This document shows, one piece after another, positions 1 to 64,000 of a stretch of DNA of 64,000 nt. Under the pieces are notes generated by a model. That model was not told where the DNA came from and searched no databases. It worked only from the letters and a program-made list of their open reading frames with translations. Numbering within the stretch: the stretch's first letter is position 1; every line of letters begins with the position of its first letter. The DNA is taken from the NCBI GenBank assembly GCA_034231615.1, contig CM067312.1, positions 7,613,747-7,677,746 on the forward strand, read 5' to 3'. The translations under genes were made by a program, and so were the position numbers. The stretch comes from Meghimatium bilineatum. Its lineage: Eukaryota > Mollusca > Gastropoda > Stylommatophora > Philomycidae.

Positions 1-178
1 TACTATATGAGAGGGCATCTCCTTTCCCTCGTAGACTTTACTTCCTGAGTTAATCCGGCACCCAATTAAGACCGGGTCAACCCGGGAGCCGTTGCGATCT
101 GAAAAACACTTTCGCCTCAACTGGGAAATGAACACAGGACCACTCAGTGTGCTAACCACTGCCCTACGTGACCCCCTA
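1..178 (-). mobile_element. tRNA-derived SINE copy
   Basis: Read on the minus strand, the right half starts with a tRNA-like head: GGGGTCACGTAGGGCAGTGG carries an A-box-like GGCAGTGGTTAGC, and a degenerate B-box (GTGTTCATTTCCC) lies about 30 bases later. The body then has a GGTTGACCCGG block and GGATTAACTCAGGAAGTAAAG. The same body recurs at 42585-42735 and 58745-58862, so this is a family and not a lone tRNA relic. The 3' end runs off the window. Confidence 0.5.
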
Positions 179-344
179 CTCCAAGTATTAATATATTTGA
201 CAGTAAATGTGCAGCAGCGTGCATAAAATTATTGAATTAAGGAAAATTATACAATAATTTGAAGTAGTAGAGAGCTGCGGCAACAACTTAGAATTAGCTA
301 TATCGAATAGAAGAGAAATATATTTGTCCGGCAGAAAATAAATA

Positions 345-658
345 CATTTCCAGGTTATCAAGAACCACTTTTGGTAGTGGTGAAACGGCGCAACAGGAAA
401 TAAACAAATTTGTAGGTTATCAAGAACCACTTTTGGTAGTGGTGAAATGGAATAAATTTGTTTAGTCTGGACATGAAATGTGACATGACTCGCTTTCTAA
501 AATTATTTCGCAGGAACAGTTGAGGGTGGAAGGATGGGGGAGTAGGGAAGAGACAATCCTGCATTAACATCACGAGATGGTCTGGGAGTGATTTTTCTAC
601 ACTCCTGCGAATGGCTGAGGATAGAGGAATTTGGAGAGCTCCAGTGTGACGCCACTAC
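345..658 (+). mobile_element. LINE C-terminal fragment (HDSLSK-type tail)
   Basis: A decayed non-LTR retrotransposon tail. One forward frame reads GYQEPLLVVVKWNKFV, a stop, SGHEM, a stop, then HDSLSKIISQE. This matches the 'VKRRKLxWFGHVxRHDSLSKTILQG' tail that follows reverse transcriptase in many invertebrate LINEs. After a frameshift, LLRMAEDRGIWRAPV continues the family's C-terminus. A 34-bp piece (AGGTTATCAAGAACCAC...) is duplicated at 352-386 and 413-447. Related fragments lie at 11455-11600, 17030-17165 and 45300-45780. There are several stops and a frameshift, so it cannot be functional. Confidence 0.65.
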
Positions 659-1063
659 AGCCATAACGGGTTATTGGTCTTATTATTATTAGAGAAGTTA
701 CCGACACTATCATGATTTTCATTCACTGATGTCTGATTGTCTGCAGCCTATCTTATACAATATGTTAACTTTTGTGTCGTGGACTATGTATTAAAGTGGT
801 AGATTACTGGTACATTCAACTCCTCTGCTAACAGACAAATAGGTTAAGAATGAATCAATGTAACAGACAAGCTATTGAATAATGGTTAAAATCAATGTAT
901 CAGGTAAGTTGATTGAGAACGGCCAGATAATAGACTAGTCTCAATGTGTCAGGAAAGAAGATATCTGTACACATTTGTTATGTCATAAATGACATGTTTA
1001 ATTTTGTGATGTAATGTTGTTTTATTTAAACACAGTAAATCAGTTTGTGATGATCTTTATGAT
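659..1063. other. AT-rich stretch, nothing recognised
   Basis: No frame of useful length, no repeat unit and no transposon motif that I can identify in this 400-bp stretch before the first minisatellite. Confidence 0.4.
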
Positions 1064-1065
1064 GT

Positions 1066-1560
1066 GTGGTTAAAGTGTTGAAGTAGATAAATGGGTTAAA
1101 GTGTTGAAGTAGATAAATGGGTTAAAGTTCTAAAGTAGATAAATGGGTTAAAGTTCTAAAGTAGATAAATGGGTTAAAGTTCTAAAGTAGATAAATGGGT
1201 TAAAGTGATGAAGTAGATAAATTGGTTAAAGTGCTGTAATAGATAAATGGGTTAAAGTGCTGTAATAGATAAATGGGTTAAAGTGCTGTAATAGATAAAT
1301 GGGTTAAAGTGCTGTAATAGATAAATGGGTTAAAGTGTTGTAATAGATAAATGGGTTAAAGTGCTGTAATAGATAAATGGGCTAAAGTGCTGAAGTAGAT
1401 AAATGGGTTAAAGTGCTGAAGTAGATAAATGGGTTAAAGTGCTGAAGTAGGCACCTGGGCTAAATGCTGAAATTAGCACACAGTTTAAAGTGCTTTAATC
1501 GGCACATAGGTTAAGTTCTGAAGTCATAACATTGGTTAAAGTGCTGAAGTCAGACCTATG
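1066..1560. repeat. 26-bp minisatellite
   Basis: About 15 head-to-tail copies of a 26-bp unit beginning GGGTTAAAGTGCTGTAATAG and ending ATAAAT. Two unit variants (GAAGTAG and TGTAATAG) occur in blocks. The last few copies after 1450 are badly diverged, as is common at array edges. Confidence 0.9.
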
Positions 1561-1702
1561 AAACTTCGACTGGACCTATGAAATATGAATGTAATAACAT
1601 AAATTCGCTATATACAGTACAAATAATATAAAATATACATAATTGGGGCTTTTTAAACATGTAACGGAAATTTAGGGAAATTTGTTATAAAAAGAATGAG
1701 CT

Positions 1703-1868
1703 GTAGAGGGAATTTAGTGTACAATCACTGATTTTGTAGAGGGAATTTAGTGTACAATCACTGATTTTATAGAGGGAATTTAGTGTACAATCACTGATTT
1801 TATAGAGGGAATTTAGTGTACAATCACTGATTTTGTAGAGGGAATTTAGTGTATAATCATTGATTTTA
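1703..1868. repeat. 33-bp minisatellite, 5 copies
   Basis: Five near-identical units starting GTAGAGGGAATTTAGTGTAC. The period is 33 bp, measured between successive GTAGAGGG words. The last copy has two substitutions. Confidence 0.9.
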
Positions 1869-2096
1869 TTGCTGTAATAAGTGTAAACAAATATTTGTGT
1901 GTACAGTAAAATGTTTGAGAATGAATAAATCTTATTTTTATTCTTAAATTATTTGTTGTGAAAACTTTTTTGTAAATGGGATACTAATGTTGTGTTGTCT
2001 TTAAGACAATAGATTCCTATTAGATTTCTGAAATCAAACCTTTGTTATGAATAGATGTTTTGATCAAAGCATATCGGGCAAATCCGAAGGTGCATT

Positions 2097-2202
2097 GATT
2101 CCTATCTTTATCTATAGAAGCCTATCTGTTTCTTTATCTATAGAAGCCTATCTATTTCTTTATCTATAGAAGCCTATCTGTTTCTTTATCTATAGAAGAT
2201 AA
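2097..2202. repeat. 26-bp minisatellite, about 4 copies
   Basis: Units of CCTATCTGTTTCTTTATCTA followed by TAGAAG, repeated almost without change. The array ends directly at the LINE fragment that begins at about 2205. Confidence 0.85.
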
Positions 2203-2204
2203 TT

Positions 2205-2335
2205 ATTTCTCTGGTCAGTGTATTAGCCTCAGCATTTCATAATGCGGACAGTCCCGAAGAATATGCTCTGCTGTCTGAGCTGCCTGTTCACATGTATAAA
2301 TATCCATTATACCTCGATAAAAGTTGTCATGCTTT
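2205..2335 (-). mobile_element. LINE C-terminal zinc-knuckle fragment
   Basis: The minus strand reads MDIYTCEQAAQTAEHILRDC followed by PHYEMLRLIH. This matches the Cys/His tail of jockey-like non-LTR elements (CxCGxxxQTxEHILxxCP). The first Cys of the usual C-x-C pair is replaced by Tyr-Thr. The same family is seen forward at 3180-3499 and reversed at 32989-33255. There is a stop after RLIH where the family has a Trp, so it is a dead fragment. Confidence 0.7.
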
Positions 2336-3179
2336 TTACAAAAATCTCAAGGCATCGAAGAGGATTTATCTAGAAAGGAGGCCATTAGTGTGAAAAAGGT
2401 GAGAACTACAAATGCAGCGGCCATCTCCCACACCAACCCTTCTCTCAAAATACTGTTTTTTAAAATGGGAGACAACATGGTGACATTGGTCGTGTCCATT
2501 TTTATAATGATTTACGTCCCTTACATCAATGATTTTTGTAACTATCCATATGAGTATGTAAAACAGTTCTAGTATTCTCGGGGTCTGAAAGGGAATCATA
2601 GAATAGCAACACGGTGATCTGCCATGGATGTCGTACACGAGAGCTGAGGTTTAAGGAATTGAGCTGCCTGTCCCAACTCATCCATCAGTGATCCAAAAGC
2701 TATTATGCAAGTCAGATGTGTCAGACCAAAAGGCGCAATAATTTGTAATCAAATCATTGCAATAAAACTGAAATCCAACAGGCAAAACTTGGAAAATTGT
2801 GTCATTGTAAACACACATAAGACACACACATCGACATTTCGGTCAAAAGTCAATTATTAATTAGTGAAATGTTCACAACACATAATGTAAGAACGGCACT
2901 ATTGACGTTCTCGATTATGTGACAGCTAAATATAGATATACATTGGAAGATTACAAACTAGAAAGGTAGTGGTGAAACAACACGAACAGAAAATAGACAA
3001 AACACACCAAAATATCGATGAAACAAAACAAACAGAAGAATGATGGAACAACATGATATAATTCATAGGACTGACAGGCATTGATCCCAAAAGGCAAATC
3101 GTGCCAAATTGATAACGGTTCTCAAGGGCGTGTTGTGTTCGGTAATCTGCAAACGACGATAATCTGTTACAAGTTTAAC
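2336..3179. other. Unassigned spacer with a SINE-like remnant
   Basis: The stretch 2650-2735 (GAGCTGCCTGTCCCAACTCA ... AAGTCAGATGTGTCAGACC) resembles the centre of the GAA-tailed SINE-like family described at 16320-16590. An 82-codon forward frame (2324-2572) and a 90-codon reverse frame (2366-2638) overlap each other and match nothing I know. The rest is AT-rich. Confidence 0.4.
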
Positions 3180-3499
3180 ATGACAGATAAACACCACCGC
3201 AAGATGGCTATCTCATTATGAACAGATCAGAACAAGTTGTACTTCTACGCCTCAGAACGGGGCACAACCAACTTCGCCGTCACATGTACACACATTTCAA
3301 GATTGGCAACACGGCTATGTGTACATGTGGACAGGCAGCACATAGTGTCAAACATATACTTCAAGATTGTTCTGAGTATAAAATACTGAGGCAAACATAT
3401 TGGCCAGAGGGAAAAACATTGGAATAAAAGCTCTAGGGACCACTGTATGAACTACAAAAGATAGTAAGTTTTATTAAGGAGACAGAATTACAGATATAG
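3180..3499 (+). mobile_element. LINE C-terminal fragment (jockey-like tail)
   Basis: One forward frame reads RSEQVVLLRLRTGHNQLRRH, then a CTCGQAAHSVKHILQDC knuckle and LRQTYWPEG. This is the classic end of jockey-like reverse transcriptase polyproteins. After two in-frame stops the same frame continues LYELQKIVSFIKETE, which is the true C-terminus of this family, so the fragment extends to about 3499. The Cys/His residues are all present. The reverse transcriptase domain itself is missing upstream, as in a 5'-truncated insertion. Confidence 0.8.
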
Positions 3500-3660
3500 A
3501 CATGTTTCAAGTGAACGAAAGAAGAAAAACATAACAGATATTGCAGTTAGGCTTAAGGAGAAACATAAAATCTGGATTCTGTTATCTGGTATCCAGCTAG
3601 GCAGGAGTATAAGATCAAAATAAGAGAATAAATGTAACCATTAATCACCATCTATTGGTT

Positions 3661-3710
3661 GGTTGGTTGCTGATCCAGCGGTCCGTGGGCTCATGACCTT
3701 TGACCTAACC
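3661..3710 (+). mobile_element. 50-bp GGTT...AACC element, copy 1
   Basis: A 50-bp block starting GGTTGGTTGCTGATCCAGCG and ending TTTGACCTAACC. It matches the reverse complement of the 50-bp block at 17603-17652 in 45 of 50 positions, with identical ends. A third, more diverged copy is at about 26590-26640. No target duplication is visible here. Confidence 0.6.
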
Positions 3711-4131
3711 TAATGCCATGAAATGGCATATTGCTGGGAAGTCTGTGCATTTTCGGCCCACCCCGAGACAGAGCCAGAGAATAACTATCACACCTCCAGG
3801 AAGGTAGGTTTCAATCTATGCACTGCTCCTAGCCACAGTAGCCAAGATAGGGTTCACTGTGCTCATTCCCCGCCACCAATTGACTACTGGTTATGCCAAA
3901 CTTCTCTTATGCTCCAGGCATAAAACCAAATGTTCACGTCAAAAGGATTGTCACGTCCTGAGTTACTGTGCCTCTATGATGGGTTTCAGCCATAGACAGT
4001 GAGGTCTGTTTCCTCCTCCCCAGTGCTGCACAGTACATCTCTGGCTCCCTCCCATCCACAGAAGGTGCATATATATACATATATATTCAGGTAAACATGA
4101 AACACATTTAAACAACAAAATAAACGCACAA
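3711..4131. other. Spacer, no gene recognised
   Basis: Two short frames (66 codons forward, 62 reverse) overlap here and look like chance. Apart from a short TATATA-type microsatellite at about 4070-4085 I see nothing assignable. Confidence 0.4.
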
Positions 4132-4265
4132 TTGTATAAATGACGTTGCATGAAGCTTCTCTAAGAAGATAACCTCAATATAACGGCATGTCATCCACTA
4201 AGGTTTTCTGTTGCATGGGTGTTTGTCTAGTGGGCCATTGGTGAGACCCACAGACGCAAACACAT
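4132..4265 (+). mobile_element. Dispersed repeat family X, 3' half
   Basis: Matches 8318-8465 and 39695-39868: shared words include CATGAAGCTTCTCTAAGAAG, ATAACCTCAATATAA and TTTTCTGTTGCATGGG. The most complete copy is at 39468-39868. Class unknown. It has no coding frame, so it is probably non-autonomous. Confidence 0.65.
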
Positions 4266-4439
4266 GCGTACCATCTATTGGTAGTAAAGTGTTTATTCGT
4301 ACTCAGAGATAACTCTAGAGAAATACTTTCATTTTTGAAAACATTATACGAATAGTGTCCCTTTCGAAACAAATGGTTAAAAGCATCTTTATACCAACAA
4401 CATGCTACCAATGCCAGACTTGGCATCTGAAATCTAGAC

Positions 4440-4890
4440 ATAGAGAAAGATCAAAATCGCGAAATGAAATGTCTAAGGAAAGCTATTGGAGTCACCAGAC
4501 TCGACAAAATTCACAGTGAGAACATCAGAAAGATAAAAGGTATAACATCATGCATTGAATATATATAGAAACAACATATAAAATAGTTTGAGCATCTTAT
4601 GAAGATGAACTATCAACTTCCCATAGGAGATTATATAGTGCATAATTATATAACAGAAACGAAACTATTTATGCTACCAACTTTTATTTTTCCGGTTGCA
4701 AAATACGGCTGTGAAACATGGATCCTAAGTAAAACAGCGGTAAAAACAGATCAACGACATTGAGACCATTGAGCTGAAATGCTACATGATACTTAGAATA
4801 TCATGGAAGGAAAAAAAAGAGACTCAGATATTATAAACACTTTGAAGATTCCAGAATGTTGGTTACTAAACACAATAGCAAAAAGAAAAC
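4440..4890 (+). mobile_element. LINE C-terminal fragment leading into a minisatellite
   Basis: One forward frame with stops reads REMKCLRKAIGVTRLDK, then FEHLMKM, later FPVAKYGCETWILSK, and finally a piece ending WLLNTIAKRKL. The first part matches the tail of the element at 10223-11450 (REMKFLRKAAGVTRIDR). The second (YGCETW ... LLNTIAKRKL) is the post-reverse-transcriptase region of a related LINE. It may be two fragments joined. The RKL codons run directly into the 36-bp array at 4893. Confidence 0.65.
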
Positions 4891-4892
4891 TA

Positions 4893-5640
4893 CACCCATC
4901 ATTGATTAAGCCAAGGTTTAACTTATGCTACCTATCATTGATTAAGCCAAGGTGTAACTTATGCTACCCATCATTGATTAAGCCAATGTGTAACTTATGC
5001 TACCCATCATTGATTAAGCCAAGGTTTAACTTATGCTACCCATCATTGATTAAGCCAAGGTTTAACTTATGCTACCCATCATTGATTAAGCCAAGGTTTA
5101 ACTTATGCTACCCATCATTGATTAAGCCAAGGTTTAACTTATGCTACCCATCATTGATTAAGCCAAGGTTTAACTTATGCTACCCATCAATGATTAAGCC
5201 AAGATGTAACTTATGCTACCCATCATTGATTAAGCCAAGGTGTAACTTATGCTACCCATCATTGATTAAGCCAAGGTTTAACTTATGCTACCCATCATTG
5301 ATTAAGCCAAGGTGTAACTTATGCTACCCATCATTGATTAAGCCAAGGTTTAACTTATGCTACCCATCATTGATTAAGCCAAGGTTTAACTTATGCTACC
5401 CATCATTGATTAAGCCAATGTTTAACTTATGCTACCCATCATTGATTAAGCCAAAGTTTAACTTATGCTACCCATCATTGATTAAGCCAAGGTTTAACTT
5501 ATGTTACCCATCAATGATTAAGCCAAGGTGTAACTTATGCTACCCATCATTGATTAAGCCAAAGTTTAACTTATGCTACCCATCATTGATTAAGCCAAGG
5601 TTTAACTTATGCTACCCATCATTGATTAAGCCATATACAC
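4893..5640. repeat. 36-bp minisatellite, about 20 copies
   Basis: Units of TCATTGATTAAGCCAAGGTT plus TAACTTATGCTACCCA. Because 36 is a multiple of three, a 281-codon open frame runs through it as a 12-residue repeat (SLIKPRFNLCYP). I treat that frame as a by-product of the repeat. Substitutions cluster at a few positions (AGG/AAG/ATG, TTT/TGT). Confidence 0.95.
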
Positions 5641-6650
5641 ACCTATAGTGTGTAACCGTGTAATTTTTCTTTTAAACAACAAACACAATTTATTGAAATA
5701 TCTCGCTCATGTTTGTACTCACAATTTTAACGATTATTTCCCTTTAAAGCCAGACGGGTTTTTTTCAATGGGTGCTCGAAAACTTCAAGAAGATAACATG
5801 ATTTATGTGCTACTGTGCCTGTATTTAATTTGGTAAAAAACATTTTCTTTAAAAAAAAATTAAAAATTGCTATTTTACAAGTAATATTTGTTTTATTCAG
5901 TTGAACTTTAGTTAGTTTTCTCAATGAAATATTCAACATTGATATCAATTCAGTTTATTTCTACATTAAATTTTTGAGAAAAAATAAACACCATTCTCAA
6001 AAAAAAAACACACACATTATAGAGAAAAGGATACAGCGCCAATAGAAATATCAACTTACAGGTTTTCCGAATTATTATTTTATTTTAACTTATGAATATT
6101 TGAACGTAACACATTTGAAATATTCAGTAATCATATTTGTATCATGAAAAACCGTAAATGGTGTAATATAAGTTGAAACTACAAATTTAGTGGATTATTG
6201 CTCCACTTTCAAAACCTTCACACAATTTACCGTCTTTATGTGAGTCTAGAAATATTTCATATTGTGATGTTTCCTTGATTGGGAATAAACGCCTGGTCAG
6301 ATGACCAACAAATCAAGTATACAACTATGACAGAATATTTATATTTTAATTTTATGTTCTCATCAGTGAACAAATAGTTGTACTCTTATTTCCCTGGACA
6401 TTGTGTTCTCCAGAGAGAACAAGAACGTACGGAAAATAGGAAAAAAAGACGGGGGGGGGGGCAGGACGTGTTGGCCGGATGTTGTCATAAACAGGAATGA
6501 GAGAGAACGATTTTAATGCTTTAAATTTTGCGACATTATTAGGGAGTAATACCGTTTTACGACTTGACGTGGACACCGTTGTGTATGATACATATCTCAA
6601 AGTTGGTAACCAGCGTATAAAATAAACTTCTACACTGAGATTTCTCAAAG
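5641..6650. other. AT-rich spacer
   Basis: About 1 kb of AT-rich DNA with A-runs at 5850-5862 and 5999-6008 and a G-run at 6450-6461. No frame here resembles a known family. Confidence 0.4.
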
Positions 6651-7128
6651 TTTGTAGTGACCGTGGTTAGATTGAAATATTTCGACATTGGTAATGAGTG
6701 TAGTTAGGCTGAGGTATCTCGACATTGGTAATGAGCGTTGTTAGGCTGAGCGTGGTTAGGTTAACGTATTTTGAAATTGGTAATGAGCGTGGTTAGGTTA
6801 ACGTATCTTGAAATTGGAAATAGCGTGGTTAGGTTAACGGCTCTTGAAATTGGAAATAGCGTGGCTAGGTTAACGTATCTTGAAATTGGTAATGAGCGTG
6901 GTTAGGTTAACGCATCTTGAAATTGGTAATGAGCGTGGTTAGGTTAACGTATCTTGAAATTGGAAATAGCGTGGTTAGGTTAACGTATCTTGAAATTGGA
7001 AATAGCGTGGTTAGGTTAACATATCTTGAAATTGGAAATAGCGTGGTTAGGTTAACGTATCTTGAAATTGGTAATGAGCGTGGTTAGGTTAACGTATCTT
7101 GAAATTGGTAATGAGCGTGGTTAGGCTG
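6651..7128. repeat. 36/37-bp minisatellite
   Basis: About 12 copies built on GCGTGGTTAGGTTAACGTAT plus CTTGAAATTGG. Two alternating unit forms differ by TAATGA versus AAATA. The first copies, up to about 6780, are more diverged. Confidence 0.9.
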
Positions 7129-7512
7129 AAGATGGTGATTGTGAGAAATATTTGGAGGAAACATTCTATGCGTAAATTCTCAAATATAGATATACGTATT
7201 CTATAAGAACTGAAGCTCGCGGTAACGGAGGTTTCGGTCTTCAAGTTAGGGTGCAAAGAATTGGAACATTATCTTTTTTCCATGTAAACCATAGGAATCG
7301 ACTAAGGGAAGTCGGTAGATAGGCTGACAAACTGTCACATAGTAAAAAGAAAAATCATTTTTTAGAAGCATCTTGTCTCGATTTCTCACGTGTAGGTTCT
7401 ATCAAAGGGTCCTCATTGAAGACGAAGTGATGCAGGTCGGTGGACTGTGTCCCTTTGTTCTTATTTGGTAGACTCATAGTTGAGGGTATGCTAGATGTGT
7501 CATCGTGCAGAT
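7129..7512. other. Spacer sharing sequence with 31320-31440
   Basis: The piece TTTCCATGTAAACC ... CGACTAAGGGAAG ... CTGACAAACTGTCAC (7275-7340) parallels TTTCCATGTATATCG ... CGATTAAGGAAAC ... CGACAACCTGTCAC at 31370-31433. It is probably a dispersed repeat with two copies in this window. No gene is seen. Confidence 0.4.
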
Positions 7513-8213
7513 GGGTTAACAGAGCTGATAGAAGAGAGGGTTAACAGAGCTGATAGAAGAGAAGGTTAACAGAGCTGATAGAAGAGAAGGTTAACAGAGC
7601 TGATAGAAGAGAGGGTTAACAGAGCTGATAGAAGAGAGGGTTAACAGAGCTGATAGAAGAGAGGGTTAACAGAGCTGATAGAAGAGAGGGTTAACAGAGC
7701 TGATAGAAGAGAGGGTTAACAGAGCTGATAGAAGAGAGAGTTAACAGAGCTGATAGAAGAGAGGGTTAACAGAGCTGATAGAAGAGAAGGTTAACAGAGC
7801 TGATAGAAGAGAGGGTTAACAGAGCTGATAGAAGAGAGGGTTAACAGAGCTGATAGAAGAGAGGGTGAACAGAGCTGATAGAAGAGAGGGTTAACAGAGC
7901 TGATAGAAGAGAGGGTGAACAGAGCTGATAGAAGAGAGGGTTAACAGAGCTGATAGAAGAGAGGGTTAACAGAGCTGATAGAAGAGAGAGTTAACAGAGC
8001 TGATAGAAGAGAGGGTTAACAGAGCTGATAGAAGAGAGGGTTAACAGAGCTGATAGAAGAGAGAGAGTTAACAGAGCTGATAGAAGAGAGAGTTAACAGA
8101 GCTGATAGAAGAGAGAGTTAACAGAGCTGATAGAAGAGAGGGTTAACAGAGCTGATAGAAGAGAGGGTTAACAGAGCTGATAGAAGAGAGGGTTAACAGA
8201 GCTGATAGAAGAT
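7513..8213. repeat. 25-bp minisatellite, about 28 copies
   Basis: Very uniform GGTTAACAGAGCTGATAGAA plus GAGAG units. A few copies carry GTGAAC, or an extra GA that makes the unit 27 bp (8058-8120). The homogeneity suggests recent expansion or active conversion. Confidence 0.95.
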
Positions 8214-8317
8214 TGACGATTTGATCCAGACGTATGTGCTCAAATCCTGGGTCTACGTGATACTGGTATACTGCCACACACACATTCATAAACACATCAC
8301 AACATACATTCATAAAG

Positions 8318-8465
8318 GTTACGACTACGGGATTGTATAGATGACGTGACATGAAGCTTCTATAAGAAGATAACCTTATAAAGGCATGTAATCTACTAAG
8401 GTTTTCTGTTGCATGGTTGGTTTGTCTGATGAGATCCAGAGACGCAACCGTATGCGCAATAAATA
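8318..8465 (+). mobile_element. Dispersed repeat family X, 3' half
   Basis: Starts at AAGGTTACGACTACGGGATT and continues through CATGAAGCTTCTATAAGAAG to CAGAGACGCAACC. It aligns along its length with 39685-39860 and 4132-4265. The 5' half of the family is absent here. Confidence 0.65.
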
Positions 8466-8529
8466 TTATCCCTGACTAGAAGTTAGACACCGTGTCTTAG
8501 TCATGTCGGATGAGGATTATAAACTCGGT

Positions 8530-8607
8530 AGACTGGCGTGTGAGTGGTGGACTGGCGTGTGAGCGGTGGACTGGCGTGTGGGTCGTGGACTGGCGTGTGG
8601 GCGGTGG
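8530..8607. repeat. 19-bp repeat, 4 copies
   Basis: Four copies of ACTGGCGTGTGAGCGGTGG with small differences, ending where the LINE C-terminus begins. Confidence 0.8.
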
Positions 8608-8699
8608 ACTGAGACAACACTCATCCGAATTTGCGGGGTTCCATGGATGAATTGAAGCGAATCGTACAGTTCATTTAAGCTATTGGTGCTGTAACCTGA
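8608..8699 (+). mobile_element. LINE C-terminus and stop
   Basis: Forward codons 8643-8699 read MDELKRIVQFI, a stop, AIGAVT and a stop, preceded in frame by HPNLRGS. The element at 32989-33255 ends PNLKVSMDDMKRIIQFIEAI then VDVT and a stop, so this is the same LINE end, with one Glu codon mutated to TAA. The final codons EAIGAVT-stop lie inside the unit of the tandem array that starts here. Confidence 0.7.
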
Positions 8700-8976
8700 T
8701 AACTGACTGAAGCTATTGGTGTTATAACCTGATAACTGACTGAAGCTATTGGTGCTGTAACCTGATAACTGACTGAAGCTATTGGTGTTATAACCTGATA
8801 ACTGACTGAAACTATTGGTGCTGTAACCTGATAAATGGCTGAAGCCATTAGTGCTGTAACCTGATAACTAGCTGAAGCTATTGGTACTGTAACCTGATAA
8901 CTGACTGAAGCTATTGGTGCTGTAACCTGATAAATGGCTGAAGCTATTAGTGCTGTAACCTGATAACTGACTGAAG
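8672..8976. repeat. 33-bp minisatellite derived from a LINE end
   Basis: About 9 copies of GAAGCTATTGGTGCTGTAAC plus CTGATAACTGACT. The first unit is the end of the LINE C-terminus (EAIGAVT and its TGA) plus about a dozen bases of 3' flank. Units alternate between GTGCTGTAACC and GTGTTATAACC, with a TAAATGG variant. Confidence 0.9.
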
Positions 8977-9082
8977 AACTCCCTTTGTCAACAATTTGTC
9001 AAGAATTCAGAGACCCCCCCCCTCTCCGTTTAATTATATAAAAAATGTTGTAACTTCCACTTCTTAAAAATTTATTTCTTCT

Positions 9083-9310
9083 TCAAAACAAAACAAAACA
9101 ATACAAAACAATACAAAACAAAACAAAACAATACAAAACAATACGAAACAAAACAAAACAAAACAATACAAAACAATACAAAACAATACAAAATAATACA
9201 ATACAATACAAAACAAAACAATACAAAACAAAACAAAACAATACAATACGAAATAATAAAATACAAAACAAAACAATACAAAACAAAAACAATACAAAAC
9301 CAAACCAAAC
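9083..9310. repeat. Pentanucleotide microsatellite
   Basis: Interspersed AAAAC and AATAC pentamers, about 45 units. All three reverse frames stay open as Phe/Cys/Val/Leu/Tyr-rich strings. They are not genes. Confidence 0.95.
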
Positions 9311-10222
9311 CAAACAAAACAAATGTATTGGTGTAGAAAATAGTGTTGTTGAAGTCAACATTTGTTACTCCCCCTTGTCAACAACTCTCAAACATTTTCA
9401 GACTCTCTCTCTCTCTCTCTCTCCCCCCCCCCCAATTCCCATAATTAAATAAGTTATGAACATCCCCTGATCACCCCACTCCCCCAAAGAAGTCTGTCGT
9501 TTGTCTGCACCTGGTTCTGCCATAATGCGGATATACGCCTTCTTTAAAACACATTTCATATTTGTTCTTTACTCCGTAGCGCTGCCAAGTTAATGTTTTT
9601 TACGTCTGAGGTCTTCGAACTTAACTTTCATAACAAAACACACACACATTAAAAAACCACATAAAAAACAAAACAACAAAACAACAAACAAGCGACAGAC
9701 ATTAAATTGGAAAGTACATGTAGAGAATGTTCAAGGAAGGATTATTAGGAATCTCAATCTTCATTTCCCCCCTCATGTCAAATTTGATGTCTTTACATTA
9801 TCCGGTCTGTACATTATCCGATTGTCTGTCTGCAGCGCGCGGCTAAGTAGTGATTGCTGGAAACCATCTAATATTCGACAGACTTGTAATACAAACATAA
9901 TGCGTGTATGTATGTATAATAAACGAATAGTTCCTTTTGTTTGTTGTCTGCACAGATGATGAAAGGTCATCGTCATCATAATTTTAGAAGATTCCGATGT
10001 TAAAGATCTAGTATCCGGGGGGGGGGGGGGAGGGGGGCACAGACATTAGAATTCTTACTCATAGGCATTTGGTAAATTTGATTTGGTGGGTGGAGTGAGG
10101 AGGAGGGGGAGGGGAGGGGTTGTGGTGAAAGCGGAGAACACTATAATTTGTAAAATGCATATAATTTCAAACTAAACATTATTAAATTATATGTTTTCTG
10201 AATCTAAATATTAGTAAATTGT
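9311..10222. other. Spacer with simple-sequence runs
   Basis: Contains a CT microsatellite joined to a C-run (9403-9433) and a long G-run (10017-10037). I see no coding region. A 68-codon reverse frame at 9773-9979 matches nothing known. Confidence 0.5.
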
Positions 10223-11450
10223 CTATTGTATTTCCCCATGTGGTTTGTTATCCACTCTTGCCGTTAAGCGTAGGGGTAATTGGAGCTCGAGCTTGCGTTC
10301 TAAAGCCAGATGTGTGGCCTCGGCTGTGCTATGACCGTGTCTGTACAGGATATCCTTGACGTTTTCTATCCATCTTTTCCATGGTCTTCCTCTGGCTTTG
10401 TACCCAGATCTCATTTGGTTATATGCTTGCACGGGCAACGTTTCGTCATGCATTCTCATAATGTGACCAAACCATTTGATCTGCTACCTATCTATGTCTT
10501 CTGTGCAAGGTGTTATGCCTATTCTTTTCCCCCTGATGTCTTAATTTCGTAATCTGTCAATCCTGGTGACCCCTGCAGCTTTCCTCAAGAATTTCATTTC
10601 ACGTGTGACTATCTTTCTGTAATGTGAAGATGAGAGAGACCAGGGTTGGCACTGGTAACACAGTGTTGGTAGGAATATACTGTAGATAATTTGTCTTTTA
10701 ACTTCCATCTCGATCTTGGGGTGAAGAAGTAGTGGTGACAGTTGGTAAGTTACTGCATTTGCCTTTTGACATCTCGTCTCTATTTCTCTATCGAGGCTTC
10801 CATTTTCTGTAAAAATACTACCGAGATATTTGAACTCTATTTGTTTTACTCCTATATTGACTATCTGTATGTTTAGTGGACTCGTTCTGCATATTTTCAT
10901 AGTTTCCGTCTTGTGTGTATTGATCTTCATGTTGTATTTTCTACATGTTGCAGATAGTGAGCTAACATGATTCTGTAGTTGTTCTTCGTTTTCGTATATG
11001 AGGCTCTGATTGTCTGCGAAAAGTAGTTTATTTATTTCATTGTTTAGTTGCTCTGAGTTGTCTTGTGATGTTTCCCTCTTCACTTTTTTTTTTTACCTCT
11101 TATATTATTCTAACAAACGATACGAAGACAGTCCACCTATTGGACGCCCTCGCAAAAGGTGGATAGATAGTGTATTAGAGAGACTCGGAAATATAACAGC
11201 AGAAGAGGCAAATAGAAAGGCAAAAAACCGTACACTCACTCTCCCCTCAACATCGAAAGGTACATGAGGACAGACAGAAGAAGAAGAAGATTATTCTATA
11301 TATGTATATATTGAAAAGCAAGGGTGAGAGCACGCTACCGTAGCCCACTCCCGTTAGTAAATTGTACATTATCTCAACTCTGTTATTCATCCTTTTACGT
11401 AGACAATTGTGTACGTAGGAAATAAAATATAGATGTACGCAGGTGTACAC
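10223..11450 (-). mobile_element. LINE reverse transcriptase, dead, interrupted
   Basis: The minus strand reads a reverse transcriptase and tail: GSVLSPLLFNIYI (11300-11360), then after an interruption (11113-11289) KRETSQDNSEQ, LLFADNQSL, KINTHKTETMKI, FKYLGSIFTENGSLDREIET, PTLCYQCQPWSL, REMKFLRKAAGVTRIDR, WFGHIMRMHDETLP and GYKARGRPWKRWIENV. All of 10223-11083 is one frame with only two or three stops. The catalytic box is FADN instead of FADD, so the second metal-binding Asp is lost. Everything upstream of GSVLSPLLFN is missing beyond about 11450. The element resembles common invertebrate LINEs of the RTE/jockey grade. I do not assign a clade. Confidence 0.85.
11113..11289 (+). mobile_element. 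LINE tail nested in another LINE, with target duplication
   Basis: A 177-bp insertion in the opposite orientation to its host. It encodes GRPRKRWIDSVLERLGNITA then EEANRKAKNR, the common LINE C-terminus, and ends in a (GAA)n-type tail. It is flanked by the 9-bp direct repeat ATTATTCTA at 11104-11112 and 11290-11298. Removing the insertion and one repeat brings the host frame back together from FNIYI to KRETSQDN, with one stop between. This is a 5'-truncated target-primed insertion. Confidence 0.8.
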
Positions 11451-11454
11451 GAAC

Positions 11455-11600
11455 CATTTCTTTCAATAGTGAAACGACGAAAACTAACATGGTTTGGACA
11501 TGTATGCAGACATGATTCCTTGTCGAAAACAATACTGAAGGGAGTCGTCGGGGAAGAGAAACAGAGGAGGGAAAATATTACTTGGCAAAGATAAGTTTAA
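11455..11600 (+). mobile_element. LINE C-terminal fragment (HDSLSK-type tail)
   Basis: Forward frame reads SIVKRRKLTWFGHVCRHDSL then SKTILKGVVGEEKQRRENIT and W. This is the best preserved copy in the window of this tail, with no stop over about 45 codons. It begins within a few bases of the 5' end of the reversed LINE at 10223-11450, so it is a third LINE piece in the cluster. Confidence 0.75.
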
Positions 11601-12204
11601 ATTATAACGTTTTCATAGACAAATGGACGGTGTTTAAATATAAAATACCAAATCATTTAAGTGCGGATTCTTCTAAATGACGTCAATACGATTATTCCTT
11701 TAGTAAATATAACGCCATATTTCGTGAGCAGCATTCGATGGCAGAAACGGGGGCGTGTCGTGTTCTCTTAAATACTTCTGGCAGTGTTGCCATATTATCA
11801 TAATTTCAAATTTGAAGTTCAGGGAACATAAAACCAAATATCACTGTTGGAGTATGAAACATGCTAATGACCTGAGACCCAAAAAAATCGACTGCACGAC
11901 ACAACATGGGGACAGACCAAGGGGAGGATGAAGCGATATCCTATTTACATTAGAATTGTTCCTCCCAAAGCGATCATATACAGACATATTCACACAGAAT
12001 TGTCTGACGATAAACTAAACAACACGCATATATCTTGTCTTTATCGCTGAATATTTAGATATAGATTTTTGCTACTGTAGCCAATTCAGTGGTAGTGGTT
12101 AGTGGGCCCCTTTAAAAATACAACTTGTTCGAACTTACTCATTGTTCTAAAGTTCATCGTCCACATAGTACTGGGATGGATTGGATGTATTAGTGGTAGA
12201 TATA
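11601..12204. other. Spacer with one stray repeat unit
   Basis: GAGCAGCATTCGATGGCAGA followed by AACGGGGGCG at 11725-11757 resembles the unit of the array at 12205-13140, about 450 bp before it. No coding region is recognised. Confidence 0.45.
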
Positions 12205-13140
12205 TATGCAACAATGATTGAGCAGCAATCGAGGGCAGAAACTGGTGCCCATATTGAACAATATATGAGCAATACTCAAGGCAGAAACTGGGGCGCATAT
12301 TGAACAATATATGAGCAATACTCAAGGCAGAAACTGGGGCGCATATTGAACAATATATGAGCAATACTCAAGGCAGAAACTGGGGCGCATATTGAACAAT
12401 ATATGAGCAATACTCAAGGCAGAAACTGGGACGCATTTTGAACAATATATGAGCAATACTCAAGGCAGAAACTGGGGCGCATATTGAACAATATATGAGC
12501 AATACTCAAGGCAGAAACTGGGGCGCATATTGAACAATATATGAGCAATACTCAAGGCAGAAACTGGGGCGCATATTGAACAATATATGAGCAATACTCA
12601 AGGCAGAAACTGGGGCGCATATTGAACAATATATGAGCAATACTCAAGGCAGAAACTGGGACGCATTTTGAACAATATATGAGCAATATTCAAGGCAGAA
12701 ACTGGGGCGCATATTGAACAATATATGAGCAATACTCAAGGCAGAAACTGGGGCGCATATTGAACAATATATGAGCAATACTCAAGGCAGAAACTGGGGC
12801 GCATATTGAACAATATATGAGCAATACTCAAGGCAGAAACTGGGGCGCATATTGAACAATATATGAGCAATACTCAAGGCAGAAACTGGGACGCATTTTG
12901 AACAATATATGAGCAATACTCAAGGCAGAAACTGGGGCGCATATTGAACAATATATGAGCAATACTCAAGGCAGAAACTGGGACGCATTTTGAACAATAT
13001 ATGAGCAATACTCAAGGCAGAAACTGGGGCGCATATTGAACAATATATGATCAATACTCAAGGCAGAAACTGGGGCGCACATTCAACAAAAATTGAGTAG
13101 CAATCCAGGGTAGAAACTGGGGCGTATATTCAACAATATT
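12205..13140. repeat. 46-bp minisatellite with 230-bp higher-order period
   Basis: About 20 units built on GCAATACTCAAGGCAGAAAC, TGGGGCGCATATTGAAC and AATATATGA. A unit variant with ACGCATTTT occurs at 12431, 12661, 12891 and 12983. The first spacings are exactly 230 bp (5 units) and the last is 92 bp (2 units). This shows amplification of a five-unit block. The edges are diverged. Confidence 0.95.
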
Positions 13141-13354
13141 TGAATAAATTCCAACAGGCGAAATTGAAGACACAATGTAATGAAGTTTAGTGAGTCACTG
13201 GAAATATACAGGGGAAAAAAACCCCACAAACAAAGCGACGTTTCGACATAATGGCATTCATGAAGAATAGAATTTAGCACATGATGAGGAAAGCACGGAA
13301 TTGCAAAAATAAAACCACAAAACTAAATTAAAACTGAAATGTCAGCCATAATGC

Positions 13355-13697
13355 AGTCATTAGTTAGAGTGTAATCACTAGTTAGAGTGTAGTCACTAGT
13401 TAGAGTGTAGTCACTAGTTAGAGTGTAGTCACTAGTTAGAGTGTAGTCACTAGTTAGAGTGTAGTCACTAGTTAGAGTGTAGTCACTAGTTAGAGTGTAG
13501 TCACTAATTAGTCAGAGGGTATTCATTAGTTAGTCAGAGTATAATCACTAGTTAGTCAGAGTGTAATCACTAGTTAGTCAGAGTGTAGTCAATAATTATG
13601 AAGAGTGTAGTCACTAGTTAGTCAGAGTGTAGTCACTAATTAGTCAGAGTGTAGTCACTAGTTAGTCAGAGTGTAGTCACTAATTAGTCAGAGCGTA
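13355..13697. repeat. 18-bp array changing to a 22-bp array
   Basis: The left part is AGTTAGAGTGTAGTCACT repeated (18 bp). From about 13500 the unit gains TAGTCAG or similar and becomes AGTTAGTCAGAGTGTAGTCA plus CT (22 bp). One array has thus switched unit length. Confidence 0.9.
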
Positions 13698-14214
13698 TGC
13701 ATGATGTTTCTTAACAGTCTTTCCGCAAACATTTATATTTTCAGTGACTCAAGTTTATGAAAGACCTAATCGAAATCGAACAAAGAGAAGAATACTCTTG
13801 CACGTGAATATTCGATTCTAATTGTGGTATCGTTGAAATCCGATTCTGTCTTGACCGTGACCTTATACATGACACAATAATCGATACATAATTCAATCAC
13901 GCATGTCAGAATTTTCAATAGTATTAGTACAGATGGCAGGTCCACCAATGTCTGATTGACATGGTTTCTTCTGAAGATTCTAGAATAGGCCACGGGCGCG
14001 AAATTGAAAAGGGAACCTCTTAACCTGCAGGTCAAGCGATTGTTGGTTCAATTTTGACCAGCTGTTTGGTATGATGAAGTGTTCTTGAGATGAAGCGCTG
14101 ATATGAGGAATCTGACAACTAATGGGTTAATCGTTCAACCACAAACTTAATAAACAGTTCATACATTTTTAGCTATAATGACGACAATTGTCTCTATGAC
14201 TTTTAAAAACGCAT
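13698..14214. other. Spacer, no gene recognised
   Basis: An 89-codon reverse frame (13766-14035) is the longest here and resembles no family I know. No repeats or transposon motifs. Confidence 0.35.
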
Positions 14215-15660
14215 TGTAAGTCAAGATATTTAAGTACTGTAAGATATTTAAGTACTATAAGATATTTAAGTACTATAAGATATTTAAGTACTGTAAGATA
14301 TTTAAGTACTGTAAGATATTTAAGTACTATAAGATATTTAAGTACTGTAAGATATTTAAGTACTGTAAGGTATTTAAGAACTATAAGATATTTAAGTACT
14401 GTAAGGTATTTAAGTACTGTAAGGTATTTAAGTACTGTAAGGTATTTAAGAACTATAAGATATTTAAGTACTGTAAGATATTTAAGTACTGTAAGATATT
14501 TAAGTACTGTAAGATATTTAAGTACTGTAAGGTATTTAAGAACTATAAGATATTTAAGTACTGTAAGGTATTTAAGTACTGTAAGGTATTTAAGTACTAT
14601 AAGATATTTAAGTACTGTAAGGTATTTAAGAACTATAAGATATTTAAGTACTGTAAGATATTTAAGTACTGTAAGGTATTTAAGAACTATAAGATATTTA
14701 AGTACTGTAAGGTATTTAAGTACTGTAAGGTATTTAAGTACTATAAGATATTTAAGTACTGTAAGGTATTTAAGAACTATAAGATATTTAAGTACTGTAA
14801 GGTATTTAAGTACTGTAAGGTATTTAAGTACTGTAAGGTATTTAAGTACTGTAAGATATTTAAGAACTATAAGATTTTTAAGTACTGTAAGGTATTTAAG
14901 TACTGTAAGGTATTTAAGTACTGTAAGATATTTAAGTACTGTAAGGTATTTAAGTAATATAAGATATTTAAGTACTGTAAGGTATTTAAGAACTATAAGA
15001 TATTTAAGTACTGTAAGGTATTTAAGTACTGTAAGGTATTTAAGTACTGTAAGATATTTAAGTACTGTAAGGTATTTAAGTAATATAAGATATTTAAGTA
15101 CTGTAAAGTATTAAGAACTATAAGATATTTAAGTACTGTAATGTATTTAAATACTGTAAGGTATTTAAGTACTATAAGATATTTAAGTACTGTAAGGTAT
15201 TTAAGAACTATAAGATATTTAAGTACTGTAAGGTATTTAAGTACTGTAAGGTATTTAAGTACTGTAAGGTATTTAAGTACTGTAAGATATTTAAGAACTA
15301 TAAGATATTTAAGTACTGTAAGGTATTTAAGTACTATAAGGTATTTAAGTACTGTAAGGTATTAAGTACTGTGAGATATTTAAGTGCTATAAGATATTTA
15401 AGTACTGTAAGGTATTTAAGTACTGTAAGGTATTTAAGTACTGTAAGGTATTAAGTACTGTGAGATATTTAAGTGCTATAAGATATTTAAGTACTGTAAG
15501 GTATTTAAGCACTGTAAGCTATTTAAGCACTGTAAGCTTTTTAAGTACTGTAAAGTATTTAAAAACTATAAGCTAGTTAAGTACTGTAAAGTATTTAAAA
15601 ACTGTAAGCTTTTTAAGTACTGTAAAGTATTTAAAACTGTAAGCTATTTAAGTACTGTAA
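14215..15660. repeat. 18-bp minisatellite, about 80 copies
   Basis: AAGATATTTAAGTACTGT and close variants (AAGGTATTTAAGTACTGT, AAGGTATTTAAGAACTAT) run for 1.4 kb. Variant units recur in ordered groups (for example GAACTATAAGATATTT about every 72-126 bp), suggesting block amplification. The right edge decays into AAGCTATTT and AAAGTATTT forms. A 74-codon forward frame inside it is a repeat by-product. Confidence 0.95.
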
Positions 15661-16319
15661 GAAAACTCACCTCAATGTTTGTGTTTACAACAAACTTTTG
15701 ATATGTCGTCACAAATCCCGCGCATATTCTTATATCTAGATATCCCGGGCTGAATAATTTCAGTTAAGGATGACGTTATCAGGGTTGTCCATAATTGACA
15801 TCAACACTGGAGGGGGGGGGGAAGCGGGGGGATATTGAAACATGTGGTATTTGTTGAGAGGTGGTTTGGGGGGGGGGGGGGGTTGATAGAAGTTGACGTC
15901 AAGAATACTGTTTTTATGCACCAACTAAATTGTTTAACTTTGAAACATTGCAAAAATATTGTAAATTTCTGTGAAGTAGCCAACTTCACCCTAGAACCTC
16001 CTTAGTCTTCTTTGATGCATTATACGGTAGATAATAGTGTCTCTTTGTTTTGCTCTCTTCTTCGGGCCCTGGCAACACATAGTCATAACACTCATTCTTC
16101 AATTTTATTTTTTTCTTCCTTCTCTTTACTCGGATATTCCGTTATTCATCCTCTTCACTCTTTCATTCTGACATTCCCTTATTCATCCCCTTCACTCTTT
16201 CATTCTTATATTCTGTTACTCTTCCTTCCATTTTCCCCATCTAGTTTCAACTCCTGCCATTAATTATGAATATTAGTGCTGCAGGCATCTGTTACACAGC
16301 ATTTATACAGACGTCCTTA
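15661..16319. other. Spacer with G-runs and a pyrimidine-rich patch
   Basis: G-runs at 15811-15820 and 15869-15882, both candidate G-quadruplex formers. 16060-16262 is C/T-rich with three copies of a roughly 45-bp unit (CCTCTTCACTCTTTCATTCT ...). No gene. Confidence 0.45.
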
Positions 16320-16590
16320 TGTTGCCGCTCCCCTTGGGGAGAATAGCAACACCATTCACCTGTCATGACCGTCGAAAGAGGCGACTAAAGAGGTGTGTGG
16401 TGGAGTTGGCTGTCCCGTCTCATAGAGGATCATAGTGATCTATAAGCTATGCTGAAGTCAGAGGTGTCCGGCAGAAAGCATAAAAATCGCACCAAAGCTG
16501 TAAACCATGAAACAACACACTCCGTTATTCGGACTAAATCCTGCTAATCTGCAGGAGTTTGACAACAAATCCATGAGAAGAAGAAGAATT
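16320..16590 (+). mobile_element. GAA-tailed SINE-like element
   Basis: One of the longer copies of a dispersed family. Order of blocks: TCATGACCGTCGAAAGAGGC, GACTAAAGAGGTGTG, GGCTGTCCCGTCTCATAGAG, GCTGAAGTCAGAGGTGTCCG, CGTTATTCGGACTAAATCCT, GCAGGAGTTTGACAACAAAT, and a (GAA)n end. Other copies or pieces: 24940-25100, 26790-26944, 28575-28805, 30470-30700, 37455-37620, 49660-49795, 51450-51620, 56215-56290 and 57835-58005. No coding frame. Confidence 0.75.
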
Positions 16591-16602
16591 TATCATGTAG
16601 AA

Positions 16603-16993
16603 CAGGGGGGTTCACAACCTTCTTTTTGCCCGTTATCCTTTTGTGTGACAATTTTTTACTTTGTTTAGCGCTCCATGTTTTGCGCTCCATGTTTTCGTCT
16701 TTATTATTTCGCCTCCTTGTTTTGCGCCTCCTGTGCGCCGCCTCATTCCGTGTACATAGATAACAAACTTTAAAGCGATTTAAAACAAGTTTTTTTGTTG
16801 CCTTTGAGCACCACCGGTGTTTTTTGTATAGTTTATATATCCGCATGTTTCTTATAATTTTTCCTTCAATTTATTCCTTTCTTGTGGTATCATTAGACAA
16901 GTCTGCAGCTCCCTGATTTCATAATTTTCTCTGTGGCCCCCTTCATGTCTGTAAACCCCCCAGGGGGCATATAGCACACGCTGAGAACACCTG
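16603..16993. mobile_element. hAT-like MITE
   Basis: About 390 bp bounded by inverted ends: CAGGGGGGTTCACAACC on the left and, on the other strand from the right, CAGGTGTTCTCAGCG. CAGGGGTTCTCAAC-type ends and internal GTGGCCCCC text are typical of hAT MITEs. The 8-bp flanks (ATGTAGAA and ATAACGAA) agree at only 5 of 8 positions, so the target duplication is not convincing. No transposase. Confidence 0.5.
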
Positions 16994-17029
16994 ATAACGA
17001 ACACACGCAAATACATTAACTTGTTAACA

Positions 17030-17165
17030 AATAAATAAGCTTGCAGGTTATCATAAACACATTTCAACGGTGTAAACGTGCTTGTTTTAAACATGTGATT
17101 GGACACGGTTTACACTCTAAAACTTTTTAGCAAGAACAATTGAGAGAATTAAGAGAACAAGTGAC
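17030..17165 (+). mobile_element. LINE C-terminal fragment, heavily decayed
   Basis: Nucleotide-level match to 360-520 and 45330-45470: AATAAATAAGCTTGCAGGTT, ATCATAAACAC, GTAAACGTGCTTGTTTTAAA and AGCAAGAACAATTGAGAG. The equivalent protein (VKLVWFGHVMRHDSLSK) can hardly be read. It is an old copy of the HDSLSK-type tail. Confidence 0.5.
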
Positions 17166-17457
17166 ATTTTTTTCTTTTTTAAAAACAATTAGAATTGGCC
17201 TTACGATATATTTTATTATCATCCAAATTACTGCGTACGGAGGTGAGTACGGTGTTTGGAGAAAAAGGGGGGGGGGTGGGGTGTCTCCACTTTCGTGTCC
17301 CTATGACTTTGACCATTGCTTGAGGGTTTCTTAATATTGTCATATTATTCGCCTGTTTTGGTTGCAAAGAAATTTTTCTAGTCGAAACGTCGCACGTGCT
17401 TATTTTCATTCTTATTATGCTGTTTTATCTATTGGTGACTAACTACTATATGTAGAT

Positions 17458-17742
17458 CAAGGGTACACTAAATGAGGCATGCGGGCCCAATCCGACCCAT
17501 CAAGTAAATAGCACTGGCCCGCCAGGATGAAATTAGAAGTTTAAAGGTAGTACGTGCGCTGATCTCTGAGTTTGAAAACACTTATTCTAATTCTAAGTTG
17601 TTGGTTGGGTCAAAGGGCATGAGCCCATGAACCGCTGGATCAGCAACTAACCAATTCTAAGTTGTTAAAAAATGTTGCCGGTCCATTCCCACAGTAGAAA
17701 AATAAAATCCATTTTCTGACTCACATAGGTTGCCCACATCTG
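17458..17742. mobile_element. Possible hAT-like MITE carrying a nested insertion
   Basis: The left end CAAGGGTACACTAAATGAGG, followed by GCGGGCCC, and the right end (reverse strand) CAGATGTGGGCAACCTATG resemble hAT MITE ends, but the inverted match is weak. Interior text such as CCGACCCATCAAG and TGGCCCGCC is typical of such elements. A 50-bp insertion at 17603-17652 interrupts it. Confidence 0.35.
17603..17652 (-). mobile_element. 50-bp GGTT...AACC element with 14-bp target duplication
   Basis: Exactly 50 bp, starting GGTTGGGTCAAAGGGCATGA and ending GCAACTAACC. It is flanked by the perfect 14-bp direct repeat AATTCTAAGTTGTT at 17589-17602 and 17653-17666. In reverse complement it matches 3661-3710 at 45 of 50 positions. 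The ends are short inverted repeats (GGTTGG and GGTTAG). A 14-bp duplication is unusual for classical DNA transposons and fits retroposition or an unfamiliar integrase. Confidence 0.7.
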
Positions 17743-18599
17743 ATGGTCACTTCATGTTTTCCGTTAGCAGAGAATTTCTACTTAAGTTTGTGAAGTCGAG
17801 TAAAAGTAACATTTTTATCTTCCTAAACTCATGAGGTACTAATTAACTAACGGATTTCTACGCATGCTCGTAGATAAGGGTGTGGGTACGTAGATAAGGG
17901 TGTGGGTTGTGATGTTAATCCCCCTCCCCTTATCAAATAGAACATGACTTTTAGCACTAGAAACGTAGCCGAAAAGGCTGGTTAAAAACCCCCAAAATTC
18001 CTTTCTTAGCTATTTTTCCACAGAAAAAGACATCGCATTTATCATTATAAAAAAGGACGATCTGACAACACATGACACTGTTTTGTGGAAACACCGCCCT
18101 CCTTCATTTAAGAGATCTACGGCCCTGGTGATACGTAATGCTCGGCGGTGTTCGTAAGATAAAATCTAATTTTTCTTTGAACGAAATATCCTTGATTTCG
18201 TCTTTCAGGGAAATTATCTTCTGAGAATTAACTCGCCGTCTTTGTGATTTGACGAAATAATTAACCGCCCTTATTAAGACTGACGAAACGGACTGACGGT
18301 AACCTTAATGCGTCTGAACCAATCATTTGCATAACGTCTCACAGCAGCTGCCAGCAGCACGTGCGTTGTTTCAGGGACTTACTGTTCCAGGGTTCAGAGG
18401 ATGTGGACACGCTGTGATGGCTTAGAGCATTGCTGGGACATCACAAATGGCAGCTGTGGGTCAAATTGCATCTTACAAAGTAACAGAATTAAAGTACTTC
18501 AGACAACAAGGATGTTTGCCGGAAATATTTCAGTTAATCTTGTCAAAGTTAGTTTTCTTCTTTTGTCCATTATCACATTCATTTTTGTCATTTCTAAAC
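17743..18599. other. Spacer, no gene recognised
   Basis: Contains a 23-bp tandem pair at 17865-17908 (GTAGATAAGGGTGTGG...). A 122-codon forward frame starting at 18401 owes its second half to the CAT-rich microsatellite that follows. Nothing else is assignable. Confidence 0.35.
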
Positions 18600-18768
18600 A
18601 TTTCTTTGTCGTTATCATTATCATCAGCCTCGTCATCCTCATCATCGTCATCGCTATCCTCATCGTCACCATCCTCACCGTCAACATCATTGACATCCTC
18701 ATTGTCAGCCTCATCATCAGCCTCATCATTATGCTCATGATCATATTGATGATAATGATGACAATCTA
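18600..18768. repeat. ATC/CTC trinucleotide microsatellite
   Basis: Imperfect CATCATCGTCATC-type trinucleotide repeat. It holds open several overlapping frames on both strands (Ile/Val-rich, Ser-rich, Met/Thr/Arg-rich, Asp/Glu-rich). None is a credible gene. Confidence 0.85.
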
Positions 18769-18804
18769 AAAAAGACAAAGTTGAACTGCGACAAAAAATA
18801 AACA

Positions 18805-18872
18805 CGACACGACACCCTCCCACCCCCCTGCTAGGAAGCCAGTGCATTACCAACTAAGCTACCGTAACTTTT
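18805..18872 (-). mobile_element. tRNA-like SINE head
   Basis: The minus strand carries GTTACGGTAGCTTAGTTGGT followed by AATGCACTGGCTTCC. TAGCTTAGTTGG is an excellent Pol III A-box. The expected B-box is replaced by a G-rich stretch, so this is a head fragment of a tRNA-derived SINE and not a working tRNA. Confidence 0.55.
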
Positions 18873-18905
18873 CTCGGAACTAATAGTCTAAAGTAAAGTA
18901 ATATC

Positions 18906-19240
18906 GCCATAACATATAACTTCCTAAACTATAGTTTTACATATAACTTTCTAAACTATAGTTTTACATATAACTTCCTAAACTATAGTTTTACATATAA
19001 CTTCCTAAACTATAGTTTTACATATAACTTCCTAAACTATAGTTTTACAAACTATAATTTCATAAACGATAATTTGATAAATTATAGCTTCAAAAACTGT
19101 AACTTCATAAATTATAACTTCAGAAAGTAGAGCTTCACAAACTAGAATGTTTAAACTAAAACAAGTCTATAAAGCTATAATTCCAAAACTAGAGATTAAC
19201 CAATTGTAGATTAATAAACTATAGCCTTAGAATCTTTAAC
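18906..19240. repeat. 27-bp minisatellite
   Basis: Five good copies of ATAACTTCCTAAACTATAGT plus TTTACAT to about 19050, then increasingly diverged copies (ATAATTTCATAAAC and so on) to about 19240. Confidence 0.85.
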
Positions 19241-19274
19241 TTCACAAACTATACAGAATAATTTAACATTCACA

Positions 19275-20870
19275 CCAATGTCTGCGTAGATTAGAAGATG
19301 TGAACTAATATAATGAGACCGCAATGTCTGCGTAGATTAGAAGGTTTGAATTAATATAATGAGACCGCAATGTCTGCGTAGATTAGAAGGTTTGAACTAC
19401 TATAATGAGACCGCAATGTCTGCGTAGATTAGAAGATTTGAACTAATATAATGAGACCGCAATGTCTGCGTAGATTAGAAGGTTTGAACTACTATAATGA
19501 GACCGCAATGTCTGCGTAGATTAGAAGGTTTGAACTACTATAATGAGACCGCAATGTCTGCGTAGATTAGAAGGTTTGAACTACTATAATGAGACCGCAA
19601 TGTCTGCGTAGATTAGAGGGTTTGAACTACTATAATGAGACCGCAATGTCTGCGTAGATTAGAAGGTTTGAACTACTATAATGAGACCGCAATGTCTGCG
19701 TAGATTAGAAGGTTTGAACTACTATAATGAGACCGCAATGTCTGCGTAGATTATGAACTAATATAATGAGACTGCAATGTCTGCGTAGATTAGAAGGTTT
19801 AAACTACTATAATGAGACCGCAATGTCTGCGTAGATTAGAAAGGTTTGAACTAATATAATGAGACCGCAATGTCTGCGTAGATTAGAAGGTTTGAACTAC
19901 TATAATGAGACCGCAATGTCTGCGTAGATTAGAGGGTTTGAACTACTATAATGAGACCGCAATGTCTGCGTAGATTAGAAGGTTTGAACTACTATAATGA
20001 GACCGCAATGTCTGCGTAGATTAGAAGATTTGAACTAATATAATGAGACCGCAATGTCTGCGTAGATTAGAAGGTTTGAACTACTATAATGAGACCGCAA
20101 TGTCTGCGTAGATTAGAAGGTTTGAACTACTATAATGAGACCGCAATGTCTGCGTAGATTAGAAGGTTTGAACTACTATAATGAGACCGCAATGTCTGCG
20201 TAGATTAGAGGGTTTGAACTACTATAATGAGACCGCAATGTCTGCGTAGATTAGAAGGTTTGAACTACTATAATGAGATCGCAATGTCTGCGTAGATTAG
20301 AAGGTTTGAACTACTATAATGAGACCGCAATGTCTGCGTAGATTATGAACTAATATAATGAGACTGCAATGTCTGCGTAGATTAGAAGGTTTGAACTACT
20401 ATAATGAGACCGCAATGTCTGCGTAGATTAGAAAGGTTTGAACTAATATAATGAGACCGCAATGTCTGCATAGATGAGAAGGTTTGAACTACTATAATGA
20501 GACCGCAATGTCTGCGTAGATTAGAGGATTTGAAATAATATAATGAGTAATGAGACCACAATGTCTGCGTAGATTGGAGGGTCTTGAACTAATATAATGA
20601 GACCACAATGTCTGTGTAGATTAGAAGGTTTGAACTAATATAATGAGACCGGAATGTCTGCGTAGATTAGAAGGTTTGAACTAATATAATGAATAATGAG
20701 ACCGCAATGTCTGCGTAGATTAGAAGGCTTGAACTAATATAATGAGTAATGAGACCGCAATGTCTGCGTAGATTAGAGGGTTTGAACTAATATAATGAGT
20801 AATGAGACCACAATGTCTGCGTAGATTAGAGGGTCTTGAACTAATATAATGAGACCACCAATGATGAACT
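19275..20870. repeat. 46-bp minisatellite, about 34 copies, with 592-bp duplication
   Basis: Unit TTTGAACTACTATAATGAGA, CCGCAATGTCTGCGTAGATT, AGAAGG. A shortened unit (GATTATGAAC) at 19749 and a one-base-longer unit (TTAGAAAGG) at 19834 both recur 592 bp later, at 20341 and 20426. A block of about 13 units was therefore duplicated as a whole. The last copies add a TAATGAG insertion. Confidence 0.95.
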
Positions 20871-20889
20871 CATACAATAAACTAAACTT

Positions 20890-21165
20890 CCAACAGAAAA
20901 ATAAATTAAGAAACGACGCTGGATAAATAGAACATACGTTAAGACCAACGGGGAGCGCTGTAAAACAGACGTTGTTCTGGAATCCAAAGAGAAAGAGTAA
21001 AAAAGAACACGCCAAGAAATACATGAAAGAAAAAAATTAGATAGTCACAAACAATGGATACCAATGTATTACATGGAAAGAGCTGAAAACAATTTATAAA
21101 AATAGGACAGATGGAAAAGATTTTCTGGGTGCCTATGCTCCGAAAGGAGCTTCAATGTGCATACT
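20890..21165 (+). mobile_element. LINE C-terminal fragment (IGHTLRKP-type tail)
   Basis: Shifting forward frames give HTLRPTGSAVKQTLFWNPKR, then ITWKELKTIYKNRTDGKDFL and GAYAPKGA. This corresponds to the 'WIGHTLRKPxxxxxxQALxWNPQGKRKRGRP ... TWxELxxxAQNRxxWRxFVxALCP' end of many invertebrate LINEs. There are stops and frameshifts throughout. It follows the 46-bp array immediately. Confidence 0.65.
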
Positions 21166-21568
21166 ATAGAATAACTTAATATTCATATCAAATAATTAAC
21201 TGACATCCTTACTACTAAACATATACTTCTTTATTTCAAATATTCTTTTATTTTAAAGTGCAGTTTAATTTAGCATTGACGCGACTTCCGAATCTCACCC
21301 CTCCCCATTATAATAGTATGGCGGTCATCTTCACATAATTCTAAACATTTAAGATATAATAATAGAATTTATTTTTACACCCACACTATTTGGCAACACT
21401 GTGTCCACAAGCAAATGTCTCTCGGACAATTCCAACCTCGAGTTATCCTCGATCTGCACCAAGTCGTCAAATATAACTATCACGTGTAAAGATGTGAAAT
21501 ATGTAGCACAGTTCTGATATCTCCTTTCTTCTGTCATACCGGTCATCTACTCCGGGATGGAGTGGGAA
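21166..21568. other. Spacer, no gene recognised
   Basis: AT-rich with a 65-codon reverse frame (21349-21546) of no known family. It ends at the left inverted repeat of the MITE at 21569. Confidence 0.35.
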
Positions 21569-21715
21569 GGGGTTCTCTACCTTTTAAAGCCCGTGGTCCC
21601 CATTTGGTACATATTTTCATCCGTGGTACCTCTAAAAGTGGTAATTCGCTTGCTTTATAAGCCACCAAGCTATTTCTATGCTTTATTGCTATAGTTTTTT
21701 TTCGTTTTGTGATCA

Positions 21716-21993
21716 CCTTTCTGTGGCCACTTTATTGGACAGGTCTGTGGCCACTTTATTGGGCAGGTCTGTGGCCACTTTATGGGCAGGTCTGTGGCCA
21801 CTTTATTGAACAGGTATGTGGCCACTTTATTGGACAGGTCTGTGGCCACTTTATTGGACAGGTCTGTGGCCACTTTATTGGACAGGTCTGTGACCACTGT
21901 ATTGGACAGGTCTGTGGCCACTTTATTGGACATGTCTGTGGCCACTTTATTGGACAGGTCTGTGGCCACTTTATTGGACAGGTCTGTGGCTTC
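21716..21993. repeat. 24-bp minisatellite, about 11 copies
   Basis: ACTTTATTGGACAGGTCTGT plus GGCC repeated. The unit is a multiple of three, so open frames of 71-122 codons exist on both strands. They are by-products. Confidence 0.95.
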
Positions 21994-22103
21994 TTGAAAC
22001 TTGTTTGTGACCTCTCTCCCCCAATTTCAGAATCGTTCTCCGTGGCCCACTACATTGTTTCCGCAGACCTCAAGTGAATGATATCACTCAAATTGCGACC
22101 GGT

Positions 22104-22630
22104 CAGTATTACCTGTGGTGTTGCTCTCACAATCAGTATTACCTGTGGTGTTGCTCTCACAATCAGTATTACCTGTGGTGTTGCTCTCAAAATCAGTATT
22201 ACCTGTGGGGGTTGCTCTCACAATCAGTATTACCTGTGGTGTTGCTCTCAAAATCAGTATTACCTGTGGTGTTGCTCTGAGAATCATTATTACCTGTGGT
22301 GTTGCTCTCACAATCAGTATTACTTGTGGTGTTGCTCTCACAATCAGTATTACCTGTGGTGTTGCTCTCAATATCAGTATTACCTGTGGTGTTGCTCTCA
22401 AAATCAGTATTACCTGTGATGTTGCTCTGACAATCAGTATTACCTGTGATGTTGCTCTGACAATCAGTATTACCTGTGATGTTGCTCTGACAATCAGTAT
22501 TACCTGTGATGTTGCTCTGACAATCAGTATTACCTGTGGTGTTGCTCTCACAATCAGTATTACCTGTGGTGTTGCTCTCACAATCAGTATTACCTGTGGT
22601 GTTGCTCTCACAATCAGTATTACCTGTGGG
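22104..22630. repeat. 30-bp minisatellite, about 17 copies
   Basis: CAGTATTACCTGTGGTGTTG plus CTCTCACAAT. A block of four units with TGATGTTGCTCTGACAAT (22420-22540) stands between blocks of the GTGGT form. Frames of up to 234 codons cross it on both strands and are repeat by-products. Confidence 0.95.
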
Positions 22631-22664
22631 TGGAGCTCATCCTCGAAAAAGGTTGAGAACCCGT

Positions 22665-24610
22665 GCTCTGCGGTAACAAGAAAGAACAATCATGGGAACA
22701 TTTTGCACATGTTTCTACATATTATTTATCTATACCTGGTTTCATTGCCACATTCTCCCCAGGGTACAAAGTTTACACTAAGGGATCGTACATTGGTGGT
22801 TCAAGGTTTCGTCCGTTGATAGTTGTTCCTTATAGATGAGCTAGTGTACAGTGCGAGCAATGCTCACATAGGGATTGCGACGTACGGCTGGCTCAATCTT
22901 ATTTCATATTCGGCTTTAGCGACCGGTCACATTTCCCAACACACAACCTCATAAACTTGTCGTTGCGGTTGTGTCCTTAGTCCATCTTCCGTTATATTTC
23001 ATCGGGACTTCTGCCACACCGACCACCACTGACTATGACATTAAGGTCGTTTGACACCAACTATTCACCTGCGACCAACTGACAGCCCCCCCCCCCCCCC
23101 CACTGCGTCATCTTATACATTTCACATGAGTTAGTTGTAGTACCAGGTTCGCCTCCTTCCGCTATGGCCTTCGTTTCTTGTCCTTTTATTCTCCACCTTC
23201 ACTGATGCCCTTTTCTTAGGAACCGTCTTCCCAAGGCTTCCTTTATCAGACTCTGTTTGATACCTTCCTACGACGCACTTTTCCGTGATGGTTCCCTCCT
23301 CTTCAGCTGTGCCTTCCCTGCGTCCCATGGACATCCTCCTACCTCCGCATTCCTTCAGTGTGTGACGTATCTTCGTTTTAGTTTGGGGGCCTACATCGAT
23401 CTTCCACTTTCACTTCTCTTCTTTCTCGCATCTTTATTTACCCCCTTTTCATTATCCTTCTTTCTCTAAACCTCATTTCTCTCTTTTTATCTGTTATTAT
23501 ATGCCATTTTGTTCGAGTTATGGCTATTGATACATGCCCTTTTTGGCTACTATTGTCCTGCCTTACGCTTATGTTCTATTTTGCCGCGCATTCTCTATAC
23601 TCCCTATCTTTGTTTCATCCGGTTTTTGTCCGGATGTGTGGTAACAGGCCACACTTTACTATTTAATCTTGTGTCTTTAGTACATCTTTCTTTTTCACTG
23701 GAAACCACTATTCAGCTAAGTTTATTTTTATTTTTATTCTATGTGCATTATCATTTCCTCTTTTTATGTGCACTTTCCCCTCCTGACTACCACTTTCATC
23801 TTCCTCTCACATCCTCTTGTCCCTGTCATGTTACCCTATCTGTACCTACTCCGTTGTCCCCTCGCTACTGTCCTTCATCCCTCTTTTTTCCTTCCTATCA
23901 CCACCATGTCTGTCTCTATGTAATATTTCTTTACTGTGGTCTTTTGTTTGTCCTGATGAAGGCTGCTTAGTCGAAACGTCGTCTGTCGCTGTCTCGTTGT
24001 TTAGGTTGTCATATCGACTTATTTTGGTAACACTTATATTTATTTTTGTTCATTTTGATGTTTACCTTGTATTATCCCAGCCACCCATTTCCTGTTTGGG
24101 GTCGTTACCTGACACCGGAACTTTTATCCCCGACTATATACCGTTCTGTTTGTCTGGCGTTCAACCTGTCTCGTTATTTAATAGACTCAATATTCTCCTA
24201 AAGTGTAATAGTAATAACATTGTCTATCGAACCTCCACCGTTTCTGGCTACCAATTCACCACCTGTTGCGTCGTGAAAGAGAGTCACAAAACTGTTTACA
24301 CAATTGCCAAATGGAGTCGCACAACTTCTATCAAATCAAGAGTCATCGCAATTTGAACACTTCATAAATTATTCAGAACAGAGTATTTTGGAACATTGAA
24401 TCCCTGAGGCAACAAGTTCAATACCAAGTAAGAACTCTGCAAACATTAGATTGTTATGCTGTGGTAATCAAGACCTGGTTGGTCTTGTTGGAAATACGAG
24501 TGTTTTAGGATTCCTGGAATACTTGTACTTGTTTAGGGAATGTCAGATCTCTAGTGCTCGTCAATTATACAGTCCTGTGGAATAATCGTGATCATATATC
24601 TAGAATACCA
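22665..24610. other. Pyrimidine-rich spacer with a dispersed motif
   Basis: A C-run at 23086-23101. 23140-23960 is strongly C/T-rich on the plus strand, giving hydrophobic frames (153 codons at 23509-23970, 179 codons at 23817-24356) that I do not trust. At 23955-24045, GCTTAGTCGAAACGTCGTCT, GTCGCTGTCTCG and TTTTGGTAACACTTA match the reverse complement of 47890-47970, so this is a dispersed repeat of at least 90 bp. Confidence 0.4.
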
Positions 24611-24629
24611 CTATTTCGGTCCTGTGAAA

Positions 24630-24835
24630 TTTACCGTAATTTTCATTGGTTGAGGACATAATTCAGGAATGTCTGCGCATGTCACTGGAAGAGGCAGGGC
24701 AACTTGCTCAAGACCGCGAAAAATCCAAGAGATCCATAGGAAAGACTACGTTCTGGAAATAATATGTCACCTGAGGATGATGATGAGGACATAATTTATA
24801 TACACAATAACCAATGAAATTCATGGAGAAATATC
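24630..24835. repeat. Inverted repeat, possible foldback MITE
   Basis: The left arm CGTAATTTTCATTGGTTGAG and the right arm AACCAATGAAATTCATGG (24810-24830) pair across about 150 bp. GAGGACATAATT is also present directly at 24655 and 24787. ATTTTCATTGG is shared with the foldback at 47126-47215. Confidence 0.4.
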
Positions 24836-24939
24836 AAATAGAGCCACTAAATATTTAACATTCGATTTCAGTATGAATTCTGGGTCACAGATTGTAGCTG
24901 ATTCTAGCATTATCTTTTATTCACAATTTTTTGTTCGTT

Positions 24940-25100
24940 CGTTCTCACATTCCCACCGGTTCTCTCTTACAGCAGACACAATGTCCTGCGAGATTTCTAA
25001 CAGGGTGTAGTCTACAGAACGGAAGTGCGTTGTGTCGCCCTTTTATTTGCGCCAATGGCATGACACATTCGTCTTTGACGCTGGTAAACTAATACATTCA
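24940..25100 (-). mobile_element. GAA-tailed SINE-like element, fragment
   Basis: Reverse-oriented copy. Plus-strand words GTGTAGTCTACAGAACGGAA, GTGCGTTGTGTCGCCCTTTT, ATTTGCGCCAATGGC and GACACATTCGTCTTTGACGC parallel 26865-26940 and 51535-51615. Confidence 0.65.
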
Positions 25101-25367
25101 GTGATTTTGTCACTTACACTGAACGCTGAACTTCTGTAACCATATTGCTAATTTGGCCATGCTGGTCACCACGTTCAGATAGTCGGCCAACATCACACAA
25201 GAGAACTGGTTCATGTACCTAACCACTGATCATCACGATAAGAGCTAACCGAAGTCACAGATACGTGACATTTTGTCACTGTCCTGCGTCTACATAGTCA
25301 CATCCGTCTATATAGTCACAAATGTCTATATAGTCACATACGTCTATTATAATGTAGCCTCTGTATA

Positions 25368-25668
25368 ATGTGATCTCTGCCTGTGGAGGTTTCACGGTAC
25401 TTTATCTATACAATTTCACTCAGTATAATGTGATCTCTGCCTGTGGAGGTTTCACGGTACTTTATCTATACAATTTCACTCAGTATAATGTGATCTCTGC
25501 CTGTGGAGGTTTCACGGTACTTCATCTATACAATTTCACTCAGTATAATGTGATCTCTGTCTGTGGAGGTTTCACGGTACTTCATCTATACAATTTCACT
25601 CAGTATAATGTGATCTCTGCCTGTGGAGGTTTCACGGTACTTCATCTATACAATTTCACTTTTAATGT
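25368..25668. repeat. 60-bp tandem repeat, 5 copies, nearly perfect
   Basis: Unit starts GTATAATGTGATCTCTGCCT and ends TACAATTTCACTCA. Only two positions vary (TTTATC/TTCATC and GCCTG/GTCTG), so the array looks young. A 105-codon frame crosses it. It is a by-product of the 60-bp period. Confidence 0.95.
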
Positions 25669-26084
25669 TGCTTTTTGTGGGTTTTAATGCATTGTCAACT
25701 GTATATATGCATCCATCCATGTGTGGTTGGGAGGGAGTCAGAGACGTGCTGCTCGGCACTTGTGGGGGGGGGGGGGAAGACTAAATGAATCCAATAAGGT
25801 GCCATGTCGAGTAACGTAGTCGATCATGTTTCTTCACAATTCTTCGTTTTTTCGTCTTGTTAATATGTTATTTTGGTGACATCTTTCATCCTTTTGTGTT
25901 ACAGTGACAACCACTCCAGAAAATCTCTCTTTGTCTTCCACTGTTTCTTCTCCCCTTTATCTCTCCAGTTGTTACTATATGTTCAAGTGTGGCTCTTCTC
26001 ATCACATGCATTCAAAATCGTTTCTGTCTACTTCTAATTTTTGCTATCATTTGTCTTTTTTTGCTCCAGCATCACTGAGGACAT

Positions 26085-26352
26085 CTCTGAGGACATAACT
26101 GATGAGGACATCAGTGAGGACATCTCTGATGATAACATCTCCGATGATGACATCTCTGATGATAAAATATCTGATGATGACATCTCTGATGAGGACATCT
26201 CTGATGATGACATCTCTGATGATGACATCACTTGAGGGCATCTCTGATGAGGGCATCTCTGATGATACATCTCTGATGATGACATCACTGAGGACATCTC
26301 TGATGAGGACATCTCTGATGAGGACATTTCTGATGAGGACATCTCTGATGAT
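26085..26352. repeat. 15-bp GATGAGGACATCTCT array
   Basis: About 17 units of GATGAGGACATCTCT and GATGATGACATCTCT. Frames on both strands remain open as Asp/Glu/Ile/Ser-rich or Met/Ser-rich repeats. They have no recognisable function. Confidence 0.9.
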
Positions 26353-26589
26353 GCTGGGGTAAACATTTGAGACAATGAGACAATAGCTACACTGGTGTTC
26401 TATGACTGAGACCTACCTTAAAGGCACACAAGTTCGGTATAACCAGTAGGAAGTTGATGGTGGGAAAACTGCACAGTGAACTATATCGTGGATGCAAAAA
26501 CATGGATCGCCGCATAGGACAGAAGGTTTCCTCTCTGGTGGTATGACAGTTATTAATCTGGTCCCGGGAAGGTAGAAAATTCAGACTTA

Positions 26590-26640
26590 TCAGCATAATG
26601 GATGAAACCCACGGGCCGCTGGATCGGAAACTAACTATTT
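26590..26640 (-). mobile_element. 50-bp element, copy 3, diverged
   Basis: GATGAAACCCACGGGCCGCT followed by GGATCGGAAACTAACTA aligns with the second two-thirds of 17603-17652 (GAGCCCATGAACCGCTGGAT CAGCAACTAACC). No target duplication is visible. Confidence 0.45.
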
Positions 26641-26728
26641 AACTGACATTGAATAGTGAACCTTTAACATTTTATTTTTCTGGAGAAGTTTTTGACATTC
26701 TTAAAGAAAACCCGTTTTCTTGCACATG

Positions 26729-27312
26729 TTGCTTGAGATGGTTGGTATTTGTTACTGGATGCTTGAGATGGTTGGTATCTGTTACTGGATGCTTCTTCTT
26801 CTGCGTTCATTCTCAAACTCCCGCTGGATCTAGCAGGATCATGGTCCTGCTAGATTTCCAGCAGGATGTAGTCCAGAAAATGGAAATGCGTTGTGTCGCC
26901 GTTTTATTTGCGCCAATGGCCCGACACATCCGTCTTCGGCGGAACTGGATGCTTGAGATGGTAGGTATTTGTTACTGGATGCTTGAGATGGTTGGTATTT
27001 GTTACTGGATGCTTGAGATGGTTGGTATTTGTTACTGGATGCTTGAGATGGTTGGTATTTGTTACTGGATGCTTGAGATGGTTGGTATTTGTTACTGGAT
27101 GCTTGAGATGGTTGGTATGTGTTACTGGATGCTTGAGATGGTTGGTATTTGTTACTGGATGCTTGAGATGGTTGGTATTTGTTACTGGATGCTTGAGATG
27201 GTTGGTATTTGTTACTGGATGCTTGAGATGGTTGGTATTTGTTACTGGATGCTTGCGATGGTTGGTATTTGCTACTGGATGCTTGAGATGGTTGGTATTT
27301 GCTACTGGGTGG
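26729..27312. repeat. 30-bp minisatellite split by a SINE
   Basis: GCTTGAGATGGTTGGTATTT plus GTTACTGGAT. Two units lie at 26732-26790 and about 12 more at 26945-27312, either side of a reverse-oriented SINE. A 351-codon forward frame crosses the array, the SINE and the next array. It is not a gene. Confidence 0.95.
26790..26944 (-). mobile_element. GAA-tailed SINE-like element inserted in an array
   Basis: A clear 150-bp copy in reverse. The plus strand begins CTTCTTCTTCTGCGTTCATT (the GAA tail reversed) and ends ACACATCCGTCTTCGGCGGA. CTGGATCTAGCAGGA and TCCTGCTAGATTTCCAG at 26822-26860 make a strong hairpin. ACTGGATGCTT stands on both sides, consistent with a target duplication, although the host unit contains the same word. 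Confidence 0.75.
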
Positions 27313-27427
27313 TTGAGCTACCAATCTGTTTACTAATGCTATACGGATTTATTGTTCTCAAGTTGGGGGATCAAACATTATTGAAGAAATCATACCACTA
27401 TATAGACGATGGATGTGGATTACGTGG

Positions 27428-27648
27428 CAGGACCACATTAGGTGGTAGGACCACATTAGGTGGTAGGACCACATTAGGTTGTAGGACCACATTATGTGGT
27501 AGGTCCACATTAGGTGGTAGGACCACATTAGGTTGTAGGACCACATTATTTGGTAGGACGACATTAAGTTGTAGGACCACATTATGTGGTAGGACCACAT
27601 TAGGTTGTAGGACCACATTAGGTGATAGGTCCACATTAGTTGGTAGGA
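27428..27648. repeat. 18-bp minisatellite, about 12 copies
   Basis: AGGACCACATTAGGTGGT and variants (GGTTGT, ATGTGGT). Frames on both strands are by-products. Confidence 0.95.
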
Positions 27649-27704
27649 TCGATAGAAAAGTAGAAACATTAAATGCAAAATCACCAATATCAACAAGTCA
27701 GTAA

Positions 27705-28455
27705 CAAGTGTTAAAGTAAGATAAATATCATTGGAGTCAGTAACAAGAGTTAAAGTAAGATTAATATCATTGGAGTCAGTAACAAGCGTTAAAGTAAGAT
27801 AAATATCATTGGAGTCAGTAACAAGAGTTAAAGTAAGATTAATATCATTGGAGTCAGTAACAAGTGTTGAAGTAAGATTAATATCATTGGAGTCAGTAAC
27901 AAGTGTTAAAGTAGGATTAATATCAGTGGAATCAGTAACAAGAGGTGAGGTAAGATTAATAATAATGGTGGCTGTAACAATAATTGAAGTAGGATAAACA
28001 GAAATGGAGACAGTAACAAGAGTTGAAGTAGGTTAAATAACAATGGCTGTAGTAAGAATAGTTGAATCATAATTAATAGCAATGGTGGCTGGAACAAGAG
28101 TTGAATTAGGATTAATAGCACAGCAGAGGGTAACAATAGTTGAATTAGGATTGATCACAATGGTGGCTGCAACAAGAATTGAAGGATTAATAGCAATGAT
28201 GGCTGCAGTAATAGCTGAATTATGATTAATAGCACTCCATACGGTAACAATAGTTGAATTAGGATTAACGACAATGGTGGCTGCAACAAAAGTTGAATTA
28301 GGATTAATAGCACAGCAGAGGGTAACAAGAATTGAAGTAGGATTAATAGCAATGGTGGCTGCAACACGATTTGAAGTAGGATTAATAGCAATGGTGGCTA
28401 CAACAAGAGTTGAATTAGGATTAATAGCAATGGTGGCAGCAACATCAACTGAAAC
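27705..28455. repeat. 39-bp minisatellite with two subfamilies
   Basis: About 19 units. Left block: AAGTAAGATTAATATCATTG plus GAGTCAGTAACAAGAGTTA. Right block, from about 27960: GTAGGATTAATAGCAATGGT plus GGCTGCAACAAGAGTTGAA. The two blocks keep the same 39-bp register and gradually change, so they are one array with internal divergence. Confidence 0.9.
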
Positions 28456-28574
28456 TGGAATATGATTAAAGAGACCACGGAGAACAAGGAAGAGAGTCAC
28501 TAATCTAAGTGGTTTTTATCTGTTCCTTTTAGTAATCTTATGAGCAACAATGAAACCAAGATCTCGTGTGTTGT

Positions 28575-28805
28575 CAGGGCCGTAAACAGTAAATAAAAGC
28601 AATACTACGGTTTGTCATGAATGTTGTAGGAGGCGACTGAGAAACGTCGATTTGGCTGTCCCATCAAAAAAACATTAAAATGATACAATAACCCTGCTTA
28701 AGTTAGTCCGAAAAGCTCAGATATTGCATCCAAACTGTAAACCATGAACCAGAACATTTAGTTTTCTTGGCTACATACTGATAGGAGTATGAGAAGAAAT
28801 GATGA
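28575..28805 (+). mobile_element. GAA-tailed SINE-like element, diverged
   Basis: Shares GTTGTAGGAGGCGACTGAGA, TTTGGCTGTCCCATC, TGTAAACCATGAACCAGAAC and AGGAGTATGAGAAGAAATGA with 16320-16590 and 30470-30700. Preceded by TGTCAGGGCCGTAAACAGT. Confidence 0.6.
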
Positions 28806-29349
28806 CGTTCATCCTGTGCAATGACAGCTGAAATGAGTAATGGGTGATGTAAATGGACCTGATTTCTATTCCTGCATTTACACACATCTTCTCTAATTTT
28901 GCAAAATGTCTTCGCCGCAGTTAACGTGCTCCATGTTGGGCAGATCGAATTCATCTTTTCCTAATGGATAGTTCTCACTAGTCCCCGCGTTCAGGACACG
29001 GACCAGGATTGGAGTTCCAGAAGAGTTATCGCTTCAATCACTCCCTTGAGAATTATTTGAAACGCCAATAAGGCATATATGTAAATCCCTGTCCACGAAT
29101 AATGTGCAAATTTCTGAGCATCTGTCGGTCGTATCTTCACAATTTGGCTTTCGTAATAGCCACGTGAAAGGAAAATGTTGTTGGCTTATTCCCTAGACAA
29201 ATAATTTCAGTAAAGACTAAACTTTGTACATATCCTGGCCACCGGTTACTGGTCTTATCTGGCAATAGTTTAAAGTTTGTTTGGTACCAGGGTTTGTCGA
29301 CGAATCAATATAGGGCCTATCTCTATTTACTAAACGCTGTTATTTTGTG
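28806..29349. other. Spacer, no gene recognised
   Basis: No repeats or transposon motifs seen. An 83-codon reverse frame (28703-28954) overlaps the SINE and is not credible. Confidence 0.35.
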
Positions 29350-29590
29350 AGATATCTATCTATGCTATCCTTGGCGCCGAATATGGTGCATAGGGCAGAA
29401 ACCAGACCTCTCCAGTTCGAGCAATGTCATGCTACTGTGTGTAATACTTGCATGGTGTTGTGATTCAGTCATGGTTTTTCTTTAATGGTTGTCCTCATTT
29501 TCTTTTTTGGAGACATCTGGTACTCGTTTTAATGCTTGTAGTGGTAGTCTGTTTTTATTCATTCTAAGTACATGTTGAAAAAAAGTTAAA
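29350..29590 (-). mobile_element. LINE C-terminal fragment
   Basis: The minus strand reads FQHVLRMNKNRLPLQALKRV then PDVSKKENEDNH, and after a frameshift NWRGLVSALCTIFGAKDS. The element at 59423-60407 ends IGHVLRADTNRIHHQSLEWI ... NWRDLTSALCANFSAKGK, so the two belong to the same LINE group. The reverse transcriptase is absent. Confidence 0.65.
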
Positions 29591-29599
29591 AGTCGTAGA

Positions 29600-29832
29600 A
29601 CATTGACTTCACTGTACTCGGTTTCCCATATGTACTCCGTCCCTCAAAAACAAAGCGGCACGCCGCCTGCCGAGAGTATCACTCATAGCACGTAACGCCG
29701 TAGCTTCAAGCGATAATCCATAGGGATCTCCGAAAAAATCCACTTTGTACACAAGACGACACGAGCCGGATTCAAACCCATGACCTCTTGAACACACGGC
29801 GAACAGCTTAACCACTATACTAGAGAGATCCC
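29600..29832 (-). mobile_element. tRNA-derived SINE
   Basis: The minus-strand head at 29764-29832 reads TAGTATAGTGGTTAAGCTGT, then CATGGGTTTGAATCCGGC. TAGTGGTTAAGC serves as A-box and GGTTTGAATCC as B-box, about 35 bases apart. A roughly 160-bp unrelated body follows (CTTGTGTACAAAGTGG ... to the ACGGAGTACATATGGG end). A 68-codon frame crosses it and is not a gene. This is the best Pol III promoter pair in the window. Confidence 0.75.
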
Positions 29833-30465
29833 CCTAAGTACATATCCGATATAAGTCAATCGTTTTCTTCTTATTGTTGTAGAAATATATTGCGGTTTGG
29901 TGTCTTCTCTTGTTTGCATGTGAGATATACTCTAGTGCAAAAGTATACGGTAAGTATACCATACCTTGTATATGGTAAGTATACTATACCTACTATACGG
30001 TAAGTATACTATACTTAGTAGGCCCTATACCTAGTATATACCAGCTTTCAGATGGGAACGTTTACATTGGTCTTAACATCACCATGAATGAATGTATGTG
30101 TCCAAGTCGATAGTGACGTAGAAATCGTCAATTAGTCACGCAATGTTGACCATGTCAAGATGTCAGACTGGTGAAAGAGGTGAAGCGTGCAGTGCGAACA
30201 ATTATAATAAACCGGTTGAGACATTGTGACATGTTATATATATCCACCCCATCGAGACCAAATCCTTGAAGTGAAGATGGAACTTAGTCCAGTCAACAAA
30301 AACTGCATTGGTATGGCCATCCCATCCCTGACATCGAATAGGATCAAAGTCCTGCCAAAGCAATCACTGGTACTGACATTGGAGATACCAGGACGAGAGG
30401 CGCACCAACAACCTTGGTATCACATGACTAGATAATATGTCTCCACAACAACAAAGATAATATAT
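29833..30465. other. Spacer with a TATAC repeat
   Basis: 29940-30040 has about four copies of a TATACGGTAAGTATACTATA-type unit, rich in GTATAC palindromes. A 69-codon forward frame (30226-30435) is unrecognised. Confidence 0.45.
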
Positions 30466-30469
30466 AGAG

Positions 30470-30700
30470 CCTATCCTAAAAGACGACTAATGAGTAATGT
30501 GGCGAATGTTTTTTACGCCCTATCCCATAGAGGTTTTAAGTTACCCAAAAGCCATGCTAAAGTCGGATGTGTTGAACTGAAAGGTACAGATACCACAATC
30601 AAGCCGTATACAGTGACAGAATATTTTCTATTCTCCAGACTAAATCCCGTTATATGCAGGAGTATGAGAACCATAGAAGAAGCGTCGCATCAAAACAATG
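30470..30700 (+). mobile_element. GAA-tailed SINE-like element
   Basis: Order as in 16320-16590: AAAAGACGACTAATGAGTAA, GCCCTATCCCATAGAGG, CATGCTAAAGTCGGATGTGT, TCTCCAGACTAAATCCCGTT, GCAGGAGTATGAGAACC and a short AGAAGAAGC tail. It lies directly before the LINE at 30712. Confidence 0.65.
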
Positions 30701-30711
30701 ACCCACTCTAT

Positions 30712-31205
30712 GACATGAATTAACATCTAAACAAATTACAAACAAGTTAAAAATATGAATTATACAATGCCATATCTATTATATATTAATGTATGGCTCA
30801 GAAACATGGACACTAAATAAACAATTAGAAGACAGAATTGGTGCCTTTGAGATGTGGGTATATAGAAGAATAGGGAGAACATCATGGAAAGAGAAGAAAA
30901 CAAATAAAGAGATACTAAAAACACGTAATATGAAGAAAGAACTACTAAGAGAAATAAAGATCAGGCAAATAAAATATTTTGGACACATTAAAAGACATGA
31001 CACCTTATTGAAGACCTTATTTGAGAGTAAAGTCAAAGGGAAGCGAGCAAGAGGTAGGCAGAGATACAAGTGGGAGAATAACATCACACGATGGACAGGT
31101 TACAGTCGAGCAGAGTTCACCACCAAGACAAGAGACAGGAGATGTTGGAAATACATTGCAGTCAACCTTCGTTGCGGAGACGGCACTTAATGATGATGAT
31201 GATGA
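30712..31205 (+). mobile_element. LINE C-terminal fragment, RTE-like, with (TGA)n tail
   Basis: Forward frame from ITNKLKI (one stop) through MYGSETWTLNKQLEDRIGAF, EMWVYRRIGRTSWKEKKTNK, KELLREIKIRQIKYFGHIKR and KGKRARGRQRYKWENNITRW to CWKYIAVNLRCGDGT and stop. A TGATGATGATGATGA tail follows at 31189-31205. This is the post-reverse-transcriptase region of an RTE-like LINE, well preserved over 133 codons (30789-31190), with only one stop upstream. The reverse transcriptase is missing (5' truncation). A sibling lies reversed at 33375-34090. Confidence 0.85.
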
Positions 31206-31504
31206 CATGAGATCTCATCATAACGATAGTCTTTTTTGACAAGTCATGAAATCTCATTCCAAGTTTGACAAGTCATGAAATCTCATTCCAAGTTTGACAA
31301 CCGTATCCTGGAGTTCAGAATTCTAGTCAGACTGGGAAGAATAGAGCAACTTCTGCTACTGTGTCTTCTTTCCATGTATATCGTTGGATGCGATTAAGGA
31401 AACTTGGAGGGATATGCCGACAACCTGTCACTTGTAAAAAAATCATCGTCAAAATTATTTTTTTACTTTTGTCTTCTATTAAATCCTACACGAATTTAAC
31501 CACA
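31206..31504. other. Spacer with a short duplication
   Basis: TTTGACAAGTCATGAAATCT followed by CATTCCAAG occurs twice in a row (31240-31298). 31370-31433 resembles 7275-7340. Confidence 0.45.
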
Positions 31505-31600
31505 GGATAGCGAAGTGATACATCATGTCTATAGCGAAGTGATACATCATGTCTATAGCGAAGTGATACATCATGTCTATAGCGAAGTGATACATCATGT
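31505..31600. repeat. 24-bp repeat, 4 copies
   Basis: AGCGAAGTGATACATCATGT plus CTAT, four nearly perfect units. Confidence 0.9.
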
Positions 31601-31617
31601 CTTTGTGGTAGACATTC

Positions 31618-32120
31618 TATGTGACGGGAAATGCCACCGACTCCCTAGTGACGGGGAATGCCACCGACTCCCTAGTGACGGGGAATGCCAGACTCCCTAG
31701 TGACGGGGAATGCCACCGACTCCCTAGTGACGGGGAATGCCAGACTCCCTAGTGACGGGGAATGCCAGACTCCCTAGTGACGGGGAATGCCACCGACTCC
31801 CTAGTGACGGGGAATGCCACCGACTCCCTAGTGACGGGGAATGCCACAGATTTCCTAGCTGACAGGGATGGCCAGACTCCGTAGTGACGGGGAATGCCAC
31901 CGACTCCCTAGGTGACGGGGAATGCCACCGACTCCCAAGGTGACGGGGAATGCCAGACTACCTAGGTGACGGGGAATGCCACCGACTCCCTAGGTGACGG
32001 GGAATGCCAGACTACCTAGGTGACGGGGAATGCCACCAACTCCTTAGGTGACGGGGAATACCACCGACTCCCTAGGTCACGGGGAATACCACCGACTCCC
32101 TAGGTGACAGGGAATGCCAG
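31618..32120. repeat. 28-bp GC-rich minisatellite
   Basis: About 18 units of GTGACGGGGAATGCCACCGA plus CTCCCTAG. Some units drop ACC (25 bp) and the right half adds G (CTAGGTGAC, 29 bp). It is markedly richer in G and C than its surroundings. Confidence 0.95.
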
Positions 32121-32387
32121 ATGTACCATCACTGTCACTGGTCGACACATGTGATTGAAGAACAATTAGGTAGTTGGCCCAAAATTGTATGCATTGCTTC
32201 TGGCAGTACGTGGTAATCCTGGGATACCGGGGCACTGGAATACTTCCTTTCGGGGACTAAACATATATCCATGACCCCCCCTCCCTTACACAATCATGTC
32301 TTTGAGACAGAGACAACCTTGTATGTATCCGGGTGTTGGCTCAGTTACACATGTGATTTTGTCAGTAAGACCATGGACTATGGAGAG
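32121..32387. other. Spacer, no gene recognised
   Basis: Nothing assignable. TGGGATACCGGGGCACTGGA (32220) resembles TGGGATATTGGCGCACTGGA near 61525, a possible dispersed repeat. Confidence 0.35.
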
Positions 32388-32626
32388 CCTGTTGACAGCT
32401 AAAGGCATTATTTCATCAGCATTATGTGTCAAGAACTACCTGTTGACAGCTAAAGGCATTATTTCATCAGCATCATGTGTCAAGAACTACCTGTTGACAG
32501 CTAAAGGCATTATTTCATCAGCATCATGTGTCAAGAGCTACCTGTTGACAGCTAAAGGCATTATTTCAGCAGCATCATGTGTCAAGAACTACCTGTTGAC
32601 AGCTAAAGGCATTATTTCACCATCCT
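32388..32626. repeat. 51-bp tandem repeat, nearly 5 copies
   Basis: CTGTTGACAGCTAAAGGCAT, TATTTCATCAGCATCATGTG, TCAAGAACTAC, with few substitutions. Since 51 is a multiple of three, a 124-codon frame crosses it. Confidence 0.95.
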
Positions 32627-32988
32627 CATCCCATCTCTCCTGGTCACTCACATTTCTAATATTCCCGTGACATGTTCCTTTTCTCTTGCTCTTTACCTTT
32701 TTTAGTGTATCCACCAACTGCTTTAACTAAATTATCCATGTTTTTGTTGCCTATCATATCTTGTATGGCTACTTTTTACTTTGCTTTTTTTGTACTAAAG
32801 GAGACAATTCTGGATAGTTGGATATTATGGCATAGTAGAGTCTGTAGTCAGTCCGGTTCTGTGGCGGAGTGCTACAGCCAAAAAATGCTGGGTTGATAGC
32901 CACGTCCTGAATAGGATATGCTACCAAAAAACAAAAACAAAAACGTCAGTAGTGCGTCTTTTTCTTATTCTCCATCGTTCGACAATTA
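32627..32988. other. Spacer with a possible tRNA-like remnant
   Basis: 32850-32900 (TTCTGTGGCGGAGTGCTACA ... GCTGGGTTGATAGCCAC) looks like a decayed A-box/B-box pair. An A-rich end follows at 32924-32943. Otherwise unassigned. Confidence 0.35.
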
Positions 32989-33255
32989 TCAGGTGACATC
33001 GACAATAGCTTCAATGAACTGTATAATTCGCTTCATGTCATCCATGGAAACCTTCAGGTTTGGAAATAGTGCTGTCTGAGTATGTTGAATTTTCTGAATA
33101 TCTATTGGTAGAGTTGACATGGATGAAAAATGTGTTCTGCCGTCTCCGGCTCCTTCCACAATTGCACAGCTCTGTCTCGTCAATTTTGAGATTTCTGAAC
33201 ATGTCTCAGTCTGTTGTGGTCAGTTCGTAGTCTGAAGATAATGGTTAGTATTGTA
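32989..33255 (-). mobile_element. LINE C-terminal fragment (jockey-like tail)
   Basis: Two overlapping minus frames share the signal. One gives IFRLRTDHNRLRH and then KEPETAEHIFHPC. The other gives LFPNLKVSMDDMKRIIQFIE then AIVDVT and stop at 32989. The Cys/His knuckle is broken by a frameshift. It is the same family as 3180-3499 and shares its last codons with 8608-8699. Confidence 0.7.
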
Positions 33256-33374
33256 GCTGATACATTGTGTAGGTAGAGGATAGATTCAGACTCTACCGCA
33301 ATTAGACAAGGGACTCAGAACACAGAGGCATGGCTGAGTGTTTGTGTTGATGTTTCTATAAACCTGAAGGGTCC

Positions 33375-34090
33375 ATCATCATCATTACGTGCCGTCTCCG
33401 CAACGAAGGTTGGCTGCAACGGATCTCCAACATCCCCTTTCTCTTGTCTAGGTGGTGCACTCTACTAGACTGTGCCCTGTCCATCGTGTGATGTTACTCT
33501 CCCACTTGTATCTCTGCCTACCTGTTGCAAGCTTCCCGTTGACTTTTCCCTCAAGTAAGATGTTCAGTAAGGTGTCATGTCTTATATTGTGTTCAAAATA
33601 TTTTATTTGCCTGATCTTTATTTCTCTTAGTAGTTCTTTCTTCATATTAAGTGTTTTTAGCACCTCTTTATTTGTGTTCTTCTTTTTTCCATGATGTTCT
33701 CCCTATTCTTCTATATATCCACATCTCAAAGGCATCAATTCTGTCTTCTAATTGTTTATTAAGTGTCCATGTTTCTTAGCCATACATTAATATGGAATAG
33801 ATGTAGCATTTTATAATTCTCATTTTTAACTTGTTTGCAATTTGTCTAGATGTTACTATTTTCCTCATGTCATTGAAGATACTTTTAGTAATTTATATTC
33901 TCCTTTTAACTTCTGTTTCACATCTGCCATCATTTGTGACTATGTGTCCAAGATATTGATAATGTTTTACTTGTTGTAGTTTCTCTCCATGTATGTTTTT
34001 TTTAGCTCTTGTTCTTCTGTGTCTTTGCTGATTATCATGGTGTTTTTTTGATGTTTATATCCAGTTCATATTCATTAATTGATAACCCTG
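33375..34090 (-). mobile_element. LINE C-terminal fragment, RTE-like, with (ATG)n tail
   Basis: The minus strand reads LQQVKHYQYLGHIVTNDGRC, SRQIANKLKMRIIKCYIYSI, MYG stop ETWTLNKQLEDRI, KKELLREIKIRQIKYFEHNI, RQRYKWESNITRWTGHSLVE, then after a stop CWRSVAANLRCGDGT and a TAATGATGATG tail. It matches 30712-31205 closely but extends about 250 bp further upstream. Several stops and one frameshift. It lies about 2.2 kb from its sibling in inverted orientation. Confidence 0.85.
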
Positions 34091-35110
34091 AACGGCTATG
34101 GGTTTGATAATGATGACAATTGATACAGTGTTGTGGTGAACAATTACCTCCCACGCTACCCAGCACGGCACACGATAATGATGATTTGAGGTAAAGTAAT
34201 TCCTGAGGTTGGCAGTAACGAGAAAAATATTACCATACGTGAAACGTACTACTGCCGTTCATTATTTAGCTGCAAGGTAACGTTTGAATTGCAACAGCTG
34301 CTAACCTGTTCTAAAAACTGAAACCAAATCCCGAAACGCCTTTGTATGTCGGCAAGCAAAACGTGGGAAAATTGTACAACCAATGTCTTGTCACATTTAT
34401 TTTGTAGTAGATTAAATACCCAGAAGATATGGATAGATATCGCCTGGAGTCAGCTCTACAAGGGCCTTTTGTTGGTCTCGCAAGGGGGGTAATCTTTCGT
34501 TTTGTCAGAACAACCTTGACGGTGACACCATGTTTTTATCCGTAAACGTGTTGTAAATCTGGCGTTGTTGTCACGTTTCATATAGAACCACCAAAAAAGC
34601 TTAAGAGTTGACATGGCTGTCAACTATTTAAAATCTTGTTCGGGGAGTAAAATGTATTCTTATTATTACCATCATCATCCCGTGTCACACTGGAACATAT
34701 CTTTCTGAATATAATCCTAAGAATTGAAATTCTGAAACTTGGATTCAATTACCTGAAATTATTTGGTGACAAAGAGTAGTATACAGAGACATATAACATT
34801 TCATGGATAGGTCATGAGAAGAGAAAGTTGGAACATATCGTGCCAACATGCAACTTGGAAGTGCATGAGGGTAGGGGAAGACATGGCGTCATATAGCGGT
34901 GTTTTCAATTTTTGGAATATCAAGATCACTAGCCATCCACAGCGTCTTATAAAATGTCTTTACAATAATCACGTCCGTTTTAGAGATGGTGTAATGCCGT
35001 ATTTAAAAAAGGGTGCTGAGTGAAGTTGCGAGGCGAATAGGTGCGCGAAAAGGTGCCAACAGAACGGACCTATTTCAAATTCCGCCTACTCTACTATTTT
35101 TTGACGGTTA
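34091..35110. other. Spacer, no gene recognised
   Basis: About 1 kb with no assignable element. A 69-codon forward frame (34814-35023) is unrecognised. Confidence 0.35.
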
Positions 35111-35114
35111 GGGA

Positions 35115-35195
35115 AAAATTATCTCCACTGTGGGATATCAAACCCGGTCTCCTGCGTGACAGGCTCTGATACTTACCATCATACGACCTATGATA
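35115..35195 (-). mobile_element. tRNA-like SINE head
   Basis: The minus strand has AGGTCGTATGATGGTAAGTA as a possible A-box region and CCGGGTTTGATATCCCAC as a B-box about 30 bases later. It has no full cloverleaf and is probably a SINE remnant. Confidence 0.4.
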
Positions 35196-35364
35196 CAAGG
35201 AGCACAGTCTAATACGGGGTGTAGGCCTAATGATTATCCTATAGGTAACATCGGAGAGATTATCCGGACTGATTAACCGACTAACTTGAAAAAGAGTGTT
35301 TAGTTCCTTGTGGGATAATCTCAAAATAGGACGAGGTAAGTTCAGAGAGTTCTAGGAATTCATA

Positions 35365-35445
35365 ATGTGTAAGTCAATAGCGTACGTTTCCCACAGATTA
35401 GACATTATCAAATCTCGGTCGAGGTTCGAAACTCGACACTGAGTA
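35365..35445 (+). mobile_element. tRNA-like SINE head
   Basis: Plus strand GTAAGTCAATAGCGTACGTT followed by GTCGAGGTTCGAAACTCGAC. GGTTCGAAACTCG is close to the Pol III B-box. Decayed. Confidence 0.45.
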
Positions 35446-35682
35446 ACAGGTATCGCAGTGGGGGAAAAATAATACAAGCGATTACAGTGTTTCAGGAGGG
35501 TTTACTTACATTATCACTCTTTCCCTCTCCCATGTATCGTTCGGAATTATTATTATTCCATAGGTCGTGGTGACTGGATTACGAGAACTGCGACCTCCAC
35601 TATTTTTATAATGATTGTGAAGCTCTGATATAACAAAACTGTAAGATCCCCACTATAAGAGGTACTACTTCTTCTTCTTCTG

Positions 35683-36020
35683 CGATCAATTGTTAAACAT
35701 CCAGTCAAATAGGGGGTCTATTGGGGGTCAAATAGGGGGTCTATTGGCCATGAATAGATGTATTGGTCATGTTTGTTTTAGGTCATCCTGTGTTCCTGAT
35801 GGTACACAACTCATGATTCTTCTATACCGGTACTACACAATGTCTGCGATCAATTGTTAAACATCCAATGCAATATTGGTCATCTGTAGAGCGGTTAGTT
35901 TGAGATTATCTTGTGTTCTCATAACTTGGTTTGCAGAGAGAAGCTCCTGTGGGCCAGATTGTCGTTCTGTGAACTTCGAGACTGGTACAATTCTGCAGTA
36001 TGTGTTATGGTGTCTGTGTT
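35683..36020. repeat. Diverged 163-bp tandem duplication
   Basis: CTGCGATCAATTGTTAAACA plus TCCA occurs at 35683 and again at 35846. The following text stays alignable (TTGGTCATGTTTG / TTGGTCATCTG, CCTGTGTTC / CTTGTGTTC). Confidence 0.6.
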
Positions 36021-36024
36021 GCTG

Positions 36025-36421
36025 GTCAATAGATGAAGATACAAGTAAATTCAAGTAGGAAGCAAGAGTTGCAGATACAAGTAAATTCAAGAAGGAAGCA
36101 AGAGTTGCAGATACAAGTAAATTCAAGTAGGAAGCACGAGTTGCAGATACAAGTAAATAAATTCAAGTAGGAAGCAAGAGTTGCAGATACAAGTAAATAA
36201 ATTCAAGTAGGAAGCAAGAGTTGCAGATACAAGTAAATAAATTCAAGTAGGAAGCAAGAGTTGCAGATACAAGTAAATAAATTCAAGTAGGAAGCAAGAG
36301 TTGCAGATACAAGTAAATAAATTCAAGTAGGAAGCAAGAGTTGCAGATACAAGTAAATAAATTCAAGTAGGAAGTAAGAGTTGCAGATACAAGTAAATAA
36401 ATTCAAGTAGGAAGCAAGAGA
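36025..36421. repeat. 36/40-bp minisatellite, about 10 copies
   Basis: GCAGATACAAGTAAATAAAT plus TCAAGTAGGAAGCAAGAGTT. The first three units lack one AAAT (36 bp) and the rest have it (40 bp). Confidence 0.95.
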
Positions 36422-36837
36422 AGATAAATTAAAAATTATCATATATGCAGACCGCATAGTGTCTGATACCGATTCGGTTAAGTGTGCATTTAGATGACAT
36501 TGTTACCTTCTCAGTTGAAATATCGCGACCTGTTCATTTCTGTTCAATTTGTTAATGTTGTCTTATTAGGGACTATAGTTGCCGTTTATTTCTCTCTACT
36601 GAAGTCGCATAGATTGTTTTAGCAGAGAATTTATTTCACTGAAGCTTTGAGTTACGCACTTCTGAGGGAGGATACCAACTGTTTTTGCCAATTCGTATAC
36701 TTTTTCGTTCCTGGTATGACACGGTGAGCTGGTATCTGTTTTAGAACTTATGTAATTCTTCTGGATAATTCGAGGATATTTTGTCAGATGTTACATTTTA
36801 CTTAACCATAATTGTAAAGAATTCTATTATCTATTGT
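36422..36837. other. Spacer, no gene recognised
   Basis: AT-rich, without repeats or known motifs. Confidence 0.35.
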
Positions 36838-37410
36838 CATTTCCATGTGTGCCTTTAAGTATTGGGGATGGGGGTTGTATGTTGGATTTGTCTGTCTATG
36901 GCCGTTTCGGTTGAATTGACTATGGTCAGTCGGTGTTACTTTAAGATTTCTTTGATCGTTTCCACTCATCTAGTTCTTGGTCATGATCGTGTCTTGTAGC
37001 CTGCACTTTTGATGTTGTACGCTCGAAGTGCTGATTCCATTCTCATGAGGTTGCTGAACCATATGGTTTGCTGTCTCTCGATGTAGTCTGGGCTTGAGAT
37101 GGTCTTTATTTCTTTCCTAATATCTTCATTTCTCCGTTTGTCTCCTCTGGTGACATTTATAGCTTTCCCCAAACACATTTCACACGCTGTAATCTCTTTT
37201 CCTAGCGTCTTTGTCAAAGGCCATGTTTGACATTGGTAACACTGAGTTGGTATGCAAATCTTTGTCAGTTGTCGCTTTTTTAGCCGTGCAGATTGATGTG
37301 TGTTTGAGAATTAGCAACAGCTAGTAAATCAAAGCATTGCCTTTCTGACTTCTTGTTTCGATCTCTCTGTGGACTGTAAGGAATTACTTATCCTAAAGTA
37401 GGCAAGTTTG
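36838..37410 (-). mobile_element. LINE C-terminal fragment
   Basis: The minus strand reads NSLQSTERSKQEVRKAM, then ICIPTQCYQCQTWPLTKTL, ITACEMCLGKAINVTRGDKR, RNEDIRKEIKTISSPDYIER, WFSNLMRMESALRAYNIKSA and GYKTRS. The order and spacing match the tail of 10223-11083 (GSLDREIETRCQKANAV ... PTLCYQCQPWSL ... FLRKAAGVTRIDR). Only 78 codons (36981-37217) are stop-free. Confidence 0.75.
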
Positions 37411-37454
37411 TGTTGGACTGATGATATTGTCTTGACAGATTGTGTTTGAATTCT

Positions 37455-37620
37455 CTTGTCGCCGAAGACGGATGTGTCGGGCCATTGGCGGAAATAAAAC
37501 GGCGACACTACGCATTTCCATTCTCTGGACTATATCCTGCTGGAAATCTAATAGGGCCATTGTCCTACTGCAATAGAGATCCGGCAGGAGTTATAGAATG
37601 AATGCTGAAGAAGAAGAAGA
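37455..37620 (+). mobile_element. GAA-tailed SINE-like element
   Basis: GCCGAAGACGGATGTGTCGG, GCCATTGGCGGAAATAAAAC, GGCGACACTACGCATTTCCA, TCTCTGGACTATATCCTGCT, GGCAGGAGTTATAGAATGAA and a GAAGAAGAAGAAG tail. It is the best 3' half of the family and the direct complement of 26790-26944. Confidence 0.75.
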
Positions 37621-38077
37621 ATTCTCTTGTTAACTCTAGATTACTTTGAGCAGACTCCTGTTAGAATGTATATAACATATAAAACTGCAGTAAAACTATG
37701 ATTCAATAGACTAAATGTGAAAACACAGTCTATGTACGAGAGTCCCACAACAATCTTATAGTCAAGTAGACTCAATGTGAATCATCCTTCAAAAGTTAAG
37801 CTATTTGGCTTCTTTCGTGTTTTCATTGGTCACTTTGTGTGGACATTTAATGAAACCACCTGGCACGCTATCATGTTCAATTTCCCAGCAGACATGTGTG
37901 TACCCAGAGCGCTCAGGCAGCAATGGCAATCTACTAAACGTAAATACTACCAAGAAACTCACTGTGTACATTTTGATTACAATATGTTACCAATTAACCA
38001 AAATTATATTTCACAGAAGTTGGGTACTTAAATCCTTACTTGGTTTAAAAATGTATCATGAACGGGATTACCAAACC
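37621..38077. other. Spacer with a short foldback
   Basis: 37818-37857 has TTTTCATTGGTCACTTTGTG and then ATTTAATGAAACC. It shares TTTCATTGGTCACTTTGTG with the complement of 47175-47195. Two overlapping frames (84 and 100 codons) are unrecognised. Confidence 0.4.
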
Positions 38078-38530
38078 AGGATGGTCAAACTAGGCTTGTC
38101 AAACTAGGATTATCTGGGATTATCATACTAGGATTACCAAACTAGGATTACCACACTAGGATTACCTAACTAAGATAACCAAACTAGGATCACCAAACTA
38201 GGATGATCAAACTAGGATTATCTGGGATTATCAAACTAGGATTATCAAACTAGGATTATCAAACTATGATTATCAAACTAGGATTACCAAACTATGATTA
38301 TCAAGCTAGGACTACCAGACTAGGATTATCAAACTAGGATTCCCGAACTAGGATTACCAAACTAGGATTATCAAACTAAGATAACTAACCCAGGATTATC
38401 AAACCAGGATAATCAAACTAGGATAATAGAACTAAGATAACAAAACTAGGATTACCAAACTAGGATTACCAAACTAGGATTACCAAACTAGGATTACCAA
38501 ACTAGGATTACCAAACTAGGATTACCAATC
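38078..38530. repeat. 14-bp minisatellite, about 32 copies
   Basis: AAACTAGGATTACC and AAACTAGGATTATC units. The centre is diverged and the right edge (38440-38525) nearly perfect, the opposite of the usual decayed-edge pattern. Confidence 0.95.
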
Positions 38531-38579
38531 TAGAAGTCAATGCAATTAACAACTCATTGACACGAATATGCAAATCCGC

Positions 38580-38662
38580 TGAGACTGGGGGAAGCTGGGC
38601 ATGTAAGGTTGGAACCTGCACCTCCCGTATGAAAATAGAGCACGTATGACATCCAGCATACA
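38580..38662 (-). mobile_element. Possible tRNA-like SINE head
   Basis: Minus strand GGAGGTGCAGGTTCCAACCT has a B-box-like GGTTCCAACC. A clear A-box is not visible. Confidence 0.3.
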
Positions 38663-38854
38663 CAATGAAAAGAAATAGTTACCTACTCCCTTTCCACCAC
38701 ACCTTACACAACACACTCCACCACACTCCATAACCAACATTCCTTTATTACAAAATTAGTGTTAATATATTTGGTGTTTCCCAAATTTTACTTCTTCAAT
38801 ACGAAGTAATAGTCTTTTATAACCCCATATCCCCTCCCTTGGTCCGATAGTAGT

Positions 38855-39130
38855 GTAACACGGTAGCCTAGTAGATGTGAGCACGCTTACTGTCACCAGG
38901 TTACAGCGTGCCAGGTTCGAAACTACTTCCGGATAGACACAAATTCAGCTCGTGATTTCTCACCTGAAATGACCGCCCTTCCAGTCGATCCAGCTGTAAT
39001 GCTTACTAGACATATGCGTTAGCGAAGGTAAACACAGAAAGGAAGGGAACTGGTCACCTTATCTAGTAGTTGCTGCGGCTGAGTACAGGAAAATATATCT
39101 TTGTCCCCGACGGTAGGTTGCTGCATTGGG
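38855..39130 (+). mobile_element. tRNA-derived SINE
   Basis: Head ACACGGTAGCCTAGTAGATG with A-box GTAGCCTAGTAG, then GTGCCAGGTTCGAAACTAC with B-box GGTTCGAAACTAC at 38913. The body continues through TTCCAGTCGATCCAGCTGTA and GTTGCTGCGGCTGAGTACAG to about 39130. No frame. This is the best plus-strand SINE head in the window. Confidence 0.65.
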
Positions 39131-39467
39131 ACTTACCTTGACCTTCATCCTTCTCCATGTCTTGAAGAAGATGCATCTATGAACCAGGAGTATACACATT
39201 ATACTTTACATGTTGCTACGTTGCGGCCAATGTAGCCTTTATCAAGAACCATAAACACAACAGGAACAGAAATATTGAATACAAAATATAAACAGAAAAA
39301 CGAGGGAAGATCTCACCAAGAGTATAGCATCGATACAAGCACGTAGGTATGAGATGTCTTCCAAGAAGTCACTATATTTGGCATATCCGTGCTTTTTTCA
39401 GACTTCAGTTCGGCATTTTTCATGTTGTCTGTTCTTAATTCTTGATTAGATTCTTGATTCGGGTCTC
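39131..39467. other. Spacer with a GTAGCAACATG motif
   Basis: On the minus strand, CTTGATAAAGGCTACATTGG plus CCGCAACGTAGCAACATG (39206-39245) looks like a dispersed motif related in form to GCTTAGTCGAAACGTCG at 23955. Otherwise unassigned. Confidence 0.35.
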
Positions 39468-39868
39468 ACAGCATGAAGGGCATTCCCATAAGTGCTTCGC
39501 CCTCTGTTCCAGCAGCCATCCGACTCGATTGAATTTCGAGTCCAATGCCGACGAAACAGACGTCGACATCAGGGCACAACTCTGGCCCTTGCGACAGGTT
39601 TCTTTGTTGTTCCGCTAACCAACGCCGTGCCCGTAACTAGTTCAAACACAATGTAGGTCTGTCGGAACAACATGGTAACTGTTATCGAAGGTTACGACTA
39701 CGGAATTGTATAGAAGACGTTCCATGAAGCTTCTCTAAGAAGATAACCTCAATATAAAGGCATGTCATCTACTACGGTTTTCTGTTGCATGGGTGGTTTG
39801 TCTAGTGAGCCATTGGTGAGAGCCACAGATGCAACCACATGCACATTTTGTCTGTGTCGTCAGACAAC
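39468..39868 (+). mobile_element. Dispersed repeat family X, longest copy
   Basis: About 400 bp. 5' half: AAGGGCATTCCCATAAGTGC, GACGTCGACATCAGGGCACA, CTTGCGACAGGTTTCTTTGT, GTGCCCGTAACTAGTTCA, GGAACAACATGGTAACTGTT; matches 61240-61470. 3' half: TTACGACTACGGAATTGTAT, ATGAAGCTTCTCTAAGAAGA, TCTGTTGCATGGGTGG, GAGAGCCACAGATGCAACCA; matches 4132-4265 and 8318-8465. Only this copy joins the halves. No coding frame, no clear terminal repeats, class unknown. Confidence 0.7.
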
Positions 39869-39869
39869 A

Positions 39870-41079
39870 CAGCGCACATATAAGCCAATTAGAAGAGCAG
39901 TAGGAAGGCTGTGAACTTGTTGTGTAGAATACTTCATTTTTTTCTCCGGTTCCTCTTTGGTCACTTTACCGCTTCCAGTCCGCCACTGTGTCAATTGTTT
40001 ATGAAACACGTCTATATCACGTCACCAGTGTTGCCATACCAGTTATGTACAACAAAATTATTGTAGCGGTTTATGGTTTACTTGTTCAAATCTGGCATAG
40101 TAGCTTTTGTTATCAAAACATAAACGAGAATCTGCATTTTCATTTAGCTGCTAAGAAACGATGCTGTACCAAATCCCCCATTCTGGCATTAGAACATCTA
40201 AAGAAATGTCAACTTCAAAGAACGAGCTGAAAAAACACCATTCTATAGACCTTACATTTCATGTCTTCTAGAACAGCTTAACAATACATTATTTTTATTT
40301 TCATTTTCGACGGAATATCTATTTCGTTATGAGTTTTAAATTATGTTTTTTTTTTCTTCAACTAATTTATCCTGCATAATTTTCTCTGTAATATTTCAAC
40401 TGGAGATAATTTAGTCATGTACATTTTTGCAAGAAAATTGTATGATTCGTTCTGCTCCATGTGGTTTACTTCTTTGAAGCTTCGGCGTTCCTATTAAGTA
40501 TTGTACAACTGTATGTACAGTGCTGTTTTACAGAAATAAAGACATAAGAAAAACAGACACTTGTCTCGCTATGTTTTCCATTTTGTAAGATTTAATAGGC
40601 ATTTAAAATAGAATAAAATAAAATAGATATTCCCTGGTAATATCCAAACTTGCAATATGATAATTTATTCACATATGAACAGAAAAAAAGGCGAGCTGCT
40701 TGTCATGGCCTCTTCCTGTTTGTCATAAATTGTGTACTGTCTGGCTTAAAAATTGTTTACTGCTAATGTTAGGTTTTGTTTTTATTATTGCTGATAGAGT
40801 AGTTAGTGTTTGACTACTTTTGTATGTGTTACATTGACCGCTCTAAATAACAATTTGCATAAAATAACTTGATTAATACAGTGGAAAGAGAAACATAATA
40901 GATATAGTTCTTCTGAGATAAGTTTCCTATGATAACAATCTATACAGGTATATTGATTTCCTCCATTAATTCAGTCGTCAGCAGGAGGTCCTCGCGAGTG
41001 TTCTGTATCTTTACTCCAGATTTGTCCTTATGCAGATCATAGAAGTCGTAGTGGATAGATTACCCGAACCACATGCTCC
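39870..41079. other. AT-rich spacer, no gene recognised
   Basis: Contains an unrecognised 80-codon frame at 39988-40230, followed by an AT-rich stretch with AATAAA at about 40536. This could be an old 3' exon or a chance combination. I cannot support a gene. Confidence 0.35.
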
Positions 41080-41087
41080 ACTATTTT

Positions 41088-41203
41088 GTGATTGTTGTAA
41101 ATTTCGAAAATAACTAAAATTCAAAATTACACTATCGTACGAGGTAGAAAAGTTGATTGTTTTACAGCAATGAAATAAACAAATTTCACTAACGTACGAG
41201 GTT
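41088..41203. repeat. About 60-bp tandem unit, left part of a split array
   Basis: Two units of the TTGATTGTTGTAAAT ... TAACGTACGAGGT type lie here. Two or three more (TTGATTGCTGTAAATCTTTA, TTGATTGTTGTAACTCTCTG, TTGATTGCTGTCC) lie at 42432-42585. The array is split by the insertion at 41204-42431. Confidence 0.6.
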
Positions 41204-42431
41204 TTGTTTGTTTGTTTTGAGTTCACTCCATTGTAACCATCACGGATATCCGTGCGATTTCCGCCGGGAGCGTGATTACGTTGTGCCACCGTTATGCGCC
41301 TTGTAGGCCTAGCACATCCGATTTCGGCATTCCTTGACAATTCGGGTGGGCTACCCTTAGCCTGTGACAGCCTCTATATCTGTCTCCAGGCACGCGTAGT
41401 GGCGTCTCTTCGCCCAGACGATTTTTGCTCTCGTCTGACTCGCACGAGGTGTTCCACTGTCTATGAACTTGCCTCGTGTAATTGGACGTGCTGTGCCTGT
41501 GCCAATTTGGTACTGAACCGTTTCTCATCCGTGAGCCTGGTTCCCTAAGGGGAAGAACTCAACAAAGGAGTTGGACCCTGGCTCTTTCGCCCTCTTAGCC
41601 GAGGTGTCATTCACCGACATCGTGTACACCTTGTCCAAGTTCGAGTCTCATACCACTCGTTTGAGAGCAAGGCGTTCTCGAGCTAAGCGTCCTTGTTCCA
41701 ATAGCGCCTGAGCCCATCATGTACTGAACCCATTCTCTCTTCTAGTGTACTTCCGGTATAGGAAACCTTGACAGTAGAGTTGGGCCAGGACTACCATCGT
41801 TGTCCCTTTCTTGCCTAAGCCCATTGGGTACAGAACCCTTTCTCTTCGCGAGCATATTTCCGATTTAGGAAGACTCGACATTAGAGTTGGATTAGGTCTT
41901 CTTGCTTTACCAAACGCCAATGAATGGGTCTTGGTCTCTGTCTGTAAGGAACACAGGTAACTAGAATCTCGACTCGAGCTGACGGAGCTTGTAGTTCCCA
42001 TTTCCTATGGACTTTTCACTTTCTATTTGCAGTTCGCGCTGCCCTCTAGCGCTGTTCTGCTCTTTCATTGTTTCATTGTATTCGGTATGAAATCTATTTG
42101 TCTCTCGCCATGCATCTACCTTTACGTGCATTTTACATTGGCCGCCCCTCCAATGTTCGGACTGGACTGACTTGCTTCACTGTATGTCGACAGTGACGCT
42201 ATATGTGGTGATGCTGGTGGTGTCGCAGATATTGTCTGTCTCTTGTGCAGTCAAATCTCTTTTCATCTGCTACCTCCACATTCTCGGACACGATCGCCAA
42301 ATGATTTGGCCAGAATCAGCTCAAGCTGCTGTATTTCTGTTTCCAGGGTGCACCGCGTGGAGGTACATTTGGGATCTTGGTTATCTGCTAACCCTGGGTC
42401 CGCCTAGAGCAATGCGTTCCCTTTGCACCCC
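41204..42431 (-). mobile_element. 1.2-kb retroposon-like insertion with 12-bp target duplication
   Basis: Flanked by ACGTACGAGGTT at 41192-41203 and 42432-42443, it interrupts a tandem array. Its left edge, read on the minus strand, ends GTGAACTCAAAACAAACAAA, an AAAC-type tail, so the 3' end is on the left. Base composition is visibly richer in G and C than both flanks. Three diverged direct repeats lie inside (near 41510, 41721 and 41830: GTACTGAACC ... GAGTTGGACC). Minus frames of 94 codons (41717-42001) and 78 codons (41292-41528) contain related text (NGSVPNWHRHS, GSVHDGLRRYW in a neighbouring frame). I recognise no protein family. It could be a processed copy of a host transcript. Confidence 0.5.
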
Positions 42432-42584
42432 ACGTACGAGGTTGAATAGTTGATTGCTGTAAATCTTTAATATAACCAAATTACAATAACGTCAGCAGTT
42501 GAAAAGTTGATTGTTGTAACTCTCTGATATAACCCTAATTTCACTGGCGTCAGCAGTTGAAATCGTTGATTGCTGTCCGCGACT

Positions 42585-42735
42585 GCTTATTCGTCTAGAG
42601 ATATGGCTTATAGCTCCCATGTATCGGGTCGACCCAGCCTTAAATGTGTACCGGATTAATCCGGAAAGTAAAGACTGCGAGGGAGACGAGATGGCTACCG
42701 CCCTCATTTGCAGAGCCTCTGAAATGTGAGATCGC
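42585..42735 (+). mobile_element. tRNA-derived SINE body
   Basis: GGGTCGACCCAGCCTTAAAT, GTGTACCGGATTAATCCGGA, AAGTAAAGACTGCGAGGG and ATGGCTACCGCCCTCATTTG. Same body as 1-178 (reversed) and 58745-58862. The head is not clear. Confidence 0.6.
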
Positions 42736-43059
42736 TAACATCTCACACCCCTACGGCAATTAATAAATGATATGGGTTACTTTACTTTTAACTTTATGGC
42801 TTATAGCGCAGCCAACCACCAGACATGGAAGGTACCTACCCTCCGTAAATGGAGGCCGCTCCACTATCCGACACCTGTGGAGGCGCCTGTTATGGGATAG
42901 TCGCTCCCCCCCCCCCCCCAGGGTTTTTTGTATGTATGAAAGAAAAAAACCACAGTCTTTACAGGAAGTGGACACCTGGACCTCACAGGTATGAGACAAA
43001 CTCTCAATGTGCATTTTTCTCCCTTTTTTAATAAATGGGATGACGTTTTGTCTGAAAAA
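42736..43059. other. Spacer, no gene recognised
   Basis: A C-run at 42906-42920. Short frames on both strands (60-84 codons) overlap each other and are not credible. Confidence 0.35.
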
Positions 43060-43285
43060 TCGTTAACGGAGGGATTTTACAAACATAAACATAGTTAAGG
43101 GAGGGATTCTTATCCACACAAAAAAATCGTTAAGGGAGGGATTTTATTCCACATAAAACTCGTTTGAGATTGATTTTACCCACATAAAATGGGGCTAAGG
43201 TAGGGGCTTTACCCACATAAAATGAGAATAAGGGAGGGATTTTTACCCAGATAAAATGGATAAGTGAGGGATTTTACCCCTATTT
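43060..43285. repeat. Degenerate 30-36-bp repeat, about 7 copies
   Basis: Units share TTAAGGGAGGGATTTTA followed by a CCACATAAAA block, with indels between copies. Confidence 0.75.
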
Positions 43286-43350
43286 GGATAAGTGGAGCGC
43301 ATGGCCAAGTGGTCAGAACGGTTTTCTCAAACCCTCCAGGTCCACGTTTG
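43285..43350 (+). mobile_element. tRNA-like SINE head
   Basis: GTGGAGCGCATGGCCAAGTG followed by GTCAGAACGG. TGGCCAAGTGGTC is a strong A-box of the Leu/Ser tRNA kind. The B-box position holds GGTCCACGTTTGG, so it is decayed. Confidence 0.5.
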
Positions 43351-44884
43351 GTACAGTATTTTTTTCTTTTGGAGGTACAATCAAATTCCTTTCTGTACCT
43401 TTCGCGGTGTCTCATATGGCAATAGAAAACCTTCACAGGAAAACATGCAGTAAGGAAAGTTGTTTTTTTCTCTTTAGATTATATTCCTAACATTCGTATT
43501 CTGATATGCTAAGGGAGGCAATTCTTATCTACCGTCTTGTCTTAATGGCAACACCAGACTAAAGGTGGTCTCCAGATCCGAGGACTTGACCTTAAAACCT
43601 TTAGGCAGAGATTTACTAGATAAACTAGTCACCATCTGCCTCGCACAATAGGAATGAACAACTGAATTATGTGTCTGGCGAGTCAATTTTAAGGTCAGAT
43701 ATTTGATTCTATAGAAACCAGGTCTTAGAGAGTTATAGATTCCTCAGTGATTATAGCTTACACCTGATGACCTGTCGTCTCACCTGTAAGTTTTGTAGAA
43801 AGGGCAAGGAAAGCAGACCGTGTTTGAGATTTTAGCTAGATCAGGGTTGACTAACTAACGGCCCGGTGCAGAATTAGGTCCTAGACAACATACTTTGCGG
43901 CCAGTAAAAAATAAATTGTTGCCTTCTTCTTCCGGTGCCTGTTAATACAATAACAAATATCGATGGTGTATTAAACCATCTTCAAGTAACTGAAGTAGGA
44001 AGCATGAGGATACATTAAAAATTCTCGAGGTTGGATGTGGTTAGTCAAGTACGGAAAAATCCATTTACTTGAGTTGCAACACGATTCGGTGCCGCTATGA
44101 CGGAACTGGTTCAATTCCCGTCAGCGTCAAGAATAAACCATCTTCTGATATCTCCTGCAGTTCTGCTTGTCTCCAGGCGTATTGGCATTGCTTTTTCCTT
44201 CGTATCAATCAACAAAACTAAGTGGAGGTTATTGCAAATGGGCAAGGAACTACTTTCTCGATAAAATCCTCCAGGCAGGTAGTCATGTATGAAAAGTACC
44301 GACTATCAGTCAGCAATTTGTGTTCGTCTTCTTCTTGACTGTCTGTGAAGACGCAAAAAGACCATCACTTTCTGTTTTAATTCTCAAACTCCTGCAAGTT
44401 AACAGTATGAAGTCCAGATAACGGAATGAACTCATACAGCATCAGTGAAGCAGACATTTTGATATGGATAGATTTTCGTGAATGCTTGCTCAAAGAGAAT
44501 GTCTACAAGTAGGTACATGGGTGGTCTTCATTTTTCCTTTATATTTCATCTGTTTAGTGTTTTATGCCTTTTTTTCTGTCTCTAGCTTGGTTATCAAGCC
44601 CCTGAAGTTTAGAGTACAGAATGCACCGAGTTATTCATAACAACTTTTCGGCGATATCTGCGTCTTTCCGTCTGACACATCCGACTTCAGCATGGCTTAT
44701 TAGTGTTAGTCACTTTTTAGTGTTAGTTTTCGTTTCTCTCCCCTTCTGGCTCCGGTAACACGTGGTTGTGTTTAGTTTCTCACTATCATGAAAGAATGTT
44801 CTGACTTTCTATACTGATCAAGTTTACTTGTTTGCAGCTATCAATATCAACATATCAGAGAGGTTGAAACCCATAATTGATGAT
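43351..44884. other. Spacer with SINE remnants
   Basis: 44060-44140 has a B-box-like GGTTCAATTCCCGTC on the plus strand. 44345-44440 (TTCTCAAACTCCTGCAAGTT ... GTCCAGATAACGGAATGA) and 44570-44715 (CTCTAGCTTGGTTATCAAGC ... GACACATCCGACTTCAGCAT) are reversed remnants of the GAA-tailed family. 43850-43920 has GGCCCGGTGCAG text like hAT MITEs. No gene. Confidence 0.4.
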
Positions 44885-45160
44885 CAGATATCCAGTTAAT
44901 GAGATAATCAGATATCCAGTTAATAAGATATCCAGTAAATGAAATAATCAGATATCCAGTAAATGAAATTATCAGATATCGAGTAAATGAAATAATCAGA
45001 TATCCAGTAAATGAAATTATCAGATATCCAGTAAATGAAATAATCAGATATCCAGTAAATGAAATAATCAGAAATCCAGTAAATGAAATAATCAGATATT
45101 CAGTAAATCAAATAATCAGATATTCAGTAAATCAAATAATCAGATATTATTGGAAAATCA
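44885..45160. repeat. 24-bp minisatellite, about 11 copies
   Basis: TCCAGTAAATGAAATAATCA plus GATA. A short AT microsatellite follows at 45181-45199. Confidence 0.9.
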
Positions 45161-45299
45161 AGATCAGTATTACAGTAAAGATATATATATATATATATTC
45201 AGATCGCTAGTGTTAAGTATACTTTAATACGGATGTAACAGCTGGACACTCACTGCAGGAACAGAAAAAAAGGATTCCATATTTTGAAAATAATTGCTA

Positions 45300-45780
45300 C
45301 AGAATTAGCTATATAGTACACAAGACAAGTATTTTTGTTCGTCAGTAAATAAACAAGCTGGTTATCAAGAACATTTTGGCAGTGGTAGAACAAGGTAAAC
45401 TTGTTTGGTTTGCAAATGTAACGATATACGACTCACTTTATAAAATAGTTTTGCAAGGAAAAATCGAGGGTTGAAGAAGACGAGACTGCGAGAGAAAAAC
45501 GTGGCTAGGTAACATCAAGTATAGGTAACATCAAGATAGGTAACATCAAGGATAGGTAACATCACAGATAGGTAACACCAAGGATAGGTAACATCAAGAT
45601 AGGTAACATCAAGGATAGGTAACATCACAGATAGATAACACCAAGGATAGGTAACATCAAGGATAGGTAACATCAAGGATAGGTAGCATCAAGGATAGGT
45701 AACATCAAGGAATGGTATAGACATGATATAGACCAACATTCTAACCTCTCGACCATGCGCTACACAACCATATGTTGTCA
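45300..45780 (+). mobile_element. LINE C-terminal fragment containing an internal array
   Basis: The forward frame reads KLVWFANVTIYDSLYKIVLQ, GKIEG, a stop, RRRDCERKTWLGNIK at about 45480-45519, matching the HDSLSK-type tail (WFGHVxRHDSLSKTILQGTIEGGRRRG ... KxWxDNIKEW). The array at 45507-45718 follows at GNIK. On its far side the text resumes as NIKEWYRHD (about 45705-45735), the normal continuation NIKEW. The array has therefore expanded inside the LINE fragment. Confidence 0.75.
45507..45718. repeat. 16-bp minisatellite born inside a LINE
   Basis: About 13 units of AGGTAACATCAAGGAT. GGTAACATCAAG is the Gly-Asn-Ile-Lys codon run of the surrounding LINE. The extra GATA of each unit is not LINE sequence. 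Units with AAGATAGG and CACAGATAGG recur in an ordered pattern. Confidence 0.9.
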
Positions 45781-46455
45781 CTGGAAAAATATAGTTGCTT
45801 AAGATTTTATTTTTCTGTTTGAAACTTAATTTTAAGTGTTTTGTGGGGCTAATCTTGTTGTGCTATTGCTAATCTTTTTCTATTCTCTACTGAGCAATCT
45901 CCTGTGGTGTGATGGTCGACCAAAGATATTCCTAGTATTTCTAGTTGGTCTTTGTCAATGATTATTGTAGATGCGAGTTCATTTCTGTTAATATGCATTA
46001 TTTTTTGGCATGTTTTTGTATTGAGAAAACGATTGTGTGCCTCACTGTGATGTTTGTGACATAACAGACATCAACGTAAGATTGTGTGTCTCGCTGTGAT
46101 GTTTGTGACATAACAGACATCAACTTAAGACTGTGTGCCTCACTGTGATGTTTGTGACATAACAGACATCAACTTAAGACTGTGTGCCTCACTGTGATGT
46201 TTGTGACATAACAGACATCAACTTAAGACTGTGTGCCTCACTGTGATGTTTGTGACATAACAGACATCAACTTAAGAATGTGTGCCTCACTGTGATGTTT
46301 GTGACATAACAGACATCAACTTAAGACTGTGTGCCTCACTGTGATGTTTGTGACATAACAGACATCAACTTAAGACTGTGTGCCTCAGTGTGATGTTTGT
46401 GACATAACAGGCATCAACTGACATAATCATGTATTTGAAAGCTACCCACAGTTAG
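45780..46455 (-). mobile_element. LINE reverse transcriptase fragment containing an internal array
   Basis: Minus strand, right to left. HDYVS, a stop, then CLLCHKHHTEAH (46375-46440) looks like a damaged D(F/Y)ADDxxLLSxxH catalytic region. The array 46032-46420 follows. On its other side comes HHSEAHNRFLNTKTCQKIMH, INRNELASTIIIDKDQLEIL and GDCSVENRKRLAIAQQ (45840-46035), the normal downstream text (INxKKTKIMHINR ... EIxKRIAIAxxxF). The fragment is interrupted only by its own expanded segment. Confidence 0.65.
46032..46420. repeat. 49-bp minisatellite born inside a reverse transcriptase
   Basis: Eight units of TGTGTGCCTCACTGTGATGT, TTGTGACATAACAGACATCA, ACTTAAGAC with very few differences. 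On the minus strand each unit includes the codons CLLCHKHHSEAH of the surrounding LINE. 49 is not a multiple of three, so the frame rotates between units. Confidence 0.9.
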
Positions 46456-46714
46456 GAAAATACACCACATAGAAATACGAAGTATGAAAACATTCACAAT
46501 CTGTCCTCCATCTGCTATGATTGTATCACCACTCAAATATATGTCCTCTTAAAAAATTAAACATTAAATAAATCGAGAGAAAAAAGAAAAAGGAAAAGGA
46601 TTTTTTTTTCAAGGAATCCTTCTCTCCCTTTCAGAGCACTAGACTAAGTAACGATGTATATGTTAGGTGAAAAACAAGCAAAACATGTCTACCAATAATG
46701 AAAACAAGGGAAGT

Positions 46715-46905
46715 AGGTTTACAAATCATGGAAACAAGGGGGGGGGGAATTGGGGGGGGGGGGGTTATTAGTCATGAAAGCAAGGGAGGTAAGTTTACTA
46801 ATCATGAAAGCAAAGGAGGTAAGCTTATTAATCATGAAAACAAGGGAGGTAAGTTTACTAATCATGAAAACAAGGGAGGTAAGTTTACTAATCATGAAGA
46901 TGTAT
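46715..46905. repeat. 30-bp repeat, about 6 copies
   Basis: AATCATGAAAACAAGGGAGG plus TAAGTTTACT. The second unit is distorted by G-runs at 46738-46746 and 46754-46764. Confidence 0.85.
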
Positions 46906-48029
46906 AAATGGAAGTATAGTGACAACTGAGAACACAACAGTAACTAAGATCTTTTGAGCGAAGCGTCGCCTTATTCTAGGGTTTTTTAAAGTGCCATTTC
47001 AGTGATTCATAAAATTTAGTAACTTGTGCTTTTACATTCCATCTTCCAATGAGAGCAGTCCTTCTGCTGGACCATCTCTATAGAATACATATGGTCGAAA
47101 TTGGGAAAAACATTTGTCGTAACACGACGAATTTGACTTTCCCAGTGATTTTCATTGGCTTTGGACTCAAAGAACACAAAGTGACCAATGAAATTACAGA
47201 AAAAGTCAAATTCGACACTTTAGATGGATGGATTTGGATGAGATCGCAGGACTGTGTAATTTACGAAAGCCACGCCAGTGGTATATATACCATGTAACCT
47301 GTTTCAATTTGAGAAATAGATTGCGCAATGAGAGTCGGTGAGTACAATAAAATTGCCACCTTATCGAATTGGGACAGTGTGAGGCCTAAGGCTGTTGACA
47401 CCAGGGTCGAAGAGTGATTTTAGTGGTCACTGAATTAAGATGGACACTCGGTGAATGGGACTGGAATCAGACTACTGGACAATGCCGCGTGATCTATAAA
47501 ACCACGGTCTCACGACAGGTTATAAATCAGAACAAACCCCGGAGGTGTTAGAATGTATGCACGAGTTATCCAGCTTGAGGAACTGGTCGAGCCGTGATAT
47601 CTAAACGGAAGCCACTACAAGATTGGATAAGGTTGACATTGCTTTCCCAACGTGCTAATTCAGTTCAGATATAAGGGTCATCACCTTGACGGCAATTGAT
47701 CTCAACTAAACACTCCCTGTATCTTGTCTTGGTGGTGGTCAAAATAACAGACTTGAAGCACATCTCTCGGTTCCATGATGGGTAAGTGTAAAACTCGTGT
47801 CCGGAGACAATCCAAAACTGGAAATGGGTGGGGCGGGGGGGGGGGGGGGGGAGGGGGGGGAGGAGGGATGGACAATGTGAAAATAAACGGAAATATTTAC
47901 AAGCGTCACCAATATTAGTTAAAATACTATCAGCGACACAGCGACAGATGACGTTTCGACTAAAATCCGTCATCATGACTAAATGACAACAAAGGAAATT
48001 AACAACACATTAAACTTACGAAGACTTCC
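46906..48029. other. Spacer with a foldback and a dispersed motif
   Basis: G-runs at 47832-47867. 47890-47970 (minus strand TTTTAGTCGAAACGTCATCT, GTCGCTGTGTCGCTG) is the partner of the repeat at 23955-24045. An 82-codon frame at 47049-47297 spans the foldback listed separately and is not credible. Confidence 0.4.
47126..47215. repeat. Foldback, about 33-bp arms
   Basis: The left arm GACGAATTTGACTTTCCCAG ... TTTTCATTGG (47126-47159) and the right arm CCAATGAAATTACAGAAAAA then GTCAAATTCG (47185-47214) pair with few mismatches around a 24-base loop. The same ATTTTCATTGG word ends the arms at 24640 and 37818, suggesting a small foldback MITE family. Confidence 0.6.
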
Positions 48030-48560
48030 GAGGTTTATATTTTCAAGCTACTATGAATAGGGACGTGTTGGCCGACACATAAACAGCAACGACATACACG
48101 TTGCAGAGGTATGTAAATTTCTCGAAAACCACAGACATTAATAAGTGTCAGAATGGCTCAACACTACAATAACCAAATTAAGTCTACATGTAATCAGACA
48201 CAAACATAAACAAGGTAACTTCTGATGTGACATGAGTTCATGAATAATATAATATAGAAGCATCGATTAATTATTAACATAGAAAAAGTACACAGCAAAC
48301 AGAATGTAAACAAGGCCCGCACAGATGACACCTACTCGCCTTGCAATTTTAGTCGATACGTTGTCCTTATTAGACCACAGAGCATCCTTTAAAAAAGATA
48401 TGATTTTAGTCAATATTTCCAACGTGTATATTCTCAAGCTGCTATGAATATGTACCGGTCCACCATAACACAGACAACAAGAATAACATTCATACACATA
48501 CATACACACACACACACACTGACCAGGTATATAAGATCTGGAGGACCACAAACATTTAAT
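48030..48560. repeat. Diverged direct duplication
   Basis: 48028-48140 (AGGTTTATATTTTCAAGCTA, CTATGAATAGGGACGTG, CAGAGGTATGTAAATTTCTC) aligns with 48418-48555 (ACGTGTATATTCTCAAGCTG, CTATGAATATGTACCGG, CCAGGTATATAAGATCTGG). The offset is about 390-405 bp. A CA microsatellite (48506-48520) lies in the second copy. Confidence 0.55.
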
Positions 48561-48689
48561 ACAAGTATAGTAACTTGCTTCCGTTTCTTCTGATAGATTT
48601 AATGAATGTTTACAAATAGATTTAATGGTTCGTATATTAATGAGACCGAATAGCGCATACTATTATTAAATGTTTGTTTATGTCACGAC

Positions 48690-49640
48690 TATCCTGGGGT
48701 ATAATACAATTTCTATCCTTGGGTATAATGTCACGTCTATCGTTGGGTATAATGTCACGTATATCCTCGGGTATAATGTCATGTCTATCCTCGGGTATAA
48801 TGTTCGTCTATCCTTGGGTATAATGCCACGTCTATCTTTGGGTATAATGTCCGTCCATCCTTGGGTATAATGTCTCGTCTATCCTTGGGTATAATGTCAC
48901 GTCTATCCTTGGGTATAATGTCACGTCTATCCTTGGGTATAATGCCATGTCTATCCTTGGGTATAATGTCACGTCTATCCTCGGGTATAATGTCACGTCT
49001 ATCCTCGGGTATAATGTTCGTCCATCCTTGGGTATAATGTCACGTCTATCCTTGGGTATAATGTCACGTCTATCCTTGGGTATAATGTCACGTCTATCCT
49101 CGGGTATAATGTTCGTCCATCCTTGGGTATAATGTCACGTCTATCCTTGGGTATAATGTCACGTCTATCGTTGGGTATAATGTCACGTATATCCTCGGGT
49201 ATAATGTCATGTCTATCCTCGGGTATAATGTTCGTCTATCCTTGGGTATAATGCCACGTCTATCTTTGGGTATAATGTCCGTCCATCCTTGGGTATAATG
49301 TCTCGTCTATCCTTGGGTATAATGTCACGTCTATCCTTGGGTATAATGTCACGTCTATCCTTGGGTATAATGCCATGTCTATCCTTGGGTATAATGTCAC
49401 GTCTATCCTCGGGTATAATGTCACGTCTATCCTCGGGTATAATGTTCGTCCATCCTTGGGTATAATGTCACGTCTATCCTTGGGTATAATGTCACGTCTA
49501 TCCTTGGGTATAATGTCACGTCTATCCTCGGGTATAATGTTCGTCCATCCTTGGGTATAATGTCACGTCTATCCTTGGGTATAATGTCACGTCTATCCTT
49601 GGGTGTAATGTCACGTCTATCCTTGGGTGTAATGGTCATA
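48690..49640. repeat. 24-bp minisatellite with 428-bp block duplication
   Basis: About 40 units of TATCCTTGGGTATAATGTCA plus CGTC. A distinctive CGTTGGG unit at 48741 recurs at 49169, exactly 428 bp on. The 61-residue frames at 48947-49132 and 49375-49560 encode identical sequences, also 428 bp apart. A whole block, longer than the basic unit, was duplicated very recently. Confidence 0.95.
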
Positions 49641-49659
49641 CAGACAAATTCAATCTCCT

Positions 49660-49795
49660 TATTCTTCTGTTTTCGGTCTCAAACTCCTACTTGTGAGCAG
49701 GTTGTAGTCTACAGAATGGAATTTAGTTCTGTTTACAGATGTTCTGCAATATTACCATTTCTGGCCTGACACATCCGACTTCAGTTTGGTCACTT
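49660..49795 (-). mobile_element. GAA-tailed SINE-like element, fragment
   Basis: Plus-strand words TTCTTCTGTTTTCGGTCTCA, AACTCCTACTTGTGAGCAGG, TTGTAGTCTACAGAATGGAA and GGCCTGACACATCCGACTTC mark a reversed copy. Confidence 0.65.
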
Positions 49796-49974
49796 TAACC
49801 CTGCGTGAGATGTGACAGTCAAATCCACATCATAGCATCCATGGTAGTCTCTGATAACTTGTATGAACAGTAAAGAGTGTTGTTATTCCTTGCTCTGCTT
49901 TCGGATCCCGGTAACACACGAGCGATCAGCTATCTATATTCTGGCTCTGTATTTTATAGAATGTCTGATGTTGT

Positions 49975-50085
49975 CCTTCCACTGCTCTCCGGATCTGATG
50001 TTGTCCATCCACTGCTCTCCGGATCTGATGTTGTCCATCCATTGCTCTCTGGATCTGATGTTGTCCATCCATTGCTCTCTGAGTC
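49975..50085. repeat. 30-bp repeat, 4 copies
   Basis: TCTGATGTTGTCCATCCACT plus GCTCTCCGGA, four units. Confidence 0.9.
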
Positions 50086-50149
50086 TTCTTTGTCCCTATC
50101 AAGATCCCTATCTCTTAGCCTTTCATATTTGTCGTTAAATTAGCCAATC

Positions 50150-50700
50150 AGCCAAATAGTCATCCAACCTAAAACTAAGCAAATCAACCAGTCATTCAAC
50201 GAATCAACGAATCAACTAACCAACCAACCAACTAACCAACCAACCAACCAACCACCCAACCAACCAACCAACCAACCAACCAACCAACCAACTAACCAAC
50301 CAACCAAATAACCAACCAACTAACCAACCAACCAACCAACCAACCAACCAATTAACCAACCAACCAACTAACCAACCAACCAACCAACCAACTAACCAAC
50401 CAATTAACCAACCAACTAACCAACGAACCAACCAACCAACCAACCAACTAACCAACCAACTAATCAACCAATCATCTAACTAACCAACCAACCAACCAAC
50501 AAACCAACCAACCAACCAACTAACCAACCAATCAACCAACCAACTAACTAACCAACTTACCAGCCAACAAGCCACTCAACAAGTCTACCATCCAACCAAC
50601 TAACCAACCAACTTACCAGCCACTCAACAAACATACCATCCAAACTACCAACTAGCAATTCAGGAAAAAACCTAATCAATCAACATACCAACTAATCAAC
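50150..50700. repeat. CCAA/CTAA tetranucleotide tract
   Basis: Long imperfect (ACCA)n with scattered ACTA. On the minus strand it reads as Trp-Leu-Val-Gly repeats over 83 codons (50216-50467), a by-product. The edges, beyond 50530, are broken up. Confidence 0.95.
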
Positions 50701-51449
50701 TAAATCATTACAAAGAGTTGTAAATGTGTTTTCTCCCACCACAACCACATAAAATTCACCCACACTGTTTTCTCTCACTCCTCAACCACACTAAATTCTT
50801 ATCTGCTTCTTATCGCAGTCAACACATTCCATCTCTATTTGTTTTCTCTCAATTACATAAAACTCCGTCGTCAAATTTGCCCCTCATAGTTAAACAAATA
50901 CGTACCCTCTCATTATTAACAATATACCCGCGGCACAGTAATGCTCCTCAAAGTATCTCTCTGCCGCTTGTCTTTCTTCACCTCGTCCATCTATGCCGCT
51001 AGAACACAAACTGCTAATTTTGCGAGCTATGATGATAAACATTCAAACCGTTTTCTCCGCATTGAAGACACTTATCACGTTTCTTATCTCTCATCATAAG
51101 CTAAATGTAACTTCTTAATGTGAATTATCTACCCGTTGGTGTGATGTATTGAAACCGTCTCACATTCTTACCGTAATTTGTTCGTAATAGACTTCAGGCA
51201 GATCGGCAGTACAGCGCCATGTTAAGAAAATAATACACTTCAGGCAGATCGGTAGTACAGCGCCATGTTAAGAAAATAATGACAATCTATAGAACATAAA
51301 AATTGCATAGAACATTACTGCAGGCAAAAATAGTCTGGACTTATGTTGTATTGTATCTACTTTTGAGATATTGGAATGGGCTTGCGAATCTTACACAATG
51401 ATAGCATATTCTAATTTGTCTCTGATAAAAGCTATATGGAAAGCTGGCA
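50701..51449. other. Spacer with a 50-bp tandem pair
   Basis: ACTTCAGGCAGATCGGCAGT then ACAGCGCCATGTTAAGAAAA occurs at 51190-51230 and again at 51238-51278. 50720-51000 is pyrimidine-rich, giving a 92-codon frame of no known family. Confidence 0.4.
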
Positions 51450-51620
51450 TTGTGTTTCTTCTTCTTTAGTGTTCATTCTCAAACTCCTGCTCGATCTCTC
51501 TTGTATCAGGACAATCGTCCAAGTAGACTTCCAGCAGGATGTAGTGCAGAAAATGGAAATACGTTGTGTCGCCGCTTCATTAGCGCCAATGGTTCGACAT
51601 ATCCGTCTTCAGTGGTATTA
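51450..51620 (-). mobile_element. GAA-tailed SINE-like element
   Basis: Reversed: GTGTTTCTTCTTCTTTAGTG, TTCATTCTCAAACTCCTGCT, GACTTCCAGCAGGATGTAGT, TACGTTGTGTCGCCGCTTCA and CGACATATCCGTCTTCAGTG. Close to 26790-26944 along its full length. Confidence 0.7.
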
Positions 51621-51823
51621 ATTATAAATATATAGTTTAAAAAATATACGATGATTAGACATTATTCAACCTATCTACTGTGTCACATGCTCATTAACTT
51701 CTCGTGATTACCTGAATTGTACTCACCTCATGATTTGTGAGGTCATGTAAGAGATCAAGGTCAAAACAACTCGTGACATGTTTATGAGAATCCCATGAAA
51801 CTTGCTGAACACAAAATTCTCTG

Positions 51824-51920
51824 ACCTCTCACATCTTAAAACTTACAAAACTCTCACATCTTAAAACTTACAAAACTCTCACATCTTAAAACTTACAAAA
51901 CTCTCATATCTTATTGAATG
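51824..51920. repeat. 25-bp repeat, about 4 copies
   Basis: ACTCTCACATCTTAAAACTT plus ACAAA, directly upstream of the Tc1 pseudogene. Confidence 0.85.
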
Positions 51921-51977
51921 CTTATAAAAGATGTGTCGTTCCTCGAATAAATTCCGATGAAAATTCAATGTGTAAGT

Positions 51978-52963
51978 ATGGTTCATCTAACTACAGAACA
52001 GCGGTACATCATCAATGGACGCTTACAGACTAGACAATAACAAAGCGTAGTGGCCTGACAATTTAAGGTGGCGAGAAGCATAATTAGTCGCTTTTGAAGG
52101 CGAACTTAAAAAAAACTGGGAGTTCCTGTATAATTAGCGAATTCACTGGGAGACCGGCCGCGCAGTGGAAGACACAGTCACAACTCCTGCCGAAGACCGC
52201 TTCATAATGCTGCATCACCCCAGGAATCGATTTGCATCTGTATTCTCGATAGTCCATTAAGTGCCAGAATCTCATTGAATCTCATATCAAACGATCAGGA
52301 AGACGCTGCGCGACGTTTATCTTTGGACTAGAATATCCTTCAGATGTTCTGCTCTTACAGACCCCCATCGCCAAAACCGACAGCAGTGGGCGAACCAGTA
52401 TCGTCAATGGACCGTTGGGAATGATTGGAAACGGGTTTGGTTTAGTGATGAATCCTTGTCTTTACTCCAGCGACACGATAGTCGGATACATGTTTACCAC
52501 AGAGTCGTGAGCGCCACGCCAAGAACATCGATAATGAGGATTCTCCACATGGTGGTGGAGGTGTGCTTTGGGGGTTGCGAGACACTTCATAAGAAGAAGT
52601 GACTTGGTACAGTTTGAAGGACGTCTGAATGCTTAACGATACGTCTATGAAATTATTTGTCCTTCCACTGTTTTGGCTGCACGAGGGTCAAAATTTCATC
52701 ATAGTAACACTCGTCCTCATGTGGCACAACTCACCACCGAGGTCCTCGCTGACAACAACGCCCAGACCATTCCGTGGCCAGTCTTGCCATCAGACATGAC
52801 CCCCATGGAACACTTATGTTATGAACTCGACATACGATTCCGCCAGCGAGACGTGGTTCCGGCCAATCTCTGACGGTTGTATCTTGCACTACGGGAAGAG
52901 TGGGCAGCCATCCCACAACAACAGATCCAAGGGCCAATCAGATCCATGTTCCGAGATGTCTGA
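51978..52963 (+). pseudogene. Tc1-type transposase pseudogene, full length
   Basis: A DDE transposase of the Tc1/mariner superfamily that would have cut and pasted its own element. The start ATG at 51978 opens MVHLTTEQRYIINGRLQTRQ; the helix-turn-helix follows as QSVVA-stop-QFKVARSIISRF. RPRSGRHTVTTPAEDRFIML is next, after a frameshift. The DDE domain has WKRVWFSDESLSLLQRHDSR, PSTVLAARGSKFHHSNTRPH, PWPVLPSDMTPMEHLCYEL and EEWAAIPQQQIQGPIRSMFR, ending RDV and stop at 52963. The implied length, about 328 residues, is normal for the family. The first catalytic Asp (FSDES) and the Glu (MEHL) remain and the 34-residue DD34E spacing is kept, but the second Asp (normally QDNARPH) is now Ser. With several stops and at least two frameshifts, it is inactive. 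I could not find terminal inverted repeats. Confidence 0.9.
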
Positions 52964-53074
52964 TAAATCATTAACCATTATTGTCAATCAGCTTCAAAGC
53001 CGACGGGACATTCCCATAACTTTTCCACACTTTGTTCTACCAACCATACAAGAGTATTTATTTTAACTTTGAAA

Positions 53075-53160
53075 AATCATGCAGAAAACGGGATTTGAAC
53101 CAGCTCCACCTCAGGTGCACCTCGGAAACACACATAGTTAAGTTGACCCACAACAAAATT
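53075..53160 (-). mobile_element. tRNA-like SINE head
   Basis: The minus strand has GTCAACTTAACTATGTGTGT and then GCTGGTTCAAATCCCGTTTT. GGTTCAAATCCCG is a near-perfect B-box. The A-box region is weak. Confidence 0.45.
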
Positions 53161-53334
53161 GTTTCCATGTTTCCAACAAAATTGTTACCAAAAATACCGT
53201 GGAAACAAAGAAATTACCTTTCTTATAAGTTAAACCGCTCTTCTTATTTTTGTTTTTTTAAAAGAAGTATTTACGGCCCTCTTTCAATTTCTATCAATAC
53301 GGTCATTCTTCCATTTCTTTCTATGTCCTTCCCA

Positions 53335-54290
53335 AACGAGCTTGCTTCCATTTCTTTCTGTGCTTAAAGCATACAACCCAGCTTCCATTTCTTTCTGTTT
53401 TAAGCATATTGGCCTGCTTCTAATTCGTTCTATGTTTTAAGCATACTGGCCTGCTTCTATTTCGTTCTATGTTTTAAGCATACTGGCCTGCTTCTATTTC
53501 TTTCTATGTTTTAAGCATACTGGCCTGTTTCTATTTCTTTCTATGTTTTAAGCATACTGGCCTGCTTCCATTTCTTTCTATGTTTTAAGCATACTGGCCT
53601 GCTTCCATTTCTTTCTATGTTTTAAGCATATTGGTCTGCTTCTATTTCTTTCTATGTTTTAAGCATTCTGGCCAGCTTCTATTTCGTTCTATGTTTTAAA
53701 TTAAGCATACTGGCCTCCTTCTATTTCTTTCATTGTTTTAAGCATACTGGCCTGCTTCTATTTCTTTCTATGTTTTAACTCTTTCAACACGTAATTATAC
53801 CCGAGGTTTAGACGTAATTAATTTTAGGCTAACTTTTTGGACCGCAACATGATTCGGGTACAAGCTTCCTGAAGACAAAGTATTAGCTATGGAAAGTCAT
53901 ATAAGGTATCAAAAGAAAGATAATTGAATGTCAAATTCATATACAATATAAAAATATAAGAATTGTAAGAACAATAATACTTGTCATTTACGACCCAAAC
54001 AAGGCCAATTTGGAGGGTATATATGGAGTCCCATTATAACGGGCTTACGTCCTTAAAGGGTGCCAGCTCTGTCCCGTTATAACGGGCTTACGTATGAATT
54101 GAGTTAAGCATACAGGCCTGCTTCCATTTCTTTCTATGTTTTAAGCGTTCTGGCCTGCTTCTATTTCTTTCTATGTTTTAAGCATACGGCTCTGCTTCTA
54201 TTTATGTCAATGTCTTACCCATATGGTGCAGCGTCCATTTCTGTCCATGCTTTACCCATACGAACCTGCTTCTGTTTCTGTCCACGTGTT
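53335..54290. repeat. 37-bp minisatellite split by a MITE
   Basis: Units of GCATACTGGCCTGCTTCTAT plus TTCTTTCTATGTTTTAA. About 12 units precede 53778 and about 4 follow 54104. The right edge is diverged. Confidence 0.9.
53779..54103. mobile_element. TTAA-flanked (piggyBac-like) MITE
   Basis: A 325-bp insertion flanked by TTAA on both sides (53775-53778 and 54104-54107). It sits exactly at the TTAA of the host array unit (TATGTTTTAAGCATAC), so removing it rejoins a perfect unit. The ends are imperfect inverted repeats: CTCTTTCAACACGTAA on the left and, on the other strand, CTCAATTCATACGTAA on the right (11 of 16). The palindrome CCCGTTATAACGGG occurs twice near the right end. No transposase. 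Confidence 0.8.
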
Positions 54291-54924
54291 ACACATTCAT
54301 TTTTAATTTGTAGCAAAGAATATTTTATATAAACATCCAATAAAACTTTAGATAAACATCCGATTCCGTTTTAGAATTTATTTTTATTCTTTACTTTCCG
54401 ATTATGCAATTCTTAGAACCAGGGACTAGCAAGCAAGGTAAATGCAGGTGTTAAAATTGAAAGCACGTGCACACAGTCCCAGCTGGAAACAAGCTAATGG
54501 GGGTACATTTCTGCAAAACAAAGAATACAAATGTAGACGTGTAACATGTACAGTTTCTAGAATATAATTCAGAATTCTCCTTACACAAGCAGACACGAGG
54601 AGCTATACACGTGCTGGAATTCGGGTGGGGGGGGGGGGTGTGTTGGGGTTGGTGTGAAAATCAAATAATATCCAGGATATGGTTGCCATAATTATGACAA
54701 AATTTCACAATCTGCCATTTTTAAGCATAGCTGGCAATGAAATACATGTTTTGTTTATTTGTTCCTATTATTAGTAAATTTGAGCACGTATTAACAGTGT
54801 GAAGTTTAGTCATTTTTTGCCATATTCGATCTGAAATGTAACTAGTAAAATGAAAAAATCAATTTAAACAATTTGGCAACACTGAACCAGGTTTTCATAA
54901 GAACAGAAGTTGTTGCCTGTAACC
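54291..54924. other. Spacer, no gene recognised
   Basis: AT-rich with a G-run at 54625-54638. Nothing assignable. Confidence 0.35.
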
Positions 54925-56205
54925 GTGAGGGCTATCCATTACACACTCCAATTTCTCAACGTTAGATACCACCGCTTACACACTCCAATCTCTCAACGTT
55001 AGGTACCATCCCGTACACACTCCAATCTCTCAACGTTAGGTACCATCCCGTACACACTCCAATCTCTCAACGTTAGGTACCACCCCTTACACACTCCAAT
55101 CTCTCAACGTTAGGTACCATCCCGTACACACTCCAATCTCTCAACGTTAGGTACCATCCCGTACACACTCCAATCTCTCAACGTTAGGTACCATCCCGTA
55201 CACACTCCAATCTCTCAACGTTAGGTACCATCCCGTACACACTCCAATCTCTCAACGTTAGGTACCACCCTTTACACACTCCAATCTCTCAACGTTAGGT
55301 ACCATCCCTTACACACTCCAATCTCTCAACGTTAGGTACCATCCCGTAAACACTCCAATCTCTCAACGTTAGGTACCATCCCTTACACACTACAATCTCT
55401 CAACGTTAGGTACCATCCCTTACACACTCCAATCTCTCAACGTTAGGTACCATCCCTTACACACTCCAATCTCTCAACGTTAGGTACCACCCCTTACACA
55501 CTCCAATCTCTCAACGTTAGGTACCACCCCTTACACACTCCAATCTCTCAACGTTAGGTACCATCCCTTGCACACTCCAATCTCTCAACGTTAGGTACCA
55601 TCCCTTACACACTCCAATCTCTCAACGTTAGGTACCATCCCTTACACACTCCAATCTCTCAACGTTAAGTACCATCCCGTAAACACTCCAATCTCTCAAC
55701 GTTAGGTACCATCCCGTAAACACTCCAATCTCTCAACGTTAGGTACCATCCCGTACACACTCCAATCTCCCAACTTTAGGTACCATCCCGTACACACTCC
55801 AATCTCTCATCGTTAGGTACCATCCCGTACACACTCCAATCTCTCAACGTTAGGTACCACCCCTTACACACTCCAATCTCTCAACGTTAGGTACCATCCC
55901 TTACACACTCCAATCTCTCAACGTTAGGTACCATCCCTTACACACTCCAATCTCTCAACGTTAGGTACCATCCCGTAAACACTGCAATCTCTCAACGTTA
56001 GGTACCATCCCGTACACACTCCAATCTCTCAACTTTAGGTACCATCCCGTACACACTCCAATCTCTCATCGTTAGGTACCATCCCGTACACACTCCATTC
56101 TCTCAACGTTAGGTACCACCCCTTACACACTCCAATCTCTCAACGTTAGGTACCATCCCGTACACACTCCAATCTCTCAACGTTAGGTACCATCCCTTAC
56201 ACACT
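54925..56205. repeat. 37-bp minisatellite with 259-bp higher-order period
   Basis: About 34 units of CTCTCAACGTTAGGTACCAT plus CCCGTACACACTCCAAT. Rare variants CAACTTTAGG (55771 and 56030) and CTCATCGTTAGG (about 55807 and 56066) each recur exactly 259 bp (7 units) apart. A seven-unit block has been copied. Confidence 0.95.
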
Positions 56206-56214
56206 CCAATTTTT

Positions 56215-56290
56215 GAATATCAGTACTCCATGCACCGGATTACATCCTGAGAATCTTCAGGAGTTTGAGAACAAACGAAGACGAATAGTA
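56215..56290 (+). mobile_element. GAA-tailed SINE-like element, 3' end
   Basis: CCGGATTACATCCTGAGAAT then CTTCAGGAGTTTGAGAACAA and ACGAAGACGAAT: the last part of the family, directly after the 37-bp array. Confidence 0.55.
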
Positions 56291-56910
56291 ACACTATATA
56301 CTGGATAAAATAAAGTTATTTTTATTATTATTACAAAATAAAAGAAATGAAACAAGATTTAAAAAATTACAATAAAGCATTTCAGAGTGAAAATTTCACA
56401 ATAAAATATTCACAATAAAAAATTTCACAGTACAATATATTACAATCCAAAATTAAACAATAAAAAAATTCCAGTCAAATATTTCATAATAAAAATTACA
56501 AAATCAATAATTTCACAATGAAATATTGCACGATAAAAAATGTTACAATAAAAAAATTTCGCAATCAGAAATTTCAAATAACTGTCGAATGAATAATATA
56601 GTATGCGTACTCATAAAAAAATATATGTAAAATATATCTTGCTGCTGTGTATGTAGATTTCAGTTAAAAACATACTACCTAAGAATCCAAAGATTATCTG
56701 TCACAAACAGCGAGGATCACAGTAACACCAATAGATAATAATGTGAAATAGGATATGTGTTAATCTGTTAGTGTGATATATGGTAGAGAGGTGAGAATGT
56801 TGATCTCACATTTATTGTTCGGCTTCCTGCAAGGAATTTTTTTTTCTGACGGATGGTAAATTTGATAAAATCCAACCCTGTGCATGTCGTGGCAACAGCA
56901 AACAAATATG
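56291..56910. other. AT-rich spacer with a degenerate short repeat
   Basis: 56370-56590 is a loose tandem of AATTTCACAATAAAA-type words, too diverged for an exact unit. No gene. Confidence 0.5.
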
Positions 56911-56914
56911 ACAG

Positions 56915-57292
56915 TTATGACACAGCGACAAGTTTTGACACAGCGACAAGTTATGACACAGCGACAAGTTATGACACAGTGACAAGTTATGACACAGCGA
57001 CAAGTTATGACACAGCGACAAGTTATGACACAGCGACAAGTTATGACACAGCGACAAGTTATGACACAGCGACAACTTATGACACAGCGACAAGTTATGA
57101 CACAGCGACAAGTTATGACACAGCGACAAGTTATGACACAGCGACAAGTTATGACACAGTGACAAGTTATGACACAGCGACAAGTTATGACACAGCGACA
57201 AGTTATGACACAGCGACAACTTATGACACAGCGACAAGTTATGACACAGCGACAAGTTATGACACAGCGACAAGTTATGACACAGCGACAAG
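56915..57292. repeat. 18-bp minisatellite, about 21 copies
   Basis: ACAGCGACAAGTTATGAC, very uniform. The 18-bp period keeps long frames open: 170 codons forward (Thr/Ala/Ser/Tyr/Asp) and 224 and 159 codons reverse (RCVITC and LSLCHN repeats). None is a credible gene. Confidence 0.95.
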
Positions 57293-57534
57293 TATCTCCC
57301 TGTACTTCATGACACCAAAAAAAAAATTTAAAAAAAAACATAAAAAAATTAGCTGTGACAGTTGAATAAGTTACAAGGAAAATATAATTGAAACAAAATA
57401 AAAATACGAAATAGCAGCATATCCTATTCAGCACGTAGCCAGAAACCCAACATTTTGAGGCTATAGTGATTTCCTAGGCAATATAAATACTGTCAGTAGT
57501 TTGACATTCTTTCTGAAAAGTTCAGATGCACAAT
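57293..57534. other. Spacer, no gene recognised
   Basis: A-rich tail at 57318-57346 after the array, then unassigned DNA. Confidence 0.35.
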
Positions 57535-57605
57535 TGCCTACGGCGGGATTCGAACCCAGTACCTTGACCGTTACAGAACCGCAGGTACAATTTCAACGTT
57601 ACAGC
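57535..57605 (-). mobile_element. tRNA-like remnant with perfect B-box
   Basis: Minus strand TACTGGGTTCGAATCCCGCC: GGTTCGAATCC is an exact Pol III B-box in a TpsiC-like stem (57543-57557). The 5' half (CTGCGGTTCTGTAACGG) does not make a clear A-box or cloverleaf. Most likely a SINE head or dead tRNA. Confidence 0.5.
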
Positions 57606-57834
57606 AAATCAACCTTTATCATGAAACAGAAATAAGAATTGATACTAGAATATCTCCCCAATAAGCGTTTAGTGCTAAGAAAAAAGCTTGGAAGAGTTTT
57701 GTATGCTAGTTTTCGTCGATTCTCTATTGAAAGCAATAGTTCTTGTACACCTGCATACATCTGTACTTTATTATATAATACTTTAGCACAGAATGATAAG
57801 ATATGAATGAAATGTGATATATACCACAATTTTC

Positions 57835-58005
57835 TACACTTTTTCTCACACTCCCACCTGGTCTGTCTTGCAGCGGGACAGAAGTCCTATAAAATTTCCA
57901 GCCGGAGGATATCCTACAGCAGGATGTAGTCCAGAGAATGTTAATACGTTATATCGTCGTTTTATGTGCGACAATAGCCCGATAAATTCGACTTAGGCGT
58001 TGGTA
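57835..58005 (-). mobile_element. GAA-tailed SINE-like element
   Basis: Reversed: TTTCTCACACTCCCACCTGG, GACAGAAGTCCTATAAAATT, ACAGCAGGATGTAGTCCAGA, ACGTTATATCGTCGTTTTAT and CGATAAATTCGACTTAGGCG. Confidence 0.6.
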
Positions 58006-58042
58006 AATAATTATTTCTGTTTTCACTACTTCCGCCTAGCAG

Positions 58043-58668
58043 TTCGGGCTATAGTAGCTCAGTTGTTAGTGTAGGCTTCAGTAGCCCAATTGTTAGTGCA
58101 TGCTACAGTAGCTCAGTTGTTAGTGCGGGCTACAGTAGCTCAGTTGTTAGTGTGGGCTACAGTAGCTCAGTTGTTAGTGCGGGCTACAGTAGCTCAGTTG
58201 TTAGTGCAGGCTTCAGTAGCCCAATTGTTAGTGCATGCTACAGTAGCTCAGTTGTTAGTGCGGGCTACAGTAGCTCAGTTGTTAGTGTGGGCTACAGTAG
58301 CTCAGTTGTTAGTGCGGGCTACAGTAGCTCAGTTGTTAGTGCAGGCTTCAGTAGCCCAATTGTTAGTGCATGCTACAGTAGCTCAGTTGTTAGTGCGGGC
58401 TACAGTAGCTCAGTTGTTAGTGTGGGCTACAGTAGCTCAGTTGCTAGTGCGGGCTACAGTAGCTCAGTTGTTAGTGCAGGCTTCAGTAGCCCAATTGTTA
58501 GTGCATGCTACAGTAGCTCAGTTGTTAGTGCGGGCTACAGTAGCTCAGTTGTTAGTGTGGGCTACAGTAGCTCAGTTGTTAGTGCATGCTACAGTAGCTC
58601 AGTTGTTAGTGTGGGCTACAGTAGCTCAGTTGTTAGTGCGAGCTACAGTAGCTCAGTTGTTAGTGAAC
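58043..58668. repeat. 27-bp array of a tRNA-like A-box head
   Basis: About 23 copies of GGGCTACAGTAGCTCAGTTG plus TTAGTGC. The unit is the 5' part of a tRNA: acceptor-like GGGCTAC, then TAGCTCAGTTG, a near-ideal A-box. Five units (one GGCTTCAGTAGCCCAATTG and four others) form a 135-bp higher-order repeat present about three times. Frames of 216 and 173 codons are by-products of the 27-bp period. The array leads directly into the SINE at 58669. Confidence 0.9.
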
Positions 58669-58862
58669 TCTAACTATAACCGTAGTAGATCAAGTGTTAG
58701 TAAACTGACTTCCTGTTCGGGCGATCCAAGGTTTAACTAGAAATATTTTGAAATCACCACTGGCTTCTAGGTCGACCCAGATTAGGAAATGCGTACCAGA
58801 CGTAATGGGAAAGTAATGGCCGTGGGCTTGATCCTGATCAATTCATCTGCAGGTACGCTGGG
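58669..58862 (+). mobile_element. tRNA-derived SINE between two arrays
   Basis: Head GTAGTAGATCAAGTGTTAGT with a drifted A-box, then CCTGTTCGGGCGATCCAAGG at the B-box position, then the family body TAGGTCGACCCAGATTAGGA, AATGCGTACCAGACGTAATG and GGAAAGTAATGGC, and a tail ending AATTCATCTGCAG. The body matches 1-178 and 42585-42735. Its head is amplified on the left and its tail on the right. Confidence 0.7.
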
Positions 58863-59122
58863 TCAATGCCCACTTCATCTGCAGATATGCTGGGTCAATG
58901 ACCACTTCATTGCAGATATGATGGGTCAATGCCTACTTCATCTGCAGATATGCTGGGTCAATGCCCACTTCATCTGCAGATATGCTGGGTCAATGCCCAC
59001 TTCATCTGCAGAATGCTGGGTCAATGCCCACTTCATCTGCAGATATGCTGGGTCAATGCCCACTTCATCTGCAGATATGCTGGGTCAATGCCCACTTCAT
59101 CTGCAGATATGCTGGGTCAATG
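58855..59122. repeat. 32-bp minisatellite from a SINE tail
   Basis: About 8 units of GCAGATATGCTGGGTCAATG plus CCCACTTCATCT. TTCATCTGCAG at the junction corresponds to CTCATTTGCAG at the same place in the SINE copy at 42585-42735, so the unit includes SINE tail sequence. Confidence 0.9.
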
Positions 59123-59189
59123 AAAATTAAGCGCTAAACACCGTATTCCCTAAGACGCCTTAATTATAACTTTTACTCTTTATTTAAAC

Positions 59190-59312
59190 TGAGCAGTAGC
59201 CATACGAGAGAATTATCGTACGAATAGTATTCCAGCCATACGAGAGAATTATCGTACGTATAGTATTCCAGCCATGCGAGAGAATTATCGTACGTATAGT
59301 ATTTCAGCTATT
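59190..59312. repeat. 36-bp repeat, about 3.5 copies
   Basis: CAGCCATACGAGAGAATTAT plus CGTACGTATAGTATTC. CGTACG and ATTATCGTACG give it a palindromic core. Confidence 0.85.
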
Positions 59313-59422
59313 CGAGAGAACTGGTTGGTTACAAAGTTCAATGCTAAACGACGGTCAAGAATTCTTGACATTTATTTCGCTGTCCTTCGTCGCTACCGCT
59401 ATAACTACAGATGGCCATTCAT

Positions 59423-60407
59423 TCATTTTCCTTTTGCGCTGAAGTTAGCGCATAGGGCAGAGGTCAGATCTCTCCAATTCTGTCTGTTCTAAGCTATTCT
59501 GTGCAGCTCTTGAATAGTATGAATAATGGTTGTTTTACTTTCTCTGAGTGTTTCTTTTGGTCTATCCCATGCTCTTTTGCCTGTAGGTATCCATTCAAGA
59601 GATTGGTGGTGTATTCTGTTGGTGTCTGCGCGTAAGACATGCCCGATGTAGGACAAACAGCGTTTTCTGATAACATCTGTGATGAAATTTTGATGTGTCT
59701 CTTCTCTGATTTTATCATTCGATTTGAATTCACTCCAGAGGGTGTTAGTTATCCTACGAAGACATTTGTTCTCGAAACTTAGTAATTTCTTTTCTGAAGA
59801 TAAAGAGCTTTTCCAGCTCTCACATACATATGATAGCACCGGAATAACGCAGGAATTAAATAAGCGCATTTTCGTGCGTGTGCTGATTGACTTTGACTTC
59901 CAGATATTAGACAGTCTGTTAAATACACTTGATGCTAGGGCAATGGGAGTTGTAATTTCTGTCATGGCATCACCGTCGAGTGTTAATTTGCTTCCTAGAT
60001 AGGAGAATTTCTGTACTTTTTCAAGTTGTTGTCCATTTAAAGTAATTTCGTTAGGTGAATTGGTGAATTCCATAATTTTTGTCTTTGCTGAATTGATTTG
60101 GAGACCTAGTTGTCCTGCAATGAGTTTTAATCTATCAGTTTTTGTTTGTGCATCTTGATGGTTTTCACTCAATAGTGCAAGATCATCGGCAAAATCCAGG
60201 TCTTCTAATATTGTTTTATTTATCCATTTGATTCCTAAATTTGTGTTGGATGTGCTTTTTCTCATATCCCAGTCAATTACAATATTGAATAGTAATGGTG
60301 ACATAGGGCAGCCTTGTTTAACACCAGTAATCACAGGGAACCATTCTGAATTGCCTCTTTCTGTTCTAACACAGCATTTAGATGACCACAGATGGCCACA
60401 GATATAC
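59423..60407 (-). mobile_element. LINE reverse transcriptase, C-terminal two-thirds
   Basis: The best reverse transcriptase in the window, from a non-LTR retrotransposon (nuclear target-primed reverse transcription). One minus-strand frame runs from about 60407: HLWSSKCCVRTERGNSEWFP, TGVKQGCPMSPLLFNIVIDW, LEDLDFADDLALLS with both catalytic Asp, GLQINSAKTKIMEF, KFSYLGSKLTLDGDA, VIPVLSYVCESWKSS, FENKCLRRITNTLW, LSYIGHVLRADTNRIHH and IQELHRIA. A single TAG at 59489-59491 follows, probably from CAG, and the frame then reads NRQNWRDLTSALCANFSAKG to TGA at 59423. The 5' half (endonuclease and N-terminal fingers) is missing, with a stop at 60408. A GTG at 60334 is not a real start. Confidence 0.9.
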
Positions 60408-60879
60408 TAAAACATCAGTAATGAATACAAATGGGGAAACAGAACAAAGCAGACAACAATGTAAATAACGACTAAAGTATAAGTATCTAATAACCAAGAA
60501 GCTAAGGAGCATCTTACGAAAAATGTTCAAAAGCTAGACATTATTCCGTCAAAAGGTTTTGAAATGCGAAAGCTAGACGTTTACTTAACGCTCAACTGAA
60601 CGTACTGACGTTTGCTCTTTACATTTACGGTTGAGCTTGTAACTGGAATACCAGTTAGTCTCTGACTCTGAATTTAGCACATGGTCCACCAAGTTATTTA
60701 CCAGATGATACGCTCCTGACCAGATTTCTGTAATGTCTTAAATCTATTCGTCAGGATCTCCAAGACATGGATTTCTAGTTCAGAGTATGGGGAATAGGTC
60801 AATTGTCTTCTTTCCAGGAGTGGCGTCGTGGGAGGTGATTACTGGAAGCTTCGGGATTATTTGACATGTTACCTGTGAA
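60408..60879. other. Spacer, no gene recognised
   Basis: The LINE ends in a duplicated CCACAGATGGCCACAGATAT. The rest is unassigned. Confidence 0.35.
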
Positions 60880-61140
60880 AATGTCATCATTGTTACATCT
60901 TGTCTTAATTCCTTACTTTTGTCACATCTTGTCTCAATTTCTAACTTTTGTCACATTTTGTCTCAATTTTTTACTTGTCACATCCTGTCTCAATTTCTTA
61001 CCTATGTCACATCCTGTCTTAACTTCTTACTTTTGTCACATATTGTCTCAATTTCTTACTTTTGACATATCTTTTCTCAATTTCTTATTTTTGTCACATC
61101 TTGTCTCAATTTCTTTTGTCACATTTTGTCTCATTTTCTT
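60880..61140. repeat. 29-bp degenerate minisatellite
   Basis: About 9 units of TTGTCACATCTTGTCTCAAT plus TTCTTACTT with frequent indels. A 98-codon frame across it is a by-product. Confidence 0.85.
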
Positions 61141-61239
61141 AATTTTACCTTCTATCAAATAATTCCCATGGATGACGAAGAAATGCAGGTCAGCTGTAAA
61201 TTAAAAATATTATAATTGTAAATTAGAAAACTGGCCACA

Positions 61240-61470
61240 CATCACGTGGGGCATTCCCATAAGTTCTCCGCAGCCATTCGACTCCATGGTGTTTCGAGTT
61301 GAAGGGCTCCCCCGAAAGAGACGTCGACATCAGGGCACAACTGTGGTCCTTGCGACAGGTTTCTTTGTTGTTCCACCCACCCACACCGTGCCCGTACTAG
61401 TTCAAGCACAATGTCGGCCTGTCAGAACAACATGGTAACTGTTATCGAAGGTTACGACTACAGGAATAAT
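61240..61470 (+). mobile_element. Dispersed repeat family X, 5' half
   Basis: GGGGCATTCCCATAAGTTCT, GACGTCGACATCAGGGCACA, CTTGCGACAGGTTTCTTTGT, AACAACATGGTAACTGTTAT and CGAAGGTTACGACTAC, then it breaks off. Aligns with 39475-39700. Confidence 0.7.
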
Positions 61471-61639
61471 GTGTTACTTGGCCCACGTGTGTGTGCTGTA
61501 CGTTGGGCAGGATTTGTTAGTGCTGGGATATTGGCGCACTGGAATGTCTCCTTTTGAGGACTAAATATTATTTCATAACTCCCATCTCTCACATTACACT
61601 TCCATGACTATATACTTTATATGAGTCTGGGTAATGCCT

Positions 61640-62468
61640 CAATGTCTGAGTGACGCCTCAATGTCAGGGTGACGCCTCAATGTCTGGTGACGCCTCAATG
61701 TCTGAGTGACTCCTCAATGTCTGGGTGACGCCTCATTGGGTGACGCCTCAATGTCTGAGTGACTCCTCAATGTCTGGGTGACGCCTCAATGTCTGAGTGA
61801 CTCCTCAATGTCTTAGTGACTCCTCAATGTCTGAGTGACTCCTCAATGTCTGGGTGTCTCCTCAATGTCTGAGTGACTCCTCAATGTCTGAGTGACTCCT
61901 TAATGTCTGAGTGACTCCGCAATGTCTGAGTGACTCCTCAATGTCTGAGTGACTCCTCAATGTCTTAGTGACTCCTCAATGTCTGGGTGTCTCCTCAATG
62001 TCTGAGTGACTCCTCAATGTCTGAGTGACTCCTTAATGTCTGAGTGACTCCGCAATGTCTGAGTGACTCCTCAATGTCTGAGTGATTCCTCAATGTCTGG
62101 GTGACGCCTCAATGTCTGAGTGACTCCTCAATGTCTGAGTGACGTCTCAATGTCTGAGTGACTCCTCAATGTCTGAGTGACTCCTCAATGTCTGGGTGAC
62201 GCCTCAATGTCTGAGTGACTCCTCAATGTCTGAGTGACGCCTCAATGTCTGAGTGACTCCTTAATGTCTGAGTGACACCTCAATGTCTGGGTGACGCCTC
62301 AATGTCTGAGTGACTCCTCAATGTCTGGGTGACTCCTCAATGTCTGGGTGACGCCTCAATGTCTGAGTGACTCCTCAATGTCTGGGTGACGCCTCATTGG
62401 GTGACGCCTCAATGTCTGGGTGACTCCTCAATGTCTGGGTGACGCCTCAATGTCTGGGTGACGCCTCT
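61640..62468. repeat. 19-bp minisatellite, about 43 copies
   Basis: CTCAATGTCTGAGTGACTC with GGGTGACGC variants. Blocks recur, for example GACGCCTCATTGGGTGACGC at about 61727 and 62386. Deletions of part of a unit are rare. Confidence 0.95.
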
Positions 62469-62640
62469 TCATATGTACACTTCATATATACACTTCATAT
62501 GTACACTTCATATATACACTTCGTATATACACTTCATATATACACTTCATATATACACTTCGTATATACACTTCATATATACACTTCATATGTACTCTTC
62601 ATATATACACTTCGTATATACACTTCGTATATAGCCGTAC
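62468..62640. repeat. 13-bp ACTTCATATATAC array
   Basis: About 13 units of ACTTCATATATAC with ATATGTAC and CGTATATAC variants. It begins exactly where the 19-bp array stops. Confidence 0.95.
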
Positions 62641-62814
62641 AGTATTAGAGCTGAATATACACGCCAACTATATCCGTACAGCTGTGGAGCTGAGAATACT
62701 TGATATACTGTATTACAGCGGTAGATATGAACATATTTCATATATTAATTGCAAAATGAATGAGTTTACTCTGGTCAAGCCGGGTTGGAACCTTTACCAG
62801 TCAGATTAAGACTT

Positions 62815-63843
62815 AAGCGGAGAGAGAGATACCATAAACCAACTTTCTATGACACTACTCTAGTGATAGAGAGAGTGAAAGAGAAAGGAAGAAAGAGCGA
62901 GAAAAATAAAGAGAGAGAGGAAGAAAGAGAGAAAGAAAGAAAGAGAGAAAGAGAGAGAGAAATAAAGAGAGAGAGGGAAAGAAGGAGAGAGAGAAAGAAC
63001 GATAGAAAGAAGAATGAAGGAGAGAAAGAGAAAGAAAGAGAGAGAGAGGGAAAGAAAGAGAGAAGAAAGAGAGAAAGAAAGAGCGAGAGAAAGGAAGAGA
63101 GAAGAAAGAGAGAAAGAAAGAGAAAGAGAAAGGAAGAGAGAAGAAAGAGAGAAAGAAAGAGAAAGAGAGAAAGAGGTAGAGGACGTCTTCATCTTGAGAA
63201 CCAACAAGGGAGTTAGAAGAACGTTATATTGCTGGTTTCACAGTGGAATTGCGTTTTTGCGTCTTCTGGACCAGCACATCCGTTTCGTCATGAAAGAGAG
63301 AACAAGGAAGAGAGCCATAGAACAAAAGGAGGACCACAAAATATATGATAGAGCTTTGAGAGAGAATAAGAAAAAGAATAGAAGGAAAAGAGAAAAAGAA
63401 AGAAATAGAAAACAAAAGAAAAAAAGAGAAAAAACGTGAGAGAAAAAGCAAAAAATAAAGATACAGCTAAAAATAGAGAGAAGGAAAGGAAAAAGAAAAA
63501 AAAACGAGAAAGAGATATAGGAAAGAGAGAAAGAACGAACGGGACAGAGATAGAGAAAGGAAGAACTATATCTCATAGAAGAAGGGAAAAAGCGATAGAA
63601 AAGATAAAGATCGATGGAGGAGAGAAAAAATAGTGAAAGGGTAACAGAAGCAAAGGGAACGAAAGAAAGATAATATATAGAAAGAGAGAGAAATAGAGAT
63701 AAAAAAATAAGAGATACAACGAAAGTGAGAAATAGCTATAGCGTTACAGATAAGAGTGAAACAAAATTAGAGAACGCGAGAGAATATGATAAAGAGAAAG
63801 AAAGAGGAAGCGGTAACAAGGAAAGAGAAACGTAGAGAGGGAA

Positions 63844-63883
<40 letters not shown>

Positions 63884-64000
63884 TGGGAAGAAATTGCGTC
63901 AAGTAAGAGGGTTTAAGACCGATTTTAAATTTGTTAAAAATGAACAAAAAAACCCACAAAAAAGCGATAGATAGACAGAAACAGAGGGAGAAGAGAGTCC
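62815..64000. repeat. Polypurine GAGAAA tract
   Basis: About 1.2 kb of AGAGAA/GAAAGA-rich plus strand, broken by about 120 bp of mixed sequence at 63178-63295 (CACATCCGTTTCGTCATGA near its end). Lys/Arg/Glu-rich frames on the plus strand (143, 141 codons) and Ser/Leu/Phe-rich frames on the minus strand are by-products. It runs to the window edge. Confidence 0.9.

Follow-up and report, generated by a model that had tools for sequence, protein, structure and literature searches.

A 50-bp insertion between 14-bp target duplications in a Meghimatium bilineatum genome is a tail-only copy of a LINE, very probably made by TPRT

The window, a stretch of 64,000 nucleotides of the Meghimatium bilineatum genome, carries at positions 17603-17652 an insert of 50 bp, flanked on either side by a perfect 14-bp copy of AATTCTAAGTTGTT. 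This arrangement, noticed in the original prediction, was confirmed both by reading the sequence and by a direct-repeat scan. The 14-mer AATTCTAAGTTGTT occurs 17 times in 1.61 Gb, as does its reversed control, and since it is thus at chance level genome-wide, the presence of two copies 64 bp apart is not due to chance but represents a true duplication. The insert consists of the last codons of a LINE with their stop codon, followed by 3'UTR sequence of 26 nt and a tail of (AACC)n, and 44 nt of it match the end of this LINE at 95% in the alignment. The two G residues at its left edge were taken as putative junction filler. The GGTT...AACC termini had been read as the unit's own ends. They are not terminal inverted repeats: AACC is the repeat unit of the tail, and GGTT is made up of the two extra G and the TT that precedes GGGTC in the LINE. 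Nothing on the left side supported a nested position of the insert in a hAT-like MITE: in a genome-wide search at E<=0.001, the left flank (17350-17602) gave no match other than itself. The inverted arms near the insert measure 22 nt and are 77% complementary. A scan of the window against Rfam gave no family at threshold.

Table 1. Features of the insert and of related SINE copies in the window.
Position	Strand	Feature	Basis
17589..17602	.	Target-site duplication, left copy AATTCTAAGTTGTT	Sequence reading, direct-repeat scan
17603..17604	+	Two extra bases GG between duplication and LINE-derived sequence	Comparison with LINE sequence GCATTGGGTC
17605..17652	+	LINE 3' end comprising the last codons TTGGGTCAAAGGGCA, the TGA stop, a 3'UTR predicted to form two hairpins and the tail AACTAACC	Alignment, fold
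17620..17622	+	TGA, stop codon of the RT reading frame in LINE copy L099	Frame ending ...MALGQRA stop
17653..17666	.	Target-site duplication, right copy AATTCTAAGTTGTT	Sequence reading, direct-repeat scan
3647..3659	.	13-bp target duplication ACCATCTATTGGT, copy adjoining the SINE tail	Perfect repeat
3660..4269	-	SINE copy, ~88% to another copy, ending in the same tail as the insert	Alignment
4270..4282	.	13-bp target duplication ACCATCTATTGGT, copy adjoining the SINE 5' end	Perfect repeat
26430..26640	+	Same SINE, probably an old and diverged copy; tail at 26608-26635	26430-26491 at 77%, 26608-26635 at 86%

Two further places in the window had been proposed to hold the same unit. The first, at 3661-3710 on the opposite strand, is indeed 90% identical to the insert over 50 bp in the alignment; it does not stand alone as a block of 50 bp but forms the 3' end of a SINE of 610 bp. 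At the second, 26590-26640, the proposed diverged relationship is retained to the extent that 20-28 bp align to the other two places. As a unit on its own it is not retained, since the upstream segment aligns to part of the SINE-copy region, which makes it probable that a longer copy ends here. No target duplication was found around this diverged copy. Internal fragments of the SINE, with 85-90% similarity, are also present at 8332-8431 and 39704-39842.

A search of the 1,612,235,226-base genome with a 35-nt core of the insert, allowing <=3 mismatches, returned 13,362 matches as compared to 0 for the control. The same genome has 50 matches to the mollusc haemocyanin domain (Pfam PF14830), grouped in two clusters, versus none in 14 control genomes, in keeping with a molluscan host. 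When read on the other strand, the tail copies have on one side an (AACC)n run, in which the repeat number varies, and on the other side mostly one of two bodies. Among the matches listed, 97 were sampled, 39 of which carried body 1 (a SINE) and 30 body 2 (a LINE). Nine matches in a tandem array at locus L057 were set aside to give a sample of 88 rows. L046, L053, L054 and L060 are not among these rows, being identical to another row over 75 nt; the pairs L049/L052 and L107/L108 look like duplicated loci. The original prediction had named copies longer than 50 bp as evidence that would speak against an independent element. Such copies were looked for, and 69 of the 88 extend past 50 bp into a body (39 SINE-type, 30 LINE-type), which argues against an independent 50-bp element. 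What stands of the proposed discrete mobile unit is a true insertion with a true duplication, with similar tail-only inserts at hundreds of places; what does not stand is a DNA transposon. The array of about 0.75 kb inside L057 (G000:C1:9503800-9506200) contains the 14-mer ATGATCTATCTATG 16 times, with pieces of the tail between the copies and spacings of 51 (9 times), 43 (5) and 58 (1). It looks like a tail-only insertion that was expanded, together with its target duplication, into a satellite.

Judged from the domains that it encodes, body 2 is a LINE (a non-LTR retrotransposon). In copy L099, an open frame of 1,029 codons runs into the tail and contains RVT_1 (2.1e-36), RNase_H (4.3e-14) and zf-RVT (4.6e-6) domains. 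It terminates in ...MALGQRA, and its stop codon falls inside the 50-bp block. A second frame on the same strand, about 1.9 kb upstream and separate from the RT frame, contains an APE-type Exo_endo_phos_2 domain (2.2e-18). A longer autonomous element with the same ends had been proposed as something to look for, and it exists in the form of this RT-bearing LINE. Ten other LINE copies were compared with L099, of which nine were 88.6-99.1% identical over about 1 kb and the tenth, L034, 89.1%. The LINE copies have a common 3' end and are truncated at many upstream points. By its domain content, the LINE is tentatively placed in the I superfamily, members of which, Nimbus and Ingi, are among the LINEs reported in gastropods (PMC11203168). 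The far end of the 7.5-kb L099 stretch also holds a SINE copy, which aligns to window positions 3728-4287, and the window itself contains other reverse transcriptase remnants at 10541-11083 (minus strand, RVT_1 2.6e-9) and 59489-60334 (minus strand, RVT_1 5.9e-13).

The SINE that shares the tail is about 590-610 bp long, and 30 of the 39 copies match a reference copy over at least 583 nt. The ends of the SINE and the LINE have 51 nt in common, which are usually 94-98% identical. The first G of the LINE tail is usually an A in the SINE: copies that are neither LINE nor tail-only showed TTAGG in 24 cases versus TTGGG in 10, and TGGG was present in 24 of the 30 LINE copies.

Target duplications were scored in all three classes of copies. 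Scores of at least 9 were obtained for 37 of 52 short copies (the 40 fetched tail-like loci less identical ones, plus some short copies off the hotspot described below), 26 of 42 SINE copies and 14 of 32 LINE copies, while the respective controls gave 1/18, 1/39 and 0/31. In a stricter test, 26 of the 40 tail-like loci scored at least 10 versus none of 40 with shuffled flanks; the scan used in this test missed repeats that are visible by eye in L123, L131 and L134. Fifteen of the 52 short copies had no duplication passing the threshold. The most frequent lengths were 12 for short copies (range 9-16) and 12-14 for both SINE and LINE copies. The letter after the nick was mostly A (30/37 short, 18/26 SINE and 10/14 LINE copies), and the letters before it were mostly T, or T and G, in all three classes. 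Since the lengths centre on 12-14 for tail-only, LINE and SINE copies alike, a 14-bp duplication is ordinary for this LINE, and the common duplication length and similar nick site mean that TPRT fits all three classes. The insert in the window belongs to an ordinary class of event, being a 5'-truncated LINE copy. Only two of the 40 tail-like loci, L123 and L134, also lack the AACC tail; they have about 33-36 nt between their duplications and end in a predicted loop.

Most LINE copies are 5'-truncated, for reasons that are debated. The unusual feature of the present family is that so many copies begin at one base, together with the near absence of such copies among A-type (SINE) tails. In the sample, 13 of the 88 rows, including the window insert, consist of the tail alone, beginning 42-44 nt ahead of the end of CAGCAACC. 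Without the window insert, 12 of 87 start within 3 nt of (T)TGGGTC, 11 of them independent in view of the apparent duplicate L049/L052; at L074 the alignment runs on by chance and the true end was taken from the duplication. The other LINE ends in the fetched stretches (n = 18) lie between 77 and 814 nt. Accordingly, 11 of 29 LINE-derived ends within the last ~814 nt fall in a single 3-nt bin (P of about 1e-19 if ends were uniform). Genome-wide, there are 2,342 exact G-type tails; 598 of them carry T at -1 and a base other than A at -3, making them tail-only candidates, and 1,298 have GCATT attached. Among 40 candidate loci fetched in list order, the flanks identified 36 as tail-only and four (L110, L111, L122 and L136) as body-attached, so that the number of 598 is too high by about a tenth, while it also misses those tail-only copies whose base at -3 is A or whose base at -1 is not T. 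The base at -3 in the 36 tail-only loci, with A excluded by the search, was T in 22, C in 7 and G in 7 cases, which hints weakly at untemplated additions where the template ends. A second favoured 5' end, seen in L017, L038, L071 and L136, is 127 nt away from the end of the tail, and for it there are at most 182 candidates versus 1,032 intact copies; 182 is an upper bound because a C-to-T change also yields many candidates. This end starts with CCCTCCAGGG, which, judged by eye, is able to fold into a small hairpin. The two favoured ends are located 14 and 98 nt upstream of the stop codon. In a limited search of the open-access literature, no earlier report of this LINE, this SINE or the tail-only hotspot was found.

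A-type tails were found alone in 38 cases versus 1,449 with ATT attached (2.6%). This is about the level expected from mutation of attached copies, and A-type SINE RNAs therefore give rise to tail-only copies seldom or never, even though they carry the same tail. The odds ratio between G-type and A-type tails is 17.6 (598:1,298 versus 38:1,449), the denominators not being built in quite the same way (GCATT versus ATT); with the largest G-type denominator (2,342 minus 598) it becomes about 13. The A/G difference may itself alter the hotspot site. Some SINE copies are themselves G-type (10 of the 34 sampled ones with TTRGG), and these are a possible source of tail-only copies.

Taken as a whole, the 50-bp unit is very probably a tail-only LINE copy generated via TPRT, with breakage of the LINE RNA before copying as the favoured explanation for its 5' end. 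The identity to the LINE end, the duplications with their common site preference and the very many copies with this 5' end are established, and from them we infer the enzyme and the TPRT steps. Before copying, the LINE RNA would already have been broken, either by cleavage or by trimming as far as the foot of the tail hairpin. The LINE enzyme would nick the target just ahead of an A, with a preference for about TTT/G|A, and the nick would prime copying of the (AACC)n-tailed 3' end of the LINE RNA. Copying would run past the stop codon for about 14 nt and end there, and second-strand cutting would then leave the 14-bp target duplication. The unit is predicted to fold into two hairpins (-17.9 kcal/mol; z of -2.9 relative to 500 simple 44-nt shuffles), and it is at the base of the first of these that the favoured 5' end lies. 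It is possible, though doubtful, that the RT instead pauses or falls off at the hotspot base owing to RNA structure, tail-only copies then being 'strong-stop' products of TPRT. Indeed, a further hairpin is predicted directly upstream of the break point, perfect in the SINE and weaker in the LINE, and the existence of the second favoured end would also be in line with pausing. However, an enzyme stopped by a hairpin should stop on the SINE, with its identical downstream template and stronger hairpin, at least as often as on the LINE, and the A-type counts reveal almost no such copies. These counts speak against the SINE hairpin as the cause of truncation. We therefore lean, tentatively, to RNA that was broken before copying rather than to a pausing enzyme. 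In a more specific and rather doubtful version, the LINE RNA would undergo processing at one fixed position, 14 nt before the stop codon, and the recognition tail of ~46 nt set free in this way would suffice by itself as a template. The product would be a minimal retroposon consisting of nothing but the binding site of the enzyme, generated repeatedly from LINE RNA and not from the tail-sharing SINE.

The sharp 5' end in hundreds of copies could also be expected of an independent mini-SINE, with source copies of its own that are transcribed into a short RNA of this sequence and no more. We regard this as unlikely, as the LINE sub-types CACGG and CATGG give tail-only copies in similar proportion (6/22 and 6/20, the latter counting the duplicated pair L049/L052), which fits a repeated origin from the LINE, and as no internal promoter was recognisable by eye. 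Less probable again is that a terminating ribosome shields the RNA end from 5'-3' decay, to which the remainder is lost, and that the protected remnant is copied. The 5' end 14 nt upstream of the stop codon and the need for LINE-type tails would agree with this, but the ends at -14 and -98 do not match the decay footprints described for yeast at -17, -47/-50 and -77/-80 (PMC9017187) or the footprint of 16-17 nt described for Arabidopsis (PMC11834196). Lastly, a DNA transposon or MITE of 50 bp, bounded by GGTT...AACC and making duplications of 14 bp, which the discrete block and the perfect duplication had initially suggested, is practically untenable. The variable number of AACC units, the duplications of 9-16 bp rather than of a fixed length, the body-bearing relatives and the RT-bearing LINE with the same end all speak against it, and the AACC and GGTT ends are otherwise explained.

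The present LINE family resembles 5'-truncated LINEs and the I superfamily in the combination of RT and RNase H with an APE-type endonuclease frame nearby, the 12-14-bp duplications, the many truncation points and the short repeat tail. It differs in that about a quarter of the exact G-type tails end at one base, leaving the tail alone. As in the stringent LINE/SINE pairs UnaL2, ZfL2-1 and ZfL2-2, as described in PMC4176376, the SINE bears the 3' end of the LINE, with predicted stem-loops followed by a short repeat; unlike in the pairs described there, the tail begins within the last codons of the reading frame, and its recognition is putative. The mammalian tailless retropseudogenes described in PMC5322556 are likewise very small inserts of a TPRT-like kind that have duplications and break at preferred points, and L123 and L134 are also tailless, with an end in a predicted loop. 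Those retropseudogenes, as described, have preferred 3' ends and no tail, whereas here the 5' end is sharp and nearly all copies are tailed; the window copy ends in AACTAACC and is thus not tailless. A LINE with hundreds of copies ending at one base, together with a tail-sharing SINE without them, offers a natural test of whether the enzyme was stopped or the RNA was already broken. As few as about 33-46 nt of the LINE end are enough for insertion.

The window contains another repeat of about 80-157 bp at five places that are 82-86% alike (24983-25075, 26791-26941, 37460-37616, 51458-51610 and 57917-57999). In addition, long in-frame tandem repeats create long open frames on one or both strands, for example at 4803-5648, 22084-22819, 26649-27324, 56760-57434 and 58090-58740, and these are probably minisatellites and not genes.
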